In this document: positions 1 through 40,335 of the stretch, in pieces
Numbering within the stretch: position 1 is the first letter of the stretch
Layout of the letters: each line of letters opens with the position of its first letter
From: Nitrososphaerota archaeon
GTDB lineage: Archaea > Thermoproteota > Nitrososphaeria > Conexivisphaerales > UBA164
DNA: 40,335 nucleotides
Direction of reading: 5' to 3'
Assembly (NCBI GenBank): GCA_009903795.1
Contig: WYER01000021.1
Span: 1-40,335 of the forward strand
The notes under the pieces: generated by a model
Databases searched by the model: none
Told to the model about the DNA's origin: nothing
The model's input: the letters and a program-made list of their open reading frames with translations, nothing else
Made by a program: the position numbers and the translations under genes

Positions 1-302
1 AACACATAATTTATTTTCATATGGTTTATCTTCAATCCATACTTTTGTTTTATTATTTGCTCCAAATAGCTGGCGCATGATTTAAATTGTCCATATGCTT
101 CGATAATAACTTCTTCGGTAACGCTTGCTTTATGCCTTCCAGCTTTCTTCAAGGCTGACAAACTTCCATTCTTCTTGTATAAAGAATATATTTGGTTCAC
201 TCTCTTTATAGAGATTCCCTGAACAGCAGTTATTTCTTCATTCTTTAACTTGCCTTCAATCTTTTGCTTAACTATTCACTTTATCTGGTCATCTGTAAGC
301 AC
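1..302 (-). pseudogene. Transposase N-terminal fragment with in-frame stop (cut by window edge)
   Basis: Read on the minus strand from a GTG at 302, the frame gives about eight codons, a TGA stop, then an open helix-turn-helix-like stretch to the edge. Phrases such as KNEEITAVQGISIKRVNQIY and KKNGSLSALKKAGRH resemble the N-terminal HTH of archaeal integrase-type DDE transposases. The stop probably replaces a Trp codon (TGG to TGA). The element sits against the broken 3' end of the HerA-like gene, so its insertion probably truncated that gene. The catalytic domain would lie left of position 1 and cannot be judged. Family assignment (IS481/IS630-like) is an inference. Confidence 0.5.
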
Positions 303-1201
303 GCTATTACTAGAAACAAACCGAACTTCCTCGCTTCTGAAAAAATAAGGTCTAAAATGTCTAAGTCAGCAACGTTCTGAAATTCGTCGATTACTAGATA
401 CACTGGCGTGATAGGTTTCGTGCCGTTCTTCCTTTTTTCGATCGCGAAAAACAAGTCCATCACGATTGTTGAAGTTAAGATCTTACGAAAGTCATCGGGG
501 AGCGCGTAACGAGGGATGCGAAAGATCGTTACCTGCTTAGGTTCCAGCATTTTATTCCAGTCCACGCTCGTTTTCCTCGTGTTGAATGTTTTCGAAGTTA
601 GAGAGCCTGCGGGCATTACAAAGCCTGAGATCCTGTTAAGCACAGCCGTGAAAGCTTCTGGAGGCAAAGAGGAAATCGCTTCGATCGTGTTCTTAATTAT
701 TTCATCGTTCAAGCCCGAGGATTTCATTAGAACGCGGATTTCGTTCGGGTCTTTCAAAAGGTCTGAAAGGAGCGTGTAAAGGTCTAAAAATGTAGGAGTG
801 TCCGTAATCGAGTATAAGTAGTAAAGCAAGCCCCTGAAGATCCACAAAAGCCTAGGAGCTCTGCTCTGTTCTACCCCGAAGAGCTCGTTAAGCATATTAA
901 CGAGCTCTGAAACGCGCTTTTGAACTAAGTACGTTCTTTCGCTTTCGTCTTTGTAAGTGCCTAGATCCATCGGGTTAAGAGCGAAGGGAGCGTAAATAGG
1001 GTTGTAGAGCGTTGGGTTTTCTACTAGAGAAGCGAGCTGAACAGAAGCGTCTCCGTGAGGGTCGATAAAAATTACAGAAGCATCCTTAATGTCCTCGTGA
1101 ATAAACTTCATGAGATAAACTAAAAGCGTTGATTTTTCAGAACCAGTTGCGCCCACGACAAAGATATGGCCTTTCAAACTTTCAACATCAAGCGAAGCCA
1201 T
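281..1201 (-). pseudogene. HerA/VirB4-like DNA-translocating ATPase fragment
   Basis: The 306-residue frame matches the P-loop core of HerA/DUF87-type ATPases: a Walker A region near residues 17-25 (GATGSEKST), DPHGD just after it, and a Walker B region near 267-273 (YLVIDEFQN). Such proteins act as hexameric DNA pumps in repair or conjugation. Three things argue that it is dead: the usual N-terminal HAS-barrel is absent, the last residues after FGLFLVIA are encoded by the adjoining transposase DNA, and the Walker A Gly before Lys is Glu (GAA). Its GC content looks higher than that of its neighbours, which suggests a plasmid or integrated-element origin. Confidence 0.7.
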
Positions 1202-1304
1202 GAAAGAGAATGCAAAAGAGAAATAAAAACCAAAAAATATGCTTTGCGTGAAAGGGGAAACCGTTCATGGATAGGGGGTTTGGACGATTTTTAACTTTAT
1301 GGTG

Positions 1305-1334
1305 CTGACCTCCTCCCCGCCATAAATGGTGAGG
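1305..1334 (-). repeat. IS605/TnpB-type right-end remnant with hairpin
   Basis: On the minus strand this reads a small imperfect hairpin (CACCATTTATGGCG, plus strand 1318-1331) followed by GGGAGGAGGTCAG. The same hairpin-plus-tail layout closes the elements ending at 22347 and 36094. Only this end is recognisable, and no tnpB sequence adjoins it. Confidence 0.45.
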
Positions 1335-1347
1335 TTTGTCATTCACT

Positions 1348-2415
1348 TTATAATAACCTAAACGAAGCTTCTTTGTATATCGGATCCAGAAAACGGTAAT
1401 CTTTTACTATGCTTAACTTCTCCAATTTTTCTATCAACCTTGAAAGTGTCGCTTTTGGTAAAGTTATTCCTTCCTTTTCTTCAATGTATCTCCTTACTTG
1501 AACCCATGAATTTGAACTTGAAGCAATGGCTTTAAGAACAAGCCTTTCTCTAAAGCTTAGCTTTTTAAGCTCATCCAAGGCTAAATTTATAGCTATTTCT
1601 TTCAAATCTTTTAAGTCTCTTATACCATCTGCATATTTTCTTCCAAATAATGCTAACCATCCGATTATTCCGTCAAAATAATTCAATGCTTCCTCGATTA
1701 TATTCGCAGGCGGATTCAAGCCTTCTTCTTTAAATCCACGCATTAAAAATTCCTTAGCCTCTTCTCTTGTAAGTCTTTCAACATTTATTTCATAGATGTC
1801 TCTACCATATAAAGGAGAATCGGGTCTTTCGATGCCTAAAAAATCTCTTAATAAACCTATTTCGGAACCAGCTACTATAAAGTTTATATTTTCAAAATTA
1901 TCGTAACCGTAAGCTAGCAAGTTTCTTAGCTGAGCGGAAACAGGAGGTTTTGTTGCTTGAACTTCATCTAAAGCTAAGATAAAATTATTAGTTTTTCTAT
2001 TGATTTCACTAAGCAAACCTACAAGGCTTATAGAATCGCTACCCTTCCATTTAATTTCTACAGAAAAACCCGCAAAGCTTATTCCTCTTATCCCTTCAAG
2101 TATTCTTCTAAGTATTCCAATCGAAGAATTTATACTATCAGTAATTCTTTCTTGCAACTCAATACTCCTATAAACACCCCTCAAATCTAAATAAATTCCG
2201 CCAACTTCATTTAGGAATGTTTTTAATATGCTTGTCTTACCAATTCTTCTAATCCCTAAAATAGCAATAATAGGATATCTTTTCTCAACTGCTTTTTTCA
2301 GTTCTTCAAGTTCTTTCTCTCTATCAAAAAGCTCACTCTTACTTTTCTTAGGTTTAAGATCAAATAATGTCGTAGTTCCACACCGGAACTTAGTTCCGCA
2401 CCGGAACTTATAAAC
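1348..2415 (-). CDS. Archaeal AAA-type ATPase (ATPase_2 family), start codon missing
   Basis: The frame is open from the stop at 2416-2418 to 1348. It carries FDREKELEELKKAVE, Walker A GIRRIGKTS, Walker B FILALDEVQ, a sensor-like IVAGSE motif, and a C-terminal winged-helix region (KLSFRERLVLKAIA ... KATLSRLIEKLEKL). This is the standard plan of the archaeal STAND-like ATPases, whose cellular role is mostly unknown. No ATG, GTG or TTG lies upstream of the P-loop in this frame; the first such codon is TTG at 2184, past Walker A. An ATG at 2437 opens a different frame that would need a frameshift. The N-terminal codons repeat KFRCGT twice within tandem palindromes. It may be decayed or use an unusual start. 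Confidence 0.7.
   Translation of the reverse strand, partial: VYKFRCGTKFRCGTTTLFDLKPKKSKSELFDREKELEELKKAVEKRYPIIAILGIRRIGKTSILKTFLNEVGGIYLDLRGVYRSIELQERITDSINSSIGILRRILEGIRGISFAGFSVEIKWKGSDSISLVGLLSEINRKTNNFILALDEVQATKPPVSAQLRNLLAYGYDNFENINFIVAGSEIGLLRDFLGIERPDSPLYGRDIYEINVERLTREEAKEFLMRGFKEEGLNPPANIIEEALNYFDGIIGWLALFGRKYADGIRDLKDLKEIAINLALDELKKLSFRERLVLKAIASSSNSWVQVRRYIEEKEGITLPKATLSRLIEKLEKLSIVKDYRFLDPIYKEASFRLL
2375..2407. repeat. Two tandem 15-bp palindromes at the ATPase 5' end
   Basis: GTTCCACACCGGAAC (2375-2389) and GTTCCGCACCGGAAC (2393-2407) each form 5-bp arms around a 5-nt centre and repeat with an 18-bp period. They lie at the extreme 5' end of the AAA ATPase frame. They could be an operator, a hairpin in the leader, or coding repeats for KFRCGT. 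Confidence 0.75.
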
Positions 2416-2533
2416 TTATTTTTGTTTTCATCTCCCATAACGACAGCTGCCGTTACGAACAGATTAGAATGCCATTTTTCCTTGACCTTCTTTATTATTT
2501 CTTCACAACATTAAGAAGCCTCGCCCCTTTTAG

Positions 2534-3634
2534 CAGTAGATCAAAACTTTTTTAGTGCAGGATGGCTGTTTAAAGTTATGGCCATAAACAGCATCCTGCG
2601 ATCTAATAATGATAACAAGTACTTATTATACATTTATGAATCTATCGACAAGGCTATGAACATAAAGGCTCGAGATAGAGAATCGATAAAGAAAGTAATA
2701 GTTCTTTCTTCAATAACGAACTCTTATGTTGAGGGTACTGCTTCATCCGTTGATGTATGCGGACAGAGTGTAAGGAACAACCTAAAGCAACAGGACCCAG
2801 AGAGCGTTCTAAAGTACAATGAAGAAGTAATGAAGAAGATGAAAGAAATTGGAGCATTAAGAAAGCCTGTAATCGTTGCTATGGACTGGCACAACATAAT
2901 GTTCTATAGCTAAAAGCTGAAGGAGTAAAAGGGACTAATCATAATCACTTCGCAACGGCTGCTTTCGTTATTAGAGATAAAAAGTTAACAGTTGCTGTTA
3001 CGCCTATAAATAACGAAAGAAAGGTTGAACATGTAAGAAGGCTTTTATCCAAGGTGTTTGAGCTTGGCATAAAGGTTAAAATTTTGCTTTTAGATTCATG
3101 ATACTACACAGTTGACATAATAAATTACCTTGAAGCAAAAGGAATAAATAAAGCTATAAGAAGGATGTTCAGAAAGAGGTTTGCTATAGAGACTTCATAC
3201 AGGATGATAAACCAGTTTTTGCCAAAGACGACGTCAAAGCTTTACAGCTTAAGGAAACTTTACTTCTACCTTGCAGTCCTTTTATACAACATATGGGTTT
3301 TTATGAATTATAAAAGGGAAAAGGTAACGGTTCAGTATGTTAAGTTTTTATTAATGGTTGAAACTTTAATCTCTAACATATACGTTAAAATCTTCAGATA
3401 GCTTTTACTTTAAACACAAGGAGATATCTTCACTAGCTTAGATCATGCATCATTTTTGGCTTAAAGCACTATTTTTTATAGCATAAAAGGATGATTTATG
3501 TTAATCAGCGCAATTTGATAGCTTGTTTAGCCTTGCCTAAAGTTTTTGGACAAAAATTACATTTAAAATCTAGTTTATAATCTTATATAATAGCAAAAAA
3601 CATCATAAAAGTCAACAAAAGTTTTGATCTACTG
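2534..3634 (+). mobile_element. ISH3/IS4-like insertion sequence with 18-bp perfect terminal inverted repeats
   Basis: CAGTAGATCAAAACTTTT at 2534-2551 is exactly inverted at 3617-3634, bounding about 1.1 kb. The interior holds a broken transposase (2578-3401) and about 215 bases of AT-rich tail with no gene. No target duplication is visible next to the repeats, which is expected if the element is old or the true ends lie slightly outside. A 15-bp inverted repeat (near 2558-2601) straddles the transposase start codon. Family assignment rests on the transposase phrases and is moderate. Confidence 0.8.
2578..3401 (+). pseudogene. ISH3/IS4-like transposase, broken by stops and internal deletion
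   Basis: The first open part (2578-2913) ends after VAMDWHNIMFY, where the family has a catalytic Asp in a similar D-W/D-T phrase. The frame continues past the stop with KAEGVKGTNHNHFATAAFVI, reaches LLLDS, hits a second stop (TGA where Gly is expected), and continues with YYTVDIINYLEAKGI. It then jumps directly to MFRKRFAIETSYRMI, the conserved C-terminal glutamate region. The stretch normally between these is missing, so roughly 100 codons were deleted. It cannot make an active enzyme, though a copy in trans could still move the element because its ends are intact. Confidence 0.8.
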
Positions 3635-3687
3635 GTGAGGGCGGGGTAGTTCACAGGTATCTTTAAACGGAACTTGTAAATGGGATT

Positions 3688-4947
3688 TTATACTGAGATT
3701 TTTGCATAGTATCCAGAGCCAAACGTCTCTTTTATCGCTTTTTCTGCCGCCTCCCTATATTCTTTCCTTGAATAAATTCTCATGATATTATAATAGCCTT
3801 GTATGCTTTCGATAACAGGTATATCTCTAATTGACATTTCTCTTATTCCTTCTTTTGTCATGATAAGAATGTTTTTTAACTCCTCTCTGTCAAATGACCT
3901 AGGAACAGAGGGAACGGTCGGAAGATCTATAAAAATATTTCCGTGCGGAATAGATGCCTTTTCTTCAATTTGTGTAATTAGTCTCTCTCTCAGGATTTCT
4001 TGATTGAACAATTTTTCTAAAAACGCGTCTTTTCCTATGAACGATTCTTCATAAACTAGCTTTAAAAGGTTTCTTGTTAAATAATCTTTTACAAAATTCC
4101 TCGCATTTTGTGCTTCTTTTTCTTCAGATTTAAGAATTGTTGCTATAAGGATGTCGTCCGTAAGTTCTATGTAATGTTTTAGATCCTTTGGATCAGCAAA
4201 GCTTGTTATGTTGTCATAAAGCTCTATAGCATGTCTTAACATTACATCGGCAGCTCTTGACGTTTTGTGGAAGTACACTTCTTTAAACATTTCATATCTT
4301 GCTATGGTCATGCCTTCAAAGGCAGATACCGCATCTTTTTCAATACAAAGCTGATTGTTGTATACATGCATCGAATTTATTATTTTCATAACGTTAACTC
4401 TGCCATAAATCGCTCCTGTATAATAAGAATCTCTTTGAATATAATCCATCAGATCTGCGCTTAACGGCCCTGCTATTATAGCGTTCATAAATGGATTGTT
4501 GGGGTATATGCCGTTTGCCAATTGTGCTACTTCAACTGGATCATAACCATATTTTTTTATTACGTCAGATATAGCGCTCTCAGTTATTATCCTTCTTCCT
4601 ATTTCTTCATGATTTGTTTTGTATTTTTTTGAAACTGCATCTTCGAACAGATGAGAAAAAGGACCATGCCCAACGTCATGTAATAAGCCAGCCAGTCTTA
4701 ATTTTTGTATTTCATCAGACGATATATAACCCTTGTTTGTTAAAACTTCACCCATTACACCTGCTAAATGCATCGCTCCAAGCGAATGTTCAAAGCGAGT
4801 ATGATTTGCGCTCGGATAAACAAAGTTTGCTGATGAGAGCTGTTTTATTCTTCTTAATCTTTGAAATTCTGCAGTATCAATGATTTCTCTTTCCACATCG
4901 TTAAGCTTAAGCAAGCCATAAATTGGATCCATTATTTCTATTATCAT
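3688..4947 (-). CDS. HD-domain phosphohydrolase (SAMHD1/dGTPase-like)
   Basis: The 419-residue protein has the metal-binding H...HD...D pattern: His54 in the TRFEHSLG phrase, His90-Asp91 in LLHDVGHGPFSH, and an Asp near 172 in SADLMDYIQRD. The order and spacing match COG1078 proteins, which hydrolyse dNTPs or related nucleotides, and the length is normal for the family. The ATG at 4947 follows a TATA-like element by about 30 bases, which fits a leaderless mRNA. It lies alone between the decayed insertion sequence and the MFS gene. The exact substrate cannot be read from sequence. Confidence 0.9.
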   Translation of the reverse strand: MIIEIMDPIYGLLKLNDVEREIIDTAEFQRLRRIKQLSSANFVYPSANHTRFEHSLGAMHLAGVMGEVLTNKGYISSDEIQKLRLAGLLHDVGHGPFSHLFEDAVSKKYKTNHEEIGRRIITESAISDVIKKYGYDPVEVAQLANGIYPNNPFMNAIIAGPLSADLMDYIQRDSYYTGAIYGRVNVMKIINSMHVYNNQLCIEKDAVSAFEGMTIARYEMFKEVYFHKTSRAADVMLRHAIELYDNITSFADPKDLKHYIELTDDILIATILKSEEKEAQNARNFVKDYLTRNLLKLVYEESFIGKDAFLEKLFNQEILRERLITQIEEKASIPHGNIFIDLPTVPSVPRSFDREELKNILIMTKEGIREMSIRDIPVIESIQGYYNIMRIYSRKEYREAAEKAIKETFGSGYYAKISV

Positions 4948-4971
4948 TCGCTTGTAAATATAAAATACGAA

Positions 4972-4984
4972 TTAATATATAAAC
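4972..4984 (-). promoter_or_regulatory. TATA box for the HD phosphohydrolase gene
   Basis: The minus strand reads GTTTATATATTAA about 27-35 bases before the ATG at 4947, the expected archaeal TATA position for a leaderless transcript. Confidence 0.55.
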
Positions 4985-5027
4985 TAATACAAACATGTTT
5001 GCAACTATTTAACTCTAAGGGCTCTGT

Positions 5028-6223
5028 TTAAGTTTTTGCTGTTTTAGGAAGAAAGATCAAAAATATGGAAGAAACTACGCCCAGAATGCCATAAGTTAGC
5101 ATGGCATAAAAGAACCCAAAAGAGCCTGCTATAGGCCCACCTATTATCATCCCTAAAGCTCCGCCAAGCATGTTTCCATAACTCCAAACGACCCCGTTTG
5201 CTCTGGCAAAAACCTTTTTATCAACGACTTGGGATACATAGCCAAGTAAATTTGGAAAGCCGCTAAAGGAAAAAAAGCAAAAATTGCAAAAGATAGCAGC
5301 TGAACATAATAATTCTTTAAATATACAAAAAGAAGGTAAAAAACAGTAGACAAAGAAGTAGTCAAAATTACAACAAACCTTCCACCCTTCTGTGACGTCA
5401 GTTTGCCAAAGTAAGGCTGTCCTATTATTGCCGTTGCATATGAGATCGTCAGGAAAACTCCTGCAACATAATGTGATTTATAAAGCATGAAAAGATAAGT
5501 TGGCGCAAAAAGTTGAACCCCTGCAATGAACATAGATCTTACAAAAACTATCACTGTGAGGGGAAGCAAGATGTACATGTAAGGCTTTAATGAAGCCATT
5601 TCACCTTCTTGAACTAAATTTTTTTCTTGTTTATAGCTAAACTCTTTTAATCCGTAATATGTGGTAAAGCTTAACATTAGCGTAACAATAAGTACAGCAA
5701 GAAGCCCTTTAGTAACTCCAAGATCGTCAAAAAGCACAACCATAACATAAGGAGCAATAGCTCTACCAAGACTTCCCATGGATCCGTTAATGCCCAAGGC
5801 TTTAGGAGCTTCATCTTTATCGTAAGAAAGTTGCAAAATAGCACCTCCTAAAGGATGGTAAAATGCAAGTCCACTACCAAGTAATAAGGAAGCTATTGAA
5901 ACAGTAACATATTTTATAAAAAGATCTGAGTTGAAAAAAGACAAGATAAAAAATATACCCGATAAGAAAATAAGTAAAAACCCCATAAACATTAATTCAG
6001 CATACTTACCCGTTCTGTCGCTTATCCTTCCTATAGGAGCCCCCAGGAAACCAGATAAAAAGTTGTATACAGCGCCCAGTATACCAATGGCAGTTGCGTT
6101 GATCCCCAGACTTAGATAATACATCGACAGAACAGGAAAAAGAACCAGAAAGCTATCGTTGATAAAGTGCCCCAGAGATGTAAAGAACAGGACTCTGTTA
6201 TTTCCTTTCATTTTTGCTATCAC
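5028..6223 (-). CDS. MFS transporter, interrupted by a one-base frameshift in a poly-A run
   Basis: The first 356 codons give a typical major facilitator: a short N-terminus, hydrophobic helices, and the loop GAPIGRISDRTGKYAE (the MFS motif between helices 2 and 3). Near 5270-5276 (seven A on the plus strand) the frame slips. Adding one base restores SGFPNLLGYVSQVVDKKVFA and the last helices to a TAA at 5028, giving 398 residues. The restored tail looks fully MFS-like, so the break is recent, a sequencing undercall, or slippage. The resemblance is to fosmidomycin-resistance-like or sugar/drug MFS members; the substrate is unknown. It is transcribed alone on the minus strand. Confidence 0.75.
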
Positions 6224-6244
6224 TTTTATGCGTAAATTATTTGT

Positions 6245-6727
6245 CTATTTATATGTTTGTAAGAAATCAAAAAAGCATTTTTTAAAAAAGTCTTTATACT
6301 TTAATATTCCTTGTTTGTAAAGATTATAAGCTCTTCTCGTCAAAGAATCAGCTTCTGCGTTCTCTTCTCTTGGTATCCATTTGAATTCTAAGCTGGAATA
6401 TTGAGCAATAAGATTATTTGCTACTTCATAATAAGGCAAAAGTTTTTTTGACTTAATTTTATATTCTTTTTTTAGCTGTTTTATTACAAGAGCAGAGTCT
6501 CCTAAAACTACTGCATCTTTAGAATATTTTAATCCTTTTTTTAAACCGCAAACGACGCCGGCGTACTCAGCTACGTTGTTTGTGCTTCTTTCCGAAAAAG
6601 GTTTTGCGGCCAATCCGAACCCTTCCTCTAGTTTTTTCCCAGATGGCTCTTTTATTATATAAGCGTAAGTTGCTATGCCACGAGGGTTCTTTGGCTCGCA
6701 CAAGCCATCAAAGTATATTAAGATCAA
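6245..6727 (-). CDS. rnhA: Ribonuclease HI
   Basis: The 160-residue protein has the RNase H fold landmarks in order: the first acidic strand ILIYFDG (Asp near 6), TNNVAEYAGVV with the catalytic Glu, VVLGDSALVI with the second Asp, and REENAEADSLTRRA with the last Asp. It cleaves the RNA strand of RNA-DNA hybrids during replication and R-loop removal. Its ATG overlaps the last codons of the upstream DNA polymerase gene by four bases, so both are almost certainly co-transcribed and translationally coupled. It resembles the archaeal type-1 enzymes that lack the bacterial basic-protrusion helix. Confidence 0.93.
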   Translation of the reverse strand: MILIYFDGLCEPKNPRGIATYAYIIKEPSGKKLEEGFGLAAKPFSERSTNNVAEYAGVVCGLKKGLKYSKDAVVLGDSALVIKQLKKEYKIKSKKLLPYYEVANNLIAQYSSLEFKWIPREENAEADSLTRRAYNLYKQGILKYKDFFKKCFFDFLQTYK

Positions 6728-9264
6728 AAGCTGAAAAAGTCCTCCAGCTTTGTCGCACCAATAATTTCATCAAAGCTGAAACCCAAGGCATCCAGAAGCT
6801 GTTCAAACGTGCTTTCCATGAACTCTATGTATTTATCAACGTCTATTTCATCCTTTCTTGCCATTTCAACAGGTTTTACTCCGTCTTTGGTCGTGGTTTT
6901 TACGAACGCTATTATATCTCCAGGTTTAACTTCCTTTTTCTGCGCTAATAGCATTGCGGCTTTGACGTGCTGTGGCGTCGTATCAGTATATTTTTCAATA
7001 GGTTTGTTCAGCATGACTTTAAACGCCAATTCTTCTAACGGAACGTTTCTGTTCTTTATGTCATTATAAGCTTTTCTTATCCTTTTTCTGATTTCTTCTT
7101 TTGCTACTTCAAAATCTTGTGGCGATTTTACCTTACCAAGTATATTTACAACATCGAAGAATACGTTCTTAATGAAATCAGGAACGTGGCTCTTCTTGCC
7201 AGAAAGGCCCTTAACCTCAACTGAACCATCCTCGTAAACTCCTATATAGTTTTTCTTCCTTTGGCTGAAAGCGACATATCTATATACCTTATCTACTTCT
7301 AGATCGATGCCAAGCTTTTCCTTTGCAAAATCTATGATTTCTTTTACTTGATCATCTGTTGGATTTTTTAAGAACAGGCTGTCAGTATCTCCATAAATTA
7401 CAGTAACTCCTAGCGACTTTGCTTTTTCTATGGTTTGCTGAATAGAGTATCTTCCTAAAGCCGTTGTTGATTCTGCTACAGGCAAACAGTAAAAAGGAAA
7501 GTTTTCGAACCCCATAACGCCATATGAAGCATTAAGGACAACCTTTAATGCTTGGGATATTACATTGTAGAATTCTTTTTCTTCTTTGCTTTTTGCTTTT
7601 TTGCTCAACTTTTTAAAGTAATTTACCCTAATGTCACGCAGCGCTCCTATTAATAATGACGTCATGCCTCTCATCTTTGTGCATACCCAGTACGACGTAT
7701 TAGGCAGTATGTTGGTTCTACACTCTTCGTGAGGGCATTTGACAGTTTCGTAACTCAGGTTAAAAACCTTAATTATACTTGGATACAGGCTTGCAAAATC
7801 CAAAACTACTACGTGAAAATGCACTCCTGGTAATGGTTCTATAACAAAGCCCCCCTGATACTTTTTACCTTTAATTATAGCCTTAGAAGAGGCTTCCTGT
7901 CCTTTTTGTTCTATTTCTTCTTTCCTTGGAATTAAAGCGTTTCTTTTTCTGTGTTCGTTTATGAGCATGCTTCTTATCCAGTTAGAAACGCTTAGCCTAG
8001 AAGTATCTTCAATGTTCATCCTTGCTATCCTTGAAAGGGTTATCAATAGTTTCATTAGAAGATCGTTATCATAGCTTGTAAGTTCTAGAGTTAATTTGGC
8101 GTCCGTATAGTTGTAAAAAGCCAGCTTCATTATGGGGAGGTCGTTTATTGAACCTTCAACTTCAACTTTTTCTTCACCTAGTATACCTTCGCTTATTGCG
8201 TTCAAAGTGTGCTCGTTATATTTGTTTCCAAAAGCATAGCCCTGTATTGATTTGTTTACAAAAGTCTTGTAAAGATCGATGTGGATGCCATGCACTATGC
8301 TGGCTATTTCCCTTCCTAAAACGATAGGAATTGCATCCTTCGGAATCTTTAAGTTTTGAGCCCTGTGATAAAGATATGGCATATCGAAAGAATCGCCGTT
8401 GAACGTCACAATTATTGGGTAATTTGTTATTTCTTTAAAAAATTCTATCAACATCTGTTTTTCGTCATCAAAAAATTTGAGCTCTACATCTTTTGGCATC
8501 TCAGGTGCTGATCCTGTTTCTACATCATTCCTTCTGATAACGAAAACAACCTTTTTGCCGTCATTTCCAGCCAGAGCTATACTTATTATTGGTTGTGTTG
8601 CCTTTTCAGGGTCTGGCAATCTGTTTTCAACTTCAGTTAAAACTTCTATGTCTATTGCTGCCCTCTTTATTTGAGGGAAAGGCTGCGAGAGTAACGCTGC
8701 ATATTCTTCTATATATTTTTTTAAATATTCGTCTGACTCCTGTATGGCTTCCTTCAGAGCAATCTGCATTTCTTCTGAAAATTCGTTAAGTATTTCTTGC
8801 ACTTTGTTGTTTTCTACCTTAACAAAAGTTCCTGGAATCAAACCAAGGTCATAAAGATAATTTTCATAATACTTTATGTCAGCCTCATAGCATGTTTCTA
8901 TGTTTCTTATACTTTTCTCACTTGGGTGTCCTCCAACAGCTAGCGGATCCTTTGTAATTATTTTTGAAACTTTAATCATATTATCTGTTAGTGGATCCCA
9001 TTTTTCTTCAACGATTATATCCTCAACATCATCTCTCTTTTTCAAATATGCAAGTTCGGATGGTGATTTTTTGCTAAAGCAATAAGGTTTGTGAGAAGTT
9101 TTGTCATAATAATAATAAACTTTTTGGGTATTTGGATCAAGTATTTTTAAATACGCGACTTTTTTGTCACCGTCATAACCAGCCCCTAACAAGAAGCCGC
9201 GCTCTAAATTTGGTGTATCAGCAACTACTCCATTTATAAACTGGATTAACTCATTAACACTCAT
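6724..9264 (-). CDS. polB: DNA polymerase, family B
   Basis: The 846-residue polymerase has every key motif. The 3'-5' exonuclease has Exo I AIDIEV (Asp205, Glu207), Exo II TFNGDSFDMPYL (about 288-298) and Exo III YNYTDAKLTLEL (about 384-395). The polymerase has motif A DFASLYPSII (about 489-498), motif B with KVVLNASYGVMGF (about 574-586) and motif C YGDTDSLF (about 624-631). It is therefore a proofreading replicative or repair polymerase. No intein interrupts the motifs. It heads a two-gene unit with rnhA, overlapping it by four bases. The gene upstream runs divergently from a shared spacer of about 157 bases. Confidence 0.97.
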   Translation of the reverse strand: MSVNELIQFINGVVADTPNLERGFLLGAGYDGDKKVAYLKILDPNTQKVYYYYDKTSHKPYCFSKKSPSELAYLKKRDDVEDIIVEEKWDPLTDNMIKVSKIITKDPLAVGGHPSEKSIRNIETCYEADIKYYENYLYDLGLIPGTFVKVENNKVQEILNEFSEEMQIALKEAIQESDEYLKKYIEEYAALLSQPFPQIKRAAIDIEVLTEVENRLPDPEKATQPIISIALAGNDGKKVVFVIRRNDVETGSAPEMPKDVELKFFDDEKQMLIEFFKEITNYPIIVTFNGDSFDMPYLYHRAQNLKIPKDAIPIVLGREIASIVHGIHIDLYKTFVNKSIQGYAFGNKYNEHTLNAISEGILGEEKVEVEGSINDLPIMKLAFYNYTDAKLTLELTSYDNDLLMKLLITLSRIARMNIEDTSRLSVSNWIRSMLINEHRKRNALIPRKEEIEQKGQEASSKAIIKGKKYQGGFVIEPLPGVHFHVVVLDFASLYPSIIKVFNLSYETVKCPHEECRTNILPNTSYWVCTKMRGMTSLLIGALRDIRVNYFKKLSKKAKSKEEKEFYNVISQALKVVLNASYGVMGFENFPFYCLPVAESTTALGRYSIQQTIEKAKSLGVTVIYGDTDSLFLKNPTDDQVKEIIDFAKEKLGIDLEVDKVYRYVAFSQRKKNYIGVYEDGSVEVKGLSGKKSHVPDFIKNVFFDVVNILGKVKSPQDFEVAKEEIRKRIRKAYNDIKNRNVPLEELAFKVMLNKPIEKYTDTTPQHVKAAMLLAQKKEVKPGDIIAFVKTTTKDGVKPVEMARKDEIDVDKYIEFMESTFEQLLDALGFSFDEIIGATKLEDFFSF

Positions 9265-9392
9265 CGGGTTTTATTTTACGTTCTGTCTTATTATGCTTTT
9301 TGTATAAGAATAAAGTTTTCTACCCGTCGATTTTTAAAATTTTTTAATTGTTATGCCATTAAATCAACGAATAAATGTTCTATGAGCAAAGG

Positions 9393-9400
9393 TTTTATAT
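9393..9400 (+). promoter_or_regulatory. TATA box for the 9422 gene
   Basis: TTTTATAT centred about 26 bases before the ATG at 9422 fits an archaeal promoter giving a nearly leaderless mRNA. Confidence 0.5.
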
Positions 9401-9421
9401 CTCTTTTTATAGAAAAATGTC

Positions 9422-9784
9422 ATGTCTTCTGGCGATGAAATAGAAGAAATGCTTCTTAAAAGGAAACTTTTAGAGTTAATGAAAAAACAGCAACAGAAAA
9501 AGGACGAAGATGATCCAGTAAAGTTAGTAAAATCATACCTGTATGATAGGGGAGATGAAGTTCTTGATGCTGCTTTATCTCAATTTCCAAAGGAAACAAA
9601 TCTTTTTGTAAAAAAACTTGCAGAACTTATCAAAAAAGGTGTTATAAGAGAAAAAATAAGCGGTAGCGAACTGCTTTACATATTAAGAAACATAGGAATA
9701 CCAGTAAGCTTAGAGACAAAGATAACCATATTAAAAGACGGAATAAGTTTATCGTTGTCTGACATGCTAAAAGAAAAAGACTAA
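9422..9784 (+). CDS. Conserved small archaeal protein, charged N-terminus
   Basis: The 120-residue protein starts with a highly charged helix (EEMLLKRKLLELMKKQQQKK) reminiscent of the N-terminal helix of PDCD5-like DNA-binding proteins. A compact domain follows (residues about 32-118: KLVKSYLYDRGDEVLDAALS ... ELLYILRNIGIPV). I do not recognise a named family; the second half looks like conserved crenarchaeal proteins of unknown function. It is transcribed away from polB and ends convergently on the NADP oxidoreductase gene with a four-base overlap. A nucleic-acid-related role is only a guess from the charged helix and the neighbour. Confidence 0.75.
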   Translation: MSSGDEIEEMLLKRKLLELMKKQQQKKDEDDPVKLVKSYLYDRGDEVLDAALSQFPKETNLFVKKLAELIKKGVIREKISGSELLYILRNIGIPVSLETKITILKDGISLSLSDMLKEKD

Positions 9785-11160
9785 ATTTTTTGAAGGTCTT
9801 TATCGATTGTTCTTGCGACCCTTCTACCCCAACCCATAGCTTCGATCACAGTTGATTCTCCAGTAACTATATCTCCGCCAGCGTAAACGCGAGGAATAGA
9901 GGTTCTGCCTTCTATATCCACAACAACTCTTCCATGATCATCAACTTTAAGATCTGGTGTCATTTGAGGAATAAGTGGATTGGGATAGAATCCTATCGCT
10001 GTTATGACCATATCGGTATCAAAGTTAAATGTTTCTCCTGTAGGAACTGGCCTTGGCCTTCCACTCCTGTCAGGTTCGCCAGGTTTCATCTTCATAAGCT
10101 TAATGCTAGAAACGTTTATGCCGTCGTTTGATTCAAATTCAACAGGTGCGGCCCAGAAAATAAATTTGACGCCTTCCTCTTCTGCATGTTTAAATTCAAC
10201 GGCTCTTGCTGATACTTCGTTTCTCCCTCTTCTGTAAATGACATAAACATCAGCTCCTAACCTCAGCGCAGACCTAGCAGCATCCATAGCGGTATTTCCT
10301 GCACCAATTACTGCAACTTTTTTGCCTACATGGATAGGCGTATCATATTCTGGGAACATATAAGCCTTCATGAGATTAACCCTTGTCAAAAATTCATTTG
10401 CAGTATATATTCCCGCCAGATTTTCTCCAGGTACGTTTAAAAATATAGGTCTTCCTGCTCCGACTCCAAGAAAGACAGCATTGTAATCCTTTAACAGTTC
10501 GGGAATTGTATATGTAGTCCCTACAACTACTCCAAGTTCTATGTTAACTCCGAGGTTCTGAAGTCTTTCGAACTCTTTTCTTAGTATTCTTTTAGGTAGT
10601 CTGAATTCCGGAATTCCATATGCCAGAACGCCACCAGGTATGTGAAATGCTTCATACATAGTCACGTCATAACCCATTCTAGCTAGGTCTGCTGCGGCCA
10701 CAATACCAGAAGGACCAGAGCCCACTACGGCTACTTTTTTGTGTTTCTTTTCAGAAGTTACTGGGATTTCTATGTTGTTTTCCAGCGCCCAGTCCCCAAC
10801 AAACCTTTCAACAGCACCTATCGCAATTGGTTCTCCAACCCTTCTTAGAACGCATTGTCCTTCACACTGTATTTCTTGCTGGCACACCCTTCCTGTTATA
10901 GAAGGCACAGGAGTGTTTTGTATCAGTATTTTGTATGCTTCCTTAAAGTCCCCTTCACTTACTTTTTTAAGAAAACCTGGTATATTTACGTTCACCGGAC
11001 AGCCTCTAAAGCTACAGGGAGCTGCACAGAACTTAATGTCTCTTGAAGCTTCTTTAATCGCTTCTTCTGGGGATATTGTAAGCTCAACCTCTTCGAAATC
11101 TTTCTTCCTTATCTCAGGCGGCCTTGTCTTTGGTTCTAACCGATGACCTATCTTGCTCAT
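9781..11160 (-). CDS. NADPH-binding large subunit of NfnAB/sulfide dehydrogenase type (GltD-like)
   Basis: The 459-residue flavoprotein starts with cysteine-rich iron-sulfur segments (CAAPCSFRGCPVNVNIPGF near 46-64, then CQQEIQCEGQC near 93-103). An FAD-binding GSGPSGIVAA (about 147-156), an NADPH-binding GAGNTAMDAA, and a C-terminal GGDIVTGESTVIEAMGWG follow. This is the layout of glutamate synthase small subunits and of Pyrococcus SudA/NfnB. The adjoining SudB-like gene argues for the second: a heterodimer exchanging electrons between ferredoxin, NADH and NADPH. The ATG overlaps the upstream subunit by four bases. No glutamate synthase large subunit is nearby. Cytoplasmic. Confidence 0.88.
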   Translation of the reverse strand: MSKIGHRLEPKTRPPEIRKKDFEEVELTISPEEAIKEASRDIKFCAAPCSFRGCPVNVNIPGFLKKVSEGDFKEAYKILIQNTPVPSITGRVCQQEIQCEGQCVLRRVGEPIAIGAVERFVGDWALENNIEIPVTSEKKHKKVAVVGSGPSGIVAAADLARMGYDVTMYEAFHIPGGVLAYGIPEFRLPKRILRKEFERLQNLGVNIELGVVVGTTYTIPELLKDYNAVFLGVGAGRPIFLNVPGENLAGIYTANEFLTRVNLMKAYMFPEYDTPIHVGKKVAVIGAGNTAMDAARSALRLGADVYVIYRRGRNEVSARAVEFKHAEEEGVKFIFWAAPVEFESNDGINVSSIKLMKMKPGEPDRSGRPRPVPTGETFNFDTDMVITAIGFYPNPLIPQMTPDLKVDDHGRVVVDIEGRTSIPRVYAGGDIVTGESTVIEAMGWGRRVARTIDKDLQKI

Positions 11161-11999
11161 ACTTTACCAGCCCCCTTTAACATTTCAAGAGAAATCATTT
11201 CTTCTTTCTTGTATGCTTGAAGCCTTATCGTAAGTTCTTTCCAGTTAACCTGATATGAATCAAATTCAGGGCCATCAACGCAAGTGAGAAGCGTTTTGTT
11301 CCCTACAGTAACCCTGCACGCACCACACATACCTACGCCACAGACCATAATAGAGTTCAGGCTTGAGTAGGATACAGGTATCTTGCCGTTTGTAACTTCA
11401 GCAACTGCCTTCATCATCAATGCTGGTCCTACAGCCCAAACAGCATCGAACTTTTCACCATTATTTAGCAAAAGCTTTACTGCATCAACAGTAAACCCTT
11501 TAATTCCTTTTGAGCCGTTATCAGTTGTTATATAAACTTCATCGCTGACTTCTGACATTTCTTTTTCATAAATAAGTGCGTTTGATGTCTTTGCCCCTAT
11601 TACTGTAATCACTCTGTTTCCAAGCCTTTTCAACTCCCTAGCTATAGGATAAAGCGCAGGAATGCCAACGCCCCCACCAACCATCAAGACGTTCCCAAAT
11701 TTCGAAACCCTAGAAGGATGGCCGAGTGGCCCTGCAATATAGTAAATCTCATCTCCTACTTTTTTCATCGAGAGCTTTATGGTGGAAGTTCCAACTTCCT
11801 GATAAACTATCTTGATCCAGCCTACTTCAGGGTTCCAGTCTACAAGAGTCATTGGAACCCTTTCGCCTTTTTCATCGACCATAATAAGTACAAACTGTCC
11901 AGCATGAGCTGCCCTGGCAACTTTTGGAGCTTCAATAAGCATTTCGTAAATGTTAGTAGCAAGCTCTTTTTTGTATATTATCTGCCTTTCTTTTATCAA
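11157..11999 (-). CDS. FAD/NAD and [2Fe-2S] small subunit of NfnAB/sulfide dehydrogenase type
   Basis: The 280-residue protein resembles the electron-transfer subunit of dihydroorotate dehydrogenase. It has an N-terminal FAD domain (AGQFVLIMVDEKGERVPMTL), an NAD-binding region (GNVLMVGGGVGIPALYPIARE) and a cysteine cluster for a [2Fe-2S] centre (MVCGVGMCGACRVTVG ... LLTCVDGP). Paired with the GltD-like gene it should form the small subunit (NfnA/SudB) of a ferredoxin:NADP oxidoreductase. The start is TTG at 11999; no better in-frame start lies close by. The 220-base AT-rich spacer upstream is shared with the divergent Lhr helicase. Confidence 0.87.
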   Translation of the reverse strand: MIKERQIIYKKELATNIYEMLIEAPKVARAAHAGQFVLIMVDEKGERVPMTLVDWNPEVGWIKIVYQEVGTSTIKLSMKKVGDEIYYIAGPLGHPSRVSKFGNVLMVGGGVGIPALYPIARELKRLGNRVITVIGAKTSNALIYEKEMSEVSDEVYITTDNGSKGIKGFTVDAVKLLLNNGEKFDAVWAVGPALMMKAVAEVTNGKIPVSYSSLNSIMVCGVGMCGACRVTVGNKTLLTCVDGPEFDSYQVNWKELTIRLQAYKKEEMISLEMLKGAGKV

Positions 12000-12293
12000 C
12001 CTAATTCAAATAACAAGGATGCACTCGCCTCTTTATTAACATGAGCTTTACAATTTTACAAATAAACCGTTTATTTTTTTTAAAAATTTTTAACAGAAAA
12101 ATAGGTTTAAACATATTTTTAAAACAGCAACCGAAAAAGGTAAAATATTTTTTACAAAAATTCGTTTTAATATAATTTCACGCAAAATTGATACTAAAAT
12201 CGCATTTATATAACATTTATTTTGATTATAATTAAAAAAGTAAAAACTTTGAGTTATGTTTTTAACCAAAAATTAATCATTTTGTCTAACTTA
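12000..12293. promoter_or_regulatory. Divergent AT-rich promoter region between the NfnA-like gene and lhr
   Basis: This spacer is strongly AT-rich with many T and A runs. The clearest plus-strand TATA element is TTTATATAA at 12206-12214, predicting transcription from about 12236-12240. That leaves the TTG at 12222 outside the mRNA and favours the ATG at 12294 as the lhr start. No RNA gene or further open frame is supported. Confidence 0.5.
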
Positions 12294-14915
12294 ATGATAA
12301 AATACGCTGAAAGGCATTCGCAGGAAGAAGTTGAAAAGCTACTTGATCCTATAGTTCTTGAATGGTTTAAAGGCAGGTACAAAAGCTTTAGTACGCCACA
12401 AATAGATGCAATATATTATATACATTCTAAAGAAAACGTGTTGGTATCTTCACCAACAGGCACAGGTAAAACTTTTGCAGCTTTCTTAGACATAATTAGT
12501 CAGCTCATACAGCTATATAGAAACGGAAATAATGATAAAGGCGTTAAAGTTATTTACGTTTCTCCTTTAAAAGCTCTGATAAACGATATCAAGAAAAACC
12601 TTTTGGTACCTCTGGAAGAAATGAAATCAGGTCCTGAAAGAGAATGGCTTTCGCACATAAATGTTGGCATAAGGACAAGCGACAGCACAAGCTCTGAAAA
12701 GGCAAAACAGCTTCTCAAACCGCCTACAATTCTTTGTACAACGCCTGAAAGCTTAGCGATAGCTGTAACAGCCCCGAAGTTCAGAGAAAACCTTAGGACT
12801 GTAAAATGGGTTATAGTAGATGAAATTCATGCGCTTGCAGAATCGAAAAGAGGGTCTTACCTTTCGTTAACGCTTGAGCTATTGCAAGAGCTGGCTGATT
12901 TTCAAAGGATCGGGCTTAGCGCAACCACATCCCCCATAGAAGAGATAGCCATGTTCCTTGCAGGAAGCAAAAGGGATGTAACTATCATAGACGCAAGGTT
13001 TGAAAAGAAGACTGTTATTGAAGTACTTTCACCAGTTAAAGACATTGTCAGGGCCAGCGAAACAAAGGTGACAGAAGCGACATACTCATTGCTATACCGC
13101 TTTTTAAAGAACAGCAAGACGGCTCTTATATTTACTAACACAAGAAGCGGCACAGAAAGGGTTGTGGCTAACCTGAAGAAAAAGTTTCCAGATATATTTA
13201 CTGATGAGACTATAGGAGCGCATCACAGCTCTGTCAGCAGAGACCTCAGGCTTGACTTTGAGGACAGGCTCAAGAAAGGGCAGCTGAAAGCTATAGTAAG
13301 CTCAACATCTCTTGAACTAGGCATAGACATTGGATACATAGACCTTGTAATTCAGCTCGGGAGTCCCAAAAGCATCATAAGGCTTCTGCAAAGGGTTGGG
13401 CGTTCGGGCCACAACATAAACAGCATTTCGAGAGGGATAATAATAGCGAACGACAACGACGACATAGTCGAAACCACGGTAATGGCTTATTATGCTTTAA
13501 GGAGAGAACTTGACAAGATAAATATAGTGAAAAACGCGCTCGACGTGCTTTCACAAATAATAGTTTCAATGTCTCTGATAAAAAGGTGGAACGTTTCTGA
13601 AGCTTACAGCGTGATAAAGCGAAGCTACAGTTATGAAAACCTTGAATGGAAAGACTTTATAGACGTTATTAACTACTTGGCAGGGGCTTATCACAGCCTT
13701 GAGGAAAGGGGTGTCTATTCAAAGATATCTCTTTATAAAGACGGGGAAAGGGTAGATAGACTGAATTACGAAGATCGTAACGCGGAATTTGGCAAAAAGA
13801 AATCTGCAAGAATGATTTTCTATCTTAATCAAGGGACTATTCCTGATGAAACAAAGGTTGTTGTTTATGAAGGTAAAAGGCCTATAGGAACTTTGGAGGA
13901 AGAGTTCGTGGAACGTCTAGTCCCTGGGGACAGGTTTGTACTTGCCGGAAAGATATATGAATTCCTGAACTCAAAGAGGATGAAGGTCTACGTGAAAAAG
14001 GCAGATGACTCAAAGCCAACCGTACCAGCGTGGTTTTCTGAAGAGCTCCCATTGAGCTATGATTTAGCTAACAAGATTCAGGCATTCAGGTCTTCATTGT
14101 TGGGCATTTCTAAACGTGAAGTGCTGGAAAAAATTAGCGATTATCCTGCAGATGAAAACGCGAAAAAAGCTATAGCAGAATATTTGTCTTTGATGACTAA
14201 ATTCTTAAAGAGCAAAGGGATCGAAAAGCTTAGCTCTGGGGATTACCTTGTAGAGCAGTACGAATCTGACAAGTTTAATATTATATTCCACACGCTGCTT
14301 GGAAGAAAGGCCAACGATGCTCTTTCGAGAGCTTTTGGATATAAGCTGTCGGAAATGATAGGATCATCTGTAGGCGTTATGGTTTCTGACAACGGCTTTG
14401 TCCTTTCAGTTGACAATGAAGTTAAAGTTAACGTAAAGAAGCTCCTTAAAAGCGTCAGCTCTGAGAATCTGGATGAGATACTTCATAAAGCTATAAGCAA
14501 TACAGAGCTTTTCAGGAGAAAGTTCAGACAAGTTGCCGCGCGGAGTTTCATGATACTGAGGAACTATAAGGGTCACCCGATCAGCGTCAGCAAGCAGCAA
14601 TTTAACTCAGACCTTCTCGTTAAGGTTGTTCAGAAGGTCGAAAACTTTCCGTTGCTAAAGGAAACTTACAGGGAGATACTTCAAGACTATATGGACATTT
14701 CAGCAGCTAAGGAGTTCCTGAGAAAAGTAGAATCGGGGGAATACAGGTTTATCGTGCTTGAAAGGTCAAACGTACCTTCACCTTTTTCTTTCAAGATGCT
14801 GGCATGGGGCTCCTCAGACGTAATACTTATGGAGGACAGGAGAAAGCTTATACTAAAACTTCATCAAAAGTTAATACAGTTTTTGCGGAATAAGAACAGG
14901 GATGCAGATATTTAA
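12294..14915 (+). CDS. lhr: Lhr-type superfamily 2 DNA helicase
   Basis: The protein (873 residues from the chosen start) carries SF2 helicase motifs in order: Q-like STPQIDAI, motif I SPTGTGKTFAA, motif II VDEIHAL, motif III LSATTSP, motif IV FTNTRSGTE and motif VI QRVGRSGH. A long Lhr-specific C-terminal region follows, with winged-helix and wrapping domains. Lhr-core enzymes unwind DNA or RNA-DNA hybrids 3' to 5' and act in repair and recombination. The frame extends upstream to a TTG at 12222, but the TATA at 12206-12214 makes ATG 12294 (MIKYAERHS) more likely. The stop overlaps the phosphoesterase gene by 14 bases, a pairing well known for Lhr. Confidence 0.93.
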   Translation: MIKYAERHSQEEVEKLLDPIVLEWFKGRYKSFSTPQIDAIYYIHSKENVLVSSPTGTGKTFAAFLDIISQLIQLYRNGNNDKGVKVIYVSPLKALINDIKKNLLVPLEEMKSGPEREWLSHINVGIRTSDSTSSEKAKQLLKPPTILCTTPESLAIAVTAPKFRENLRTVKWVIVDEIHALAESKRGSYLSLTLELLQELADFQRIGLSATTSPIEEIAMFLAGSKRDVTIIDARFEKKTVIEVLSPVKDIVRASETKVTEATYSLLYRFLKNSKTALIFTNTRSGTERVVANLKKKFPDIFTDETIGAHHSSVSRDLRLDFEDRLKKGQLKAIVSSTSLELGIDIGYIDLVIQLGSPKSIIRLLQRVGRSGHNINSISRGIIIANDNDDIVETTVMAYYALRRELDKINIVKNALDVLSQIIVSMSLIKRWNVSEAYSVIKRSYSYENLEWKDFIDVINYLAGAYHSLEERGVYSKISLYKDGERVDRLNYEDRNAEFGKKKSARMIFYLNQGTIPDETKVVVYEGKRPIGTLEEEFVERLVPGDRFVLAGKIYEFLNSKRMKVYVKKADDSKPTVPAWFSEELPLSYDLANKIQAFRSSLLGISKREVLEKISDYPADENAKKAIAEYLSLMTKFLKSKGIEKLSSGDYLVEQYESDKFNIIFHTLLGRKANDALSRAFGYKLSEMIGSSVGVMVSDNGFVLSVDNEVKVNVKKLLKSVSSENLDEILHKAISNTELFRRKFRQVAARSFMILRNYKGHPISVSKQQFNSDLLVKVVQKVENFPLLKETYREILQDYMDISAAKEFLRKVESGEYRFIVLERSNVPSPFSFKMLAWGSSDVILMEDRRKLILKLHQKLIQFLRNKNRDADI

Positions 14916-15660
14916 GGGAATTAAGACAATAGACGGGAAAAGGGCTGTTTACTTTGAAGAATTAGATCTTGTAGCCATCTCAGACTTACAGTTGGGCGAA
15001 GAAACCTATCTTGCAGAGGAAGCTAAGCTTTTCATTCCACAGGTGCAGCTAAAGATCATGCTGGAAGAAATAAACGAAATTAAAGATCAGACAAAGGCAA
15101 ACAGAATTCTGATAAACGGAGATCTGAAACACGAATTCAAAGAGGCAACCTTTCAGGAGTGGAGCGAGGTTAAAAAGCTGCATGAAGAGCTCAAGAAGCT
15201 TTTCTCCGAGATAATAGTAGTCAGGGGGAACCATGATAACTACCTGCTTACGATTTCAAACAAAATAGGCCTTAACGTAGTTGAAGAGCATATAGAAAAA
15301 GGCTACCTTTTTCTGCACGGTCACAAGCTTCCCAACGATTATAAAGGAGTACATACCATAGTAATAGGCCACGAACAGCCTGCAGTAATCTTGAAAAGCG
15401 GATACGACAGAGTTAAACTGCACGTTATACTTTATGGCAAGGACAAGCTCGGTCACAGGTTCATTTGCTTGCCTGCCTTTTCTCCTATAGCTTCAGGTGT
15501 TGAAGTAAACGTAACGCCAAAGGAGGAGCTTCTCTCTCCATTCTTTCACACTATAGTTGATATAGATGAGCTTAAAGCTATAGCTGTTGACCCGAGCACG
15601 GGGGCCTTTAAGCTCCCGAAGGTCAAGCTGCTCAGAAGCTTTTTGCTCGAGAACGCTTAG
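14902..15660 (+). CDS. Lhr-associated metallophosphoesterase (Mre11/SbcD-like)
   Basis: The 252-residue protein has calcineurin-type metal motifs: AISDLQLGEE (standing for D-x-H; here Gln replaces the usual His), INGDLKHEF (GD), VVRGNHDNY (GNHD), FLHGHKLP and VIGHEQPA. It is of the compact phosphoesterase type that accompanies Lhr helicases and some DNA ligases in prokaryotic damage-response operons. The start ATG at 14902 lies inside the 3' end of lhr, so the two are translated together. It probably cleaves phosphodiester bonds in DNA or nucleotides in the same repair process. The C-terminus is followed directly by transposase debris. Confidence 0.88.
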   Translation: MQIFKGIKTIDGKRAVYFEELDLVAISDLQLGEETYLAEEAKLFIPQVQLKIMLEEINEIKDQTKANRILINGDLKHEFKEATFQEWSEVKKLHEELKKLFSEIIVVRGNHDNYLLTISNKIGLNVVEEHIEKGYLFLHGHKLPNDYKGVHTIVIGHEQPAVILKSGYDRVKLHVILYGKDKLGHRFICLPAFSPIASGVEVNVTPKEELLSPFFHTIVDIDELKAIAVDPSTGAFKLPKVKLLRSFLLENA

Positions 15661-16317
15661 TTTGAAGGGTGCCATTAACTTAATCCCACAAATTGGCTTA
15701 ATCCATTCAGACAGCTGTTCATTTGAAAGTGGAGCTATACCAATGTCCTCGTTCGTTAATACAAAGAATCTGAATGCTTTGAACCAGTTACTTACGTGCT
15801 CAAATTTTGGCTTTTTGCACGGGAAAAGGTCGTCAAAAAGCTTCTGTCATATCCTTTATATATTCATTCATCCCTTCCATTAGGTTCTTCAGGCTCTGTT
15901 CATATACAACGTGATCAACCCCTGCCCACCTGCATGCATCAACGTACCAAAGAGCTCTGTGTAGATAGTCTTCTTACCATAATTCTTTACAAACTTATGA
16001 AATAGTATGCATCTAGGGAGTTCTGGTGCCAGCTTATGTAAAACGATAGGAAAGCTTTTAGTTGAGGTTCGTATGCTACCCATAGCTTCCCTCTAAAGTT
16101 TATTTCAGTTCTATCAATAAATATTGAATTGACTTCGTGTTTGTCAACGTCAAAGGAATCTAATACGAAAGAATACTTCTGGATCCATTTCCATATTGCA
16201 ACGTGGCTTCTCTTGATTATGGGCTCAAGAACGTGAGAGGCCTTCCTCAAGCTCAAACTTTAGATATAAAGCATACATTATAAGTGCTATTGGGGTTTTT
16301 CTTGTTTGTGTCATCAT
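15661..16317 (-). pseudogene. IS6-like archaeal DDE transposase, frameshifted
   Basis: Reading minus from ATG 16317 gives TQTRKTPIALIMYALYLKF, then a frameshift near 16256 leads into LRKASHVLEPIIKRSHVAIW, SIFIDRTEINFRGKLWVAYE and SLDAYYF. A second disruption joins to KFVKNYGKKTIYTEL. After further slips, phrases such as SLKNLMEGMNEYIKD, DDLFPCKKPKFEHVSNWLKA and NEQLSEWIKPICGIK can be read in shifting frames. This follows the common archaeal DDE transposase order, with the first catalytic Asp in FIDRTE. At least three frameshifts make it inactive. Its 3' end abuts, or slightly overlaps, the phosphoesterase stop. No convincing terminal repeats are seen. Confidence 0.75.
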
Positions 16318-16413
16318 TTGTTAGAAAGGGGCATTGTTAAAAAATTAAGCCTTAAGTTAACTGCGCATTTTGAAATATAGAAACCTTTTTATTCGCACTA
16401 ATAATTTAAGGTT

Positions 16414-17274
16414 GTGCTTAAAGGAAAGATCATCAGCGTGATATCGACTGATCCAAGAGAGGCTGAAAGCTTTGCTGAAGGCCTCGGGAAGAAAAAAGAA
16501 GAGGGAAAGTTTTACAGAAAGTCAGGGGAAGATCTGGTAAGCGTGCTTGTCCCCAAATACGATGAAATTTTTTCTTTAGCTGAAGCGGTATCGCTCTCTG
16601 ACTATTTCTGCTTTCTAAACAAAGAAGTTAACAAGGAAGAAGCAGAGATTGCCCTTTTGTTGGAAAGTTCAAACAAAGACGGTTGTGTAGCATCTCAGGA
16701 CGAGGACACTTTTAAAAAATATTTTGCGTCCTTTAGCATAGTCAGAAAAATTTCAGAGAAAAAGGTTCAAGAGGACAAGGTTCAGTACACAAAGGATCTG
16801 GGCTTTGCTTACATAGATAGCGCGTTTATAGTAAAAGGCGTTGGCCCAGTAATTTTAGGGTTTTCGTTTTCCAGCTTTAAGGTTCATCAGAAAATAAGGT
16901 TGTTACCATCTTTAAAGGAAGCTGAAATAAAATCAATACAAGTACTGGATGAAGATTATGAAGAGGTTGGGCCTGGCATAAGGTTTGGTTTTGCCTTAAA
17001 AGGCGTAGAAGAAAAGGACATAAAGGCTTCATATGCTGCTATAACTGAAAATATTAACCTCAGCTCAAAGTTAAGGGTTAGCAAGCTTAGCATAGCGCAG
17101 GAAGCGCTAAGCCTTCACGCATTTTTTTACGGAATGAAGATCTATGGCAATCTTGAAGGTGATACGCTAGTGCTCTCGAACCAGGTACCGATTGTTAGCG
17201 GTAAGGCTATACTGCTGAACGTCAACGTTCAGCCGAACAAACTCAGGGTCTACGGCTGGGGAGAACCAGTATAG
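16414..17274 (+). CDS. EF-Tu domain 2-like protein lacking the GTPase domain
   Basis: The 286-residue protein has an N-terminal part (1-130) without P-loop, DxxG or NKxD motifs. A segment that reads as translation-factor domain 2 follows: FAYIDSAFIVKGVGPVILGF (about 131-150), then KIRLLPSLKEAEIKSIQVLD, VGPGIRFGFALKGV and EEKDI. This matches the beta-barrel of EF-1A and SelB. The C-terminal third resembles a domain-3 barrel (SGKAILLNVNV ... LRVYGWGEP). It may derive from a SelB or EF-1A paralogue and could bind tRNA or ribosomes, but its function is unknown. The GTG start at 16414 is followed six bases after its stop by endonuclease V, so they form an operon. Confidence 0.75.
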   Translation: MLKGKIISVISTDPREAESFAEGLGKKKEEGKFYRKSGEDLVSVLVPKYDEIFSLAEAVSLSDYFCFLNKEVNKEEAEIALLLESSNKDGCVASQDEDTFKKYFASFSIVRKISEKKVQEDKVQYTKDLGFAYIDSAFIVKGVGPVILGFSFSSFKVHQKIRLLPSLKEAEIKSIQVLDEDYEEVGPGIRFGFALKGVEEKDIKASYAAITENINLSSKLRVSKLSIAQEALSLHAFFYGMKIYGNLEGDTLVLSNQVPIVSGKAILLNVNVQPNKLRVYGWGEPV

Positions 17275-17280
17275 GAAACT

Positions 17281-17898
17281 TTGATTAATTTAGATCTGAG
17301 AAAAGCGGCTTATGCTCAAGAGCTTTTGTCCAGAAAGCTTAAGCTCAAGAGCGATGTTAAAGAATATTTTACTATTGGCGGATTTGACGCCTCTTACCAT
17401 AATGATGTTGCAGTCGGATGCTATTTTACCACAATTTGCTGCACGGATAACAGGTTATTCTTTGAATTTTCAGTCGTAGAAGGCATACCACCTTATGTCC
17501 CAGGTTTTTTCTACCTAAGGGAATCAATGGTATTTTTTAAAACCGTAAAGGAAAAGCCAGGCCTGATCTTCGTTAATGCTCACGGTATAATACATCCCAG
17601 GAGCTTTGGTTTTGCTTCTCACGTAGGAACTGTGTTAAATATCCCTAGCGTTGGCGTTGCAAAAAAGCTTCTGAAAGGTTTTGTCGAAAAAGATGGAAAG
17701 GTATTCTTTAAAGAAAGACAGGTCGGCTGGAGCGTAAACTTAAAGGGAAGAAAATTCTACGTTAGCCCAGGAAACTACATAAGCTTGGAAGATTCGCTGA
17801 GCATTTTCCTCAAGAACGCTTCAGATACAGGGCTGCCGTGGCCATTGTATTATGCTGACAGATGTTCAAAGGAGCTCTTGAAAAGGGTAATAAAGTAA
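17281..17898 (+). CDS. nfi: Endonuclease V with an altered catalytic residue
   Basis: The 205-residue protein matches the family length and signatures: IGGFDASY (metal-binding Asp36), PPYVPGFFYLRES (strand-separating wedge and Glu81) and HGIIHPRSFGFASHVG. Endonuclease V nicks DNA, or cuts RNA, near deaminated bases such as inosine. The expected Asp-Gly-His-Gly at the third metal site reads Asn99-Ala100-His101-Gly here, so the acid corresponding to Thermotoga Asp110 is replaced by Asn. This should weaken or abolish cleavage while possibly retaining inosine binding. The start is TTG at 17284 or the upstream codon at 17281; it follows the EF-Tu-domain gene closely. Confidence 0.9.
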   Translation: MINLDLRKAAYAQELLSRKLKLKSDVKEYFTIGGFDASYHNDVAVGCYFTTICCTDNRLFFEFSVVEGIPPYVPGFFYLRESMVFFKTVKEKPGLIFVNAHGIIHPRSFGFASHVGTVLNIPSVGVAKKLLKGFVEKDGKVFFKERQVGWSVNLKGRKFYVSPGNYISLEDSLSIFLKNASDTGLPWPLYYADRCSKELLKRVIK

Positions 17899-18134
17899 AA
17901 TAACTCTACCCCTTACTAACAGATCGTTAGCGAAAACAGATAAAAGCATTCAAAATAAAAACAGCAAATTGCAAAGGTTCAAAAGTATCTTTCTTTTTAA
18001 TTTTCACAATTTTTATATTATTTTTCTTTATTCATAATTTTACAAAAACGTTCAAAGTAAACTTTAGCCATCTTCAAGTTTTTACCAAAAGATGTTTCAG
18101 TTAACTTTAATAGCAGCACCGATCTGCTATAACT
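17899..18134. promoter_or_regulatory. AT-rich spacer with inverted repeat before the Lrp-like gene
   Basis: This spacer carries a weak 5-bp hairpin (CTAACAGATCGTTAG, near 17914) that could help end the upstream operon, and long T/A stretches. At its end TAGCAG (18111-18116) is inverted as CTGCTA (18124-18129), six bases before the ATG at 18135. That position suits a repressor or autoregulatory site. No gene is seen in it. Confidence 0.4.
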
Positions 18135-18389
18135 ATGCTTGTATTTGTAAACATATTCGTTGATTCGCCCATGATGGACAATGTACTCCAGAACTTGAAC
18201 AATCTTGATGAAGTTGTTGGGCTCTATGAAGTTACAGGAGAGTTTGATATAATTTCAATCATTAAGTGCAGGGATATAGAAGAGTTTAGGCACATATTGA
18301 AGGATAAGATACTGAAGATACCTGGGGTAAAGAGCACTGTAAGCGCTGTTGTTCTACACACCCATAAAGGAACGATAAACGATAGTTAA
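18135..18389 (+). CDS. Stand-alone Lrp/AsnC ligand-binding (RAM) domain protein
   Basis: The 84-residue protein consists only of the alpha-beta sandwich sensor domain of Lrp/AsnC regulators (VNIFVDSPMMDNVLQNLNNL, EVTGEFDIISIIKCRDIEEF, KIPGVKSTVSAVVL). There is no helix-turn-helix. Such domains bind amino acids and form dimers or octamers, and they can modulate full-length Lrp proteins. It lies three bases upstream of the tRNA thiolation gene and is probably co-transcribed with it. An inverted repeat just before its ATG suggests regulation. Confidence 0.88.
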   Translation: MLVFVNIFVDSPMMDNVLQNLNNLDEVVGLYEVTGEFDIISIIKCRDIEEFRHILKDKILKIPGVKSTVSAVVLHTHKGTINDS

Positions 18390-18391
18390 AA

Positions 18392-19345
18392 TTGCAGGTA
18401 AAGCCTTGCACAAAGTGCGGTAGACCGTCTTTTTACTATAGGCCCTATTCTGGGGAATACCTTTGCAAGGGTTGCTTCGTTACCTCTATATACGATATAA
18501 CGCTGCAAACAGTAAGAAAGTATGAAATGATAAAGTACGGAGAAAAAGTAGCTGTTGGAGTTTCAGGGGGCAAAGACAGCGTTTCTCTGCTTTATATACT
18601 TGCAAAGTTCTTCAAGAGCAACGAAATAATAGCTGTTACTGTTGATGAAGGAATAAAGGGCTATAGAGAAGAGGGTATTGAAATAGCTTCTAAAGTGGCT
18701 TCACAGCTTAACGTAAAACATGTTATTTATTCTTACAAAAACCTGTTCAACTACACCATCGACGAAATCCAGGAGTATAAAGGTAAGTATTCATCGTGCA
18801 CTATCTGCGGCATATTCAGAAGAAGGGCCCTTGACATAGCCGCAAAAGAGCTTGGAGCCCAGGTTCTGGCAACGGCTCACAACCTTGACGACATACTGCA
18901 GAGCTACTTTATACTTTTAACTAACGGGGACACTGAAAGGTTAAAAAGCTTTAACCCTGCTGTGGAAAGTTCTGAAGCCTTTGGTATAAGGAAAGTTCAT
19001 CCGTTTTTTAGGATATACGAGAAGGAACTCGCTATGTTCGCCATGCTCAAGGGTTTTGATTTTCAGACAGTTACATGCCCTTATATGCAACAGGGCATAA
19101 GGTCAGAGATAAGAGATTTTCTGAACAGGCTGGAAGAAAGGCATGCCGGCATTAAATACCAGCTTCTTGACACATTTATGAGCTTTTACTCAAAGGAGTT
19201 CAAGGTTGTAGGGCAATACTGCAAGATGTGTGGCTGGCCTTCAAAGAACGAGCTATGCCAGGTGTGTAAGACAATAGATTATTTAAATAAAAACAAGTAT
19301 AAGTTGATGAGCGAGAATAATGAACTGGATAAACATAGCGATTGA
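18392..19345 (+). CDS. ncsA: tRNA 2-thiolation protein of the TtuA/NcsA (Ctu1) family
   Basis: The 317-residue protein has an N-terminal zinc finger (Cys6, Cys9, Cys25, Cys28), the PP-loop SGGKDSVSLL (about 59-68) that adenylates the target uridine, and CTICGIFRRRAL near 134. It also has TAHNLDDILQSYF and a C-terminal zinc finger (CKMCG ... CQVC). This full set defines the TtuA/Ctu1 group, which thiolates tRNA at U34 or U54 and can carry a [4Fe-4S] cluster. Whether U34 or U54 is the target cannot be told. The start is TTG at 18392. Its 3' end overlaps the glycosyltransferase gene by 26 bases. Confidence 0.92.
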   Translation: MQVKPCTKCGRPSFYYRPYSGEYLCKGCFVTSIYDITLQTVRKYEMIKYGEKVAVGVSGGKDSVSLLYILAKFFKSNEIIAVTVDEGIKGYREEGIEIASKVASQLNVKHVIYSYKNLFNYTIDEIQEYKGKYSSCTICGIFRRRALDIAAKELGAQVLATAHNLDDILQSYFILLTNGDTERLKSFNPAVESSEAFGIRKVHPFFRIYEKELAMFAMLKGFDFQTVTCPYMQQGIRSEIRDFLNRLEERHAGIKYQLLDTFMSFYSKEFKVVGQYCKMCGWPSKNELCQVCKTIDYLNKNKYKLMSENNELDKHSD

Positions 19346-20285
19346 GTTTGTATTATCATTTCTTGTTACTTTAGTTATAACGCTTTACCTGGAAATTGTG
19401 CTTAAGAAGAAAAAGATGACAGTACCAGACGCGCACAAAAAGGATAAACCGCTGGTACCGAGGCCTGGCGGCTTTGCCGTATTAGTGGGCACACTTCTCG
19501 CTCTTCTTTTTGTAATAAATTCTTATGCTTTAGCCTTTATTCTTTCACTGTCAATAGCGTTTTTGATAGGGCTTGTAGATGATATAAAAAAGTTTGGAGG
19601 ACCTGAAAAACCTTTACTGGCAATACTTGCAGCTCTGCCTGTAATATTCTTGCACGCATATTCATCAACCCCCTACTTGCCTTATGTTGGAAACGTAACG
19701 ATAAAGATCCTTTATCCGCTTCTCGTGCTTGCAGGCTTTCCCATATACACGAACGCGACCAACATGATAGACATATTTAATGGCGTTGTAACAGGAGTCA
19801 CTGCGATCTCTGTGCTGCCATTCTTGACCTATGATTTTATAAAAGGAAACGTTACTGGTGCATACTTAGGAATAGCTTTTGAAGCGTCTCTTTTAGCTTT
19901 TTACCTGAGGCACAAGTATCCTTCAAGAATTTTCCCTGGAGATAGCGGCTCTATGTTGATGGGAGCAGGGATAGTCACTCTGATGATAACGTCTCGCGCT
20001 GAAGTAATAGGCATAGTCGCTACTCTTCCGCTTATATTCAACGGCTTTTTTATACTTTCCTCAATAGGAGGGTTTAAGGAGCATTCAGAGCTCATAAGGC
20101 CTTTGATAGTTCTGGATGACTACAGAATGATAGCAAATAAGGATCCAAAATCGCCTGTCACACTTGCAAGGCTTATAGCATCTCAGAGGCCTATGAGCGA
20201 GAAAGAGATCGCAAATAGAATAATGTTACTCAGCGTTATTTCATCAGCTCTGAGTTTTATAACGATGATGGTGTATTACATTTGA
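19320..20285 (+). CDS. Polyprenyl-phosphate sugar-1-phosphate transferase (GPT/MraY family)
   Basis: The 321-residue integral membrane protein has about ten hydrophobic segments and the family signatures. These are PDAHKKDKPLVPRPGGFAVL, the DD motif in LIGLVDDIKKFGG, TNMIDIFNGVVTG and FPGDSGSMLMG (magnesium and uridine-nucleotide contacts). It transfers a sugar-1-phosphate, typically GlcNAc-1-P, from a UDP-sugar to dolichyl or undecaprenyl phosphate, the first step of N-glycan or surface polysaccharide assembly. It starts inside ncsA, and its own end overlaps the next small membrane protein gene by four bases. A UDP-sugar dehydrogenase elsewhere in the window may feed related surface-sugar synthesis. 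Confidence 0.92.
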   Translation: MNWINIAIEFVLSFLVTLVITLYLEIVLKKKKMTVPDAHKKDKPLVPRPGGFAVLVGTLLALLFVINSYALAFILSLSIAFLIGLVDDIKKFGGPEKPLLAILAALPVIFLHAYSSTPYLPYVGNVTIKILYPLLVLAGFPIYTNATNMIDIFNGVVTGVTAISVLPFLTYDFIKGNVTGAYLGIAFEASLLAFYLRHKYPSRIFPGDSGSMLMGAGIVTLMITSRAEVIGIVATLPLIFNGFFILSSIGGFKEHSELIRPLIVLDDYRMIANKDPKSPVTLARLIASQRPMSEKEIANRIMLLSVISSALSFITMMVYYI

Positions 20286-20509
20286 AGGTTTCGTCTGTTA
20301 CGCTCTTGTCGATTACGCTTATAGGCGCATGGGTTCTCTTGCTGCTTAGCTTTTTCCTTATGAAACAGGCTCTACTTATGACGGATGATCTAAAAGGAAT
20401 AACTATAGAACTCATAAGGGACCTTATAGGCCTGTTTATACTTGCGATCTGGGTGGTTGCTTTTTACCTCATAAGGAGGTTTGTTGCAAAGCAACTTCTC
20501 AGGCCTTAG
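20282..20509 (+). CDS. Small two-helix membrane protein
   Basis: The 75-residue protein starts with TTG and has two clear hydrophobic spans (about 5-27, VTLLSITLIGAWVLLLLSFF; about 47-67, LIGLFILAIWVVAFYLIRRF) separated by an acidic loop. It overlaps the glycosyltransferase by four bases and is probably translated with it. I recognise no family. It may be a partner or assembly subunit of the transferase, but this is inference from position. Its last 11 bases overlap the 3' end of the convergent PadR gene. Confidence 0.65.
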   Translation: MKVSSVTLLSITLIGAWVLLLLSFFLMKQALLMTDDLKGITIELIRDLIGLFILAIWVVAFYLIRRFVAKQLLRP

Positions 20510-20813
20510 CATCTTTTATGATGCTCTTTATTATTCTGTATATAATAACAGTTTCAGCTTTTAGCTCCTCCAGCTTTTCTTTGCCCTTTTGCGTTATGAT
20601 AAACCTTCCGTCGCTGCTGACGCCGTATATTAGACCGTCCTTTTTAAGCTTCTTAAGAAGAGGGTAAATTGAACCTGGGCTAGGTGACCACATTCCATTT
20701 GTGTTCTTCCTGATAGTATCTATAAGCTCTATACCACGTGCAGGGTACGTGCTTAAAAGGCTAAGTATGTAAAACTCAAGCAAACCCTTTGGAAGGTGTA
20801 GAGTTCGCTTCAC
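20499..20813 (-). CDS. PadR-family transcriptional regulator
   Basis: The chosen start is GTG at 20813 (KRTLHLPKGLLEFYILSLL); an upstream GTG at 20828 would add five unusual residues. The winged helix is clear: GLLEFYILSLLSTYPARGIE, then WSPSPGSIYPLLKKLKKDGL and FIITQKGKEKLEELK. It is about 104 residues long with a short C-terminal dimerisation helix. PadR proteins repress transporters and stress genes in response to small molecules. The 3' end overlaps the small membrane protein gene on the other strand. Bases just upstream (about 20813-20830) are an imperfect palindrome of TATA/ACAC type that could be an autoregulatory operator. Confidence 0.85.
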   Translation of the reverse strand: MKRTLHLPKGLLEFYILSLLSTYPARGIELIDTIRKNTNGMWSPSPGSIYPLLKKLKKDGLIYGVSSDGRFIITQKGKEKLEELKAETVIIYRIIKSIIKDAKA

Positions 20814-20846
20814 ATATATACTATACACATGCAGATTAAAAGCTTA
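20813..20846 (-). promoter_or_regulatory. Putative PadR promoter and operator
   Basis: On the minus strand GCTTTTAATC (20836-20845) could serve as TATA for transcription starting at the GTG at 20813. The intervening CATGTGTATAGTATATATG is an imperfect palindrome, like known PadR sites. Both assignments are by eye. Confidence 0.35.
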
Positions 20847-20928
20847 ACGTGCTCAGACAAATGCCTTTATTTCATGAATCAAAATAAACTCTGAATCATC
20901 ATTGCATTACTGATTAGCTATTATGAAT

Positions 20929-22008
20929 TTATTTCTTTTTCGGAATGTTAAGAAAGAACGGTCTTTCACTTATTTGATAGTTAAGCACGCTGAGCCTGCA
21001 AGTAAGCTCCTGAGCCACAGGTATTATATCGTCTATTATGTAAGAAATGTTTTCCTCCTTAACGCCCACGTCCTCAAGCTCCCTGAGTTGCGGAACAAAC
21101 GGAAGTGCTCCAAGGTAAGGAAGCCCTATCTCTTCTAGCTTCTCCTTAAAGTATCTGCTTCCGAATAGCTCTACTTTTTCTTTGCTGTTAGGACATATAA
21201 AGTAGCTCATGTTTTCAAGCCCTCCAAGCACAGGAACGTTGAGCTTCTTAAAAGTGTCTATAAGCTTTAGAGCAACGTTAACTGCAGCTGGTTGTGGCGT
21301 TGAAACAATTATTGCGGCATTTATCAGCCTATCCTGCCCAAGAGTTATAGGAACATCGCCTGTACCCGGAGGCAGGTCAGCTATAAGGTAATCAAGCTCT
21401 CCCCAGTCAACTTTTTCCATAAAATCATGAACGGCTTTGCTAAGCATTGGCCCCCTCCATATTACGCTTGAGTTCTGAGGGACAAAGTACGCAAGCGAGA
21501 TTATCTTTATACCCTGATGAAGTGGAGGAATCAGAAGGCCCGATTCGTTAACTTCTTGGACAAAACTTGAACCCAGCATGCTGGGTATTGTTGCTCCATA
21601 AAAATCAAGGTCTATTATACCAACTTTTGCTCCTAGCTTCTTTAAAGCATAAGCGAGAAGTATCGATACTGTCGATTTTCCCACACCGCCCTTTCCGCTG
21701 CCGACAGCTATTATGTTTTTAACTTTTCTCGTCCCTTCTTTTCTCACAAAAGAACCACTGAGAACGTTGTGAGTCACTTCTATTATCACCGAGTAGCCTT
21801 CAAGGCTTCTGACTATATCGGATAGTATCTCGTCTTTGTGGGGGCATCCTGGAGATGTAAGTGAAAGCTTTATCTTTATTTGTTTCCCATCAACCTGCAA
21901 ATCTTTTACAAACCCAAGAGATATTATATCTTTTTTGAGCGCCGGGTCCTTTACGCCGCTTAAAAACTTAAGAACGAGGTCCCGGTCCTGCTGATCCTTT
22001 TCGCTCAT
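20929..22008 (-). CDS. Mrp/NBP35-type iron-sulfur carrier ATPase with MIP18 domain
   Basis: The 359-residue protein has an N-terminal MIP18/DUF59 domain (about 1-80: DLVLKFLSGVKDPALKKDI). A P-loop ATPase of Mrp type follows, with the deviant Walker A GSGKGGVGKST near 103-113, IDLDFYGATIPSMLG and LPPGTGDVPITLGQ. These proteins dimerise and deliver [4Fe-4S] clusters to apo-proteins. The usual CPxC that bridges the cluster reads FICPNSKE here, so the second cysteine is Ser. The ATG at 22008 follows a TATA-like TTTAATAAAG (about 22026-22036), fitting a leaderless mRNA. It stands between PadR and a short IS-derived element. Confidence 0.9.
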   Translation of the reverse strand: MSEKDQQDRDLVLKFLSGVKDPALKKDIISLGFVKDLQVDGKQIKIKLSLTSPGCPHKDEILSDIVRSLEGYSVIIEVTHNVLSGSFVRKEGTRKVKNIIAVGSGKGGVGKSTVSILLAYALKKLGAKVGIIDLDFYGATIPSMLGSSFVQEVNESGLLIPPLHQGIKIISLAYFVPQNSSVIWRGPMLSKAVHDFMEKVDWGELDYLIADLPPGTGDVPITLGQDRLINAAIIVSTPQPAAVNVALKLIDTFKKLNVPVLGGLENMSYFICPNSKEKVELFGSRYFKEKLEEIGLPYLGALPFVPQLRELEDVGVKEENISYIIDDIIPVAQELTCRLSVLNYQISERPFFLNIPKKK

Positions 22009-22055
22009 TGTTAAATACTTTGTAAAACCTTTATTAAACCTATCTAAGGATTCGC

Positions 22056-22347
22056 TTACAAAACGAACGAAAGCCTTGCCTCTTCTAGAGGCTGGGTAAA
22101 ATTTAAATCACTAAAACGTTGTAAAGCGTATTAAAGCGTGTCCCGTAACGGAATGTCACACGAGGGCTCTCCCTATACCGAGTTCTTTGAGGATATGGTT
22201 AAGTGGCTGAAGGCACAGCCAGTGGTCTATCGCTGGACGAACGAAGCGGGGTGGGCAACCACTAGCTATGAAGATGAAGGCGGTAAACCACAAACCTATG
22301 ATCCGTTTTGAAGGAACAATCGCCTTTTAAGGCGGTGAGGAGGTCAG
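22056..22347 (+). mobile_element. Solo IS605/TnpB-derived element, copy A
   Basis: This 292-bp unit is near-identical to 35797-36094. It opens with TTACAAAACGAACGAAAGCC, followed by the hairpin GCCTCTTCTAGAGGC (22078-22092). It closes with the hairpin CGCCTTTTAAGGCG (22321-22334) and GTGAGGAGGTCAG. Inside, a short frame from GTG 22138 reads like a TnpB C-terminal tail (GMSHEGSP ... KWLKAQPVVY) but has no nuclease motifs. It is non-autonomous. The right end could encode an omega-RNA-like scaffold whose guide would be the following csl4 sequence; this is inference. Confidence 0.7.
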
Positions 22348-22895
22348 TCCAACATTACCCTATGAGGCAGCGCTTTTGACTTAAAATCTGGAGCCAGCTT
22401 TAGCCTCAGTACCATGCCGCACCAGGTACACTTTGCGCTGTTTCTGCCCCTTACAACAAGCGGTCCGCCACAGTAGTTACAATAAGATTCAAGGACTCCA
22501 AGCCCTGGTTCACTAACGCTAAGCATAAGCATCCCCGCGCTAGTCCCTATGACTTTTGCCCTTATTATCGAGCCTTCTACTACAGGCGAATACTCAAAAT
22601 CTGGGTTCACGTAGATCATCCCTTTTATGTCTGCGGCAAGGTCTTTGTTTAGCGCAGAAACTATGGTAACAAAAGCAAAAGGTCTCTGAACGTAATCTAC
22701 CCTGCTAATTACTATATCGCCAACGCTCACAAAACCTTTTTTGAGCGGCTTTATTTCGATTATTTTTTGTTTTTTATCAACTTTAACATCAGATAACTTT
22801 GTTGCGTATATGTTACCGTCCTTTATAATGAAGTCTCCTCTTGGCTCAAAGGCTTCTATAACGCCTAGCTTTTCACCTGGTATGGCTATCAACAC
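22344..22895 (-). CDS. csl4: Exosome cap subunit Csl4
   Basis: The 183-residue protein has the Csl4 order: an N-terminal domain (IPGEKLGVIEAFEPRGDFII), a central S1 RNA-binding barrel (VSVGDIVISRVDYVQRPFAF ... EGSIIRAKVIG), and a C-terminal zinc ribbon (CNYCGGPLV ... CTWCGMVL). It caps the archaeal exosome and recruits DnaG for RNA 3' processing and decay. The start is GTG at 22895 (TTG at 22892 is possible), with AGATAATAAG about 26 bases upstream as TATA. The stop TGA at 22344-22346 lies in the last bases of mobile element copy A, so the C-terminus ends at the insertion junction. Confidence 0.93.
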   Translation of the reverse strand: MLIAIPGEKLGVIEAFEPRGDFIIKDGNIYATKLSDVKVDKKQKIIEIKPLKKGFVSVGDIVISRVDYVQRPFAFVTIVSALNKDLAADIKGMIYVNPDFEYSPVVEGSIIRAKVIGTSAGMLMLSVSEPGLGVLESYCNYCGGPLVVRGRNSAKCTWCGMVLRLKLAPDFKSKALPHRVMLD

Positions 22896-23020
22896 AAATA
22901 TTTGCGAAAGATAGCTTATTATCTTTATTGAAATTTATTTATTGAAATTTATATTTTAAATCCTGCATTAAAATGCTATCAATTCAGATGCATAACATAA
23001 TCGTTTCTGAAAGTGTCTTA

Positions 23021-23827
23021 TCAGTATTGAGAAAGGGTTCCGTCTTTTCTCGCTTTGTCAAAAGCCTTTGTATATAAGTACAGCCCCAACGGCAACGTTA
23101 TCAACGTGAACGCTACAAGTATATAGATTATGTTTAAAAGTGCGCCTATGCCCGCTCCTTCTAGCAACGATTCTCTTAAACCCTGTAAGGCCCAGGTTAG
23201 AGGAATGGCATAACTTAATTCTTTAAGGTACCACGGAAGAGCGGTAACTGGAAAAACCGTATTTCCCATAAGAGCTGTAAAAGTAGAGAAAAAGAATGCG
23301 ATCGGGTTTCCCTGTTTAGTTATCATCACAACAGCTCCAGAGATGGCTGCTATGCCGAATGACGAGAGCAACAAAAGAATGAATATTATGGATGCTGTCA
23401 TTATTCCAAAAGGTGAATACCTGACGCCCAGCCCAAAGCCTATAGCTAAAATGACAATCATATTTATGCTGTTTAAAGCAAAACCCCAAAGGCTAGAATA
23501 GGTTAGAAAACCTAACACTCCCGATGGAGAAAGGACGTAATATTCAAGAGTGCCATAAAGTTGCTCGTTTCTTAACCTCTGGCTCACTGTGGTTATAGTT
23601 GAAGAAACATATCCCTGAAAAGCCAGCCCTATGACCACAAAGGCTGTATAGTTACCTCCGCCTAGCACTGAAACTATTTTATTGCCTAACGCCGTCCCCG
23701 TAAAATAATACGTAAAAACAGGTATTATCCAGCTTAGCATGGTTAGTGCAGCGTTCGTTTTGTAACTTATCCAGACCTTGAATCCTCTAATATAAAGATA
23801 GGCATAAAGCTTAGACAGGACGCTCAC
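23021..23827 (-). CDS. ABC-2 type exporter permease
   Basis: The protein has six hydrophobic segments in the ABC-2 pattern, for example [40 protein letters not shown] and a final span before [15 protein letters not shown]. The phrase [15 protein letters not shown] is typical of the permease loop that contacts the ATPase. The frame is open to 23890, but this would overlap the ATPase gene by 80 bases. A Shine-Dalgarno-like GAGGTGGT lies ahead of the GTG at 23827, which I therefore prefer (GTG 23839 or 23842 are alternatives). With the ATPase it forms an exporter of unknown substrate, probably drug or lipid-like. Confidence 0.85.
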
Positions 23828-24749
23828 GTGCCCATGCACCACCTCTTCTAAATTGGTAAGGTCTGAAATCCTCTTCGGTTTCACCAGCAAGAGCTATGTA
23901 AGCATCTTCTAAAGATGGCGTTATTTCATAATAATCCGAAGTGTACAGTTCAACCAAAGATTTTGGTCCTCTTATAACAGCATAGCCGTTTTCATACCTT
24001 GTTATGAACCTTTCGAGTGAAGGAGTAATAGCGCTCAGCTTGGCTTCTACTATTTTACCGGCCATTTTTATGATTTCTTCTGGTGAACCCTTTGCAATTA
24101 TTTTTCCGTTTTTTAAAATGTATATGTAATCAGCAAGCTCTTCTATTTCGTGCATAAAATGGCTGGTAAGAACAATTGTTCTGTCCACAGAAAGCTTTCT
24201 TACTAACTGTCTAACTTTTCTTGCTGAAGCAACGTCCACACCAAGCGTGGGCTCATCCAGAAGAATTACATCGGGATCATGCATTAGAGCTCTGGCAATC
24301 GCAAGCCTCCTGAGCATCCCCGTGCTGTAATGCATTGTTGGCTCATCTGCCCACTCTTTTAATCCCACCAGATCTAGCAGTTCGTACGCTCTATTTTTAG
24401 CTTCTTTAATGCTCATATCGTACAGGGAACCGTAAAAAAGCAGATTATCCATTCCGCTTAGCCTGTAATAGAGAAGCCTGTCGCTGACCGTAACAAGACC
24501 TATATGCTTTCTTACATCATTTGGTTGAGATACAACGTCATACCCATCTACGTAAGCGCTTCCGGAAGTTGGCAAAATCAGCGTTGAAATTATTTTCAAC
24601 AAAGTTGTTTTCCCCGCACCGTTAGGGCCGACGAGAGCTGTAATTTTCCCCCTTTCGGCTTTGAAGTCAATACCTTTTAGCGCTTCCACCTTCCACTTTT
24701 TACCTGTGAATACCTTTGTAATAGAGTGCGTTTCTATCATTCTGTTCAC
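23811..24749 (-). CDS. ABC-2 type exporter ATP-binding protein
   Basis: The 312-residue ATPase shows Walker [12 protein letters not shown] (about 39-49), a signature motif in [15 protein letters not shown], Walker [13 protein letters not shown] and the H-loop [15 protein letters not shown]-terminal extension follows, as in DrrA-type daunorubicin exporters (residues about 230-312). Its start overlaps the MarR gene stop by four bases, and its 3' end overlaps the permease, so regulator, ATPase and permease are one operon. Expression is probably controlled by the MarR protein in response to a toxic compound. Confidence 0.93.
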
Positions 24750-25174
24750 CCAGTTAGTTCAGCAAGAATTCTAAGCGCATCCCTTAGCTGTGATTTGCTT
24801 TTTGTATCTATCTCGGACAGCCTGTTTTTTAACTTTAGGATGGCCTTTAACCTTGCTTCCTCGAGGACCTTTACCCCTTTGCTTGTGAGGCCTATGGCAA
24901 CCTTTCTTCTATCTTTCTTATTTTCAATTCTGTAAAGCAGCTTCTTGAGCCTCATTTTTTCGACTATTTTGCTGGCTGTCGGCTTTGAAACTCCTAGGTA
25001 CAAAGCTATATCGTCTATAGAACAGTCCTTATTTCTGTTTACATACGATAAGATCCTGAACTGGGGAACTGAAAAGCTGTTGTCTTCTTTCATCCAATTT
25101 CTAAAAGTCCTCGAAGCTTTGAAAATGCTTTCTAAAAGCTCTTCGGCTAACTTTTCGTCAGGATCGTTTGACAA
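24746..25174 (-). CDS. MarR-family transcriptional regulator of the ABC exporter
   Basis: The 142-residue protein has the MarR winged helix (FSVPQFRILSYVNRNKDCSI, DDIALYLGVSKPTASKIVEK, then the wing ENKKDRRKVAIGLTSKG) and dimerisation helices at both ends. The start is TTG at 25174. It lies first in an operon with the ABC exporter genes, the usual arrangement for drug-efflux repressors. A perfect 13-bp palindrome lies 9-21 bases upstream of the start, between a TATA element and the start codon, which suggests autorepression relieved by ligand. Confidence 0.9.
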   Translation of the reverse strand: MSNDPDEKLAEELLESIFKASRTFRNWMKEDNSFSVPQFRILSYVNRNKDCSIDDIALYLGVSKPTASKIVEKMRLKKLLYRIENKKDRRKVAIGLTSKGVKVLEEARLKAILKLKNRLSEIDTKSKSQLRDALRILAELTG

Positions 25175-25182
25175 TCTAACGA

Positions 25183-25195
25183 TTAGATAATCTAA
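25183..25195. promoter_or_regulatory. MarR operator candidate
   Basis: TTAGATAATCTAA is a perfect palindrome, and half-sites of the same sequence repeat on both sides (ATCTAAC and TCTAACT). On the minus strand CGTATAAAC (about 25202-25210) is a plausible TATA about 30 bases before the TTG start at 25174, so bound MarR would cover the transcription start. Confidence 0.65.
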
Positions 25196-25304
25196 CTAGT
25201 TTATACGTTTTTTGTCTTTATTGCTGTGTTCCATGACTTAAGCGTGAAGTGTGAAGTTTTTATTTCAAGCCTCTTCATATTTATATAGGCGTAGAATGTG
25301 ACCT

Positions 25305-26065
25305 ATGATAAATATAGACTGGGGCAAGTACAATGATGCGCTTGTCGGGAGTGGTTAAATCCTCCTCAATTATCAACCATAAACAACTGAAAAAAGAACT
25401 TAAACAACTAAACAAAAAGTAGGCTAACCATAATGCTATTAGGCCTCATCAGAGCATTCATAAAATACGTAGAAAGACTACAAGCACTAGGCTACAAAAT
25501 ATGAAAAAGAGCAAACGTAAACCGCGAAGAAATTTTGCTTAAATACACAAACTCCTTAAGCCTAGCAGTAGATTCATCATGCATAAAAGCTCACAATGAT
25601 GTGGATTAAGATGTGGAAGGCGAAGAATGACTAAGAATACACTTCGCCGTAAATGTCAAAAAGCAGATAGTATTCATATAAAAATTAAGTTAATGATACA
25701 AGGTGTTTAAAAGGCTTGTTAGAAGTGCGATGAAGAGCGCGAATGTGAGAAGGTTGCTTGCGGATTGTGAATATGATTAGAATGAGAATTTTAAATTCTT
25801 GTATGAGTGGTATAAAGCCTGTAATCATGGTGAAGGTTAATTCTGTTGCGAGGAGTATTGGGTGTCCATCTAGAAGGTATGCTGTGTTGAAGCGAAGGAC
25901 GCTTGGGCCTAGGGCTTGGATCAATGTGCATAGTTTTGGTTTTAGTGCTTTTTGAGGGCTTTTTCTTTATTGTTAAGCTTATGTTTAGTAAATGTTGTCG
26001 AGGAAGTTAATATGGTGAAGGAGGTGCTTATGAAGGCGTATTTGTACGATATTTTTTGGCATTGA
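25305..26065 (+). pseudogene. IS5-like transposase remnant, many stops and shifts
   Basis: ATG 25305 opens INIDWGKYNDALVGSG and then stops; this phrase is the N-terminus of archaeal IS5-type transposases. Downstream, readable pieces in changing frames include LLGLIRAFIKYVERLQALGY, NREEILLKYTNSLSLAVDSS (catalytic Asp region), FKRLVRSAMKSANVRRLLAD, IMVKVNSVARSIGCPSRRYA and VKEVLMKAYLYDIFWH, ending with TGA at 26063. The order agrees with one transposase that has suffered many stops, frameshifts and deletions. The pieces may come from two related elements. No intact terminal repeats were found. Confidence 0.65.
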
Positions 26066-26180
26066 TCTTAAAGCTAGTGCCAGAAAATACCTAGGAATCG
26101 CACATCAGAAAATCATGCAATACAGCAAAAATTTATAAAAAATAAAGTACGTTAATATACTCAAAGTTTATAAAAGCTTT

Positions 26181-27260
26181 GTGTTCGAGAGATTTCCAGT
26201 TATAGTCTTTTGGGAAACCACCCAAGCATGTGAACTAAAGTGCCTTCACTGCAGGGCTTCATCAATATGGGAAAGGAGCCCTGAAGAGTTGAACACAGAA
26301 GAAGGTAAAAAGCTGCTCGAAGACATTTCAGGGTTCGAGAAAAAGCCTGTGGTAGTTTTTACGGGGGGCAACCCACTGATCAGGGAAGACATTTACGAGC
26401 TGGTTAGCTATGCAAAAAGCCTTGGTCTAACCCCTGCTCTTGCTCCTACAGTTTCAAACAAACTTAATTCTGAATCGCTTAAAGAATTAAGAAATGCAGG
26501 CGTGAAGTACATTTCGATAAGTCTTGATGGCGCAAAGCCTGAGACGCATGAGCTCATAAGGGGTGAGAAAGGGCATTTTGAAGCTACTCTAAAAGCGGTA
26601 AGAGAAGCTTTATCTTATGGTTTTGATGTCCAGGTAAACACTACTGTAATGTCACTTAATAAAAGGGAAGTTGGCAACATTTTTAAGCTCATTAAAGATC
26701 TTGGGGTTAAAACATGGGAAATTTTCTTCATTGTGGCTGTTGGGAGAGCTTATGCTAATCTTGAAATGAGCCCTTCAGAATACGAAGCTGTTTGCAATTT
26801 CCTTTATGACGCTTCTTTCTACGGGATCAACATAAGGACAGTTGAATGCCCCTTTATAAGAAGGGTCTACATTGAGAGAAGCCGAGGGTTTAACAGGTCA
26901 AAGGATGACAACCTTTATCTTGAGCTAAAGAGCTCGCTTTTGGGTTATAGCCCTTTAAATTCTTCAACAATAAATCAATACGGGACCCTAGACGGGGACG
27001 GAGTAATTTTTATTTCCTACAATGGAACAGTTTATCCGAGCGGCCTCCTTAACCTTCCTATAGGCAATGTAAAGAATGATAACATAGTCAGGATATATCG
27101 TGAAAATGAGATACTTAAAAAATTCAGGAAAAGGGAGTTTAACGGTTACTGCGGTAGCTGTGAGTTTAGGTTCAACTGCGGGGGGAGCAGGTCAAGGGCG
27201 TATTATTATTACAAGGACCCTCTGGGCTCTGATCCAGCGTGCGTGTTGGTTTCCAGATAG
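26181..27260 (+). CDS. Radical SAM/SPASM protein, probably heme-pathway related
   Basis: The 359-residue protein has the radical SAM cluster motif CELKCLHC (Cys17, Cys21, Cys24), a SAM-binding FTGGNPLIREDI, ISISLDGAKPETHE, and a C-terminal cysteine group (CGSCEFRFNCGG ... DPAC) typical of SPASM or twitch domains with an auxiliary cluster. It resembles NirJ/AhbD-like and TIGR04053-type enzymes, several of which modify tetrapyrrole side chains. Its 3' end overlaps protoporphyrinogen oxidase by 52 bases on the opposite strand, consistent with a heme link. The GTG start at 26181 follows TTTATAAAA (about 26131-26140). The exact reaction is not established. Confidence 0.85.
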   Translation: MFERFPVIVFWETTQACELKCLHCRASSIWERSPEELNTEEGKKLLEDISGFEKKPVVVFTGGNPLIREDIYELVSYAKSLGLTPALAPTVSNKLNSESLKELRNAGVKYISISLDGAKPETHELIRGEKGHFEATLKAVREALSYGFDVQVNTTVMSLNKREVGNIFKLIKDLGVKTWEIFFIVAVGRAYANLEMSPSEYEAVCNFLYDASFYGINIRTVECPFIRRVYIERSRGFNRSKDDNLYLELKSSLLGYSPLNSSTINQYGTLDGDGVIFISYNGTVYPSGLLNLPIGNVKNDNIVRIYRENEILKKFRKREFNGYCGSCEFRFNCGGSRSRAYYYYKDPLGSDPACVLVSR

Positions 27261-28564
27261 CTTACTAGGCGTTTAGCTATATTTTTGGACCTCATTATAG
27301 ATGAATATATACCAGTTGAGTTGATAAACGAACCTCCAAAGTAAATGCCCTTTTCCATGTAAGCTTCTGCTTCCTGTTTAAGCATATTAGCCCCAACAAC
27401 GTAAACCGGGAGAGCTTCGTTCCAGATCCTTACCCTGTAAGAAAAAGGTTTTTCTATATGAAAATGCTCCTTGCTGAACTTTTCTACAACCTTCATGGCT
27501 TTGGCTTCTTTAATATAGTTTTCAAACGGGATAAAATACTTCATAATGTAAAGCTCTGAATCGCTGTTGATTGGCCATTTGCTGTCAAAAAAGGTAACGC
27601 CGCTAACGTTGTAAATTTCTGGATAAGTAAGAATTCCAGAGTATTTGTTATAAGATTCAAACTTTTTATCGTAAACTGCGTTTATCACAGCTACCCTGGA
27701 AGCTTTAACGTAAAGCCTGGCTTTTTTAACTATGTAACCATTCATGTTTTTAAAAACGGGAGCTGTATAAGGAGAAACCATTACTGAAACTGTCCTGCTT
27801 TCTAGCTTTTCCGATCCGGCATTAACTAAAAATCTGTCCCCTTCATTACTTACGCTAGTTACGGTTTTCCCAGTGATTATATCAACGCCCTTTAGCTTTT
27901 CAACGAGCTTAGTTATAAGCGAGCCAAGCCCATTTCTAAAAGATATAAGGTCAAAGTTTATCTTTTTCCGCAGGAAGCTCTCTATAACGCTTTTACCTTT
28001 TTTCTTTATATCGATGATGTAAGGGAAATATACTGAGGAGCTCATAAGGCCAATATCACCGCCGTAAATACCTCCTGCAATAGGTTTAAAGAACTCGTCA
28101 ACGAAGCTCCTTCCATAGATTTTTGAAAAAAGGTCCTTAACTGAGATATCGTCATTAACGTTCAGTTTGTAAAACGGTTCGAGCATCATCCTTATAAGAG
28201 TTCTGAAGCTGAAAAGCCCGCTTAGCACAGAGCGAAAAAGATCAAAGTTAACCTTTAGGACGCCCCCTGCTATTCCTTCAGGAACCGTGTAAAGCTTTTC
28301 GTTTCTTAAAAGAGCAAACCTCAATTTTTTTGGACGGACTACTTGGTCTATGAGCCCAAGCTCTTTAACAAACTGCAAAAAGTCCCTTGAGCTAACGATC
28401 TCTTCTGGTCCTTCTTCTACAACCTTGCCTTCAAGCATGCCTGTGGCAACCTTTCCGCCGAGGCTTTCGCTTTCAACCAGACATACTGATTTTGAAAGTT
28501 TTTTTAGTTCATAAGCTAAAGTTAGTCCAGATAAACCTCCGCCAACTATTACAGTATCGTACAT
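27209..28564 (-). CDS. hemY: Protoporphyrinogen/coproporphyrinogen oxidase (HemY-like)
   Basis: The 451-residue flavoprotein opens with the FAD dinucleotide fold VGGGLSGLTLAYELKKL and an acidic VESESLGGKV. It keeps the HemY pattern: EEGPEEIVSSRDFLQFVKEL, FFKPIAGGIYGGDIGLMSSS in the middle, and a C-terminal FAD closure YFGGSFINSTGIYSSI. It oxidises a porphyrinogen to porphyrin late in heme synthesis using oxygen, so the host may be aerobic or microaerobic. It is convergent with the radical SAM gene (52-base antisense overlap), and tRNA-Arg lies 20 bases upstream of its ATG on the same strand. Confidence 0.88.
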   Translation of the reverse strand: MYDTVIVGGGLSGLTLAYELKKLSKSVCLVESESLGGKVATGMLEGKVVEEGPEEIVSSRDFLQFVKELGLIDQVVRPKKLRFALLRNEKLYTVPEGIAGGVLKVNFDLFRSVLSGLFSFRTLIRMMLEPFYKLNVNDDISVKDLFSKIYGRSFVDEFFKPIAGGIYGGDIGLMSSSVYFPYIIDIKKKGKSVIESFLRKKINFDLISFRNGLGSLITKLVEKLKGVDIITGKTVTSVSNEGDRFLVNAGSEKLESRTVSVMVSPYTAPVFKNMNGYIVKKARLYVKASRVAVINAVYDKKFESYNKYSGILTYPEIYNVSGVTFFDSKWPINSDSELYIMKYFIPFENYIKEAKAMKVVEKFSKEHFHIEKPFSYRVRIWNEALPVYVVGANMLKQEAEAYMEKGIYFGGSFINSTGIYSSIMRSKNIAKRLVSYLETNTHAGSEPRGSL

Positions 28565-28583
28565 TATGTTTAACGCCCACTGA

Positions 28584-28658
28584 CGGGCCCGGCGGGATTC
28601 GAACCCGCGACCTCCGGCTCCGCAGGCCGACGCTCTATCCTGGCTGAGCTACGGGCCC
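28584..28658 (-). tRNA. tRNA-Arg (anticodon GCG)
   Basis: The minus strand folds as a full cloverleaf: acceptor GGGCCCG paired with CGGGCCC, D-arm GCTC/GAGC, anticodon stem TCGGC/GCCGG with loop CTGCGGA, variable AGGTC, and T-arm GCGGG TTCGAAT CCCGC. Position 34-36 reads GCG, so it decodes CGC/CGU arginine codons. The discriminator is G, CCA is not encoded, and no intron is present. Its 5' ten bases overlap the 3' end of the UDP-sugar dehydrogenase gene and supply that gene's TAG stop. Confidence 0.97.
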
Positions 28659-29956
28659 TTATAACCTGTACCTAGGACGTATATTTTTGGTTTGCCGTAA
28701 AGTATACCCCTTGCATCATATATTATTGGATCGTTACCGCTCATCTTAGCAATTTTATCATAATCCAGGTCTTTATAAACTGAGTGATCCGTAACCATTA
28801 TGACGCCATCTGTTTTAGCAAGAGTTTCTGTTAGGTCGTTTGAAACCTGAACGTCGCTTCTAGATGGTTTTTTAACGTATGGGTCGTGCACCTTAACTGT
28901 TACGTTTAAAGCCCTAAGCCTGTCTATTATGTCGTAAGAAGGGCTTAGCCTATCGTCGTCTGTATCGCCCCTGAAAGCCAAACCCAGAATCGCCGCAGTT
29001 CTGAGGGACTTTTTGTTTAGTATAAATAACTCAACGAAGTTGCTTACGACAACGAGCGGCATCCTTTCGTTGACCCATCTAGCAGACTCAACTAGCCTAA
29101 AATGAAAACCAAGCCTGTTAGCTGTGTGCAGAACATAGTAAGGGTATACTGGTATGCAGTTCCCTCCTACGCCAGCTCCTGGTTTGTGAATGTTTGAGTA
29201 AGGTTGAGAATTCGCTGCGTTTCTGACTTCCCAGAAGTCGACTCCTAGCCTTTGTGCGAAGAGAGCAAGTTCGTTTGCTAACGCTATGTTTACATCTCTA
29301 TACAAACCTTCTGCAAGCTTTTCAAGCTCAGCTGCTTCTATACTAGACATCTTTATGACCCCTTTCTTCGCAACTTTAGAATAAAGCTGTGCTATCTCTT
29401 CAAGGCTGTTTTTCCCGTAACCTGATACAACCTTAGGGTAGTTCTCTTCTATGTCGTAAACTGCCCTTCCCTCATAAATCCTTTCAGGGCTGTAACCAAG
29501 CAGATAATCATCCTCCGGCTTGAGACCAGACACATCGCTCACCGTTTTTGCTACGACCTGTCTAGTAGTTCCAACCGGGACGCTCGATTCTACTATGAGC
29601 ACATCGCCTTTCTTGATCCCTTTACCTATAGCTTCAGAAGCCTGTTTTATGTTTGTAAAATCTGGGGTCTTAAGGACAAGCGGTACAGGTACCGTTATAA
29701 TCTTGTACTTTGAAGCTTCGCTTGCCCACTTAAGGTCGACTGTTGCTCTAAACGTACCTTCTTCTATCCCCTTTTCAAAAGACTCATCTACATGCGGTTC
29801 AAGCGAAAAAATCTTTTCTTTGGAGTTTATCCTGTCTACCTTATCTTTGTCGACGTCAACCCCTATAACGCTGAAGCCATGCCTTAGCATAACTGCTGCA
29901 AGAGAAGCGCCGACCCTACCAAGCCCGTAAACAGCTACAGTGCTTTCCCTTTGCAT
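28649..29956 (-). CDS. UDP-sugar dehydrogenase (UDP-ManNAc/UDP-glucose dehydrogenase family)
   Basis: The 435-residue protein has an N-terminal Rossmann GLGRVGASLAAVM, PVPLVLKTPDFTNI, ESSVPVGTTRQVV and SPERIYEGRA. The active-site Cys lies in GAGVGGNCIPVYPYY (about 258-272), and the C-terminal UDP-binding domain has GLAFRGDTDDDRLSPSYD. The SPERI and GGNCIPVYPYY phrases favour the UDP-ManNAc/WecC type, which oxidises C6 to a uronate for surface glycans. The stop lies inside tRNA-Arg. The ATG at 29956 is about 26 bases after a TATA (GTTTTAATATAC), and the promoter is back to back with that of Trm112. Confidence 0.92.
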   Translation of the reverse strand: MQRESTVAVYGLGRVGASLAAVMLRHGFSVIGVDVDKDKVDRINSKEKIFSLEPHVDESFEKGIEEGTFRATVDLKWASEASKYKIITVPVPLVLKTPDFTNIKQASEAIGKGIKKGDVLIVESSVPVGTTRQVVAKTVSDVSGLKPEDDYLLGYSPERIYEGRAVYDIEENYPKVVSGYGKNSLEEIAQLYSKVAKKGVIKMSSIEAAELEKLAEGLYRDVNIALANELALFAQRLGVDFWEVRNAANSQPYSNIHKPGAGVGGNCIPVYPYYVLHTANRLGFHFRLVESARWVNERMPLVVVSNFVELFILNKKSLRTAAILGLAFRGDTDDDRLSPSYDIIDRLRALNVTVKVHDPYVKKPSRSDVQVSNDLTETLAKTDGVIMVTDHSVYKDLDYDKIAKMSGNDPIIYDARGILYGKPKIYVLGTGYKGP

Positions 29957-30015
29957 ATAATCATTTGGAATGCTGTATATTAAAACTTTTTAATACGTAG
30001 TAAGCCTGTTAATGT
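29957..30015. promoter_or_regulatory. Compact divergent promoter
   Basis: In 59 bases, TTTTTAATA (about 29987-29995) serves the plus-strand Trm112 gene at 30016. On the minus strand GTTTTAATATAC (about 29975-29986) serves the dehydrogenase at 29956. Both lie about 24-28 bases from their starts, so the TATA elements nearly touch. Confidence 0.5.
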
Positions 30016-30372
30016 ATGAGATACAGACTTATGGACGTGCTCGCGTGTCCAGTCTGCAAGCATTTTCCCTTAAAGCTTTACGTTGTAAAAGAGAAGAAGA
30101 AAGAAGCAAAGAAGTATGAAAAACCTAGATGCGAAGTTTATTGCGGTTTTCTCGACAGGTATGTCAAGGATATAAAAGAGGCTCCGTGCCCTGAATGCTA
30201 TGAAAGCAAAATAATAGAAGGATACCTAGTATGCGAAAAGTGCAAAAGGTGGTACCCTATACTGGATACTGTGCCAGAACTCCTGCCTGACAGGCTAAGG
30301 AACATTGAAGAAGAAAACGAAAAGGCAAAAAAACTCGGAATTAATAATGATGGGCTTTTCGTTAAAGTTTAA
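30016..30372 (+). CDS. Trm112-like zinc protein
   Basis: The 118-residue protein begins YRLMDVLACPVCKHFPLKLY and ends with YLVCEKCKRWYPILDTVPELLPD, the two halves of Trm112. An inserted cysteine-containing middle (about 32-68: RCEVYCGF ... APCPEC) makes it longer than the usual 60-70 residues. Trm112 is the small activating partner of methyltransferases that modify tRNA, rRNA and release factors. The C-terminal Asp-rich end is typical. Its stop overlaps the convergent CinA gene by four bases. Confidence 0.88.
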   Translation: MRYRLMDVLACPVCKHFPLKLYVVKEKKKEAKKYEKPRCEVYCGFLDRYVKDIKEAPCPECYESKIIEGYLVCEKCKRWYPILDTVPELLPDRLRNIEEENEKAKKLGINNDGLFVKV

Positions 30373-31154
30373 GTCTGGTTCTCAAGATTTATTTTACCGC
30401 CATGAGCCTTAACAAAGTTCTCGAGTTCCCTATAAATCTCCATAAGGTCTACTGAGCTATCCTGTGTCCACGCCTCTATCCTAAGAACGCTTTTGCCGTA
30501 CTCCATTGATGGATGTGATTTCACGTATACAGAAGGAAAAGACTTTGTAAGCTTAGTTATAAGAGGTGATATCTGAGCTTCAAATATTTCTTCAATCCTA
30601 GTTACGATCCCTCTACTTACGCTGTGCCCAATAAAAGGCTCAACGTACCTTTCAAACATATCCTTCATCTCTCGTGGAACTCCGGGTAGAACGAAAAGCC
30701 TTTTCTCGCCTATAAGCAGCATTGCCCCTGGGGCTGCTCCTACATAGTTAAAAAGCGGGGTTGAACCTTCAGGCAACGTTGCCATCTTTTCATAAGCTTT
30801 TTTAGATTCTTCACTCATGGGCTTTCTTAACTTTATCATAAAGCTAAGAGCGTTTTCGTTAAGTACGAGCTTCTTACCCAGCCATTCTGCTATAGCCTCC
30901 ATAGTTATGTCGTCATAGGTTGGGCCAAGGCCGCCAGTAGTTATTATAAAATCTGCTTCAGAATTTAACGCGCATTTTAACGCGAAAGCTATCTGATTCT
31001 TCCTGTCGTGCACTGTTATCGATCCTAAAACTTCCCCTCCTAAAGAGTAGATTCTGGAACCGAGCCACTGCAAGTTTCCATTGATAGTCCTGCCTATAAG
31101 CAGCTCTGTTCCTATGTTCACTATAAACGCACTAACTCTTCCCATAAAAATCAA
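30369..31154 (-). CDS. CinA-like molybdopterin-binding domain protein
   Basis: The 261-residue protein has the MoCF-type fold of CinA: NIGTELLIGRTINGNLQWLG, FIITTGGLGPTYDDIT (the TGG-GPT-DD signature) and LFVLPGVPREMKDMFE. It lacks the C-terminal CinA deamidase domain, as archaeal versions usually do. The family is linked to ADP-ribose/NMN metabolism, and the exact activity of the N-terminal type is unclear. The start may be ATG 31154 or 31145. It is downstream of the carbamoyltransferase on the same strand, 29 bases away. Confidence 0.88.
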   Translation of the reverse strand: MIFMGRVSAFIVNIGTELLIGRTINGNLQWLGSRIYSLGGEVLGSITVHDRKNQIAFALKCALNSEADFIITTGGLGPTYDDITMEAIAEWLGKKLVLNENALSFMIKLRKPMSEESKKAYEKMATLPEGSTPLFNYVGAAPGAMLLIGEKRLFVLPGVPREMKDMFERYVEPFIGHSVSRGIVTRIEEIFEAQISPLITKLTKSFPSVYVKSHPSMEYGKSVLRIEAWTQDSSVDLMEIYRELENFVKAHGGKINLENQT

Positions 31155-31183
31155 ATAAAAAAGAAAAATAAAAACTTATAAAT

Positions 31184-32209
31184 TTAGTACCTGTTTCCTG
31201 CAAGGAGCGCAAGCACAGCAGCTCTTACGTAGAGCAGGTTTTCGGCCTGGTCTAGTATGACGCTGTGCGGACCGTCCATTACTTCATCGTCAGCTTCTTC
31301 TCCCCTGAAAACTGGGAGCACGTGAGTCACTATTGCCTTCTTGTCCATTATGTCAACGAGCGACTTAGTTAGCTTCCAGTCCTTGTACTTGTTGTGGAGC
31401 TCTATTTCTTTGTCCTTTCCGAACCTGTTTAACCCTGTCATTACAGCTGCATGGCTGACCCAGTTTCTGGGAAATACTACATGTGCGCCTTCAAGTGCAG
31501 ACTTCAGGTCGTGAGATATTTCAAGACTTCCACCGCTTTCTTTGGCGTTCTCCTTTGCTTGGTTAACCAGGTTTTCGTCTAGATCAAAACCTGGAGGATA
31601 TGCCAACGTTACGTCCATGCCAAACTTGGTTGCTATCAACATTTCATCCTGAACGCTTCCCCAGCTTCTTGCGTGAGTGCTGTAAGCCCACATTATTACG
31701 TACTTTTTCTTTTCATATTTTCCAAAGAACTTTTCATCAATGGTCATCATGTCAGCTATAGCCTGGGTTGGATGATACATGTCGTCAGCCATGTTTATAA
31801 CAGGTATTTTTGCGTGCGCAGCATACTCCCTTATTACCTTGTTTCCAGCGCCGTAGACGTAATCAACAGCATCCTCAAGTATCCTTACACCTAGAGCGTG
31901 TCCTAGCCTTTCGTACATGTGAGCTATGTCAGCTATCGACTCTCCTTCAGAACCCCTTGTAGTTTTGAAGTCTATGAACTGTGCATGGCCACCAAGAAGC
32001 GTTGCCGCAGCTTCAAAAGAAGCCCTCGTTCTTGTGCTCGTGTTGTAAAACAGCATAAAGAAAGTCCTGTTCTTAAAAAGCTCAGGAACGTAGCCTGCGT
32101 ATTTCCATCTTTTTATGTCCTTTGCAAATTCTATAACAAACTGAAGCTCTTCTCTTGACCATTCTTGTGTGGATATCAGGTCCTTACCATATAAATCGTA
32201 GACAGCCAT
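31184..32209 (-). CDS. Ornithine carbamoyltransferase-family enzyme (YgeW/AOTC-like)
   Basis: The 341-residue protein carries the carbamoyl-phosphate loop YNTSTRTRASFEAA (Ser58-Arg62), MYHPTQAIADMMT (HPTQ at 146-149) and WAYSTHARSWGSVQDEML. In place of the HCLP motif that binds ornithine it has THVLPVFRGEEADDEV (His296-Val-Leu-Pro), so the Cys is Val. The long middle phrases resemble YgeW and N-acetylornithine transcarbamylases rather than true ArgF. The substrate is therefore uncertain. Glutamate 5-kinase is encoded just upstream (101 bases), so a role near glutamate or ornithine metabolism is plausible. No other arginine genes are nearby. Confidence 0.85.
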   Translation of the reverse strand: MAVYDLYGKDLISTQEWSREELQFVIEFAKDIKRWKYAGYVPELFKNRTFFMLFYNTSTRTRASFEAAATLLGGHAQFIDFKTTRGSEGESIADIAHMYERLGHALGVRILEDAVDYVYGAGNKVIREYAAHAKIPVINMADDMYHPTQAIADMMTIDEKFFGKYEKKKYVIMWAYSTHARSWGSVQDEMLIATKFGMDVTLAYPPGFDLDENLVNQAKENAKESGGSLEISHDLKSALEGAHVVFPRNWVSHAAVMTGLNRFGKDKEIELHNKYKDWKLTKSLVDIMDKKAIVTHVLPVFRGEEADDEVMDGPHSVILDQAENLLYVRAAVLALLAGNRY

Positions 32210-32310
32210 TTTCTCTCGTTATAGGGGTTGATTTTGCTATTTAAAACGTTTTTGCTGAGTAAACTACTGCCCTTACCTTGGTTATTTGCGAAAAGATTAA
32301 AATCTGATGA

Positions 32311-33093
32311 TTAAGGCGTTATCACGGTTCCGGCTTCTTTCCCTTCAAAAACTTTAATGAGAAGCCCACGCTTTTTACCGTTTATTATGTTCACTATAAC
32401 GCCGTTAGAAGTAGCCAATAAAGCTGCTTCCAGCTTAGACCTTATACCACCTCTACCGTATTCGCTCATGCCCCTAAGCTTCTTTATTAGGCTTTCTATT
32501 TCGTTGCTTCTTAATTTTTCTATGATCATGCCTTTTTCATCTAAAACCCCGTCAACGTCAGTCATGATTACAAGCCTAGAAGCTTTAAGGTTAGAAGAAA
32601 TTATAGCCGAAAGCCTGTCGTTATCTCCGAACCTAACTAGGTTACTTACGTTAAGAACGTTGACTAGCTCTTTAACCGATATCGCATCGTTTTCGTTTAT
32701 TATAGGGATTATGCCGTTCTGTATTAGAGCGCGCGTAGTTCTTATAAAGTTATTAAAGCAGCTCTTTATAGAAAAATCTTCTTCAGTTACAAGTATCTGC
32801 GCTACCTTTATCCCGCGTTCTGCGAACAAATCTACATATTCTTTCATAAGTAGAGGTTGACCTACTGCCGCAGAAACCTGTTTTTCTCTCAAGCTCAAAG
32901 CGCTTGGTTTTTTGTTGATGCCAAGAGCTTCTATGCCTGTCAAGATGGCTCCGCTCGTAACCAGCACAACTGGGTATCCCATATTCTTTACTTGAGTTAT
33001 TTCATCAACTATGCCCTTTAAAACTTCCTTATCAAGCTTACCGTTGTTTGAAAGTACCGAAGTGCCAATCTTTATTACAGCTATGTTACGCAA
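32311..33093 (-). CDS. proB: Glutamate 5-kinase (short form without PUA domain)
   Basis: The 260-residue amino-acid kinase opens IAVIKIGTSVLSNNGKLDKE, keeps VTSGAILTGIEALG, and has PIINENDAISVKEL and RFGDNDRLSAIISSN, typical of ProB, followed by MTDVDGVLDE and the RGGIRSKLEAALLAT lysine region. It phosphorylates glutamate for proline synthesis. Bacterial ProB often has a C-terminal PUA domain, which is absent here. ProA is not in the window. It precedes the carbamoyltransferase gene on the same strand. Confidence 0.92.
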   Translation of the reverse strand: MRNIAVIKIGTSVLSNNGKLDKEVLKGIVDEITQVKNMGYPVVLVTSGAILTGIEALGINKKPSALSLREKQVSAAVGQPLLMKEYVDLFAERGIKVAQILVTEEDFSIKSCFNNFIRTTRALIQNGIIPIINENDAISVKELVNVLNVSNLVRFGDNDRLSAIISSNLKASRLVIMTDVDGVLDEKGMIIEKLRSNEIESLIKKLRGMSEYGRGGIRSKLEAALLATSNGVIVNIINGKKRGLLIKVFEGKEAGTVITP

Positions 33094-33185
33094 CGTAAAA
33101 GCTTAAATTAGTAACTTTAAAAAATTTTTACTAAAACTGCTTTAAAAAATAAATTAATATTCGAAAATGAAATAAAAATAGAAAC

Positions 33186-33851
33186 TTACTGCTTAAACGA
33201 TTCGATTATCTGAACACTGTGACTAGCGCCGATCCTCGTAGCCCCTGCCTTTATCATCGCAAGAGCTTCGTCTGCGCTGTGTATTCCACCTGCAGCTTTT
33301 ACCTGAGCTTTGCCTTTAACGGTCCTGTACATTAGCTCAACGTCATGTACTGTTGCCCCACCTTTACCAAAACCTGTGCTCGTCTTTACAAAGTCCGCTC
33401 CCGCTTCTACAGCAACTTCGCATGCCTTTACCTTTTCATCGTCAGTAAGATAACCTGTTTCAAGTATAACCTTTAGAACCTTTCCGTGTTTTTTTACAAT
33501 ATCGTTTACTGCCTTTATGTCATCCTTGACAACGTCCCATCTGCCAGACTTTGCTGCAGATATATTCATGACCATGTCTATTTCATCTGCACCATCCTTT
33601 ATTACGAGCTCTGCTTCGTAAGCCTTGACTTCTTTGTACGTTACCCCAAAGGGAAAACCAACAACGCTTACAACTTTTATGTCTGTTCCTTTTACAAGCT
33701 GCTTTGCAAGTTTCACATAATACGGATTTACGACGACAGAATAGAAATGATATTTCTTAGCTTCTTCAACAAGCTTCTTTATGTCTTCTTCGGTTGCAAA
33801 GGGATTTAGCTGTGTATGGTCTATATATTTTGCAAGTTCTTCTCTGTTCAT
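33186..33851 (-). CDS. deoC: Deoxyribose-phosphate aldolase
   Basis: The 221-residue TIM-barrel enzyme has the standard signatures: DHTQLNPFATEEDIKKLVEE, VVSVVGFPFGVTYKEVKAYE, DEIDMVMNISAAKSG, the Schiff-base lysine in ADFVKTSTGFGKGGAT, and the second lysine region QVKAAGGIHSADEAL. It converts deoxyribose-5-phosphate to glyceraldehyde-3-phosphate and acetaldehyde in nucleoside salvage. It is the usual short archaeal length. The ATG at 33851 is preceded by an AT-rich TATA-like stretch near 33870-33880. Confidence 0.96.
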   Translation of the reverse strand: MNREELAKYIDHTQLNPFATEEDIKKLVEEAKKYHFYSVVVNPYYVKLAKQLVKGTDIKVVSVVGFPFGVTYKEVKAYEAELVIKDGADEIDMVMNISAAKSGRWDVVKDDIKAVNDIVKKHGKVLKVILETGYLTDDEKVKACEVAVEAGADFVKTSTGFGKGGATVHDVELMYRTVKGKAQVKAAGGIHSADEALAMIKAGATRIGASHSVQIIESFKQ

Positions 33852-34357
33852 GATTTTTATTAAGTATACTTTTTATTTAAACATAGCTATAAAGATATAA
33901 ACATCATTACGTTTAGCCTCTTCGTTATCTGATATCCTCACTATCTTAAAAGGCTATTGATTCTCCGAGGTCTTAATAGCTATATCCCTTTAAGGTGCTG
34001 CTCTGTTATGAAACACAAGGCATGAAAGCGGTCTAGCAATGCTCTGCAATAGCATTTCTGTTACTTTCCTGAGCATTTTCAGTAAACTGTTAAGGTCTGA
34101 ATGAAGTTTATGCACAAGGGGACTATAGCTCCTATCTAAGTGCTTGATGTTAAATTTTATCATTAAGCAAATTAAATTTCTACAATTATATTGATTCTAT
34201 AGCTTTCATCATTGCTATAAGTTGAGCTAATAGACCAGTAAAAAGATCAAAGTGCTTATAAAAGGTTATTGTTTGTTCGATCTTAAACCGTTTCATCTAA
34301 AAATATGGTACAATAAAATATAGATAAACGTAAATTTATTTATTTTATACATAAAAT
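33852..34357. other. 506-base gene-poor spacer
   Basis: The region is AT-rich and carries a 6-bp inverted repeat with 7-nt loop (AATGCT 34038-34043, AGCATT 34051-34056), the possible 57-codon frame at 33990-34163, and a TATA-like TTTATTTATTTTA about 20-27 bases before the 34358 gene. I found no convincing tRNA, box C/D RNA or transposase. It may hold remains of an old gene. Confidence 0.4.
33990..34163 (-). CDS. Possible 57-residue small protein
   Basis: ATG 34163 opens a 57-codon frame on the minus strand ending in TAA at 33990. It is rich in Leu, Ser and basic residues (SPLVHKLHSDLNSLLKMLRK) with an amphipathic helical centre. A TATA-like AATATAATT lies about 26 bases upstream. There is no recognised family, and chance openness cannot be excluded at this length. 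Confidence 0.22.
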   Translation of the reverse strand: MIKFNIKHLDRSYSPLVHKLHSDLNSLLKMLRKVTEMLLQSIARPLSCLVFHNRAAP

Positions 34358-35677
34358 ATGTTCAAATGTTACAAGTGCGGTCACAAGCAGAGAGATCCTG
34401 GAAGATGCGAGGTGTGCGGCTCGGCTACAACTTTTGTGCCTGATAACTTTAGCGATATTGCAGGAAAGGAGATTGCTGATCTTTCGCAGGAAGGCATATG
34501 GAGATACTCTTCATTGCTACCAAACTTTATGGAGAAAATCACCCTCGGCGAAGGGCAAACGCCGTTGCTAAAAGCATACAGATTAAGCAAGAGCCTCGGA
34601 GTCGAGCTCTATATAAAGAACGAATCAGTAAATCCAACTGGCTCTTATCTGGACAGGGGATCTGCGATAGCTGTTAGCTATGCAGTTTTTGCCAGAAAGA
34701 AAGAGATTGCTTGCGAGTCAAACGGCAACGTAGGCGCATCTTTAGCTGCTTATTCTGTAAGGGCCGGGTTATCCTGTTCTTTGTACTACAGTGAGATAAG
34801 GAGCCTGGGCAAGCTATATCAGACGCTTGCTTACGGGGCAAAGGCTATAAAAGGCAAAATACCTGAAAACGTTGATAGCAATGTCCACGTGAGTGGAGAA
34901 TCTGACTCTTATTTTCTTACAGGGATGAAAACTCTTTCTTACGAAATATTTGAAAAAGCAAGGGACATGTTTGATTACATATTCATGAGCGTTGGCGAAG
35001 GAGGGGGTATTTCAATGCTCTTTGCCGGCTTTCAGGATCTGTTTGAGCTCTACAGAACCAGGATTCCCTCTTTGGTTGGCGTATATCTTACTAACAGGAG
35101 TAACGTTGTAGATGACCTTGTAACAGGCGGTATGCACTCAGCGCTGGCTGATTTTGCTATCAAGGTAACAAACGGGTTCAAGATAAAAGTTGAAGACGAA
35201 GAAGTCATAGAGGCAGAAAAGATGTTAGCGAGGGCCGAAGGACTCTTTGCGGAGCCATCAGCTTCGGTTGCTTTGGCCGGTCTTATAAAGGCGGTAGACT
35301 GGAACCTGTTGAATAAAGGAAGTAAGATCCTGTACATACTAACAGGAACAGGCCTGAAGGATCCTGTGGTAATCGGGACTTTTTTAGGCATTAAAGACAG
35401 GAACGGGTCAGATAAAGTTATAACTAAAATGAGTGACACAAAAAAGGCAATCCTTAATATACTTTATGTATCTCCAGCTTATGGCTACTATATATGGAAA
35501 AAACTGAAGGAGTTTGGGATTGAAAAAACATTGCCTGACGTATACGTTGCGCTCACAAATCTTCAAAAAGAAGGACTGATAGAAGTAAAAGAAGTAAAAA
35601 AAGAAGGAAGAACGAGCAAGCTCTATGAACTAACTCAGAAGGGTAGAAAGTTTATAGAACTTTTCCTTTCATACTGA
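34358..35677 (+). CDS. Threonine-synthase-like pseudoenzyme fused to a PadR-like winged helix
   Basis: The 439-residue protein starts with a zinc ribbon (Cys4, Cys7, Cys17, Cys20) as in archaeal threonine synthase. The PLP fold-type II core has LGEGQTPLLKAYRL, KNESVNPTGSYLDRGSA (about 87-103), ESNGNVGASLAAYSVRAG, a GEGGGISMLFAGF phosphate loop and ILTGTGLKDP. In threonine synthases the phrase is NPTGSFKDRG; here Leu98 stands where the PLP-binding Lys belongs, so normal catalysis is not expected. Residues about 366-435 form a winged helix (KAILNILYVSPAYGYYIWKK, PDVYVALTNLQKEGLIEV, KLYELTQKGRKFIEL) resembling PadR. A ligand-sensing transcription factor is inferred. Confidence 0.85.
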   Translation: MFKCYKCGHKQRDPGRCEVCGSATTFVPDNFSDIAGKEIADLSQEGIWRYSSLLPNFMEKITLGEGQTPLLKAYRLSKSLGVELYIKNESVNPTGSYLDRGSAIAVSYAVFARKKEIACESNGNVGASLAAYSVRAGLSCSLYYSEIRSLGKLYQTLAYGAKAIKGKIPENVDSNVHVSGESDSYFLTGMKTLSYEIFEKARDMFDYIFMSVGEGGGISMLFAGFQDLFELYRTRIPSLVGVYLTNRSNVVDDLVTGGMHSALADFAIKVTNGFKIKVEDEEVIEAEKMLARAEGLFAEPSASVALAGLIKAVDWNLLNKGSKILYILTGTGLKDPVVIGTFLGIKDRNGSDKVITKMSDTKKAILNILYVSPAYGYYIWKKLKEFGIEKTLPDVYVALTNLQKEGLIEVKEVKKEGRTSKLYELTQKGRKFIELFLSY

Positions 35678-35796
35678 GAATTGCTTGCTTACTGGTATCG
35701 TAAAAGACAAGAGTCTCTAACATTTTTTGTATAACATAATCGTTAGCTGTCCTTTCATTAAGGTCATGGCTTACCGCTTTATTAATGTGTTTGCCT

Positions 35797-36094
35797 TTAC
35801 AAAACGAACGAAAGCCTTGCCTCTTCTAGAGGCTGGGTAAAATTTAAATTACTAAAACATTGTAAAGCGTATTAAAGCGTGTCCCGTAAGGGAATGTCAC
35901 ACGAGGGCTCTCCCTATACCGAGTTCTTTGAGGATATGGTTAAGTGGCTGAAGGCACAGCCAGTGGTCTACAATTAGCGAACGGAGCGGGGTGGGCAACC
36001 ACTAGCTATGAAGAGATGAAGATGAAGGCGGTAAACCACGAACCCATGATCCGCCTTAAAGGAACAATCGCCTTTAAGGCGGGGAGGATGTCAG
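35797..36094 (+). mobile_element. Solo IS605/TnpB-derived element, copy B
   Basis: This 298-bp unit is near-identical to copy A (22056-22347), with scattered differences and a slightly different segment around 35970. It has the left-end TTACAAAACGAACGAAAGCC and hairpin, a right-end hairpin CGCCTTTAAGGCG (36069-36081) and GGGAGGATGTCAG. Near the right end the plus strand reads ATTSYEEMKMKAVNHEPMIR, a TnpB-tail-like phrase, in an open frame. It occupies most of the 450-base gap before the Nudix gene and ends 38 bases from that gene's ATG. There are no catalytic motifs. Confidence 0.7.
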
Positions 36095-36131
36095 CCATAA
36101 TCTTAAATAACGAAGATTGCTTAGCACCTGT

Positions 36132-36665
36132 ATGGATCTGCCAAAGATTTTAAGTTCAGAATTGATATACAAGGGGCGCGTATTCGCTGTATACAAAGAA
36201 ATTTTTATGACAGAAAAAGGGGAGACAGTTATAGAGGTTGTAAGACATAGAGGCGCCGTAGCCATTCTGCCCGTGCTTAGCGATGGCAGGATAGTACTTG
36301 AAAAACAGTACCGGTATTCTATAAGGGATTTTATATATGAAGTTCCTGCGGGTACGCTAGAAGAAAATGAAAAACCAGAAAGCTGCGCGAAAAGAGAGCT
36401 TACAGAAGAGACTGGCTTCGTAGCTGAGACGCTTGATTACATAACAAAGATATTGATGAGCCCAGGTTATGTAGATGAGCAAATTTACCTTTTTGTTGCC
36501 CGTGTAAAGCAGAACGTAACTCAAACCAACCTTGACAGAGATGAAATCATCCAGACAGTTATAATGAAACCCGAAGAAGCTATAGAAATGATAAGGAACG
36601 GAAAAATAATAGATGCAAAAACAATAAGTTTAATACTTCTTGCAAAATCTCTTGGTTACATTTAG
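36132..36665 (+). CDS. Nudix hydrolase, ADP-ribose pyrophosphatase type
   Basis: The protein (177 residues from ATG 36132) carries a full Nudix box GTLEENEKPESCAKRELTEE followed by TGF, with the catalytic REx2EE acids. It also has VVRHRGAVAILPVL and PGYVDEQIYLFVARV, typical of ADP-ribose pyrophosphatases that remove toxic ADP-ribose. The frame continues upstream to TTG 36117, but ATG 36132 gives the normal N-terminus (DLPKILSSELIYKG). Mobile element copy B ends just before the start, so the promoter may lie within the element. The stop overlaps the convergent gene by four bases. Confidence 0.9.
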   Translation: MDLPKILSSELIYKGRVFAVYKEIFMTEKGETVIEVVRHRGAVAILPVLSDGRIVLEKQYRYSIRDFIYEVPAGTLEENEKPESCAKRELTEETGFVAETLDYITKILMSPGYVDEQIYLFVARVKQNVTQTNLDRDEIIQTVIMKPEEAIEMIRNGKIIDAKTISLILLAKSLGYI

Positions 36666-37410
36666 AGTTCTATCTCTAACTTTTCTGGCGGCCTTAGCGG
36701 GTATGTATTTTTCAACAGATCTTCTGGTACAGGCCTTGTACCGAACAGATCTCTTGCCTTGAGCTTTGGTTTTACTATTGATTCCCACATATCCTTGGTT
36801 AAATAGTAAACTCTGCTACCGCCCAGTTCGTGCTGGTACTGCGGCCACGGTTTTGTCTGATGAACATACCTGAAACCCATCCTGAACCCAAATGGGCTTT
36901 CAAATGTTGCCCACCATTCGTTGACGCCAACGAAGTCGAAAGCGTGCTCTATTTTTGACGCATATGCCATTATACCAAGGTTTGACTTCCTTCTGAACGT
37001 TATTGTGTGCAGACTTATTGCAACGTTTTCGTCCCAGAACCTGTGGTTAACGAGAGCCAGCAATTCCCCTTTTTCAGAAGTAACAACCAGAACATAAGAG
37101 TCCTTTATCCTGTTCTGAACCCATGCGAGTATCTCTGAATATGTTCTTACGCCAACAAGATGGTAGAAGTCTTTGTCGTACTTGTGGTCAATGAGCTGTT
37201 TCAGCGTATTGAGTATAACTTCTGCTTCTTCTTTTTTTTTGCCTCTCTAACTACTACTGTTTCCCCTTCTTTTGTCTTCCACAGCTTAGGAATATACGGC
37301 ACCTGGAACCTTGGGTTTGGTGGAGCGCTCAGGTAGTCTTCAATATCTTCAATAGAGAATTTTAGATCGGTTACTGAAATAGGAACTTTTGGTTGTCCCA
37401 TATTAAACAT
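36662..37410 (-). CDS. Conserved protein of unknown function, frameshifted at a poly-A run
   Basis: The N-terminal frame from 37410 (GQPKVPISVTDLKFSIEDIE) runs to EAKKKK and then slips. Adding one base to the nine-A run (T9 on plus, 37232-37240) continues EEAEVILNTLKQLIDHKYDK, YHLVGVRTYSEILAWVQNRI, SYVLVVTSEKGELLALVNHR and the rest to 36662, giving 249 residues. The restored protein has aromatic-rich phrases (VNEWWATFESPFGFRMGFRY, HELGGSRVYYLTKDMWE) and may have a GNAT-like fold, but I cannot name it. The break could be sequencing undercall or programmed slippage. Confidence 0.65.
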
Positions 37411-37567
37411 ATTTTATGTTTAGTATTTAAACTTATTATATAGCTGATCTCTTCTTTAAACCAGCTTTCCAATTTCCTATTTCATGTTTAAAACGTATAT
37501 CCTATAAAACGTTTAACACAAAAACCGAAAAAAGATTTTTAACGTGAGTTACTAAAAAATTCTCAGA

Positions 37568-38875
37568 GTGAATGAGAACATTGAAATAAGTGTGGGCATT
37601 GATGATACAGATTCTCCCAAAGGCATGTGCACGACTTACGTAATGTACAGGTTCGTGAACAGGGCTATGGCTGAAGGTTTTGAAATAATAGGCATGCCCA
37701 GGCTTGTGAGGTTAAACCCTGCCTGTCCTTTCAAGACAAGGGGAAACGCTGCCCTTGGCGTCGACATCAGGCTAGATCAGAGCAAAATCTCGGTTTTAAA
37801 AAATATGCTGCTCGATACCATATTTGAACTTTCAGAAATTAAAGAAAAAAATACAAACCCAGCTTTTGTAATTTTTGAAAGAAAAAACATAAACGATAAG
37901 TTGGTAAATTTTTCAAGGAATGCCGTAAAAAGGGTTGTTGAATTAAACGAAGCGTTGTCTTTGATTAAAAGTTATGCTACATTTTCTTTTGGTTTTAACG
38001 GTTCAAGAGGATTGATAGGCGCGCTGGCAGCAGCGGCATATGACTTTCCTTCAGGCTACACGTATGAGCTAATAGCTTACAGGGTAAAAGAGATGAGAGG
38101 AAAGAAGCGTTTGGTAGATCCAAAATCTGTTTTTGAAGCTGATGCTGCAACGCGTGGATGTACTTTTGACAACGTTGATGCCGAAAACGGTGAGATAAAA
38201 ATAACTCCCCATACTCCGTGCCCTGTTCTGTTAGGTATAAGGGGCCTTGACGTAAACTGCATAAAAAAAGCGTTTGATCTTTTAAAAATAGAAGAACCTG
38301 TGGAAGGCTACATGGTTTATAAGACAAATCAGGCAACAGACGATCATATTATAAACCTAGAAAGGATAAATGATATAGAACCTCTTACAAGCGTTAGTAT
38401 TAAAGGTAATGTTGTAAGCCTGCCAAGACAGATAAAAGGCGGCCACGTTTTTGTTGAAATAACTGACGGTTTTGATAAGATAAGGATAGCGGCGTATGAG
38501 CCTACGAGAAGCTTTAGAAAAGTTCTCATGAGTCTTAGGCCTGGAGATTCTATTCAGGTATGGGGATCTTACAAACCTAGAGAAAATGAGCCGCCAACAA
38601 TAAACCTTGAAAAAATAAGAATAATAAATTTAGCTCAGTATGGAAAACTCATGAATCCAGTTTGTCCAGTCTGCGGAACAAGGATGAAGTCTGAAGGTAA
38701 AGATAAAGGATATCAGTGTCCTAAATGCAAGTATAAGTTAAAGAATGCCGAAAAAGTTTTTGAACCAGAAAAAAGGGATATACAGCCAGGTTTTTATGAT
38801 GTGCCTCCAAAGGCAAGAAGACATTTAAGCAAGCCTTCTTTTCTAGTAGTGTTGAAGGATGAGGGGAAAAGTTAG
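37568..38875 (+). CDS. tiaS: tRNA(Ile2) 2-agmatinylcytidine synthetase TiaS
   Basis: The 435-residue protein opens VGIDDTDSPKGMCTTYVMYR, the TiaS kinase-like start, and keeps MPRLVRLNPACPFKTRGNAA and the FSFGFNGSRGLIGALAAAAY region. A central OB fold (VSLPRQIKGGHVFVEITD) and a C-terminal zinc ribbon (PVCPVCGTRMKS ... YQCPKCKYKL) follow. TiaS joins agmatine to C34 of tRNA-Ile2 so that it reads AUA, an archaea-specific essential step. The GTG start is at 37568. It overlaps the next gene by 17 bases, so the two are co-translated. Confidence 0.95.
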   Translation: MNENIEISVGIDDTDSPKGMCTTYVMYRFVNRAMAEGFEIIGMPRLVRLNPACPFKTRGNAALGVDIRLDQSKISVLKNMLLDTIFELSEIKEKNTNPAFVIFERKNINDKLVNFSRNAVKRVVELNEALSLIKSYATFSFGFNGSRGLIGALAAAAYDFPSGYTYELIAYRVKEMRGKKRLVDPKSVFEADAATRGCTFDNVDAENGEIKITPHTPCPVLLGIRGLDVNCIKKAFDLLKIEEPVEGYMVYKTNQATDDHIINLERINDIEPLTSVSIKGNVVSLPRQIKGGHVFVEITDGFDKIRIAAYEPTRSFRKVLMSLRPGDSIQVWGSYKPRENEPPTINLEKIRIINLAQYGKLMNPVCPVCGTRMKSEGKDKGYQCPKCKYKLKNAEKVFEPEKRDIQPGFYDVPPKARRHLSKPSFLVVLKDEGKS

Positions 38876-39278
38876 AAAGCTTACTGTTAACATAAACGTG
38901 CATGCTACTGAGAACGAAGAAGTTTTTAAAAACAGGATAAACCAGGAATTTGGAGAAGGTGACTTGAAAGTTGAAACGCTTTATGGACATTATGGAGATG
39001 AAATAAAGAGGATGACCTTTACTCTATCTAAGTTAGAGGCAGAAAAAGCTTCGAAAAAGCTTCTCTCCAAGTTAAGAGCTTTTGAAAGTGGCTATATACT
39101 AAACGAGATTTTAAAAGGACTTGACCGTAACTCTCTATACATAAGGGTTGACAAACAAAAGTTTGTTCAAGGTAGCTTAGAACTCAATGGAGATAAAGAA
39201 GTTAAGATAATAATAAATTTTTATTCTGAAAAAGCTGCGAAAGATTTTCTAACCGAAAAGAGCAGCGAGACCTTCTAA
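38859..39278 (+). CDS. Exosome-associated RNA-binding protein (COG1325-like)
   Basis: The 139-residue basic protein reads [40 protein letters not shown] and [20 protein letters not shown]. This order matches small archaeal RNA-binding proteins of the COG1325 group, which share an L5-like fold and are often linked to exosome and tRNA-processing genes. Its neighbour TiaS is a tRNA-modifying enzyme. The start at ATG 38859 lies inside tiaS. The 3' end overlaps the convergent L12 gene by 30 bases. Confidence 0.8.
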
Positions 39279-39560
39279 CGCTTCTCCTTTCTTTTCCTCT
39301 TCCTCTTTCTTTTCTTCCTTTGGTTGTACAGCCTGCTGAGCTGGCGCTTGCTGCTGCGCAGCTGGTGCCTGTGCTACTGGCGCTGCTGCCGCACTCTTTA
39401 GAATTTCATCTATGTTTACTTGCTTTAAAGCTGCTACTAAAGCTTTTATCTTTATTTCATCTACCTGTATTCCTACGGATTCTGAAAGCTTCTTTAAGTT
39501 ATCTTCATTAATCTCTTTGCCTGCACTATGTAAAAACAACGCAGCATATACGTAATCCAT
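39249..39560 (-). CDS. rpl12: Large-subunit stalk protein P1 (archaeal L12)
   Basis: From ATG 39560 the protein has 103 residues: [20 protein letters not shown], then a dimerisation helix ending in [13 protein letters not shown]. An Ala/Pro/Gln hinge, an [10 protein letters not shown] acidic-basic run and the C-terminal LEGLAALFG that recruits elongation factors follow. An upstream ATG at 39578 would add six residues not typical of the family. A TATA-like GTTATAAAG on the minus strand, about 39590-39600, predicts transcription near the chosen start. L12 usually follows L10 in an L11-L1-L10 cluster; here L12 is separated from any L10 gene by at least the 39579-39967 spacer. Confidence 0.93.
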
Positions 39561-39589
39561 TTTTATCGACCAATTCATCTTTAACTTAA

Positions 39590-39600
39590 CTCTTTATAAC
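39590..39600 (-). promoter_or_regulatory. TATA box of the L12 gene
   Basis: The minus strand reads GTTATAAAGAG about 30-40 bases before the ATG at 39560 and only about 12-22 before the ATG at 39578, so it supports the downstream start. Confidence 0.5.
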
Positions 39601-39613
39601 TTTATCGCTCATA

Positions 39614-39857
39614 TTACAAAACGAACGAAAGCCTCACCTTTGGCAAAAGATTAATCGTATTTATGTACTTTAATTAGGATAAAATAACAAAAAGCATGCA
39701 TCGATCATAAAGTGCGTTCCATTGCAGGAAAAGAAACAAAAGCTAAACTAAAGGCTCTCGGAAAGGCATTTGTTGATTGTTGGAACGAAGTTAAGTAAAC
39801 CACGAACCTGTTATCCGTCCTAAAATAAAACTATCCCTTTAGAGAGGGAGGAGGACG
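39614..39857 (+). mobile_element. Solo IS605/TnpB-derived element, copy C (diverged)
   Basis: This 244-bp unit shares the left end TTACAAAACGAACGAAAGCC with copies A and B and a right end with AAACCACGAACC, the hairpin CCCTTTAGAGAGGG (39835-39848) and AGGAGGACG. The centre differs: it reads KETKAKLKALGKAFVDCWNE in one frame, like the N-terminus of TnpB. So copies A/B and C look like different internal deletions of a TnpB-bearing parent. It adjoins the L12 promoter. Confidence 0.6.
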
Positions 39858-39967
39858 TTTTCAAACAAACGTACTTTCAACCAGAAAGAACGTTTCGTAT
39901 TTAATCTTTTTGGCGGAGACTGCTGTGTTGAACAATTATTTATAGCGCGGCTGTCAATTCATTGCTT

Positions 39968-40335
39968 ATGTGCCCAAAAGAAAAAGACAGCCGCAATAAT
40001 AATAACAAAAGATGGGGTAATAAGTTTATCGACAAAAGGAACTGGAAGAGTTACAATGAAGAGCTTGTAATAAGGGGTGAGTTTTTGCTGCCGATAGATA
40101 TGTTTGAAAACTGGTATGAAGAATTGGATAAGATGAATGAGGGCAAGAAAGGTAGGCCCTATGAATTTCCTGAATCTTTTATAAAAATCCAGGCTGTATG
40201 GCATCAGTGGGTTGATTACAGGGGACTTGAGGGTATAGCAAGGTCACTGGAAAAGTTACGCTTGATACCTTACCATGATGATTACACAACAATATGGCAA
40301 AGAGTACATGACATGAGGCCTGAAATAAGGCTACC
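39968..40335 (+). CDS. IS5-like transposase, N-terminal part (runs off window)
   Basis: ATG 39968 opens an uninterrupted frame of 122 codons to the right edge. It begins CPKEKDSRNNNNKRWGNKF and continues NWKSYNEELVIRGEFLLPID, YEELDKMNEGKKGRPYEFPE, HQWVDYRGLEGIARSLEKLR. The NW-x-YNEELV-RGE and MNxGKKGRPYxFP phrases are those of archaeal IS5-family transposases, distantly like the ruined copy at 25305-26065. No stop or frameshift is seen so far, so it may be an active element. The catalytic domain is outside the window. Confidence 0.8.
   Translation, partial: MCPKEKDSRNNNNKRWGNKFIDKRNWKSYNEELVIRGEFLLPIDMFENWYEELDKMNEGKKGRPYEFPESFIKIQAVWHQWVDYRGLEGIARSLEKLRLIPYHDDYTTIWQRVHDMRPEIRL

What the first reader, a model, noticed from the sequence alone, without database searches (positions are those of the whole stretch)
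34358..35677. Threonine-synthase-like pseudoenzyme fused to a PadR-like DNA-binding domain
Seen: zinc ribbon, PLP-enzyme motifs, Leu98 in NPTGSYLDRG where threonine synthases have Lys, and a C-terminal winged helix. Known: the Lys forms the PLP aldimine and is essential in fold-type II enzymes. Inferred: a catalytically dead threonine synthase repurposed as an amino-acid or PLP sensor that controls transcription, analogous in concept to GabR/MocR regulators but built from a different PLP fold.
Basis: partly seen in the sequence, partly recalled or inferred. Interest (0 to 1): 0.8.

Follow-up and report, generated by a model that had tools for sequence, protein, structure and literature searches.

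The report
Dead threonine synthase as vitamin-B6 regulator
An archaeal protein filed as threonine synthase has lost the one lysine that such an enzyme needs and gained a DNA-binding tail; its many relatives sit beside vitamin-B6 synthesis and uptake genes, often with a shared operator-like DNA site, so it is most likely a B6-sensing gene switch of a kind not yet described.

Summary
Window 34358-35677 encodes 439 aa: zinc ribbon, threonine-synthase-type fold (PF00291), then a PadR-type winged helix (PF03551), with Leu98 (CTG) where the PLP lysine belongs. It is not a one-off: 76 archaeal relatives read in full never have Lys there (Arg/Leu/Met/Ile/Val/Phe), while the rest of the PLP pocket is nearly invariant. 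Fourteen more, fetched as full-length profile matches and not for their residue, also lack Lys. Members of NCBI's PRK05638 'threonine synthase' family examined here are such proteins. The gene lies next to an ECF-transporter S component in 46 of 90 loci and head-to-head with pdxST (PLP synthase) in 5. That S component's one strong solved relative is HmpT, a pyridoxamine carrier. A palindrome, TATATAAG-N6-CCTATATATAGG, sits at the regulator's promoter; 12 of 14 loci not used to derive it carry it. Most carrier genomes lack pdxS. Best reading: a PLP/B6-responsive repressor of B6 acquisition, an archaeal counterpart of bacterial PdxR on a different PLP fold. For the window's own protein the B6 link is by inheritance: no B6 gene is adjacent, and its candidate operator (TTTATACATAAA, 34344-34355) is weaker. 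Ligand and DNA binding are untested.

The parts
34358..35677 (+). Lys-less threonine-synthase-like regulator, 439 aa (stop included)
   Evidence: ORF, Pfam PALP + PadR; AlphaFold2 mean pLDDT 89.3; Foldseek best hits are threonine synthases, E 3e-27
34367..34417 (+). zinc-ribbon cysteines C4, C7, C17, C20
   Evidence: Cys in 96-97% of 76 family members; C17 and C20 invariant in alignment A1
34538..35347 (+). PLP-fold (fold type II, PALP) domain, residues 61-330
   Evidence: PF00291, 161.5 bits
34649..34651 (+). codon 98, CTG = Leu, at the site of the PLP Schiff-base lysine
   Evidence: sequence; never Lys in 76 relatives nor in 14 loci not chosen by residue
34718..34729 (+). SNGN loop; N124 aligns with the Asn that contacts PLP O3' in threonine synthase
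   Evidence: N124 invariant in A1, 93% in the wider set; role from knowledge of ThrC structures
35342..35359 (+). TGTGLK motif; T329 aligns with the residue that contacts the PLP ring nitrogen
   Evidence: T329 95%, G332, L333, K334 about 95-96%; role from knowledge
35366..35437 (+). low-confidence linker between the two domains (residues about 337-360)
   Evidence: pLDDT below 50 at 346-356
35450..35656 (+). C-terminal PadR-type winged helix, residues 365-433
   Evidence: PF03551, 50.5 bits; G376, Y377, Y396, L399 invariant in A1
34344..34355 (.). candidate operator TTTATACATAAA, 2 nt before the start codon
   Evidence: palindrome YYTATNNATARR near the start in five genomes of family f1; found in 0.6-1.9% of shuffled upstream regions. 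The 14-mer TTTTATACATAAAA (34343-34356) has one other exact copy in the genome, inside a coding sequence

Best explanation
The protein is a transcription factor, not an enzyme. An ancestral threonine synthase lost its Schiff-base lysine and gained a C-terminal PadR-type winged helix. The kept PLP pocket now binds PLP (or a B6 vitamer, or a PLP-amino-acid aldimine) reversibly, as a signal. When B6 is plentiful the dimer binds a palindrome just downstream of the TATA box and represses B6 acquisition genes and itself; when B6 is scarce repression is lifted. Targets in the family: an HmpT-like ECF S component (uptake) and/or pdxST (synthesis). Shown computationally: architecture, Lys loss in every member examined, retained pocket, gene neighbourhood, operator-like palindrome. 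Inferred: ligand, dimer, direction of regulation, and that the window's own copy keeps the family's role.
For: (1) Residue 98 is never Lys in 76 relatives (R 43%, L 28%, M 14%, I 7%, rest V/F), while E65, K87, P93, T94, S96, D99, R100, N124, S128, G215 and G332-K334 are about 93-100% kept. Many of the 76 were found by a non-Lys pattern, so I also checked 14 full-length PRK05638 matches not chosen that way: none has Lys. The 19 loci L073-L091, also chosen by profile only, all have Arg. (2) Neighbours: ECF S component adjacent in 46 of 90 loci (25 downstream same strand, 18 head-to-head); PdxS head-to-head with PdxT behind it in 5; S component, ABC ATPase and T-like gene follow the regulator in L170, L172, L173. 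PdxS and PdxT are above NCBIfam cut-offs, S component is PF07155. (3) The S-component profile hits one solved chain strongly, 4HZU chain S (E 9e-23; next 0.41). That is HmpT, from which pyridoxamine was extracted (PMC4860826). HmpT's predicted B6-contact residues are kept: E41 as E/D 28/28, Y120 28/28, N140 25/28, Q143 27/28; H84 is mostly Lys here. (4) Palindrome CCTATATATAGG with at most 1 mismatch at 13 of 22 head-to-head promoters, against 0.03 expected and 0 for the backward pattern; in 14 later loci not used to derive it, 12 have it within 2 mismatches, nearly all with a TATA box 6 nt upstream. In G326 and G492 the only exact genome copy is at this promoter. (5) 16 of 84 carriers have pdxS, against 171 of 314 non-carriers. 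(6) Intact ThrC-type paralogues exist in the same genome.
Against: No ligand or DNA binding has been measured. The window's gene has no B6 gene beside it (neighbours: deoC, proB-like kinase, NUDIX); the own pdxST operon (G000:C20) has no matching operator within 400 nt, and the genome has no PF07155 hit above cut-off. The operator in the window's clade is AT-rich and statistically modest. Eight loci sit beside intact thrC, which would also fit a threonine regulator. PF07155 is named for riboflavin and the family may carry several vitamins. The carrier/pdxS contrast is confounded by phylogeny.
Confidence: 0.7

Rival explanations
1. The protein senses threonine, phosphohomoserine or another amino acid and controls threonine biosynthesis, as an inactive paralogue of the pathway enzyme.
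For: In 8 loci of one family (L139-L145, L175) it lies beside intact thrC in the opposite orientation, some with hom and an ACT-domain gene nearby. The fold's ancestral substrate is phosphohomoserine.
Against: Confined to one family of genomes; in most of those the ECF S component follows downstream. Elsewhere the partners are ECF-S or pdxST. MocR-type regulators also have PLP-dependent enzymes such as threonine synthase in their regulons (PMC5320631), so thrC next door does not contradict a PLP sensor.
Confidence: 0.12
2. It is a regulator, but of another vitamin carried by the ECF system (riboflavin, hydroxymethylpyrimidine/thiamin).
For: PF07155 is called a riboflavin S component; an AIR-synthase/ThiL/HypE-like gene lies near in 17 loci.
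Against: Head-to-head pdxST in 5 loci; HmpT is the only strong solved relative and its B6-contact residues are kept; the sensor is a PLP fold.
Confidence: 0.1
3. It is still an enzyme: PLP chemistry by another residue, or non-PLP chemistry, with the wHTH for something else.
For: Most catalytic-framework residues are kept.
Against: The lost residue is the one that forms the aldimine and does acid-base catalysis, and it is replaced by Leu, Met, Ile, Val, Phe or Arg without a rule; Lys-bearing paralogues are present.
Confidence: 0.05
4. Decaying pseudogene or assembly error.
For: None beyond the missing lysine.
Against: Open reading frames in all relatives read, 82-92% identity within the genus, conserved cysteines and wHTH.
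Confidence: 0.01

Closest known systems
Threonine synthase (ThrC; e.g. B. subtilis 6NMX/6CGQ, T. thermophilus 1UIM, A. aeolicus 2ZSJ)
   Same: Fold and PLP-pocket residues other than Lys; best sequence and fold matches; the Lys-bearing archaeal paralogues share the zinc ribbon
   Different: No Schiff-base lysine; C-terminal wHTH added; below the ThrC family cut-off (106.8 of 167.1 bits)
NCBIfam NF004170 / PRK05638 'threonine synthase'
   Same: Same full-length architecture; match 2-435 of 442
   Different: The window's protein is below its cut-off (224.6 of 421). Members over the cut-off examined here (L073-L076) have Arg at the Lys site, so the family's name appears wrong
PdxR and other MocR/GntR regulators (GabR, TauR)
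   Same: wHTH joined to a PLP-enzyme fold; control of pdxST, pdxK, pdxU (PMC5320631)
   Different: MocR uses fold type I with an N-terminal GntR wHTH; here fold type II, C-terminal PadR-type wHTH, no Lys, archaeal
RbkR (archaeal riboflavin kinase/regulator; PMID 28073944 as cited in PMC8305020) and ThiR (from memory)
   Same: Archaeal vitamin regulators made of an HTH and an enzyme domain
   Different: Other folds and vitamins; RbkR is described as still an enzyme, whereas here the catalytic residue is gone
PadR family regulators
   Same: wHTH over the PF03551 cut-off; sequence matches to 6ABT, 6ABQ and 4ESF
   Different: Here the wHTH is the C-terminal domain behind a PLP fold and not the main domain of a small protein
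HmpT ECF S component (4HZU chain S; PMC4860826)
   Same: Closest solved relative of the neighbour in 46 of 90 loci; four of five B6-contact residues kept
   Different: H84 is mostly Lys in the archaeal proteins; not adjacent in the window's genome

Membership tests
Threonine synthase (EC 4.2.3.1) | Schiff-base lysine in [N]PT.S[FY]KDRG | tested here: not met
   Leu98; no Lys in 76 + 14 relatives
Threonine synthase (EC 4.2.3.1) | score over the thrC equivalog cut-off (TIGR00260) | tested here: not met
   106.8 bits against 167.1
Threonine synthase (EC 4.2.3.1) | ThrC fold and PLP-pocket residues | tested here: met
   Foldseek E 3e-27 to 6NMX; N124, S128, G215, T329, G332-K334 kept
Threonine synthase (EC 4.2.3.1) | conversion of phosphohomoserine to threonine | not testable with these tools
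   needs purified protein
PadR-like DNA-binding domain | PF03551 over gathering score | tested here: met
   50.5 bits, cut-off 27; also met in L187, L158, L170, L130, L151, L184, L140; no hit in L165, L166, L179
MocR/PdxR regulators | N-terminal GntR-type wHTH | tested here: not met
   wHTH is C-terminal and PadR-type
MocR/PdxR regulators | fold type I (aspartate aminotransferase) sensor | tested here: not met
   fold type II PALP/ThrC fold
MocR/PdxR regulators | control of pdxST / B6 transport genes | tested here: inconclusive
   neighbourhood and promoter palindrome in relatives, not adjacent in the window; no binding test
MocR/PdxR regulators | binds PLP | not testable with these tools
   pocket kept except Lys
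NF004170 / PRK05638 | score over the curated cut-off | tested here: not met
   224.6 of 421 bits
NF004170 / PRK05638 | full-length architecture incl. C-terminal wHTH | tested here: met
   match 2-435 of 442 positions

The most novel reading that the evidence does not exclude
A previously undescribed, widespread archaeal family of vitamin-B6 sensors: threonine-synthase fold without its lysine, used as a reversible PLP receptor, with a C-terminal PadR wHTH, acting on a conserved operator to control pdxST and an HmpT-type B6 importer. It would be, to my knowledge, the first fold-type-II PLP sensor built into a transcription factor, and the ECF S component would be an archaeal B6 importer.
Probability: 0.65. 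Interest if true: 0.88.

Novelty: new variant of a known kind. Interest (0 to 1): 0.8.

Why it matters
A 2023 survey of PLP pathways notes that few B6 regulators are known (PdxR-type) and that B6 transporters are unsolved in most sequenced prokaryotes (PMC9997740). This family would help fill both gaps for many Thermoproteota, most of whose carriers seem to lack de novo PLP synthesis. It also shows how an enzyme can become a receptor by losing a single residue while keeping its cofactor pocket, and it implies that a curated 'threonine synthase' family is misnamed. I found no description of it in ten full-text searches of an open-access library, which does not cover most subscription journals.

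Tried and rejected
Shared operator between the window's gene and the own pdxST: none within 400 nt; a TTTATGAATAAA lies 843 nt upstream, taken as chance. The other exact copy of TTTTATACATAAAA in the own genome lies inside a coding sequence. CCTATATATAGG as a genome-wide regulon marker in AT-rich genomes: no excess over the backward control in several, so it is used at promoters only. Tree: Lys-less proteins are not one group on the best tree, but one clade is not rejected (p-AU 0.19), so a single origin is neither shown nor excluded. Pattern hit G069 (L180) is not a family member; G384 and G376 were treated as false hits from their matched letters but not checked. The contig accession JAGDXJ010000011 is not held with annotation. 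PRK05638 is in no paper held.

Full report
THE OBSERVATION. The ORF at 34358-35677 encodes 439 aa. Pfam finds PALP (residues 61-330) and PadR (365-433), both over cut-off. Codon 98 is CTG, so the motif reads NPTGSYLDRG where threonine synthases have Lys. Independently assembled relatives at 92, 83 and 82% identity, and at 47-50%, have Leu at the same place. The genome (1.36 Mb, 33 contigs, 92% complete; named near relatives are Conexivisphaerales / Nitrososphaerales / Thaumarchaeota MAGs) has four other ThrC-type proteins with Lys.

A FAMILY, NOT AN ODDITY. Searches by protein, by NCBIfam profile and by degenerate DNA patterns gave relatives across the phylum. A pattern for the motif with the Lys codon excluded hits 87 of 398 phylum genomes, in 54 of 164 genera. 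In 76 loci read in full the residue is R (43%), L (28%), M (14%), I (7%), otherwise V or F. Because that pattern excludes Lys, I checked 14 loci picked only as full-length matches of the PRK05638 profile; all 14 lack Lys (V, L, I, T, R). L073-L091, also picked by profile, all have Arg, and four of them are over the family cut-off. The 21 homologues without the tail used for comparison were chosen for having Lys, so they are no independent test; but no full-length, tail-bearing match with Lys turned up. NCBI's 'threonine synthase' PRK05638 therefore seems to be a family of non-enzymes; the window's protein itself scores below its cut-off.

THE POCKET IS KEPT. In the 60-row alignment A1, E65, K87, P93, T94, S96, D99, R100, N124, S128, G215, G332, L333 and K334 are invariant; T329 and G330 nearly so. 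From knowledge of ThrC structures, N124 and T329 are the residues that hold the PLP ring. A protein that had stopped binding PLP need not keep these; one that still did PLP chemistry should keep the Lys. That combination is what a reversible PLP receptor would look like (inference). AlphaFold2 gives a confident two-domain model (mean pLDDT 89) with a floppy linker at 346-356; its nearest solved folds are threonine synthases. Zinc-ribbon cysteines are kept in 96-97%.

NEIGHBOURS POINT TO VITAMIN B6. Clustering of flanking genes and six-frame searches show an ECF S component next to the gene in 46 of 90 loci and PdxS head-to-head, PdxT behind it, in 5 (L126, L151, L187, L194, L195). PdxS and PdxT exceed curated cut-offs. 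In L170, L172 and L173 the order is regulator, S component, double ABC ATPase, and a membrane protein in the place of the T component (the last has no Pfam hit). The S-component profile has one strong solved relative, 4HZU chain S, E 9e-23, which is HmpT; mass spectrometry identified pyridoxamine as its bound substrate (PMC4860826). E41, Y120, N140 and Q143 of HmpT are kept in 25-28 of 28 archaeal proteins, E41 in part as Asp; H84 is mostly Lys.

WHO CARRIES IT. Of 84 carrier genomes (pattern hits less three doubtful), 16 have pdxS; of the other 314, 171 have it (odds ratio 0.2). Phylogeny confounds this: one large family without the regulator always has pdxS in the sample. It still means that most carriers seem to depend on uptake.

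THE OPERATOR. Upstream regions of head-to-head loci share a palindrome, first seen in L151, L156 and L158. Around the start codon (160 nt upstream to 30 nt inside), 13 of 22 head-to-head loci have CCTATATATAGG with at most one mismatch; shuffles give 0.03 and the backward pattern 0. The 14 loci fetched later were not used to derive it; 12 have it within two mismatches, five exactly, nearly always as TATATAAG-N6-palindrome by the start codon. Five of these 14 belong to the 22. In G326 and G492 the single exact copy in the genome is at this promoter. Position between TATA box and start suits a repressor (inference). The Arg-type members with ECF-S downstream mostly do not show this site, so they may use another one.

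THE WINDOW'S OWN COPY. Its neighbours are deoC and a proB-like kinase upstream, on the other strand, and a NUDIX gene downstream. Near the start stands TTTATACATAAA (34344-34355); the four relatives of family f1 read there have TTTATACATAAA, TTTATATATAAA or TTTATCTATAAA. Each is found in 0.6-1.9% of shuffles, so support is modest, and the relatives are not independent. In L184 and L186 the gene faces an APC-type permease and an aminotransferase; the L184 aminotransferase is nearest to pyridoxamine-pyruvate transaminase, 246 of 600 bits: suggestive of B6, not proof. The own pdxST operon shows no such site. So the B6 role of this particular copy rests on family membership.

PHYLOGENY. Trees of the PALP part (Lys column left out) place Lys-less and Lys-bearing proteins apart with two changes; a single clade is not rejected.

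COMPARISON. It works like PdxR (MocR) but is not one: other fold type, other wHTH, other domain order. It resembles archaeal RbkR in plan (enzyme domain plus HTH). I found no prior description in ten literature searches of an open-access library.

VERDICT. Real, general and probably new as a family; mechanism inferred, about 0.7; interest 0.8.

Noticed in passing
L129-L137, L150, L164, L177, L181, L182, L196-L198: An AIR-synthase-related gene (HypE/ThiL/SelD-like, below all cut-offs) lies near the regulator, in many loci right behind the ECF S component, 17 loci in all; since B6 kinases are missing in many prokaryotes it is a candidate for a new B6 kinase.
   Followed up: partly
L184:3843-6466, L186:7870-10520, L185:2199-3323: In sister genera of the window's family the regulator faces an aminotransferase, in two of the three with an APC permease in between; the L184 aminotransferase is nearest to pyridoxamine-pyruvate transaminase (246 of 600 bits): a possible alternative B6 or amino-acid uptake module.
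   Followed up: partly
NCBIfam NF004170 (PRK05638); L073-L091: A curated 'threonine synthase' equivalog family whose members examined here have Arg at the PLP lysine; the name is probably wrong.
   Followed up: yes
L165, L166, L167 (373-380 aa): Shortened Lys-less PALP proteins (NPTGSFMDRG) in two other families of genomes; L165 and L166 gave no PadR hit; role unclear.
   Followed up: no
G000:C20 (L204:4897-6494): The window's genome has pdxST, but the sister MAGs of its genus and family searched show no pdxS hit; either patchy loss, incompleteness, or a foreign contig.
   Followed up: no
L189 (G030), 4 bp downstream of the regulator: A pdxT-like match converges on the regulator gene: a further B6 link in the same family of genomes as L187 and L194.
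   Followed up: no
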